A stretch of DNA of 22,489 bases from IMG/VR virus record IMGVR_UViG_3300045977_000602, positions 1-22,489 of that record; one strand, written 5' to 3'. Shown here piece by piece: positions 1 through 22,489 of this stretch. Source of the stretch: a virus. The translations under genes and the position numbers were made by a program. Position 1 is the stretch's first letter. The number at the start of each line of letters is the position of its first letter. The notes under the pieces were generated by a model. That model had not been told where the DNA came from, searched no databases, and was given only the letters and a program-made list of their open reading frames with translations.

Positions 1-15
1 CTACGGGAGAAAAAA

Positions 16-450
16 ATGAACGAACTCAACGCACTCATGCGACAGATGGAACGCATCGCCCGACCGATATTCGAGCAAGCCGAGCGGCACGGCGAAATGA
101 TCCGGCAAGCTGAACGCATCGCCCGACCAATACTTGAGCAAGCCGAGCGGCACGGCGAAATGATCCGGCAAGCCGAACGCATCATCCGACCGATTATCGA
201 AGCCCATGAACGAATTCGCCCACTTCTTGAGGCACATAACAGAATGATGGAGATATGCCTTCCTCACACCGTTGAACCACCAAAATACGTCGTGGTCCAA
301 TCCGTCGAATATCCCGATAGTCGATTACAGCACGAAAAACAAGATGGACGCAAACAGAGGCGAATCGGATTTCGGTTGCCAGATGAACCAGAGCCAGACG
401 ACGACGAATTCCAAGAACATCCACCAGAGCGACGAAGAATTGGATTCTAA
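16..450 (+). CDS. Repeat-containing helical protein, function unknown
   Basis: A 144-residue protein that I do not recognise. The N-terminal half is built from a 21-residue unit (core QAERHGEMIRQAERIARPI) present in two near-identical copies plus a diverged third, predicted to be long amphipathic helix or coiled coil. The C-terminal 40 residues are charged and carry RRIGF twice, once ending the protein; the acidic stretch between them (PEPDDDE) suggests disorder. The ATG has GGGAG a few bases upstream. It is followed by a lipoprotein gene on the same strand and may share its transcript. No catalytic motif, signal peptide or membrane segment is visible. Helical-repeat proteins of this type can be assembly or scaffolding factors, but nothing here shows that. 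The upstream promoter, if any, lies outside the window. Confidence 0.6.
   Translation: MNELNALMRQMERIARPIFEQAERHGEMIRQAERIARPILEQAERHGEMIRQAERIIRPIIEAHERIRPLLEAHNRMMEICLPHTVEPPKYVVVQSVEYPDSRLQHEKQDGRKQRRIGFRLPDEPEPDDDEFQEHPPERRRIGF
49..201 (+). repeat. 63-bp in-frame tandem repeat (2 full, 1 partial)
   Basis: Two nearly identical 63-bp units lie at 49-111 and 112-174, and a diverged partial third copy begins at 175. The period is a multiple of three, so each unit adds 21 residues to the encoded helix. The first two copies differ at only a few bases, which suggests recent duplication. Confidence 0.85.
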
Positions 451-486
451 CTACATAGCCAGAAGTGCCTATTTGGAGTGCTTGTC

Positions 487-909
487 ATGATTCGTCCAAT
501 CGGTTTTTGGTTTCTTTGCCTATCCATTTTGGTCAGCATTCCCGCTTGCACACCGCTTACGCCAGAAGAGAAAGCTGAAAGAGAAAAGCGAAGAGAGGCG
601 GAACAAAAGCAACGAGAAGAAAGAGAGGCAAAGGAAGGAAGTACACATAGGAAAGCAGAGATTTGGGTTCTGGCCCAAGAAATTGTAACGAATAACTGCA
701 AATCTCCTAGCACAGCAAGTTTTGGCGGCTTTGGAGAACAAACCTACATGAGTAATGTTCAGTTTCTAGGCGATGGCGTCTACAAAGCCTACGGATTTGT
801 GGATGCTCAAAACGCATTCGGAGCGGTACGCCGAGCGAATTGGAGTGTAGAAATGAAGTACGAAAACGGCGATTGGAAACTGCTAAAGCAATCAATTACA
901 GAGCGTTAG
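487..909 (+). CDS. Putative phage-encoded lipoprotein
   Basis: A protein of about 140 residues with a classical lipoprotein leader: an Arg near the N terminus, a hydrophobic stretch (FWFLCLSILVS) and a lipobox-like IPAC with Cys at residue 21. A highly charged Glu/Lys/Arg segment of about 35 residues follows (predicted helix), then a small globular domain containing KAYGFVDAQNAFGAVRR and WSVEMKYENGDWKLL, which resembles small beta-rich lipoprotein domains. The ATG at 487 is preferred because TTGGAG lies about 9 bases upstream; a GTG three codons earlier is also in frame but sits directly against that site. It probably acts at the cell envelope after lipidation. In prophages such genes are often lysogenic-conversion or superinfection-exclusion factors, but that role is only inferred. 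A strong terminator follows. Confidence 0.7.
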   Translation: MIRPIGFWFLCLSILVSIPACTPLTPEEKAEREKRREAEQKQREEREAKEGSTHRKAEIWVLAQEIVTNNCKSPSTASFGGFGEQTYMSNVQFLGDGVYKAYGFVDAQNAFGAVRRANWSVEMKYENGDWKLLKQSITER

Positions 910-929
910 GGCGGCTAGGACTCGAAACG

Positions 930-954
930 GGAACGTCTACGACGTTCCTTTTTT
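930..954 (+). terminator. Rho-independent terminator
   Basis: GGAACGTC (930-937), a 3-base loop, then GACGTTCC (941-948) form a perfect 8-bp stem followed by six T. It ends the lipoprotein transcript. The minus-strand gene that stops at 988 converges on it, and the less T-rich other side could terminate that gene weakly. Confidence 0.9.
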
Positions 955-987
955 GTTTCCAGATTTTTCATCGAAGCCAGAGGAAGC

Positions 988-1797
988 CTACTTTTTTGGC
1001 CGTTCAAGGCAGCTTTCGAGAGAAACGGTCTCGATTGATCCAGACGGAATAAGGTGCTTGAGAACGCTGCCGGTTTTCAACGGCGGAATCCATGCAGAAG
1101 TATTGGCGTACACACTGTATGGGCAGTAATGAGAGATTAGATTGCTGAGAAGCATCGCTGCGGCCATGCCCTCGGTGCGACGGGCGACAAAGCCGGGAAA
1201 CTCTTTGTATGCAATCTGGTGTGGGGCGTCTACAAACAAGTCATCTCCATAGGCGACACAATCCACGGCGACCTTGTGTTTTTCACTTGCTCTCGCAACT
1301 GTCTTGAGAATCACATCTTCATGGTTGCTTCTTTCTTCGTATACAAACAGCCCCAACACGCTCAATTCCGGCTTCACAAGAAATGCGGATTGCCACATTG
1401 CTTTGTTCTTTGCCAATTTCAGAATTGCTTTTGCAACATCGTTGCGGCTGTTGAATCCCGTTTTCACTTCGATTGCCCCACGAACGGCGTCGGGTGTTAC
1501 AATCACAAGGTCATCTTCCCAAAAAAGACGTGGGGCCGTTTTCTCCAAGATCAGAATGTCTATCTGTGATGAACACTCTTTAGGCGTGACGACAAACCCA
1601 GTCCCTATGAATAAGGATTCTGGTAGATGCCTCTTTAGTACGTTGCGAAGTAGGATTTCCTTGTGTGAGCCGTCCGTGGGCCAGTGTTTCGAGCCAATTA
1701 GATTTCGCACTCGATTCTTGGCGGCATTCAATTCGTCTCTCAGCGATTGATGATGTGCAACCATCATCTCCCACATTTCATCCTGACTTCGTGCCAT
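988..1797 (-). CDS. DUF6602-type nuclease-like protein
   Basis: A 269-residue protein. A helical N terminus (about 1-35) is followed by a segment matching my memory of DUF6602: GTGFV (65-69), QID at 78-80 and AIEVKT around 109-113. The D80 ... E110-x-K112 arrangement is the PD-(D/E)XK nuclease signature, so a DNA- or RNA-cleaving role is plausible but unproven. The C-terminal half includes YANTSAWIPP and has no recognised motif. The ATG has GTGAGGA upstream at suitable spacing. It lies 10 bp after the stop of the small DNA-binding-like gene 1808-2098 and is almost certainly co-transcribed with it from the promoter near 2151. On the minus strand among plus-strand phage genes, it looks like cargo: a defence or exclusion gene, or the toxin-like half of a pair. 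Sure that it is a real gene; moderately sure of the family. Confidence 0.65.
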   Translation of the reverse strand: MARSQDEMWEMMVAHHQSLRDELNAAKNRVRNLIGSKHWPTDGSHKEILLRNVLKRHLPESLFIGTGFVVTPKECSSQIDILILEKTAPRLFWEDDLVIVTPDAVRGAIEVKTGFNSRNDVAKAILKLAKNKAMWQSAFLVKPELSVLGLFVYEERSNHEDVILKTVARASEKHKVAVDCVAYGDDLFVDAPHQIAYKEFPGFVARRTEGMAAAMLLSNLISHYCPYSVYANTSAWIPPLKTGSVLKHLIPSGSIETVSLESCLERPKK

Positions 1798-1807
1798 TGG
1801 TTAATCC

Positions 1808-2098
1808 TCACTTCAACGCTTTCGCCACTTCGATTAGAGCATCCATTCCGCCTACCCGATCTGCCACGGCCCGCACTTCCTTTAGTGCGTCCAGAGGCAC
1901 CGTAGCAACGTCGGCTTTCTTCCCTTTCCGTTTTCCACTCCCGCCGCTCACCTTGTTTTTGATTGCATAGAACAAACCCGCCGTGATTTCGTGGCCTTTC
2001 GATTTCATCGCTTCCACGGCTTCGTTGGCAGTGATTTTCGAGTTTTTCTCGATAAGCTCTCGCACAAGCTGGCTTTTGTTTACCTTGTCTTTGGCCAC
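1808..2098 (-). CDS. Small HTH-like DNA-binding protein
   Basis: A 96-residue, lysine-rich protein. The first 50 residues (start MAKDKVNKSQLVRELIEKN, then ITANEAVEAMKSKG and TAGLFYAIKNK) read as three helices with a helix-turn-helix or winged-helix character, of a type I recall as common in planctomycete genomes. A basic linker (GGSGKRKGKK) joins it to a C-terminal helical segment (LDALKEVRAVADRVGGMDAL) that may dimerise. The start is GTG, chosen because AGAGGGG sits 6 bases upstream; no ATG fits. It is the first gene of a two-gene unit with the DUF6602-type gene. The promoter and an 8-bp inverted repeat directly upstream suggest autoregulation. A transcriptional regulator or an antitoxin-like partner are both compatible. 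Confidence 0.65.
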   Translation of the reverse strand: MAKDKVNKSQLVRELIEKNSKITANEAVEAMKSKGHEITAGLFYAIKNKVSGGSGKRKGKKADVATVPLDALKEVRAVADRVGGMDALIEVAKALK

Positions 2099-2106
2099 GT
2101 TACACC

Positions 2107-2144
2107 CCTCTGGCTAGTGGTGAGTGAGATATAGACGCCAGAGG
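2107..2144 (-). promoter_or_regulatory. Inverted repeat at the HTH gene leader (operator or SD-hiding hairpin)
   Basis: CCTCTGGC (2107-2114) and GCCAGAGG (2137-2144) are perfect inverted copies separated by 22 bp. One arm lies at the expected transcription start and the other overlaps the AGAGGGG ribosome binding site of the gene starting at 2098. It could be an operator for autorepression, or an RNA hairpin that sequesters the ribosome binding site. Confidence 0.45.
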
Positions 2145-2145
2145 C

Positions 2146-2173
2146 ACTATACAGCTAGTGGATACGCTGGCAA
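2146..2173 (-). promoter_or_regulatory. Sigma70-like promoter for the HTH-DUF6602 unit
   Basis: Read on the minus strand: -35 TTGCCA (2173-2168), a 16-bp spacer, -10 TATAGT (2151-2146). Each box matches 5 of 6 consensus bases. It lies at the 3' end of the unrecognised gene 2147-2695 and about 48 bp before the GTG at 2098. Confidence 0.6.
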
Positions 2174-2695
2174 GGATAGCCGCTCATTTATCTCGTCAAG
2201 CGGCACTAGATGGATACCACTGCCTCTTGAGCGGGCCGACAACACCACGCAATCTTTGCTCTTTTCGGCCTTTCTCTCACTCCATACGAAATCGGAAAAA
2301 CTGCCAGCGTGCCGTATAGCGAGCGGCACTCCCTTGAAATGCAAATCTTCTCCGTGGTAAACATCCCGGTGGTAATTCTTGGTGGTGGTGCCGAAATAAG
2401 AAAGGTAAAGTGCAACGTGGATTTCTCGAATCAAGCCAGCGTGAGCTTGATATACCCACGGCCTAGCACTCTCGCCAAGATCGGCTACCACGTCATCCAC
2501 GGACGGCACCACGCCAGAGGCAAAAACACGTTGCCATAACAGAGGCATCAAGAGCGGCCCTTTGAAATACCCTCTTGCTCTGGCAAACAATGCTCCGTTG
2601 TAGTGCCAGTTTCGAGCGTGTTCTAGGAATGATTTCTTGAGACTATCGGGCCGGTGTACGATTATGTCTTGATCTTGTGTAGTTTCTACTCCCAT
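2147..2695 (-). CDS. Unrecognised protein
   Basis: Not recognised. From the ATG at 2695 the product has 182 residues. The frame stays open upstream to a TTG at 2782, which would overlap the divergent gene at 2749; no convincing ribosome binding site marks any start, so the N terminus is uncertain. Visible features: a mixed helical first half (KKSFLEHARNWHYNGALFARA), a His/Tyr-rich stretch (YLSYFGTTTKNYHRDVYHGE), then DLHFKGVPLAIRHAG, which has the beta-strand D ... x-I-R layout sometimes seen in PD-(D/E)XK folds, and a final VVLSARSRGSGIHLVPLDEI. No signal peptide or membrane segment. It is the most upstream of three minus-strand genes and may belong to the same cargo block. A nuclease-like assignment would be speculation. 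Confidence 0.5.
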   Translation of the reverse strand: MGVETTQDQDIIVHRPDSLKKSFLEHARNWHYNGALFARARGYFKGPLLMPLLWQRVFASGVVPSVDDVVADLGESARPWVYQAHAGLIREIHVALYLSYFGTTTKNYHRDVYHGEDLHFKGVPLAIRHAGSFSDFVWSERKAEKSKDCVVLSARSRGSGIHLVPLDEINERLSLPAYPLAV

Positions 2696-2717
2696 AACCG
2701 TATCTAGCCGAGACGCA

Positions 2718-2723
2718 TATAAT
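2718..2723 (+). promoter_or_regulatory. Possible -10 box for the gene at 2749
   Basis: A perfect TATAAT lies 25 bases before the ATG at 2749, with AGAGGAG between them. No good -35 hexamer sits 16-18 bp upstream, so the promoter would be weak or activator-dependent. Confidence 0.35.
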
Positions 2724-2748
2724 TCGTCGGCAGAGGAGTAGATACAGT

Positions 2749-2964
2749 ATGGGACAATCACACAAGAATTTCTGGTTGACAAAAGGTGAGCTTGACGAGC
2801 GATACCGTGAGAAGCTGGCAGACGGTTTGGCCAAAGAGATTGTACAGCGTCATCGTGAGCTAATTATTGAGGCAGTCAAGAAAGAGCTAGAGTTTATCAC
2901 GCTCTTGGATTTTCTCGACAAAGATAACGAGAAAAAAGCGAGTGAGGATACTACCATAGAGTGA
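2749..2964 (+). CDS. Small hypothetical protein
   Basis: A 71-residue protein, highly charged and predicted almost wholly helical (DERYREKLADGLAKEIVQRH, then ELIIEAVKKELEFITLLDFL). No recognised domain. The ATG has AGAGGAG about 10 bases upstream and a TATAAT further up, and the gene is followed by hairpins including a true terminator, so it seems to be its own short transcription unit. It is divergent from the unrecognised gene at 2147-2695. It could be a small regulator or antitoxin-like helical protein; no evidence favours either. Confidence 0.55.
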   Translation: MGQSHKNFWLTKGELDERYREKLADGLAKEIVQRHRELIIEAVKKELEFITLLDFLDKDNEKKASEDTTIE

Positions 2965-2985
2965 GCTTTTAACTCCCTTAAAGGC

Positions 2986-3010
2986 CGAGAGCGTGCGTTA
3001 CTCGCTCTCG
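2986..3010. other. Hairpin without T-tract
   Basis: CGAGAGCG (2986-2993) and CGCTCTCG (3003-3010) form a perfect 8-bp stem with a 9-base loop. No T run follows. It lies between the small gene and the terminator at 3027 and may protect the 3' end or bind a protein. Confidence 0.6.
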
Positions 3011-3026
3011 ATTCTCCTAAGAAACG

Positions 3027-3051
3027 GCCCGCTCGCAAGAGCGGGCTTTTT
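3027..3051 (+). terminator. Rho-independent terminator
   Basis: GCCCGCTC (3027-3034), a GCAA tetraloop, then GAGCGGGC (3039-3046) form a perfect 8-bp stem followed by TTTTT. It ends the transcript of the small gene 2749-2964 and separates it from the packaging genes. Confidence 0.9.
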
Positions 3052-3063
3052 CGTTTCACACCC

Positions 3064-3081
3064 GTATCTCAACGGAGATAC
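3064..3081. other. Short hairpin at the head of the repeat array
   Basis: GTATCTC (3064-3070), AACG, then GAGATAC (3075-3081) form a perfect 7-bp stem. Its 3' arm runs into the first copy of the 14-bp repeat. Confidence 0.5.
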
Positions 3082-3199
3082 GAGGACTAGATACGAGGAC
3101 TGAAATACGAGGACTGAAATACGAGGACTGAAATACGAGGACTGAAATACGAGGACTGAAATACGAGGACTGAAATACGAGGACTGAAATACGAGGACT
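3078..3199 (+). repeat. Nine-copy tandem array of a 14-bp GAGGA unit
   Basis: The core ATACGAGGACT occurs nine times, starting at 3078, 3091, 3105, 3119, 3133, 3147, 3161, 3175 and 3189. From the second copy onward the period is exactly 14 bp (unit GAAATACGAGGACT) and the last seven units are identical. Each copy holds GAGGA, the same ribosome-binding-site type used elsewhere on this phage (for example before 11283). The last GAGGA is about 13 bases before the ATG at 3211. The array fills most of the leader of the packaging operon. It could be an iteron-type protein-binding array (replication, packaging or regulation) or a ribosome-loading leader. Confidence 0.95.
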
Positions 3200-3210
3200 G
3201 AACATACTGT

Positions 3211-3510
3211 ATGATGCGATCATTGAAACCTTGTCCGGTGTGTGGTAAAGCCGTCCGTGGTGAGTGCTGCCGAGTACAAACGAGACAATCAAGCCGAGAG
3301 CGTGGTTATGATGCCCGATGGGATAAGCTCTCACGGATGTACAAACACGCTCACCCTATTTGCGAGCGATGCAATAAACACGCTGCCGAAATAGTCCACC
3401 ACAAGATACCAATAGAGACAGACCCTACACTACGGCTTGTGTGGAGCAACCTTGAAAGCCAGTGCCGAGTATGTCATAGCCAAACCCACAAGGAACTAGA
3501 TGCAACTTGA
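3211..3510 (+). CDS. HNH endonuclease (packaging-associated)
   Basis: A 99-residue protein typical of the small HNH nucleases found next to terminase genes in HK97-like phages, where they cooperate with the terminase in DNA maturation. Zinc ligands: C8/C11 at the N terminus, then C51/C54 (ICERC) and C85/C88 (CRVCH). The HNH core is VHHKIP (H63, H64), N80 in WSNLESQC, and H93 in SQTH. The family-typical RGYDARWDKLSRMYK stretch precedes it. A second ATG directly follows the first. It is the first gene after the 14-bp array and overlaps the following methyltransferase start by 11 bp. Probably acts on phage DNA during packaging; the zinc and HNH residues all look intact. Confidence 0.85.
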   Translation: MMRSLKPCPVCGKAVRGECCRVQTRQSSRERGYDARWDKLSRMYKHAHPICERCNKHAAEIVHHKIPIETDPTLRLVWSNLESQCRVCHSQTHKELDAT

Positions 3511-4009
3511 TTTCCAGCTATTCGACCGGGCTACATCGTTCCGGCTATTCCTAGAGGCACTACCAGATAACCCACTCATTCTTGAAATCGGGTGCGTCCG
3601 TGGTGTGAATGATCTAGGTGCGGGCATGTCTACGTTGATCTTTGGCGAGTGGTGCCGAGAGCGGGCCGGGCGGCTAACCAGTGTGGATATAGACAAGGGT
3701 AACTGCGATTTCGCCAAGATCATCACCACTGGTTTGCCAGTGGATGTAGTCAATGCCCACTCCCACGAATATCTAGCCAGCTATCACGGCCCGCACTTCC
3801 ACGGCGTTTACCTTGACGGGATGGACACAGACATAGCGGGATGTGCCGAGAGTGCGTTGATAGAGGCACGTCTTGCATCGAGCCTAACCGGGTTGATCTT
3901 GATTGATGACGTTGCCGACAAAGGCAAGCTGGCGGTGCCGTGGCTACAAGCCCACGGCTACACCACGATGCACGCTGGCTACCAAGCGTTGATGCGAAGA
4001 AACTTTTAA
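3500..4009 (+). CDS. Class I SAM-dependent methyltransferase
   Basis: A 169-residue Rossmann-fold methyltransferase. Motif I is LILEIGCVRG (26-35) with GAGMST following; an acidic pair in SVDIDKGN (D63, D65) would bind the SAM ribose. YLDGMD (104-109) and ILIDDVADKGK (133-143) resemble the metal-binding DxD/DD of O-methyltransferases of the Methyltransf_24/CmcI-like type rather than DNA methyltransferases, because no NPPY or DPPY motif is present. The substrate is unknown: sugar, small molecule or protein are possible. It overlaps the HNH gene by 11 bp, so translation is probably coupled. A second methyltransferase domain of similar style is fused to a glycosyltransferase at 17338-18801, and the two might act on the same glycan. 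Confidence 0.7.
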   Translation: MQLDFQLFDRATSFRLFLEALPDNPLILEIGCVRGVNDLGAGMSTLIFGEWCRERAGRLTSVDIDKGNCDFAKIITTGLPVDVVNAHSHEYLASYHGPHFHGVYLDGMDTDIAGCAESALIEARLASSLTGLILIDDVADKGKLAVPWLQAHGYTTMHAGYQALMRRNF

Positions 4010-4146
4010 CCTACAGCCGGTGAACCGTCCCGCAGCCGTGTAGATTTTTCGCACGTTTTTAATGTCCCGAAACTCTTTCCAGTTAGCCCGATGCCTCTAG
4101 CACGCTCTAGGATGCGTTTCTAGGCACGCTGGCACTACATAAGGAC

Positions 4147-4365
4147 ATGACACCTATTGAACTCAATCATATCAAGGCAGAGACATGGAAAGCGTTAAAG
4201 GACTACAGCATAGACAGTGCCGATAGTCGCAACGTAGCCCGATGGGAAAAGCTGGCCAAACTGTATGTCCAGCTTTGTAAACAACTTGTCAAGATGGAGA
4301 CAACAAAGAACACCAAACTAGATGCGTTCCTTACAAGACAAGTGGGTCAAAACCAAGAGCGATGA
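4147..4365 (+). CDS. Putative small terminase subunit
   Basis: A 72-residue helical, basic protein (TWKALKDYS, ARWEKLAKLYVQLCKQLVKM) directly upstream of TerL and overlapping its start by 44 bp. Position and composition fit a small terminase subunit, which recognises phage DNA and hands it to the large subunit. It is much shorter than usual TerS proteins (often 100-180 residues), and no helix-turn-helix is obvious, so the call rests mainly on context. The ATG has AAGGAC immediately upstream. The 137-bp gap before it holds no clear promoter or terminator. Confidence 0.45.
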   Translation: MTPIELNHIKAETWKALKDYSIDSADSRNVARWEKLAKLYVQLCKQLVKMETTKNTKLDAFLTRQVGQNQER

Positions 4366-5938
4366 AGCCGCACTAGATGCGGGGTGTTATTTTGACATAA
4401 CCCATGCCGAGCGTGTGCGGGAGTTCATCGGCACTTTCTGCAAGCTCTCCATTGACGAGTGGGCCGGTAAGCCGTTCCAATTCCTTCCGTTCCAATGGGA
4501 AGAAATCGTAGTCCCACTGTATGCGTGGCGTAGACCGGACGGCACCCGCCGTTTCACACAAGCCTCTATCTGGATGCCAAAATCTAATGGCAAGAGTTGT
4601 CTGTGTGCCGCTCTGTCTTTGTATGAGCTTATCGGCAGCCAAACCCCGTCCGCAAACATCGTAGTAGTTGCTACCACGATAAGCCAAGCCAAGATCATCT
4701 ACAAGTACACCACGGATATGGTAGCTCAAGACGAGTGCCTACAAGATGCTCTATGGTGTAGAGACAACATCAACACAATCGAGTATGACGCTACCCGCTC
4801 CACATACCGGGTAATGAGTGGTGAGAAGGGTGGAAAACACGGACACCCGATAAGCCTACTTCTTTTTGACGAGCTTGCCGAACAAGACAATAGACAGCTA
4901 TTTGAGGCACTACGTTACAACGTCAACAAACGTAGGAACTCACTTTGCATCAATATTTCCACGGCGGGATTTCGGCGTGAGAGCATCGGCTATGAAGAGT
5001 TCCAAAGAGCCGAGCGAATCTTGAGCAATGAGATAGTAGACACGTCTACGCTGCCCGTGGTGTATGCGGCCAAAGGTGATGACGATTGGAAATCCCTTGA
5101 TGTAGCCAAGCGAGTAAATCCAGCGTGGGGCATAACTGTCTTTCCAGACAAAGTACAAGAGGAATTGAATCAAGCTATCCACGAACCACGGAAGGAAGCG
5201 GCGTACCGTACTCTACGGCTTAACCAGTTTTGCGGCATAGCTACGGGGTGGATCAACTCGCAACTATGGAGCGAGTGCGGAGCGGCTTTCAATGAGGAAG
5301 ATTTGCACGGCCTAGATTCATGGGTAGGGTACGACATTGGATTCAAGGGAGATTTATCGGCCTACGTTGTCTGTGTTCCGAAAGATGACAAGGTATATTT
5401 GATACCACGTTTCTTTTGTCCAGAGCTAGGTGCCGAGCGAAAGGAACGTCAAGACAAAGTGCCTTACCAGCAATGGAGCAAGACACCGAAATATAATTTT
5501 ACTCTCACGCCGGGTGAAGTGATAGACCCGATTTTCGTCCGTGAGAAGATGCGTGAGGATAGCCGTCTGTTCAACTTCGTGGAAGTGGCCTATGACCCCA
5601 CAAGAGGATATGACGAGTTTCGCCAGATATGTGAACGTGAGTACGGATGGACAATGGTAGCGGTGCCACAAAGAGCGAAGTATCTAGGTGCGGCTTGTGC
5701 GTGGCTAGAGCGGGCCGTGTTGAGCAAGAGCCTACGGCACCCAAACAACCCGGCTCTCAACTGGAATCTTGAGAACGTGGCCATAAAGGAAACGGCAGAC
5801 GGGCCGTACCCCTACAAGGGAGCGGGTGAGACACAGAGGATTGACGGTGTGTTGGCGGCTCTGATGGGCATTAGTCGCTATTTGGTCAAGGATGTATTCA
5901 CGGCATCGGTGTATGAAAATGCTGGCGTCACCCTCTAA
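4322..5938 (+). CDS. terL: Terminase large subunit (TerL)
   Basis: The ATP-driven packaging motor and headful/cos nuclease. The 538 residues have the two-domain layout of HK97-like TerL. ATPase: Walker A MPKSNGKS (85-92), Walker B LLLFDE (179-184), coupling motif NISTAG (211-216). RNase H-like nuclease: acidic residues D338 and D344 in VGYDIGFKGD, D425 in AYDPTRG, and D508 in RIDGV. All key residues are present and the length is normal. The ATG at 4322 lies inside the preceding gene, which suggests translational coupling; no strong ribosome binding site is seen. The portal gene follows after 7 bp. Confidence 0.95.
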   Translation: MRSLQDKWVKTKSDEAALDAGCYFDITHAERVREFIGTFCKLSIDEWAGKPFQFLPFQWEEIVVPLYAWRRPDGTRRFTQASIWMPKSNGKSCLCAALSLYELIGSQTPSANIVVVATTISQAKIIYKYTTDMVAQDECLQDALWCRDNINTIEYDATRSTYRVMSGEKGGKHGHPISLLLFDELAEQDNRQLFEALRYNVNKRRNSLCINISTAGFRRESIGYEEFQRAERILSNEIVDTSTLPVVYAAKGDDDWKSLDVAKRVNPAWGITVFPDKVQEELNQAIHEPRKEAAYRTLRLNQFCGIATGWINSQLWSECGAAFNEEDLHGLDSWVGYDIGFKGDLSAYVVCVPKDDKVYLIPRFFCPELGAERKERQDKVPYQQWSKTPKYNFTLTPGEVIDPIFVREKMREDSRLFNFVEVAYDPTRGYDEFRQICEREYGWTMVAVPQRAKYLGAACAWLERAVLSKSLRHPNNPALNWNLENVAIKETADGPYPYKGAGETQRIDGVLAALMGISRYLVKDVFTASVYENAGVTL

Positions 5939-5945
5939 ATAGGAC

Positions 5946-7139
5946 ATGCCAGCGAAAAAGAAAACAACCCGAAAGCCGCAAGAGCGAGCTATCACGAATT
6001 GGATGGGTTTACCATTCCGCACCACGGCGGCTAGGATTTCAGTTACGCCAGAGAACGCACTTACTTGTAGTGCCGTGAAACAAGCGGTCTACTGTATCTC
6101 TAGCTCGATTGCGTCTTTGCCGTTGATCCTATACCAGCGTCAAGAAAATGACGGACGAGAGCGAGCTACACTCCATCCGCTCTATAGCCTACTCAAATCA
6201 CAACCGAATACAGACACCACGAAGGAAACATTCTGGCAGAGCTTTCTTGTCAACTTGCTTTTGTACGGTGCGGGGTATGCCGAGATAGTGCGTGATGGAG
6301 CGGGCCGGGTGCAAGGGTTGTATCTCATTCCGTCTCGATTAGTACAAGTGCAAGTCAGTCCAAATCAGAGCGTAGCTTACAAAGTCAACGGCACTCCGAT
6401 CAACAGCGAAGATTTGTTTACCGTGTTGTATATGAGCGTGGATGGACTTACTCCGCTCTCGCCAGTGCATCTAGGAAAGGAAGCTATTGCACTCGCCAAG
6501 CGGCTTGAAATCTTTACGGGTGCATGGTTCGGCAACTACGCTAGACCGTCCATCGCTATCAAGCATCCGGGCAAACTCTCAGAGCAAGCTGTAACGAATA
6601 TCAAGAATAGTTTCAAGACTCTGTACGGCAATGACAACGTGGGCGATGTTGGTGTATTGCAAGAGGGTATGGAGCTACGGGAGTTTGGCAGTGATAACGA
6701 AAAAAGCCAGTTACGGGAATTGAAAGACTGGTGTGTAGAGGAAATCGGCAGAGCGTTCGGTATCACACAGACAAAGCTCTTTTCGCTTGGACGTGCAACT
6801 TGGTCAAATTTACAAGAATTGAATACGGACTACATCCAGTCAACACTACTCCCCATCACGAAGAAAATCGAGAGTGAGATTTCGAGCAAGCTATTGACGG
6901 GTGCCGAGCAAGAGGAATACTTTGCCGAGTTCCTTTTCGATGACTTGCTAAAGCCAAAGACATTGGAACGATACCAAGTCTACCAGATTGCTACAACCAC
7001 TGGCATCTTGACCATTGACGAAATCCGAGCGATGGAGAATCGAAGTCCACTACCAGAGGAAGAAATACCAGAGGACGAAACTGCCGACGATGTAGACAAT
7101 CCAGAGGAAGAAACACAAGAGGCACATAGATACCAATGA
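5946..7139 (+). CDS. Portal protein (HK97 family)
   Basis: A 397-residue HK97-type portal, which forms the ring at the capsid vertex through which DNA enters and to which the tail connects. Typical features: TPENALTCSAVKQAVYCISS (36-55) near the N terminus, IASLPLILYQ, a Gly/Tyr stretch at LLYGAGYAEIVRD, and a long helical C-terminal part (LLPITKKIESEISSKLL). The C terminus is strongly acidic (EEEIPEDETADDVDNPEEE), probably flexible. AGGAC precedes the ATG. The stop overlaps the protease start (ATGA). Confidence 0.93.
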   Translation: MPAKKKTTRKPQERAITNWMGLPFRTTAARISVTPENALTCSAVKQAVYCISSSIASLPLILYQRQENDGRERATLHPLYSLLKSQPNTDTTKETFWQSFLVNLLLYGAGYAEIVRDGAGRVQGLYLIPSRLVQVQVSPNQSVAYKVNGTPINSEDLFTVLYMSVDGLTPLSPVHLGKEAIALAKRLEIFTGAWFGNYARPSIAIKHPGKLSEQAVTNIKNSFKTLYGNDNVGDVGVLQEGMELREFGSDNEKSQLRELKDWCVEEIGRAFGITQTKLFSLGRATWSNLQELNTDYIQSTLLPITKKIESEISSKLLTGAEQEEYFAEFLFDDLLKPKTLERYQVYQIATTTGILTIDEIRAMENRSPLPEEEIPEDETADDVDNPEEETQEAHRYQ

Positions 7140-7678
7140 TGGAAACTAGACTTCACCCGACCGAACTACAAATTAGAGAGTTGCCAAACCAAGCGACCCG
7201 AATTACGGGCTATGCCGTGTATTGGAACAAACCGGCAGTCATCACGGACAACACCGGGCGGAAATTCCGAGAGACGTTTAGGCCAAACTCATTCACGTTT
7301 GATGAAGTATTCGGGTTAGTCAATCACGATATACGAAACATTCTCGCCACAAGATCGGCGGGACTGATGACCGTGGAGCAAGATCAAGACGGTTTGCGTT
7401 TCGAGATTAGCCTACCAGATACCACTCTTGGCAGAGACACGCTATCTAACGTGCGAGCAAAGAACTACAAGGGTGCGAGCGTAGGATTCAACGTGATAGA
7501 GGATAGCTGGAGTTTCAAGGGTGAGCCTAGCGTAGACATATTGAGAGCCGAGCTAAAGGAAATCTCCCTCACTCCAATACCCGCACACACAAGTACCGTT
7601 AGTGTTAGGTGCGTGCCTCTCACTAATATGAGCGACAAAAGACGGCAGCTATACAAAATTATGTTGCCGAGTGAATAG
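7136..7678 (+). CDS. HK97-family prohead protease
   Basis: A 180-residue serine protease (family U35 type) that cleaves the scaffold domain from the capsid protein and itself during head maturation. The expected motifs are visible: TGYAVYWN near the N terminus, LVNHD with candidate catalytic His64, and KGASVGF with candidate Ser115, followed by ELKEISLTPIPAH, the conserved end of the family core. The ATG overlaps the portal stop codon (ATGA); a second ATG follows immediately. Located between portal and capsid genes as usual. Confidence 0.93.
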   Translation: MMETRLHPTELQIRELPNQATRITGYAVYWNKPAVITDNTGRKFRETFRPNSFTFDEVFGLVNHDIRNILATRSAGLMTVEQDQDGLRFEISLPDTTLGRDTLSNVRAKNYKGASVGFNVIEDSWSFKGEPSVDILRAELKEISLTPIPAHTSTVSVRCVPLTNMSDKRRQLYKIMLPSE

Positions 7679-7707
7679 ATAGAGAAATGGTTTATCAAAG
7701 AGGAACT

Positions 7708-8967
7708 ATGGCGAAATCAGTCGAGTTGAAACAAGAGAGAGCTACCCTTATTGCCGACGCAAAGAGAATGCTTGATCTAGTCGAAAAAGACAACCGTGCA
7801 TTCACGGATCAAGAGGAAGATACCTACAACTCTATCACACAGAAAGCCGAGAGCTTGCGTGATGAAATCACGAAAGCCGAGCGGCGTGAGTGGGTAGAGA
7901 GTGCGGAAGTGGAAAACAAGAGGATTGAACGCAAGATCAAGCCGCTTGTGGTTCGCACTGCCGAGCAATCGGGCAATCTCAATCGTGCCTATCTCGATTG
8001 GTTCCGGGCCGGGTTTACCCGTATCTCCGATGAGAGCCGAGAGAATGCTGCATTGTGCGGGGTTGATCTACATTCCAGAGACTTGCATATCTGCCAGCAA
8101 ACCAGAGACATTACCAAGACAACGGGTGCCGATTGGGTGCCGGAAGAGTTCTATAACCAAGTCAATGACAAGCTCTTGACGATGGGCAGTCTATTCTCGC
8201 TCGCCAACAAGATTCCGACCAATACCGGCAACGTAATCACCGTGCCTCTTTCGGACGATAGCAGTAACAAAGCTGTCATCACAAGTGAAGGAAACGACTA
8301 CAACGAGACTGACCCTACGCCGGACAAGATTGCATTGAACGCTTACAAGTACACTACCAGCGTACAAGTAAGTCGTGAAATGCTAGAGGACAATTCATTC
8401 CCGCTAGAGCAATACATCGTATCCGCTCTCGGCACCCGTCTTTCCAGAGGCATCGAAACACACCTTGCTATCGGCGATGGGACGGGCGAACCGCAAGGGG
8501 TTTGTGTGGGTGCTGCCGATGCAACCACAAACGAAACTGGCTTGACCTACGAATTGCTGGTAGACATTTACACGTCCGTAGACCCACTCTACTTGAGCGG
8601 CGGAAATATCGGATGGATGATGTCCATGTCTACATTCGGTGCCGTTCTCAAATTGACCGATGCAAACTTTCGGCCCTTGGTGTGGACTAGCAATGACAGC
8701 TTGAAATCTGGCGTGATGGGTACGCTACTCGGCTATCCAATCTATATTCACCCAGATTTCGACAGCATACCCGGCAGTGGTGCCGCAACGCCGATTGTAT
8801 TCGGGAACTTCTCCCACTATTGGGTGCGGACTGTAAACAACATTTATTTCCAGAGATTGAGCGAGCTTAACGCAAAGAAAGGCTTGGTTGATTTCTTGGT
8901 AGACTACAGACTAGACGGCAAGATTGTATCTGCCGGTAGTCCGCTAGTTGCGTGGAACCTAACCTAA
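7708..8967 (+). CDS. Major capsid protein (HK97 fold)
   Basis: A 419-residue capsid subunit. Residues 1 to about 100 form a charged coiled-coil (delta/scaffold) region expected to be removed by the protease encoded just upstream. The rest has the HK97 signature order: GADWVPEEFYNQV, the E-loop region, SVQVSREMLEDNSFPLEQY, and the P-domain/A-domain region ending in a VDYRLDGKIVSAGSPLVAW stretch. The ATG at 7708 is preferred over one at 7687 because AGAGGA lies 3-4 bases upstream. A terminator follows, so this gene can be transcribed more than the downstream tail genes. I cannot see the exact cleavage site or a crosslink Lys/Asn pair with certainty. Confidence 0.95.
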   Translation: MAKSVELKQERATLIADAKRMLDLVEKDNRAFTDQEEDTYNSITQKAESLRDEITKAERREWVESAEVENKRIERKIKPLVVRTAEQSGNLNRAYLDWFRAGFTRISDESRENAALCGVDLHSRDLHICQQTRDITKTTGADWVPEEFYNQVNDKLLTMGSLFSLANKIPTNTGNVITVPLSDDSSNKAVITSEGNDYNETDPTPDKIALNAYKYTTSVQVSREMLEDNSFPLEQYIVSALGTRLSRGIETHLAIGDGTGEPQGVCVGAADATTNETGLTYELLVDIYTSVDPLYLSGGNIGWMMSMSTFGAVLKLTDANFRPLVWTSNDSLKSGVMGTLLGYPIYIHPDFDSIPGSGAATPIVFGNFSHYWVRTVNNIYFQRLSELNAKKGLVDFLVDYRLDGKIVSAGSPLVAWNLT

Positions 8968-8970
8968 CGA

Positions 8971-9024
8971 GTACAGTAGGGTACAGATTCTACATAACAA
9001 CTTCCAAAGTGTACCCCACTGTAC
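8971..9024. promoter_or_regulatory. Paired dyad GTACAGTRGGGTAC (sites A and B)
   Basis: Site A GTACAGTAGGGTAC (8971-8984) and site B GTACCCCACTGTAC (9011-9024) are inverted copies with one mismatch, 26 bp apart. The same pair, with CCAAAGTGT in the spacer of both, occurs at 19913-19974. It could be a paired operator or a 13-bp RNA stem in the capsid mRNA 3' end. No promoter is evident here. Confidence 0.6.
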
Positions 9025-9042
9025 CTTTCTAATTGCACAAAG

Positions 9043-9065
9043 ACGCCAGCGTAGCTGGCGTTTTT
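9043..9065 (+). terminator. Rho-independent terminator after the capsid gene
   Basis: ACGCCAGC (9043-9050), a GTA loop, then GCTGGCGT (9054-9061) make a perfect 8-bp stem running into TTTTT. It separates the head genes from the connector and tail genes and probably sets their relative expression. Confidence 0.9.
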
Positions 9066-9091
9066 GTTTTGTCTCACACTACATATTGTGT

Positions 9092-9658
9092 ATGGCACTA
9101 ACGCTAATCAATCCGCCCACGGAGCAAGTTGTATCTCTTGATGAGTTCAAGGAACATATCCGAGTGACCACGGACGATGAAGATACTTTGCACATTTTGT
9201 ATATTCAGACGGCTACCAGCATATTCGAGAGCTATACCGGCTTGGCTTTGCGTGAACAGCAATGGCGGATAACGCTTGATGACTGGTTTGACAAGCTACA
9301 ACTGCCGAGAAATCCCGTCATCAGTATTGATCGTTTCGAGTATTTCCACGGCGGGAATTGGCAGACGTTCACGGATTACATTTTCAACGACACGGAGCGG
9401 CCCGCTACGCTCACGGCCCTTTCCGCTCCCGCACTCGACAATGAGGCAGACCCACGGATTGCGATTGAGTACACAAGCGGGCAACCCGGTGGTAGTGGAA
9501 GCGGTGCCATAGAGGACAGCATCAAGTTTGCGATTATGACGTTGGCGGCTCATTTCAACGAAAACCGTGAAGCGTACACCACGGCGAAGTTAGAGGAATT
9601 GCCTTTCACGTTCACGGCCATTGCGAACTTGCACAAGATCGGAGTATTCGAGCTATGA
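9092..9658 (+). CDS. Head-tail connector (gp6-like)
   Basis: A 188-residue helical connector of the Phage_connect_1/HK97 gp6 type, which forms the adaptor ring under the portal. The start is typical: LINPPTEQVVSLDEFKEHIR, then DEDTLHILYIQTATSIFESY and ALREQQWRITLDDW; the C-terminal part (AIEDSIKFAIMTLAAHFNEN) forms the last helices. The ATG at 9092 is preferred to an in-frame TTG two codons upstream. It follows the capsid terminator, so it needs read-through or its own promoter; I see no strong promoter in the gap. The stop overlaps the next start (ATGA). Confidence 0.88.
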   Translation: MALTLINPPTEQVVSLDEFKEHIRVTTDDEDTLHILYIQTATSIFESYTGLALREQQWRITLDDWFDKLQLPRNPVISIDRFEYFHGGNWQTFTDYIFNDTERPATLTALSAPALDNEADPRIAIEYTSGQPGGSGSGAIEDSIKFAIMTLAAHFNENREAYTTAKLEELPFTFTAIANLHKIGVFEL

Positions 9659-9975
9659 ACGCTGGCCAGCTAAGGCACCTTGTCACGATTGAGATACCCA
9701 CGGTGGTAGGCACTGGTAGCCGTGGGCAAGACGAGTACGCCTACACGGAACTCGGCAACGTATGGGCCGACATTGAACCGTTGCAAGGAAAGAAGCTGGA
9801 AATATCACGCCAGCTTGTGGCCACGGCAACGCACCAAGTAACGACACGATACCTACCCGGTGTGGTGCCGGAAGGGCGGGTGACATTTGGCCAAAGGGTA
9901 TTTCAGATTGGCTACGTCATCAACAAAGACGAAAGGAACGTCACGCTACAGCTACTAGCAACGGAAGTGCAATGA
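9655..9975 (+). CDS. Head closure / head-tail adaptor protein
   Basis: A 106-residue protein of the Phage_H_T_join (SPP1 gp16-like) type, a small beta-barrel that closes the head below the connector and presents the surface for tail docking. The family pattern is visible: GQLRHLVTIEIP at the N terminus, NVWADIEPLQGKKLEISRQL in the middle, TTRYLPGVVPEGRVTFGQRV and a final INKDERNVTLQLLATEV. It overlaps both neighbours by ATGA junctions, so the three connector genes are translationally coupled. Confidence 0.88.
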   Translation: MNAGQLRHLVTIEIPTVVGTGSRGQDEYAYTELGNVWADIEPLQGKKLEISRQLVATATHQVTTRYLPGVVPEGRVTFGQRVFQIGYVINKDERNVTLQLLATEVQ

Positions 9976-10355
9976 TTACGGGTGTAGAGAAGCTGATAGA
10001 GAAACTGCAAACGCTCAAGAAAACCAAGAGCAAAGCGGCACTTCGCAAGGGTGCTAGAGCCGGTGCCAAGATCGTGGCCACGGCAGCGAAGCGGCTTGCA
10101 CCTAGACGCACTGGCGACCTAGCCAGAGGCATCAAAGTCAAGGCACTAAGGCGTAGCCGAGTGTGGACGGGTGTAGCGATAGAATTGAAAGCCAAGGATG
10201 TAGGCAAGGATGTTGACACGTTTTACGCTCCATTCGTGGAACTCGGCACAAAGAATATGGAAGCCGTGCATTTCCTAGAGCGAGCGGCCAAACAAAACGA
10301 GAGAGCGGCGATAGGCAAGGCACTTGAGATAATCGAGCAAGAAATAACAAAATGA
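9972..10355 (+). CDS. HK97 gp10-like tail component
   Basis: A 127-residue basic protein of the HK97 gp10 family, a head-tail joining or tail-terminator-associated protein. Features: VEKLIEKLQTLKK helix, repeated Ala/Lys helix (AALRKGARAGAKIVATAAKR) and the family signature APRRTGDLARGIKVK, then YAPFVELGT and HFLERAAKQ. It overlaps the previous gene by an ATGA junction. Its stop codon abuts the stop of the antisense HNH gene, and the next structural gene is 481 bp downstream, so the insertion of the HNH gene separates two normally adjacent genes. Confidence 0.88.
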   Translation: MITGVEKLIEKLQTLKKTKSKAALRKGARAGAKIVATAAKRLAPRRTGDLARGIKVKALRRSRVWTGVAIELKAKDVGKDVDTFYAPFVELGTKNMEAVHFLERAAKQNERAAIGKALEIIEQEITK

Positions 10356-10823
10356 CTAGGCCAAAGTGCGAAGTAGGTCAATGTCCCGTATCGCTTTCGC
10401 CAGCATCATCTTTTCAGCATAATTGTACAATCTGTTGAACGTGACGTTGCAACGATAGCAACATGGCACAGCAGTAGCGACGTTATACACTGCCTCATTG
10501 TTCCTTCGGTCAAGCCCGCTTCCGCTATCGTCAAGTTCCCTTCCGCAATAGTGACACAATCCGTTTTCCATCACGCTCGCATACTCTTGAAATGAAAGCT
10601 CAAAGGCAATGTCACGGATTTTGGCGTTTGCCTTAGCCGTTGTGTACCGTCCTTTGATCGTGCGTGCGTACTCCATGCGTTTGGCAAGTAGCTCGTCTTT
10701 CTTGGCTTCGTAATAGGCACGTTCATAGGCAAGCCTCTTGGATGTTCGCAATTTGTCTTTCTTTTGCCTCTGATAGTATGCCCGATAGTATGCCTTTTTC
10801 GTTTCATTATCCTTGTATGCCAT
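10356..10823 (-). CDS. HNH homing-type endonuclease, antisense in the tail module
   Basis: A 155-residue protein. The N-terminal half is a Lys/Tyr-rich helical repeat (KAYYRAYYQRQKK, RAYYEAKKDELLAKR), a DNA-binding style common before phage HNH domains. The nuclease core: C90-H-Y-C93, GLDRRNN (103-109), VPCCYRCN (119-126), matching the C-x2-C ... GLDRx(D/N)N ... CC-x2-CN pattern of free-standing HNH endonucleases. Only the order of genes hints at its role: it lies opposite to the late genes, with its stop touching gp10 and its ATG just before the tail-completion gene, which fits a mobile gene inserted at an intergenic junction. No own promoter was identified with confidence. Confidence 0.85.
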   Translation of the reverse strand: MAYKDNETKKAYYRAYYQRQKKDKLRTSKRLAYERAYYEAKKDELLAKRMEYARTIKGRYTTAKANAKIRDIAFELSFQEYASVMENGLCHYCGRELDDSGSGLDRRNNEAVYNVATAVPCCYRCNVTFNRLYNYAEKMMLAKAIRDIDLLRTLA

Positions 10824-10836
10824 CCTATATAAGAGT

Positions 10837-11247
10837 GTGATTGATTCATCCTTCTTTCAATATCTGGATACTCTTCTCAACTCTGGTAGCGGCCCGCAAT
10901 GGGGCATCCAAGAAGGGAAGGTGGACTTCACGAAATCTATACCGTGGGTGTGGTTTCGCCGGTCTAGCACAATCCAAGAGCGGCTACTAGACGGCACCCC
11001 GCTAGATAACTTTACCAGTCAATTCGATGTTGAGATTGTCAGCGATGATATTGACGAAATGCAAGCCACGGCGGATTACATCAAAGCCGAGCTACAGACA
11101 ATCGTATACATCGTGATGGGTGAGACGAAAGTATTTTCTGTTAGTGTCGAGGACCATCAAGACGACTACGTTTCTCGCACCGTGCTAGACACGGATGAAG
11201 GGTTACATATTGCGGCGTTGTTTATCACATTTTTGCACAGAGGGTGA
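10837..11247 (+). CDS. Tail completion protein (gp11/DUF3168-like)
   Basis: About 136 residues. Begins with FFQYLDTLLNSGSG, followed by WVWFRRSSTIQERLLDGTPL, QFDVEIVSDDIDEMQATADY (the regular beta-alpha pattern of DUF3168/tail-completion proteins) and a C-terminal ALFITFLHRG strand. Its position between gp10 and the tail tube supports the tail-completion or tail-terminator role, capping the tail and joining it to the head. A GTG at 10837 with AAGAG upstream is taken as the start; an in-frame TTG at 10813 would overlap the antisense HNH gene. The original upstream junction was probably altered by that insertion. Confidence 0.8.
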   Translation: MIDSSFFQYLDTLLNSGSGPQWGIQEGKVDFTKSIPWVWFRRSSTIQERLLDGTPLDNFTSQFDVEIVSDDIDEMQATADYIKAELQTIVYIVMGETKVFSVSVEDHQDDYVSRTVLDTDEGLHIAALFITFLHRG

Positions 11248-11282
11248 TATATAAGACAGACTCTATTTCATTGTGAGGACTA

Positions 11283-11714
11283 ATGGCAGTAAAGAGAAGC
11301 GGCACGGGCGTAACGATAGGATGGGATGTAGACGGCGGAACTAGCTACACACTCATTGGCATCGTGGTAGACGGCGATAAGACAGAGGCGAAATGGGCCA
11401 CAGCGAAAACATCTTTGCTGGCAGACTCGGCAGATACCTTTGTGAAAACGTCCTATGATCCGGGTGAGTTCAAGTTTACCGTGGTGTATGATCCAGACGA
11501 TAGCGGCTACCAAGCACTAGAGGCTAGTTTCAAGGATGTAAATTGTCCCCCTCCATCGTGGGAAATTACATTTCCCGATCAAGACTGTACTGGTATCGGC
11601 AGTGGTTCGACCACGGAAACATTCTCGGCTCATATCGTCGGCTTGTCCAGAGAAGTAAAGAAAGACAACTTCCTTATGGCGGAAGTCACCCTCAAATTGA
11701 CGGGTGCTATCTAA
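11283..11714 (+). CDS. Major tail tube protein
   Basis: A 143-residue beta-rich protein directly before the tail chaperone genes, where the tube subunit is expected. Motifs typical of the fold: an N-terminal SGTGVTIGWDVDGG, LLADSADTFVKTSYDPGEFKFTVVYDPDDSG and the C-terminal DNFLMAEVTLKLTGAI, which is the ending common in siphoviral tube proteins. It polymerises around the tape measure. The ATG follows GTGAGGAC at good spacing. The stop overlaps the next start by one base (TAATG). Confidence 0.85.
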   Translation: MAVKRSGTGVTIGWDVDGGTSYTLIGIVVDGDKTEAKWATAKTSLLADSADTFVKTSYDPGEFKFTVVYDPDDSGYQALEASFKDVNCPPPSWEITFPDQDCTGIGSGSTTETFSAHIVGLSREVKKDNFLMAEVTLKLTGAI

Positions 11715-12031
11715 TGAGCCTATTCCAGAAAGGCACACCACTTGCATTGAAACGAACCAAGTTCAAGCTAGGTGATGACTGTCATATCAACTTGCGGGAG
11801 CTTTCAAGCCGAGAGCTTATTGAGTTCCAAAAGGCGATGGGTGATAAGGACACAACCAATCTTGAGTTTGTGTACAAGCTAATTGCATCTTGTGCCGTGG
11901 CCGACGATGGAAAGCCGATCTTCGATAGCCCGGATGACGTGCGAGATAATTTCGACGTTGGGCTATCCAAGCTCATTGAAATACAAAAACAAATCCTCTC
12001 TCTCAGTGGACTAGATGAAAGAAAAAACTGA
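11714..12031 (+). CDS. Tail assembly chaperone G
   Basis: A 105-residue protein between tail tube and tape measure, corresponding to gpG of lambda-like tails, which coats the tape measure during tail assembly. Contents: FKLGDDCHINLRELSSRELIEF, then a helical body and the end SGLDERKN. The start at 11714 overlaps the tube stop by one base. The last codons contain the slippery heptamer AAAAAAC directly before the TGA, so a fraction of ribosomes should shift -1 and make the GT fusion. Confidence 0.85.
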   Translation: MSLFQKGTPLALKRTKFKLGDDCHINLRELSSRELIEFQKAMGDKDTTNLEFVYKLIASCAVADDGKPIFDSPDDVRDNFDVGLSKLIEIQKQILSLSGLDERKN

Positions 12032-12330
12032 CAGAGGCAGAGCGGGTGATATACTCGCTCTGTCTACAACTCGGCTTTCCACACCCCGATTACTTGTATC
12101 CATTTCTCTCTAGCTCACAAGTCAATGACTGGCTAGAGTTCCACAAAACACACAACATTCATTTCGACCGTAGCGATACGTTCCACTCTCAACTACTGGC
12201 GATGTTCTTTAACGCACACAAGCCAGAAAATCATAAGGCACTCACTCCACTCGATTTTGTACCGTGGCGAGAGCAACCGGAACTAACTCCCGATGAACTC
12301 AAAAGAAAGCTAGGTTTCACGTCTAAATAG
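11714..12330 (+). CDS. Tail assembly chaperone GT (via -1 frameshift)
   Basis: The predicted product of -1 frameshifting: residues 1-105 from the G frame (11714-12028), then the -1 frame read from 12028 to 12330, about 205 residues. The T part (LTEAERVIYSLCLQLGFPHP, WLEFHKTHN, a Pro-rich end with PDELKRKLGF) is typical of the second frame in siphophage tail chaperones, and its frame is open upstream as far as the slip site. In the lambda system both G and GT are needed at a defined ratio. A GTG at 12046 could start the T frame independently, but the slip site and downstream stem make the fusion more likely. Confidence 0.8.
12022..12062 (+). promoter_or_regulatory. -1 programmed frameshift signal
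   Basis: The slippery heptamer A AAA AAC lies at 12022-12028 in the G reading frame, directly before the stop TGA (12029-12031). A stem CAGAGCG (12038-12044) / CGCTCTG (12056-12062) with an 11-base loop begins 9 bases after it, the usual spacing for a stimulatory structure. Confidence 0.85.
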
Positions 12331-12335
12331 GACGT

Positions 12336-14519
12336 ATGGCAAAGATTGCAGAGCTAGATATTTTGCTTCGTGGCAACACGAAAAACCTAGACGGTGCGTT
12401 AGACAAAGCGGGTGCGGGTGTATCCAAGTTCAAGGACAAGGTTGTACAAAGCACAAACGAAGCTAACGCACGTCTTGCTACTATTGGCAATTCTATCAGT
12501 GGCGGCTTTCGCACGGCTCTACTCTCTCCCATCGAAGCGGCATCAAGTGCCGTGGCTACTCTCGGCTCATTTCTCAAGAAAGCATTTACAGACCCCATCG
12601 GAGCGGCCAAAGACTTAGTAGGCACGGTCAAGGGCATCGGTGAAGGCATCATATCCAGCGTCAAGGGCATCGGCAGCAAGATCGTAAGCGGCTTGAAATT
12701 CGCCGTTGATCCAAGTGCGTGGGCCGGTGCAATCAAGAATCTCGCCAGTGCGGGCGGCTCTGCCGGTGGTGTACTTTCTTCTCTTGGCACAATCCTTGGC
12801 GGTGCCGTGGCCACTGGCGTAGGTGCGGTAGCCATTGCTGCCGTAGCTGGCAGTGCTGCCGTTTTGGGGCTTGGTGCGGCTCTCGTCTATCTCGGAAGCA
12901 AACAAGCCGACGTGATTGCCGGAATGCACAAGACGGCCCAAACACTCGGCTTCACTACGGAGCGATTCTCCGCACTGGCATCTACAAGCGGAATGGATGT
13001 TGACCAATTCGGCCAATCAACTGCCAAGCTACAAGCACAGTTAGTTGACGCCGCTCGCAATGGTGGAGAGACGGCGGTTGCTCTAGGCCGGGTGGGGCTA
13101 AACGCTCGCCAGCTTGTGAACATGGCACCCGATCAACAGCTACGGGCCATTGCGGGAGCAATGGGGAACATCAGCAATCAAGCCGAACGGCTACGCTTGG
13201 CACGCCAGCTATTCGGGGAAGAAAGAGGTTTCGACTTTGCCCGACTACTCGGCAGAGGCACACAAGGACTAGATGAAGCGGAAGCGAGAGCGAGACGCTT
13301 CGGCCTTGTCATCAGCGATAGCCAAGCCGAAATGGTAGCTCGCTCAAATCGAGTATGGAGCGAATGGTCACTAGGTCTACAAGGCATTGGCCGTAGCGTA
13401 GCGGTGATGCTGGCACCCGCATGGGAACTTGCGGGCCGCATACTTGGTGCGTTCTTTGGAAAGATAAGCGAGTGGGTGCGAGCGGCAGTACCCTATTTCG
13501 AGATGTTTTGGGGAATAGTACAAACCGTCATTGATGACGTAATGGCGTTCATACAACCGGCTCTTGATTGGCTAGACGGTGCCGTGAATGGTATTGGTAG
13601 CTGGATAGGAAAGATGATAAGCGATGTAGTTCCTATGGTACGTCAAGGATGGAACATTCTCAAATCTATCTTCTCTGTAGCGTGGGAGTTCATCGTAGCC
13701 GGATGGAACGCTTTGGTATCGTTCGTTGCTCCAATCATTCAGAGCTTCGTTACACAAGTGCAAGGGTGGTTCTCCGCTCTTGGCGGCTTCCTTGTAGGTG
13801 AGAATATCACTACATGGGATCAATTCAAGGACAGAGTTCTCCGCATACTCATCACGATGGAATTTGGTATTCGCAACTGGCAACGTGTAGGCGAGCTTGC
13901 CTTGAATATGTTGCGGCTCAAGTTCTATGAATGGGCCAGTGGATTACAACCAATCGCACAAGCTGTACAGAGCTTCCTAAACGGGATGATTGATGGTTTC
14001 AACACTGTCACAAGAGGACTAGCCCGCACAATCCAAAGTAGCATCAATGGCATCATCGACGGCTACAACGCACTGGCACAAAGAGTAGGTGCAAGGCAAA
14101 TCTCTGGACGTATCAACGTCGATGCACGGCAGCTAGGCCACGTCAATCTTGAAATCGCAAACGTGGAGGATCGGATACGGGAGCTTCGCCAGCTTGTGAG
14201 TAACCAGCAAGGTGAGCTTTCACAAGACTTAAACGCATTCATCCAAAGGCGAATGCGAGAGCTTACAGAGCAACGCCAGCGTGCCGAGCAAACCACAAAC
14301 AACAGAGCGGCAATGTCGCAAGGCATCGAAAAGAAGGACAACAAGGCAATAGAGAAAGGCAGCGTGGAAGCGTTTAGCGTCATCGTTGGCGACAAGGGAG
14401 ATAAACAGTTTCAAGCTCTCAACCGTATCGTGGGAGAAATGAGAGACGCCAACAATCTTAACCGGCAGCAATTACGAGAGCTACAAAACAGATTGAGTAT
14501 AGCGATAGCACGATTGTAA
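12336..14519 (+). CDS. Tape measure protein
   Basis: A 727-residue protein, by far the longest gene, in the expected place after the tail chaperones. It sets tail length and is ejected with the DNA. Features: helical N terminus (MAKIAELDILLRGNTKNLDG), a long Gly/Ala hydrophobic segment (about 145-187, likely membrane-inserting), a MHKTAQTLGFTTERFSALAS segment typical of phage tape measures (TMP repeats), a Trp-rich hydrophobic region (about 375-480) and a coiled-coil C terminus with many Gln/Arg. By the rule of thumb of 0.15 nm per residue the tail would be near 110 nm. No lysozyme or peptidase motif is seen. Confidence 0.92.
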   Translation: MAKIAELDILLRGNTKNLDGALDKAGAGVSKFKDKVVQSTNEANARLATIGNSISGGFRTALLSPIEAASSAVATLGSFLKKAFTDPIGAAKDLVGTVKGIGEGIISSVKGIGSKIVSGLKFAVDPSAWAGAIKNLASAGGSAGGVLSSLGTILGGAVATGVGAVAIAAVAGSAAVLGLGAALVYLGSKQADVIAGMHKTAQTLGFTTERFSALASTSGMDVDQFGQSTAKLQAQLVDAARNGGETAVALGRVGLNARQLVNMAPDQQLRAIAGAMGNISNQAERLRLARQLFGEERGFDFARLLGRGTQGLDEAEARARRFGLVISDSQAEMVARSNRVWSEWSLGLQGIGRSVAVMLAPAWELAGRILGAFFGKISEWVRAAVPYFEMFWGIVQTVIDDVMAFIQPALDWLDGAVNGIGSWIGKMISDVVPMVRQGWNILKSIFSVAWEFIVAGWNALVSFVAPIIQSFVTQVQGWFSALGGFLVGENITTWDQFKDRVLRILITMEFGIRNWQRVGELALNMLRLKFYEWASGLQPIAQAVQSFLNGMIDGFNTVTRGLARTIQSSINGIIDGYNALAQRVGARQISGRINVDARQLGHVNLEIANVEDRIRELRQLVSNQQGELSQDLNAFIQRRMRELTEQRQRAEQTTNNRAAMSQGIEKKDNKAIEKGSVEAFSVIVGDKGDKQFQALNRIVGEMRDANNLNRQQLRELQNRLSIAIARL

Positions 14520-14527
14520 AGAGGAAT

Positions 14528-15649
14528 ATGGCAGCGACACTTATAGGAATAAGACAAGGATACCCGAAAGCTGATTTCAGTCTAACCGGACGCAAGTATA
14601 CCGTTCAATGGATTGTACAATGCGATAGCTACGATGACGGGCCGATTGTGGCACAAGCCGCAAGTGGACTACCAGTAGCATACAGTAGCTACAATTTCGG
14701 CAACGATGTAGATACACTCGCCTTGCTCCGATCTTGGAACGTAAACCGCCTAGAGGAAAACTCACTCGAATGGGTGGTGGAAGCAACGTACACCACACCC
14801 GAAAGAAAAGACGGTGCCGGGCCGGGTGGTAATACTGGTACGGGTGGTGGAACACACACAGATACGCCGGGCAGTTTCGACAACCCACTACTTGAGCTAC
14901 CAGTAGTAAAGACGTGGAGTATAGAACGTGATTTGCCAGTTGAGAGAATCTACAACGTCAATACCGGGCGGTTCAATCCGCCAATGAACTCGGCTTGTGA
15001 AGTATTCAATCCACCCGCTATGCGGAAAGATAGATACCTAGCAATCTCAATTTCTCGGAACGAAGTGCTTTCCAACGTACATCCGGCTCTAGGTGTTGCC
15101 TACAGTGGTGCCGTGAACGCAACTATCTTTTGGGGATTAGCTGCCGGTTTGGTTCAATGTCAATCTGTAACTGCCGAGAGACAGAGCAAGCAACTACCTA
15201 ACGGCACTCTCTTTGCCTATCTGAAATGCGAGTATGTATTTCATTGTCGGCGTGAAGGATGGGATTTACTCATTCTGAATGCTGGCAATTACTATTGTCC
15301 CACGGATCAATCTGGCTCTGGTAGCTCTGGAAGCTCTGGCAGCGGGTGCTGCCCGTCCGGTGTTGAGAGCTTGAACAATGGCGAATGGTGTTTAGGTGAG
15401 GACGGAAGTTACTATCCGGGTGATTGTGGCTCTGGTTCCGGCACTGGCGGCTATAGTCCATGCCGAACTAACTGTACGATCAAGAGAGCATTTCAAGACG
15501 AGCAAGGGCATCCTATCAAGGGACTACTGAATTGGAATGGCGGAAGATTAGCACAAGACGCCGACCCGGTGTATATGCGGCTTAGGGTGTATCCGTGGCT
15601 GAATTTCAATGTACTCAATCTGCCACAATCATTTAGCGGAGTTCAATGA
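14528..15649 (+). CDS. Tail/baseplate protein with Gly/Ser linkers
   Basis: A 373-residue protein following the tape measure, where the distal tail or baseplate hub starts. The N-terminal 95 residues are beta-rich (GRKYTVQWIVQCDSYDDGPI) and a Gly/Thr-rich linker (GPGGNTGTGGGTHTDTPG) joins them to a second domain (SIERDLPVERIYNVNTGRFN, AYSGAVNATIFWGLAAGLVQ, AYLKCEYVFHCRREGWDLLI). Then comes a linker rich in GSGSS, a short Cys-rich segment (CCPSGVESLNNGEWCLGEDG), and a C-terminal domain ending WLNFNVLNLPQSFSGVQ. No enzymatic motif. AGAGGA precedes the ATG. Probably a virion protein at the tail tip; the exact role is not clear from sequence alone. Confidence 0.7.
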   Translation: MAATLIGIRQGYPKADFSLTGRKYTVQWIVQCDSYDDGPIVAQAASGLPVAYSSYNFGNDVDTLALLRSWNVNRLEENSLEWVVEATYTTPERKDGAGPGGNTGTGGGTHTDTPGSFDNPLLELPVVKTWSIERDLPVERIYNVNTGRFNPPMNSACEVFNPPAMRKDRYLAISISRNEVLSNVHPALGVAYSGAVNATIFWGLAAGLVQCQSVTAERQSKQLPNGTLFAYLKCEYVFHCRREGWDLLILNAGNYYCPTDQSGSGSSGSSGSGCCPSGVESLNNGEWCLGEDGSYYPGDCGSGSGTGGYSPCRTNCTIKRAFQDEQGHPIKGLLNWNGGRLAQDADPVYMRLRVYPWLNFNVLNLPQSFSGVQ

Positions 15650-16815
15650 GTTTAGCGATATTCGACCAAAGAGACGTAGAGCGGCTTGGTAGACTACTTG
15701 CCGATTATGAAGCGGGCAACCTAGCTCGCTCCGATGCTCACGCCACGCCAAGAGCCACGGCGATTGAAACCTATCTCGGCAAGGTGATAGAGACGATACC
15801 GGCGTCATTCGGCAGTCCTACAAGTGGCACCGTAAGCATCTACTCTGGCGATGGACTAGCACAATTCGAGACGACGGCCTACAGTCTATGGAGCGATGCA
15901 ATAGCCGTTGGATGCTGGGTACATCTCTCCCGGTGTCCTTACTCTGGCAGATACTTTGTAGTGAGCAAGCCACGCTGCGAACCGAATGGTAGCGGTAGCG
16001 GTGATTGCGATTGCGTTTTGCCAGCTACATATTGTTTGACGTTCCACAATGTAACCGGGTGCGAGTGCTTAGACGGCGAGACCGTCATCCTAACCGATGG
16101 AGTGCTAACGCCGTGGACAAGTCCTTGCCCCGCTCCGAATCCGCCAGACTTCGATATATACGTTCAGACTTGCACGGTGTACGGCCCGGTATTGTGGATA
16201 ACGGGTAACTCGAATTTTTGGGACTTGATGATTCCATTGACGGGTACTTGTGACCCGCTCAATCTGGTTAGTGACACCGTGTTTGCCAATCCGAATTTCT
16301 GTTCACAACCAGTTTCTAGTTTCACAGTTGAGCTTACACAAATATGTCCAGCAAGTGCATGGTATTGCTTAGAACCCGGCTCTAGCGGAAGCGGCAGTAG
16401 CGGGAGTGGCGGCGGGAGCGGCACTATAGAGACGGATTGTTGTGAGGAAATGCTGCCGGAAAACGTCACCGCCACATTCTCGAATACAACTGGTGATTGC
16501 AGTTGCTTGGAAGGATTGCAGCTAGATTTGTTTTGGGATTTCAACGAATGGCATTCACCCGGCTTTGACATTCCGACCGATTGCGGGAGTAGCATACGGC
16601 TTCGTGTATTCTGCGACGACTTCAGCAATCCATACCCGCTCCCCGATTGTCGCAATTTCAAGATAAGCCTAACGTGTCCGGCTGGCGGGGTGCCGTTTAC
16701 CGGCTCACCATATCCAAGCTCTTGTAGTTGTGAACCATTCGAGCTTGTGTTTACTGGCTTGTCTTTTACTGGCGGGTGCTGTGAGGGTACGTTTGACTTG
16801 ACAATAACGGGGTGA
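15646..16815 (+). CDS. Cys-rich tail-tip/receptor-binding candidate
   Basis: A 389-residue protein. Residues 1-90 contain no cysteine and look like a virion-anchoring domain (SLAIFDQRDVERLGRLLADY; a beta-rich part follows). From residue 90 on there are 26 cysteines, many as CxC or CC. Two copies of a roughly 120-residue beta-type domain follow, joined by a linker GSSGSGSSGSGGGSG: copy 1 opens with CDCVLPATYCLTFHNVTGCE, copy 2 with CCEEMLPENVTATFSNTTGD. A third copy is in the next gene. Gly/Ser linkers, disulphide-like spacing and repeated domains fit an exposed, multidomain host-binding protein. Overlaps the previous gene by 4 bp. Could instead be a decoration protein. Confidence 0.65.
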   Translation: MSLAIFDQRDVERLGRLLADYEAGNLARSDAHATPRATAIETYLGKVIETIPASFGSPTSGTVSIYSGDGLAQFETTAYSLWSDAIAVGCWVHLSRCPYSGRYFVVSKPRCEPNGSGSGDCDCVLPATYCLTFHNVTGCECLDGETVILTDGVLTPWTSPCPAPNPPDFDIYVQTCTVYGPVLWITGNSNFWDLMIPLTGTCDPLNLVSDTVFANPNFCSQPVSSFTVELTQICPASAWYCLEPGSSGSGSSGSGGGSGTIETDCCEEMLPENVTATFSNTTGDCSCLEGLQLDLFWDFNEWHSPGFDIPTDCGSSIRLRVFCDDFSNPYPLPDCRNFKISLTCPAGGVPFTGSPYPSSCSCEPFELVFTGLSFTGGCCEGTFDLTITG

Positions 16816-16816
16816 A

Positions 16817-17335
16817 ATGAGCGAGTGTTTCTATTTGACAGCCAACGAACTAGCCGACATGCAAGCGGACGGATGGACGTTAGTAAACGGCCCGCACGCT
16901 ACAGAGGCAGATTGTATAGCGGCTTGTGGTGGAAGTGGTGATTCTGGTAGCTCTGGCGGCTCTGGTAGTGATTGTCCGTGTCAGCCACTTCCTACAGATG
17001 TTATTGCGACAATCGTTACCTCTACAGACCCTTGCATAGAGGGATTATTTTGCACGCTTACAGATACGGGTGGTGGTATTCAATGGACTGGATTTTTGCC
17101 CTATAGCGGCGGGCCGACGTGTACAGAATCCACAAGCTACTGGTATGTGAATCTGACTTGTAGTAGTTCCGCATACTACACTGGTTTGCAATGGGTGTTA
17201 TCACTCTCTAATACACCGGGCGGGGGAACGGTTCACGAATGCTTTCCGATGGATGTAGTATCGTGTGACCCATTGCACTTGCAATGCGACATGACAATAG
17301 GCGGGGCATCTACCACTTGGATCATTACGGAGTAG
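16817..17335 (+). CDS. Small Cys-rich virion protein, third copy of the repeat domain
   Basis: A 172-residue protein with 12 cysteines. The N-terminal 35 residues (MSECFYLTANELADMQADGW) are a short unique module, followed by a linker GGSGDSGSSGGSGSD. The rest is a third copy of the domain in the preceding gene: it starts CPCQPLPTDVIATIVTSTDP, has VNLTCSSS in the middle, DVVSCDPLHLQCDM, and ends TTWIITE. It starts one base after the preceding stop codon, so it is cotranslated. A tail-tip accessory or adhesin-like subunit is the best guess. No catalytic motif. Confidence 0.65.
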   Translation: MSECFYLTANELADMQADGWTLVNGPHATEADCIAACGGSGDSGSSGGSGSDCPCQPLPTDVIATIVTSTDPCIEGLFCTLTDTGGGIQWTGFLPYSGGPTCTESTSYWYVNLTCSSSAYYTGLQWVLSLSNTPGGGTVHECFPMDVVSCDPLHLQCDMTIGGASTTWIITE

Positions 17336-17337
17336 AT

Positions 17338-18801
17338 ATGGGGTGCCGTTGCGGGAAGACAATCAGACCAATACAGAGGACAATGAAAACAACCAAAACA
17401 ACCAAGCGGCCTTGCACTTGTGATAAGCCAACGTGTCGCTTGTGCAAACTATATCACAATGATCCGAAATACCAACGTCTTTGGGGTAACAAGACCGTCT
17501 TGGAAATGAAAGCCAATGGCATCGGCGATGCTTTGTTAGGTCTAGTTGCCGTGAAAGGATACCAACAAAAGCACGGTGCCGCTTCCTACTCTTGCAAGAA
17601 TCAAGAATGGGTGAGGCTCTTTGATGGATATGATGAATTACTTTCGTTCAATCAATCGAACTCCATCAACATCAACGAAGGATACCAAGCCGAGTGCAAG
17701 AGCAAGGCAACCAAGCCTCGATGGAAACGCTATTGTGAACTAGCTGGCGTTGACCCGGCAACGCCAGAATTAAAGAACAGAGCGAAGCTACTTGAGCAAT
17801 CGGCACCATACAGAGGATGTATTGTACTCGCTCCATTCTCCATCTACACGAATCGCAACTACAGCGTGGAAGGATGGATTACGCTCGAAAGGTTGTTATT
17901 GGCCAAAGGGCATAGGGTAGTGTTGCTCCATAACAATATCACTCCGCTCGCTCGCTTCACGTCCGAAAAACTGATAGGCAAACCGGCAGAGATTGTAGCC
18001 AGCGTCATCTTGAACGCCGCTTGTTTCGTCGGCGTAGATAGTGGAATGGCACACCTTGCCAGCTTGATCGGCACGCCCACTTGTGTCTTGTGCGGGCCGA
18101 CGAATGCCAGCGATATATTCTACACACCAGTTATCGAAATCAAAAGCTCCATCCATTGTCAAGGATGTTACTGGCAGACTCCGTATACCGGAGCTTGTGA
18201 TAAAGGGTGTGCGGCTCTTTGGGCTATCACGCCAGAGCAAATACTACACACAATCGAATCGAATATGACGTTACGCCATTTCTCGCCAAGATCATTGATG
18301 GGAGAGAAGGAATTGCAAGTCATCAGAGACAACGTACTAGCCGTGAAAGAACTAGATGGAGAGTGTGCCGAGATAGGCGTATACAAGGGCGGGAGTGCCA
18401 GAATAATTTTGCACTACTCGGCTTGTCCAGTGCATCTATACGATACGTTCTCTGGACAACCCGCCGACGATATGCACGGAGAACACAAGCAAGGCGATTT
18501 CTCGGATACCAGTGTGGAAGCCGTTAAGAGCTATCTAGCCAGCGACCGGGCCGTACTCCATCAAGCCAGTTTCCCCGATGACGTTGCCGACGTGAAATAC
18601 AAGTTCGTTCACTTTGACGCCGATACCTACCAAGCTACCAGAGGCTTGATAACGCATATCGTGCCGAGAATGGCGAAGGGTGGAAGGATCATCGTTTCTG
18701 ATTTCGGATGGAAGAATACGCCGGGTGTGAAGCGAGCGATAGCCGAGAGCGGCGTACCGTTCACAATGGCGAGCGAGTATCAAGCCGTGGTGGTGTGCTA
18801 G
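17338..18801 (+). CDS. Glycosyltransferase (GT9-like) fused to an O-methyltransferase
   Basis: A 487-residue fusion. N-terminal Cys-rich tail (MGCRCGK, then PCTCDKPTCRLC at 25-36), possibly zinc-binding. Glycosyltransferase domain, GT9/heptosyltransferase-like: NGIGDALLGLVAVKGYQQKHG (60-80) at the N-terminal nucleotide-fold start and FVGVDSGMAHLASLIGTPTC (230-249), the family's C-terminal signature. Residues 320-487 form a TylF/MycF-like methyltransferase: AEIGVYKGGSA (344-354, SAM loop), HFDADTY (425-431, likely metal ligands) and IIVSDFGW. It could add and then O-methylate a sugar on virion protein, perhaps the Ser-rich linkers of the three upstream proteins; that is inference. The ATG at 17338 fits a GGAG site and follows the previous stop by 2 bp. 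Its stop codon overlaps the convergent ATPase stop. Confidence 0.75.
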   Translation: MGCRCGKTIRPIQRTMKTTKTTKRPCTCDKPTCRLCKLYHNDPKYQRLWGNKTVLEMKANGIGDALLGLVAVKGYQQKHGAASYSCKNQEWVRLFDGYDELLSFNQSNSININEGYQAECKSKATKPRWKRYCELAGVDPATPELKNRAKLLEQSAPYRGCIVLAPFSIYTNRNYSVEGWITLERLLLAKGHRVVLLHNNITPLARFTSEKLIGKPAEIVASVILNAACFVGVDSGMAHLASLIGTPTCVLCGPTNASDIFYTPVIEIKSSIHCQGCYWQTPYTGACDKGCAALWAITPEQILHTIESNMTLRHFSPRSLMGEKELQVIRDNVLAVKELDGECAEIGVYKGGSARIILHYSACPVHLYDTFSGQPADDMHGEHKQGDFSDTSVEAVKSYLASDRAVLHQASFPDDVADVKYKFVHFDADTYQATRGLITHIVPRMAKGGRIIVSDFGWKNTPGVKRAIAESGVPFTMASEYQAVVVC

Positions 18802-19895
18802 GCACGCTTGGCTTTACGCTTGAAATCCGTCTTGGCGGAATTGAATCCCTTTTGATATTCTTCACTGTCTTTGGGCTTAGTAGACCATTCGACGCTACGG
18901 CCCGTCCGCTTGCACCACTCGACTAGCTTCGCCTCTTGGCTAGGCCACTTCTTACCGGCAAGCTCGCCAGCGATTAGAGCTTCATCGTATATGCGTTCTT
19001 TGCGGCTACGCTTGGAAGCCCCCACGATTTCTTTAAGCTGGGAGAGAAGCATATTTCGCCAGTTGATAGACGGTTCTAGTTTCGACAACGCCAGAAACCG
19101 AAAGCCGGAAATAAGGATACGCAAGTTGAGTTTCTTTTCGGCACCCTTGCTATCTCGTTTCAAGGTAGGATCATCTTCGATGCTGGACAATAGGAACTCC
19201 AACACGGTGTAGCAATCATCCTTGGCGAGCGGAGCGGCAGAAATCTCTTTGTATCCACGCTCACACAGTTCCTTCATCTTGGCAACTAGCTCAAGATTGG
19301 ATACATCGAAATTCAAGAATGGGCATCTAGTTTTCACGGCATCTACTTCCGTTTTCAATTCTGGTAGCAATCGGTTCCCTACGATAATAAGAGAGCCGGT
19401 GAAGAAAAAATCGTAGATTTCGATGGACGTTTTCCACGTCACCCGCCGCTTCGAGTGGAGAGTATGGTCTTGCGAGTGCAACGCCATACGCAGCACGCCC
19501 CATGCGTTCTTATCATCGAATATCGTTTCGGCATCTTCGATGACGTGGAGCGATTGCGGGAAGCGAGCGAGTTCCTTCACCAAGCCCTTTGGCGTGATAC
19601 GGCCTTGATGATTCACCCATGTATCGTAGCCGTGTTCCGTTTTTTCTTCCTCTTCATCGCTGTCTATATCATCGTCAGCCAATATATCATCCGGCTGAAT
19701 TTCCTTGATATTACGCTCCATCAGCGTTTCACGGATGGAGTACGATTTTCCATTTCCGCCCGCACCAAACAAACCAAGTCCGGTGTGGGTGCCTTTGATG
19801 CAAGCCAGCGTGAAATCTTTTACTTCACGGCACTTGTAGGCGTAGCTCTCCAAGAGTGCTTTGTCAGCTTGTGTCAACTTACGTTCAATCTTCAT
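18798..19895 (-). CDS. AAA+ ATPase, probable replication/helicase-loader-like partner
   Basis: A 365-residue P-loop ATPase. Walker A GAGGNGKS (44-51), an acidic insert (DDDIDSDEEEE), a conserved GLVKEL stretch, Walker B LHVIED (116-121), the FDDKNAWGVLRMALHSQDH helix, KRRVTWKTS, and a SLIIVGNR sensor strand (168-175). C-terminal Lys/Arg-rich tail suggests nucleic acid contact. I recall similar phage and planctomycete ATPases with this Walker B/FDD/W arrangement; their role is not firmly known to me. It is divergent from the HUH initiator with shared leader sequence, so a role in replication initiation or helicase loading is the best inference. Promoter at 19969-19996; GGGAG before the ATG. 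Its stop shares the palindrome CTAG with the stop of the convergent fusion gene. Confidence 0.7.
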   Translation of the reverse strand: MKIERKLTQADKALLESYAYKCREVKDFTLACIKGTHTGLGLFGAGGNGKSYSIRETLMERNIKEIQPDDILADDDIDSDEEEEKTEHGYDTWVNHQGRITPKGLVKELARFPQSLHVIEDAETIFDDKNAWGVLRMALHSQDHTLHSKRRVTWKTSIEIYDFFFTGSLIIVGNRLLPELKTEVDAVKTRCPFLNFDVSNLELVAKMKELCERGYKEISAAPLAKDDCYTVLEFLLSSIEDDPTLKRDSKGAEKKLNLRILISGFRFLALSKLEPSINWRNMLLSQLKEIVGASKRSRKERIYDEALIAGELAGKKWPSQEAKLVEWCKRTGRSVEWSTKPKDSEEYQKGFNSAKTDFKRKAKRA

Positions 19896-19912
19896 CGCTT
19901 GTTACTCCCATA

Positions 19913-19974
19913 GTACAGTGGGGTACAGTTTGGGGGTAGAAATCCCAAAGTGTTCCTTTTGTACCCCCATTGTA
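19913..19974. promoter_or_regulatory. Paired dyad sites C and D upstream of the ATPase
   Basis: Site C GTACAGTGGGGTAC (19913-19926) and site D (19961-19974, GTACCCCCATTGTA) are inverted copies of the element also seen at 8971-9024, D with a one-base insertion and mismatch. Site D covers the -10 box of the ATPase promoter, which fits a repressor operator. The spacer carries CCAAAGTGT (19945-19953), also present at 9004-9012. Confidence 0.6.
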
Positions 19975-19996
19975 GTGCGGAGTGAGAAGTTGTAAA
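19969..19996 (-). promoter_or_regulatory. Sigma70-like promoter for the ATPase gene
   Basis: Read on the minus strand: -35 TTTACA (19996-19991), a 16-bp spacer, -10 TACAAT (19974-19969), each 5 of 6 to consensus. Expected start near 19962, giving a leader of about 67 bases to the ATG at 19895. Site D overlaps the -10. Confidence 0.65.
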
Positions 19997-20129
19997 GTGC
20001 GAGTTTGGTGAAAAATTGAAAAAGTGGTTTTCTGGTTGTACAGCCACAAAAAAACAAGTGTGAAGATGGGTAAGCCCGATCAAGACCCTATTCAATGTAT
20101 ATATACCGTAACTTTACGACACGCACCCT

Positions 20130-20158
20130 TTGCAATACGCACGTCAAGAGGATACAAT
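20130..20158 (+). promoter_or_regulatory. Sigma70-like promoter for the HUH initiator gene
   Basis: -35 TTGCAA (20130-20135), a 17-bp spacer, -10 TACAAT (20153-20158). Expected start near 20165, exactly at the foot of the hairpin 20165-20192. Confidence 0.55.
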
Positions 20159-20164
20159 AAAGAA

Positions 20165-20192
20165 CCCTCTGGCTTCATCACAAGCCAGAGGG
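20165..20192. other. Perfect 11-bp hairpin before the HUH initiator gene
   Basis: CCCTCTGGCTT (20165-20175), a 6-base loop (CATCAC), AAGCCAGAGGG (20182-20192); one further A-T pair extends it. No T run follows on the plus strand; on the minus strand TTCTTTATT follows, so it could be a minus-strand terminator. It may instead be a nicking-site hairpin for the HUH protein or a 5'-end stabiliser for its mRNA. Confidence 0.75.
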
Positions 20193-20213
20193 TCAAGGGA
20201 GTAGTAACGAGCA

Positions 20214-20927
20214 ATGACACAATTATATCAGAGCAACGCACCACTAAGCAAGGGTGAAAGCCCGCACGACAACGGGTGGACGAAAAGCCAAGAGGGTGCC
20301 ATATACGAAGCGAAGAAACTTTCAGCCGCACTGTGTAGCAATCCAAGAGCGACGTGGTTCCTTACGATCTACATTCGGCCCGTACTGGATGCTCGCCAGC
20401 ATAAATTACTTTTTCAGAAAGCCGCAAGGGTACTTCGCAAAAACAAGATTTGTGCATTTTGGATTCGTGAAATCCTTCCCACGGACAAACTACATTATCA
20501 TATCCTTGTGCGGAATGATATAAGCCGAGAGCATCTAGCCGAGATATGCGAAAGTGCTTTTCCAGAGCGTAGTATCACAAGTTGGCACAAGCGTATAATG
20601 GCGGTGCCGAGCGTGCAAGATCATAACCGAATATCGAGATATATCACGAAAGCCAAGATCATCGGCAAATATCGTGGGCGGGTGGTGAATGACAAGTATA
20701 AGCACAAGCGGCACCTATTCCAAGCAAAGACGGGCTTAAATAAACACGGTACGCTTGGCGGGTATTGGTCGAAAAATCCCGATCTAGTATGGGATGAAAT
20801 AAAGAAGCGAGAGCGAGAGCTTGCCGATATATGCCGCACGGTGGGTATGGATGTTGGCCACGTTAAATACATACTTCGATGGAGAAAGCACAATGGACAG
20901 AGACGAGATTATCAGCCAGCTTGTTAA
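20214..20927 (+). CDS. HUH-endonuclease replication initiator (Rep-like)
   Basis: A 237-residue protein with the three motifs of HUH Rep proteins in order: motif I ATWFLTIYIRP (46-56), motif II LHYHILV with metal-binding H94 and H96, and motif III ISRYITKAK with candidate nicking Tyr143 and Lys146 (Y-x2-K). Basic C-terminal region (KYKHKRHLFQ, RWRKHNGQRR) should help bind DNA. Such enzymes nick one strand and stay covalently bound to the 5' end to start rolling-circle replication. A hairpin and promoter lie directly upstream, and the divergent ATPase might supply unwinding. GGGAG lies 13 bases before the ATG, in a leader similar to that of the ATPase gene. Larger HUH initiators are known in P2-like tailed phages; this one is small. 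A relaxase or transposase relation is less likely given the context. Confidence 0.75.
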   Translation: MTQLYQSNAPLSKGESPHDNGWTKSQEGAIYEAKKLSAALCSNPRATWFLTIYIRPVLDARQHKLLFQKAARVLRKNKICAFWIREILPTDKLHYHILVRNDISREHLAEICESAFPERSITSWHKRIMAVPSVQDHNRISRYITKAKIIGKYRGRVVNDKYKHKRHLFQAKTGLNKHGTLGGYWSKNPDLVWDEIKKRERELADICRTVGMDVGHVKYILRWRKHNGQRRDYQPAC

Positions 20928-21063
20928 AGAATACGGTGCCGAGCTTCGCACTTTGACGGATGACGAGCTATATGAGCATTTCCGGCTACAAAGGGAAGTA
21001 TCCCAGCTTACGGATAGAGATTGGATGGAGATAGCTGTCAAAGCGTCTAGGACGCAATCCTAG
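20893..21063 (+). CDS. Small acidic hypothetical protein
   Basis: A 56-residue helical protein (MDRDEIISQLVKEYGAELRT, then DDELYEHFRLQREVSQ) whose ATG overlaps the last 35 bp of the HUH gene, with GGAGA upstream, so it is cotranslated with it. No family recognised. Size and overlap suggest an accessory to the initiator; function unknown. An upstream in-frame ATG at 20821 lies deep inside the initiator gene and has no ribosome binding site of note. Confidence 0.55.
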   Translation: MDRDEIISQLVKEYGAELRTLTDDELYEHFRLQREVSQLTDRDWMEIAVKASRTQS

Positions 21064-21143
21064 CCATTCTGACCCGTTCAGAGGGGAAATAGCCCATTAA
21101 GACGGCGGGATTATATTCTAGCGTAATCTGACACGAATATAGA

Positions 21144-21171
21144 ACACCCCACGGCGTTAGCCGTGGGGTGT
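21144..21171 (-). terminator. Strong hairpin, probable recombinase terminator
   Basis: ACACCCCACGGC (21144-21155), a GTTA loop, GCCGTGGGGTGT (21160-21171): a perfect 12-bp stem just beyond the recombinase stop. Read on the minus strand it runs into TTCTATATT, a modest T-rich tail. It could also stop transcripts arriving from the small gene at 21063. Confidence 0.7.
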
Positions 21172-21178
21172 GGGTGGA

Positions 21179-22489
21179 TTACTTGCCGAATATGAAAGCG
21201 TGAACGGTGGTAAGAGCCGTATCTAGTTCGGCTTTTTGCTCTGGCGTGAAGCTAGAGTAGTATTTGCCGTGGTTGCCGTGGGGTTTCTCACAACGATATA
21301 GGCGGCTCTGGCGTTCTCCGCATTTATCCTCTATCCATTGCTGGACAGTCTTACGCAACGCTGAATGATCCGGCAGACCGTGTTTCTTGGCAAAGGTATC
21401 GAAGTGTTCCCACAGACGGCGGGAGTATCGTTTCTTGCCGAGCTTGTCTTGCGGGCCGTATTGTAACACGGTTTTCGTTTCATCCCACAACAGCCAGCTT
21501 CCGACCATTGGCGTACCCTTGTTCTTATTTTTGGCTCTGCCTTTCTCGATACGTTCGCCGTTGATGAAATGATCCGTGGTGAGTTCCGCCAAATCCGACC
21601 AATAGAAACCAGCGTTCAAGCCCATCAAGAGTGCGAAACGAACATCGCCGGTAGCCTCTTTCAGAGCGGTTTGCACTTGCTCGAAACTGTAACGAATCTT
21701 CTTACCGTCTGGCGTAGCTTTCTTGTAATCGGGGTTACGGATGAAGCCGAAAAAGACGTTGTAATCAGCTTCGATGCGTTTCAAGAATGTGTGTACGATA
21801 CGCTGCCGGTTGATCCGGGTACGCTCACCCCACGTTTCTTGTTTTTCGAGTAGTTCAAGGAACTTGCGATAGTGGGTAGTATCCACTTCACGGAAGGGAA
21901 TATCCCCACAAGCCGAGAAGAAAAGATCAAGGGCGGCTTTCGTATCGTACCATCCCTTGTGTTCTTTTGCCTTGTGCCGAGCGATGTAGATTTCGATTTC
22001 GTTTTTCAAGCTGTCCTTTTTCGGGATAGCTGGCTTGATGAATTTATCTTCCAGAATGGAGAGGCGGATATAGTCGTCATCTTCGATGCCAAGCTCATTG
22101 GCGAGCGGTGCCACAAGCGGATTGACGATGGGCATATCGGCGTTGTAAATGTCGTGGGCCGGTACGTTGATGCACCGTTGCAACTCGGCATCAAGAGCGG
22201 TGGTATCTTGGCCTTGCTCTCGCAACATCCCGATGCAACGCTCGATAGACCATATCCGTAGCTTTAGTGGCGAGTTGTCCCGCTTGGTAGCGGTATCCTT
22301 GCTCTCCATCATCGCCAGATACTTTTGCCAGTATGGGCGGCTTGCGTTCTCGCTTTTCGGGAGTTCCACGTCAAAGAGCTTCGATAGCTGGCGGGTGGAC
22401 GCACTGTATTTGTGCGTGGTGGTACGGAGCTTCCAAGTAGCCGTCGAATGATCGTAGCAACCCGTTCCCTTACGTCGCATGTCTGTCAT
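21179..22489 (-). CDS. Tyrosine recombinase/integrase-like protein, diverged active site
   Basis: At least 436 residues; the ATG is at the last base of the window, so the true start may lie further out. Layout: an N-terminal arm-type region (1-155), a core-binding domain (about 160-245, HKGWYDTKAALDLFFSACGD to RQRIVHTFLKRIEADY) and a catalytic-like domain (about 265-436). In the first catalytic box LLMGLNAGFYWSDLAELT the usual Arg (GLR) is replaced by Asn/Ala; the HxxR box reads HSALRKT with Arg379 but Ser at the His position; HGNHGKYY offers a late His and candidate Tyr410/411. I recall a planctomycete integrase group with a similar GLN box. It would integrate or excise the phage, or be an inactive relative. 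A terminator follows its stop. Confidence 0.75.
   Translation of the reverse strand: MTDMRRKGTGCYDHSTATWKLRTTTHKYSASTRQLSKLFDVELPKSENASRPYWQKYLAMMESKDTATKRDNSPLKLRIWSIERCIGMLREQGQDTTALDAELQRCINVPAHDIYNADMPIVNPLVAPLANELGIEDDDYIRLSILEDKFIKPAIPKKDSLKNEIEIYIARHKAKEHKGWYDTKAALDLFFSACGDIPFREVDTTHYRKFLELLEKQETWGERTRINRQRIVHTFLKRIEADYNVFFGFIRNPDYKKATPDGKKIRYSFEQVQTALKEATGDVRFALLMGLNAGFYWSDLAELTTDHFINGERIEKGRAKNKNKGTPMVGSWLLWDETKTVLQYGPQDKLGKKRYSRRLWEHFDTFAKKHGLPDHSALRKTVQQWIEDKCGERQSRLYRCEKPHGNHGKYYSSFTPEQKAELDTALTTVHAFIFGK

Follow-up and report, generated by a model that had tools for sequence, protein, structure and literature searches.

The window analysed here is a 22,489-nucleotide stretch of DNA from a tailed phage known from metagenomes (IMG/VR record IMGVR_UViG_3300045977_000602) in which a short tandem repeat lies on the + strand ahead of an HNH endonuclease gene. 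The gene upstream of the repeat encodes a 71-aa protein; its leader, GAGGAGTAGATACAGT (2733-2748, +), contains the element GAGGANTAGATAC in common with the first two copies of the array, and the gene is followed by an intrinsic terminator composed of GGCCCGCTCGCAAGAGCGGGCT and a T-rich tail (3026-3052, +). Directly 3' of the array is the HNH gene (3211-3510, +; Pfam HNH, 5.7e-8; phrog_144, 2.2e-20). Further downstream are a small gene (4147-4365, +), which by its position before TerL alone probably encodes TerS and which has no match in Pfam or PHROG, and the gene for the terminase large subunit, TerL (4322-5938, +). A methyltransferase-like gene (3500-4009) sits between the HNH and TerS genes of the window; it is missing from L010, a contig of the related phage described below, where the alignment skips from window position 3495 to 3994. 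The placement of the array between the terminator and the HNH start codon at 3211, as given in the initial annotation of this DNA, is therefore correct.

The core ATACGAGGACT occurs nine times on the + strand, with starts at 3078, 3091, 3105, 3119, 3133, 3147, 3161, 3175 and 3189, and the array proper spans 3075-3199 (97% matches, TRF score 237). The nine copies counted in the initial annotation are borne out by both the core positions and TRF, and its span of 3061-3210 has to be corrected to these narrower limits. Copy 1 (3075-3088, +) is the variant GAGATACGAGGACT, copy 2 (3089-3101, +) is the variant AGATACGAGGACT, one base short at 13 nt, and copies 3-9 (3102-3199, +) are, as had been described, seven identical units of GAAATACGAGGACT. 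The exact 14-bp period that had been reported holds for the seven later steps, but the first step is 13 bp. These are near-identical short units arranged head to tail, i.e., a short tandem repeat, and the array is not a chance occurrence; outside it, the core is matched just twice in the window, each time with 2 mismatches. The link between the array and the start codon, GAACATACTGT (3200-3210, +), opens like one more unit. A perfect 8-bp inverted repeat, CGTATCTC-AACG-GAGATACG (3063-3082, +), had been overlooked in the first reading; its right arm coincides with the opening 8 nt of copy 1, and the window contains about eight inverted repeats of this kind in all.

No ATG, GTG or TTG occurs on the + strand of the array, and a protein-coding repeat on that strand was rejected because the TGA of the unit closes every frame within three units. 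On the - strand an ORF of 92 aa (3056-3334) is open through the array, but its frame has no counterpart in L010 or other support, and a coding repeat was rejected here as well. A search of the + strand in and near the array found no sigma-70 promoter-like site. The predicted RNA fold has a mean unpaired probability of 0.59, with the GAGGA sites only about half unpaired, and a special RNA fold was rejected (z = -1.7, mostly from the left hairpin). We also considered a palindromic operator, ATACWGTAT, of which two exact sites, both of them overlapping a start codon, lie at 2742 and 3204; it was not convincing, and with one mismatch allowed there are 6 sites versus 3.0 expected, a number reached in 6 of 100 shuffles.

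The initial annotation had noted a GAGGA resembling a ribosome-binding site in each unit, and an intact Shine-Dalgarno core is indeed present in all copies. Relative to random 22-mers (-3.3 kcal/mol), the duplex of the unit with the anti-SD is stronger (-5.9 kcal/mol) and equals the median for the gene leaders on our list, as calculated with a generic anti-SD tail that may differ from that of the host; one start on that list (20875) is wrong, without effect on the conclusion. This is the pairing strength that a leader with multiple Shine-Dalgarno or standby sites would have. There are 17 GAGGAC sites on the + strand of the window, nine of them in the array, and none on the - strand. Either GAGGAC or AGGAC is found directly before the starts at 11275 (GAGGACTAATG), 17371 (ATACAGAGGACAATG), 4139 (ATAAGGACATG), 5940 (TAGGACATG) and 12328 (TAGGACGTATG). 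The GAGGA of the last unit (3193-3197, +) forms an anti-SD duplex of -6.3 kcal/mol and ends 13 nt before the HNH ATG, whereas most GAGGA sites at the starts of this phage lie 2-5 nt away. At that distance from the AUG it would be a poor direct Shine-Dalgarno sequence, so that the leader reading is better framed in terms of standby sites.

The divergent copies 1-2, presumably the oldest, hold GAGGACTAGATAC, and the leader of the 71-aa gene at 2733 holds GAGGAGTAGATAC; 12 of the 13 bases match, and an equal score was obtained by 1 of 4889 random 28-mers. This likeness was noticed post hoc, as one picked among about 25 leaders, and as sequence evidence we regard it as moderate. When the unit was compared with the leaders of the phage, its similarity to them was matched at none of 300 random positions but by 32 of 300 shuffled units, and thus it partly reflects purine-rich composition. 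Among leaders of other genes, those of the portal and tape-measure genes (5934-5945 and 12322-12333) both carry TCTAAATAGGAC just before the ATG, the best of 300 leader pairs.

In IMG/VR the repeat was found in only one other contig, L009, which matches the window at 100% identity across 8504 bp and so represents the same phage. Both assemblies have nine copies, which is uninformative on the stability of the copy number because they represent one phage. The array was found in none of 84,980 GTDB genomes searched with a looser two-copy pattern, the 15 single two-copy matches being judged to be chance; the phage collection held no DNA match to the array region, and no such array lies upstream of distant HNH relatives (28-42%). 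The nearest cellular relative found, in a search of 294 genomes from the phylum Planctomycetota alone, has a TerL of 37% identity and the same HNH-TerS-TerL order (L105/L117), and its locus is without the array. That the host belongs to the Planctomycetota would be a guess from this match.

The closest relative of the window is a sister phage represented by L010 and L011, contigs from two metagenomes that are mutually identical over 10,287 bp. Its TerL is 91%, its TerS-like protein 87% and its HNH protein 79% identical to those of the window, and its gene order is the same, with the 71-aa gene, the terminator and HNH. The terminator hairpin is kept in L010 with the stem altered on both sides (GGCCTACTC...GAGTAGGCC), and the gap between terminator and HNH is about 36 bp, with no repeats and no array. 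The HNH leader of the sister phage has no Shine-Dalgarno sequence (+0.7 kcal/mol versus -6.3 kcal/mol in the window). As judged from this alignment, the array was gained in the lineage of the window or lost in that of the sister, with the neighbouring genes kept. Such presence in one lineage is a property of minisatellites. It also bears on conservation in relatives, the lack of which had been set beforehand as counting against a functional array: the sole close relative available does not have it.

From these comparisons, the array is most likely a leader repeat, recently expanded and dispensable, rather than a site for packaging or replication. At a probability of roughly 0.45, we favour a ribosome-binding-site module that was tandemly amplified in this lineage to give HNH a standby leader with multiple Shine-Dalgarno sites. 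The array would be a minisatellite in the untranslated HNH leader, its unit being one ribosome-binding-site module of the phage (AUAC + GAGGAC). A leader of the GAGGANTAGATAC type, as found before the 71-aa gene, would have been placed ahead of HNH; a 13-nt duplication would have produced copies 1-2, and slipped-strand mispairing would then have added 14-nt copies, of which the last seven would be the youngest. Transcription through the array would give HNH an extended leader that lacks a start codon but offers nine Shine-Dalgarno-like sites; 30S subunits might bind at these upstream sites and travel to the HNH AUG, modestly raising HNH translation. Standby sites are able to act at a distance through ribosome sliding (PMC3936740). 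In favour of the leader reading are the HNH-sense orientation of the array, the strength of its Shine-Dalgarno pairing, its resemblance to phage leaders, the lack of internal start codons and the sister HNH leader without a Shine-Dalgarno sequence; against it are the lack of a promoter-like site in our search, the 13-nt spacing, the composition effect, the half-paired GAGGA sites and the ability of the sister phage to manage without the array. Of the options in the initial annotation, the standby leader fits best on strand, Shine-Dalgarno strength, leader likeness and absence of starts inside, but the translation boost that it included stays inferred: the array may raise HNH output as predicted, have no effect, or bind a GGA-recognising Csr-like protein. 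An array that adjusts translation would amount to a natural rheostat set by the copy number of whole ribosome-binding modules, easily tested with reporters.

Protein-binding sites commonly take the form of direct repeats of this length, and the initial annotation had proposed an iteron array or a cos/pac region. The repeats would then be iterons or operators for a phage regulator, for the HUH-like initiator encoded at 20214-20927, or for a packaging complex of TerS and HNH. The form of the repeat agrees with this, as do the HNH, TerS-like and TerL genes next downstream and the length of three units (42 bp, four helical turns), although each 14-bp step is itself out of helical phase. The sister phage argues strongly against cos/pac or any other essential protein-recognition site, since it keeps near-identical genes without the array, and a site required by TerS, HNH or TerL would be expected to be kept among phages with the same TerS and TerL. 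Furthermore, HK97 TerS recognises one 15-bp site and not repeats (PMC11331095); the array neighbourhood resembles that of HK97 cos/pac in its HNH, TerS-like and TerL genes, but the HK97 site is single and has an A-tract, whereas the array is repeated, has none and is missing in the sister. The window, L009, L010 and L011 are all continuous here, with no sign of a genome end. As for an iteron origin, the repeats do not lie beside an initiator gene, the HUH-like gene being about 17 kb away, and the window has no other good copies of the core. The cos/pac proposal thus finds no support, and a packaging or iteron site was rejected as the main reading on account of the sister phage; an iteron or regulator array is weakened by the same absence but still counts as a rival, if an improbable one.

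Nearly as likely as the standby leader, by contrast, is a purine-rich leader segment amplified by slippage that has no function and is tolerated after a terminator and without a start codon, a reading we hold tentatively. The missing array at an otherwise conserved site in the sister phage is what it predicts, identical copies on one side with variants on the other form a slippage pattern, and GAGGA arrays of unrelated sequence in other phage contigs are by no means all located before genes. An intact Shine-Dalgarno core in all copies, in sense to the next gene, would not be required of a neutral array. Were the array neutral, it would warn against taking every tandem repeat with Shine-Dalgarno cores in the vicinity of terminase genes for a cos/pac or iteron site; comparison with a sister phage is the quick way to decide. 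We consider it unlikely that the array acts at the RNA level by attracting a Csr/Rsm-type protein to its nine single-stranded GGA motifs, whether for control of HNH translation or for titration of the host regulator. The CsrA SELEX consensus RUACARGGAUGU is matched by AUACGAGGA at 8 of its first 9 positions, and the match recurs nine times within 125 nt, but the sole mismatch falls in ACA, which is fully conserved in SELEX (the array has ACG), and GGA is inherent to any Shine-Dalgarno core. For comparison, RsmZ bears eight GGA motifs over 127 nt, and RsmE can be bound by a single-stranded A-GGA with micromolar affinity (PMC4005645); AGGA occurs nine times in the array but is not presented in loops, whereas such binding arrays mostly use hairpin loops. 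Also in favour, Csr proteins have been suggested to read the TAACTGA repeats (PMC4679880). CsrA was found in 42 of 119 sampled Planctomycetota genomes, a phylum to which the host may or may not belong, and the phage proteins scanned gave no CsrA match. An evolved RNA decoy, whose nine GGA/Shine-Dalgarno units would sequester a Csr-type regulator of the infected host or else idle 30S subunits, would be more doubtful still; if true, it would be a phage counterpart of RsmZ/CsrB built by simple repeat expansion.

The standby leader that we prefer was also compared with known systems. Standby sites (Espah Borujeni et al., 2013, PMC3936740) are accessible upstream leaders that can capture 30S before the start codon, as the array may do, but they are defined by single-stranded area beside hairpins rather than by repeated Shine-Dalgarno sequences. 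The TAACTGA heptamer direct repeats are intergenic in Beggiatoaceae, Cyanobacteria and Bacteroidetes, with a proposed, experimentally unconfirmed translational role (MacGregor, 2015, PMC4679880). They too are perfect tandem arrays of a short unit, located in sense shortly before start codons, some of them absent from the same site in relatives, with stops in the forward frames and an open reverse strand. Their unit is 7 bp with little Shine-Dalgarno character and many sets occur per genome, whereas the window has a single set of a different, 14-bp unit with a Shine-Dalgarno core, which places the array outside the TAACTGA type. When phage contigs were searched for GAGGA recurring every 14 bp, 23 others came up, several with GAGGACT-type repeats and others coding or unrelated. 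In L061, L056, L058 and L063 the GAGGA repeats are intergenic and in sense, ending about 16-100 bp before a gene start; their units are 7-bp GAGGACT or 14-bp GAGGACGTAGCTGC, or in L063 GAGGA with ATG, and the phages are unrelated, and these arrays are probably of independent origin. L063 carries GAGGATTTCGACAT four times at 4713-4759, each unit with a Shine-Dalgarno sequence and an ATG, before a gene. A literature search found no phage leaders with multiple Shine-Dalgarno sequences. The array joins a loose, known kind of repeat, with the twist that its unit is a ribosome-binding-site module.

Several other features of the window were recorded. The first gene has 63-bp in-frame repeats, EQAERHGEMIRQAERIARPI (49-191). 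A free-standing HNH-like endonuclease gene lies amid the tail genes (10356-10823, -), and L010 joins the two flanks (window 10356 and 10837) directly at 10408/10409, and thus presents the cleanly unoccupied site of a mobile endonuclease gene. The HUH-like gene (20214-20927, +) has a weak match to REP_ORF2-G2P of rolling-circle replication (E 0.0014), in a tailed-phage genome. Perfect inverted repeats are found just before it (CTCTGGCTTCATCACAAGCCAGAG, 20167-20190) and beside the integrase gene (ACCCCACGGCGTTAGCCGTGGGGT, 21146-21169); terminator, att or origin elements are possible identities for both. To the left of the window, L009 1573-1712 is 72% identical, in inverted order, to the start of the integrase (window 22341-22480), which would represent either two integrase-like genes or an inverted duplication.

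Follow-up and report, generated by a model that had tools for sequence, protein, structure and literature searches.

Here, we report that two divergent genes of what looks like a small temperate tailed phage probably encode a single-tyrosine rolling-circle initiator and a helper ATPase. The reading in which the first of these, a small HUH protein of the Rep type, initiates rolling-circle replication of the phage with an ATPase resembling T4 nrdC.10 as its helper is given a probability of about 0.6. The analysis was made on the window, i.e. the whole IMG/VR record of 22,489 bases, and it shows the Rep motifs, their register with the Pfam family REP_ORF2-G2P, the divergent layout of the two genes and an apparent absence of other replication genes.

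Results

Genome setting

The window carries a complete-looking structural module of a tailed phage (HNH, large terminase, portal, protease, capsid, connectors, tail proteins and tape measure), and the Rep/ATPase region is sited between the tail genes and an integrase gene. The latter (21179..22489, − strand), which is divergent and adjoins the module, was called tyrosine-recombinase-like from its position at the prophage end and otherwise by eye, its sole Pfam match being a weak one to Phage_int_SAM_5 (E 0.057). Two further IMG/VR contigs match the window at 100% identity, over 12,732 and 8,504 bases. They run beyond it, L003 by 1,338 bases on the right and L004 by 1,992 bases on the left, and GC climbs to 0.73 in the left flank. 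Taken as a whole, the window looks like a 22.5-kb prophage of a small temperate tailed phage, trimmed near its ends. Scans of the window against Rfam and for tRNAs gave no match, and neither did a tRNA scan of L003. A sibling phage (L005 and L006), found through TerL and capsid searches, has about 82% DNA identity to the window phage over most structural genes; its contigs run no further than the tape-measure gene and end short of the rep region.

Several features of the flanks and of the left and tail regions were noted in passing. To the right of the window (L003:1-1338), two elements of 85-88 nt, 89% alike and similar to integron attC sites, lie beside short ORFs; one of them folds as expected of an attC site (z -4.20), and the prophage seems to lie beside a gene-cassette array. 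To the left, an ORF of 115 aa (L004:1573-1920) resembles the first part of the window integrase and is a candidate for a remnant of another element or for part of the attachment region. Near the left junction, a 50-bp stretch is 90% identical between two different phages (L004:1859-1908 and L006:1733-1782). Host-like genes (CN_hydrolase, metallo-beta-lactamase fold) border this stretch in L006, and it is a candidate attachment site. The left end looks like a slot for defence cargo, since the window there encodes a DUF6602 protein (988-1797, − strand), also matched by models of NucC/PD-DExK defence nucleases, and the left end of the sibling has a BanI-type restriction enzyme and a methylase in its place. 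Just upstream of the HNH gene is a tandem array of 9.3 copies of the 14-bp unit ATACGAGGACTGAA (3078-3207), which is missing at the same place in L006. The first ORF of the window (49-191) has a 63-bp in-frame duplication, and at the end of the tail genes (17284-18801) a glycosyltransferase-9 region and a TylF-like methyltransferase region are found in one protein.

The small, probable HUH protein

The rep gene (20214..20927, + strand, ATG start) encodes 237 amino acids, and the two motifs from which a sequence-only reading had proposed an HUH Rep are in place. The HUH metal motif is HYH at residues 94-96 (H94 and H96), and downstream of it the catalytic-tyrosine motif YxxK is found as YITK at residues 143-146. 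Y143 is the single candidate; it is followed by I, T, K and A, residue 147 being alanine, with no second tyrosine four positions on. Among the 54 open frames of at least 100 aa in the window, the motif pair is unique to Rep. An HxH followed at 25-80 residues by a YxxK also turned up in 3402 of 100000 shuffles of the protein (3.4%), and the pair alone is weak evidence of HUH identity.

The sole Pfam family that matches Rep is PF23343 (REP_ORF2-G2P), at E 0.0014 and 19.3 bits for the whole protein, E 3.3e-4 and 21.3 bits for the domain alone and 20.9 bits in a six-frame search; these scores (19.3-21.3 bits) do not reach the gathering cut-off of 27.8 bits. The alignment is in register, in that YITK falls on profile positions 94-97, which are also occupied by YFCK (MT835664), YIMK (FP_Toutatis), YCCK (a tortoise microvirus) and YISK (P2 gpA) in four of six comparators. 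In the other two, Arawn and a Parabacteroides microvirus, the profile ends on YTSE and YMYE, respectively. Against HUH identity, an hhalign comparison of the window Rep with a thin profile of six small Rep sequences reached a probability of only 5% (E 0.0074), although HUH was in register there too. At E up to 1, Rep was matched neither by Phage_GPA (PF05840; P2 gpA control 415 bits) nor by phrog_3584, a small replication initiation protein of tailed phages (positive control, the MT835664 Rep, E 2.9e-71), and the Pfam families of Y1 transposases gave no match at E up to 1 for the whole protein or up to 10 for the domain alone.

A single-sequence AlphaFold model of Rep has low confidence (mean pLDDT 47.5) and displays the order of secondary-structure elements expected for HUH/Rep. 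Foldseek searches with this low-confidence model had pMV158 RepB and the SIRV1 ORF119 Rep among the best matches in the PDB, and CRESS, microvirus and one 'Caudovirales' (tailed-phage) Rep in BFVD. In a second structural comparison of the same low-confidence model, the SIRV1 Rep came first (2x3g; Z 9.3, rmsd 2.6, 106 residues, 26% identity), and a fold family missing from this comparison was not counted as excluded. Structure prediction had been proposed as a check on the fold, and the outcome is mixed: the model matches Reps first, but ribosomal-protein chains with an S6-like, generic ferredoxin-like fold are close behind (Z 8.5 and below). As the sole Pfam match is to PF23343, YITK is in register with that profile and the best matches of the low-confidence model are Reps, the 237-aa protein is probably a Rep-type HUH endonuclease with a single tyrosine.

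The 3′ end of rep is overlapped by a small ORF of 56 aa from the ORF list (20893..21063, + strand), a possible co-transcribed gene; a longer reading of it with 80 aa had no significant family match.

The divergent ATPase

The P-loop ATPase of 365 aa that had been read next to rep is indeed encoded there (18798..19895, − strand), divergently and 318 nt away. Its gene is located outside the interval 19896-21063 quoted for the gene pair, the right end of that interval being the small ORF overlapping rep. Walker A (GAGGNGKS) starts at residue 44 and an acidic Walker B (VIED) at residue 118, and a sensor-like asparagine is present at N174. Residues 25-235 match phrog_1250 at E 2.6e-9, in a collection (PHROGs) that has no curated cut-off. 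A full member of this family is KVP40.0281 (455 bits), which is annotated as hypothetical and similar to T4 nrdC.10. Direct BLASTP between the two proteins was marginal (35% over 31 aa, E 0.002); they are collinear in Walker A, the acidic Walker B, W154 and the sensor-like N174, and the N-terminal part of KVP40.0281 is missing from the window ATPase. Judged by its sequence, the ATPase is distantly related to the T4 nrdC.10 family (phrog_1250). A structure model of the ATPase (pLDDT 39.7) was left unused.

The intergenic region

The AT-rich character noted earlier for the divergent intergenic region (19896..20213, 318 nt) was borne out, since its AT content of 55.7% is equalled by 1.9% of 318-nt windows, and as ssDNA it has, over its whole length, an unusual amount of structure (z -5.60). 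The perfect hairpin reported between the genes is likewise real. It spans 20164..20193, with 12 bp and a loop of 6 (CATCAC), directly after the rep-side promoter-like site, and 12 pairs were reached in 0 of 300 dinucleotide shuffles of the region. As RNA, the hairpin stretch folds at -24.4 kcal/mol (z -4.43), and on the − strand it is followed by a T-rich, terminator-like tail. The sole other perfect hairpin of this length, also 12 bp (21144..21171), is placed between the convergent rep operon and integrase and is terminator-like on the − strand. Allowing up to one mismatch, the arm of the intergenic hairpin, CCTCTGGCTT, is matched 9 times in the window, where 1.19 matches are expected (e.g. 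974-983, 2107-2116, 2135-2144 and 20166-20175), and a long perfect hairpin is found only at the rep-leader copy.

By consensus match only, promoter-like sites are found on both strands, towards rep (20129/20130..20158, + strand, 9 of 12) and towards the ATPase (19969..19996, − strand, 10 of 12). The two promoters of the sequence-only reading are present as sites, but the scanned region has 8 promoter-like sites where 4.5 (sd 2.0) would be expected. Close to where the ATPase gene starts, imperfect inverted repeats (arms 19922-19934/19944-19956 and 19931-19942/19958-19969) are candidates for an operator or binding site. The leaders of the two genes do resemble each other, as had been noticed. 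The resemblance is real but is that of an ordinary ribosome-binding context, and coordinated control, which had been read into it, was rejected, since the pair ranks 15th when all 378 pairs of gene leaders in the window are compared, and scores as high were reached by 548 of 20000 random pairs of ATG leaders. GC skew, another check that had been suggested, displayed no clear switch at the Rep/ATPase region.

Other replication genes and searches for the pair

The PHROGs scan covered 27 of the 30 gene-like ORFs in the window and among these gave no match to a helicase, primase, polymerase, SSB or other initiator. Outside the PHROGs scans are the tape measure (12336-14519), a tail-region ORF (15646-16815) and the glycosyltransferase-like ORF (17284-18801), the first and last of which were scanned against Pfam. 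Because no other replication gene was seen in the 27 ORFs, Rep, with or without the ATPase, is the best candidate replication module of the window.

Scans of viral contigs with Rep, ATPase, integrase and a tail protein, the last in search of sibling right ends, returned only the identical contig 3300045920_000112, and the rep gene is 100% identical in the second contig. Rep had no independent homologue in viral contigs, genome contigs, phage records or plasmids: at E up to 10, the matches listed among phages were only Vibrio and Dinoroseobacter (E 0.4 or worse, 32% of the query), and plasmids gave one IS21 match at E 2. The ATPase had no independent homologue in viral contigs, genome contigs, phages or plasmids either (E 5 among the matches listed for phages, at E up to 10), and no independent copy of the integrase was found in viral contigs, plasmids or solved structures. 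The search for the gene pair in other phages, which the sequence-only reading had called for, thus yielded none beyond the identical contig, and since no other phage with the pair was found, the term module is inferred from one phage lineage.

At the level of profiles, PF23343 was found in none of 20 records reached through TerL, of which one had a phrog_1250 match of 41 positions (E 0.001). PF23343 was present in 2 of 7 phage records (MT835664 and P2) and in 5 of 6 more, the exception being MT836068, and phrog_1250 was absent from both sets (0/7 and 0/6). Among four large phages, phrog_1250 was found in KVP40 and, weakly, in P-SSM2. A tblastn search with the MT835664 Rep matched 245 phage records, largely microviruses. 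A literature search by title, with subscription journals mostly outside its reach, gave nothing on small HUH initiators in tailed phages.

Discussion

The hairpin between the genes might be taken for the origin, which is speculation. A role as 5′-terminal stem of the rep mRNA, or as minus-strand terminator shielding the ATPase from antisense transcription, is in either case at least as likely, and we consider it slightly favoured that the hairpin is not the origin and that the nick site is elsewhere, e.g. inside rep. The stem starts at 20164, six bases past the −10 box of the plus-strand promoter-like site, which ends at 20158, so the rep mRNA would begin with the hairpin. The strong RNA fold and the terminator-like minus strand past the stem point in the same direction, and the origin may lie in rep, given that in P2 the nick site is inside gene A. 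On the other hand, nick sites of single-tyrosine Reps are often situated in hairpin loops, and the structured state of the whole intergenic region as ssDNA would also suit an origin. The HUH protein itself could be a transposase-like or RAYT-like Y1 enzyme that acts on hairpins rather than a replication initiator. A RAYT structure (4er8) and chains of the IsDra2 transposase are among the fold matches and, together with the repeated hairpin arm, speak for this. Such an identity is nevertheless quite unlikely, in that Rep matches REP_ORF2-G2P and, at E up to 1 (up to 10 for the domain alone), none of the Y1 transposase families of Pfam, and only the rep-leader copy of the arm forms a long perfect hairpin.

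The partnership of the two proteins is challenged from another side. Rep could be an initiator and the ATPase an unrelated neighbour, engaged in recombination, regulation or host takeover and divergent by coincidence, a possibility that we place clearly short of even odds. A phrog_1250 gene is carried by none of the four tailed-phage records with a small Rep; in the stretches read of these records the nearest frame with a Walker A is 1.8 kb (FP_Toutatis) or 9.1 kb (MT835664) away, or absent; and the phrog_1250 gene of KVP40, annotated as hypothetical, is close to nrd genes and topoisomerase gene 52. What argues for a partnership is that the rep and ATPase genes adjoin and that the PHROGs scans, covering 27 of the 30 gene-like ORFs, revealed no other candidate helicase or loader. 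It is very unlikely that Rep is a captured gene from a plasmid or ssDNA phage that has ceased to drive replication, the phage using host replication instead. Kazlauskas and colleagues state that Rep genes often move between plasmids and viruses (PMC6668415), and the sibling contigs end before the rep region and so allow no check of conservation there, but the rep frame is intact with both catalytic motifs and identical in the second contig.

In the preferred reading, a Rep initiator with a helper ATPase, H94 and H96 would hold a metal ion after excision of the prophage. At an origin within rep or close to it, one strand would be nicked by Y143, and Rep would remain attached to the 5′ end as polymerase and helicase of the host extend the 3′ end. 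Since there is a single tyrosine and hence no paired-tyrosine reaction within one subunit of the kind used by P2 gpA, closing the strand would call either for another subunit or for Y143 to act twice. The divergent ATPase may help, e.g. as a loader of a helicase at the nick or by remodelling it there. The nicking, the origin and this helper role are what we infer, the last from gene position, the one thing that ties the ATPase to replication.

A wider generalization, which at present appears unlikely, is that small temperate tailed phages possess a minimal module consisting of a single-tyrosine HUH initiator and a dedicated nrdC.10-like AAA+ ATPase, with the origin in the structured 318-nt divergent region and with helicase loading or nick remodelling as the first role for the T4 nrdC.10 family. 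If the preferred reading is right, a tailed phage of about 22.5 kb copies itself with one small nickase and one ATPase and would provide a simple two-protein system for studying rolling-circle replication of a dsDNA phage; for the T4 nrdC.10 ATPases, an uncharacterised family, it would suggest a role that can be put to the test. As a few tailed phages already have annotated small HUH initiators, what would be new is the pairing, together with the single-tyrosine chemistry. The suggestion of a distinct minimal replication module is retained in one respect, the pair being the only replication candidates in 27 of the 30 ORFs, and weakened in another, as small initiators are known and the pair was found nowhere else. 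Its significance will stay modest unless the pair is recovered from an independent phage.

The notion that rolling-circle replicons of tailed phages are mainly P2-like did not hold, since small initiators of 252-287 aa above the PF23343 cut-off are present in Faecalibacterium phage FP_Toutatis (gp32, 277 aa) and Butyrivibrio phage Arawn (gp43, 252 aa), both annotated as replication initiation protein, and in the gut contigs MT835664 (ORF of 271 aa) and MT835660 (ORF of 287 aa), in which terminase- and portal-like ORFs, recognised by eye, point to tailed phages. Like the window Rep, these are stand-alone proteins (250-290 aa) with HxH and the same Pfam domain in tailed-phage genomes, and YxxK is seen at the expected place in FP_Toutatis, Arawn and MT835664. 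Unlike the window Rep, all four exceed the PF23343 cut-off, none matches it directly in sequence and none is accompanied by a divergent nrdC.10-like ATPase.

The gpA and gpB proteins of P2 resemble the window pair as an HUH initiator of a temperate tailed phage with a second replication protein, and gpA also scores on PF23343 (31.0 bits). In contrast to the window Rep, gpA has 761 aa, belongs to Phage_GPA and carries two tyrosines 4 apart (450 and 454; YIAK-YISK), which react as a pair in cis; gpB has 166 aa and no significant Pfam match. T4-like phages replicate differently from the mode proposed here. The Reps of microviruses (VP4) and inoviruses (G2P) share the Pfam domain and motif order with the window Rep but belong to ssDNA phages, and two VP4-type proteins that were checked have 285 and 296 aa. 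The SIRV1 ORF119 Rep (2x3g) comes from a linear archaeal virus, unlike the window phage; according to PMC6668415, this Rep nicks and joins in vitro and forms an orphan cluster, and among dsDNA viruses Kazlauskas and colleagues name Myoviridae and Corticoviridae in their main HUH supercluster. The window Rep is thus of a known kind, and its divergence, its single tyrosine and its pairing with an ATPase set it apart as a variant.
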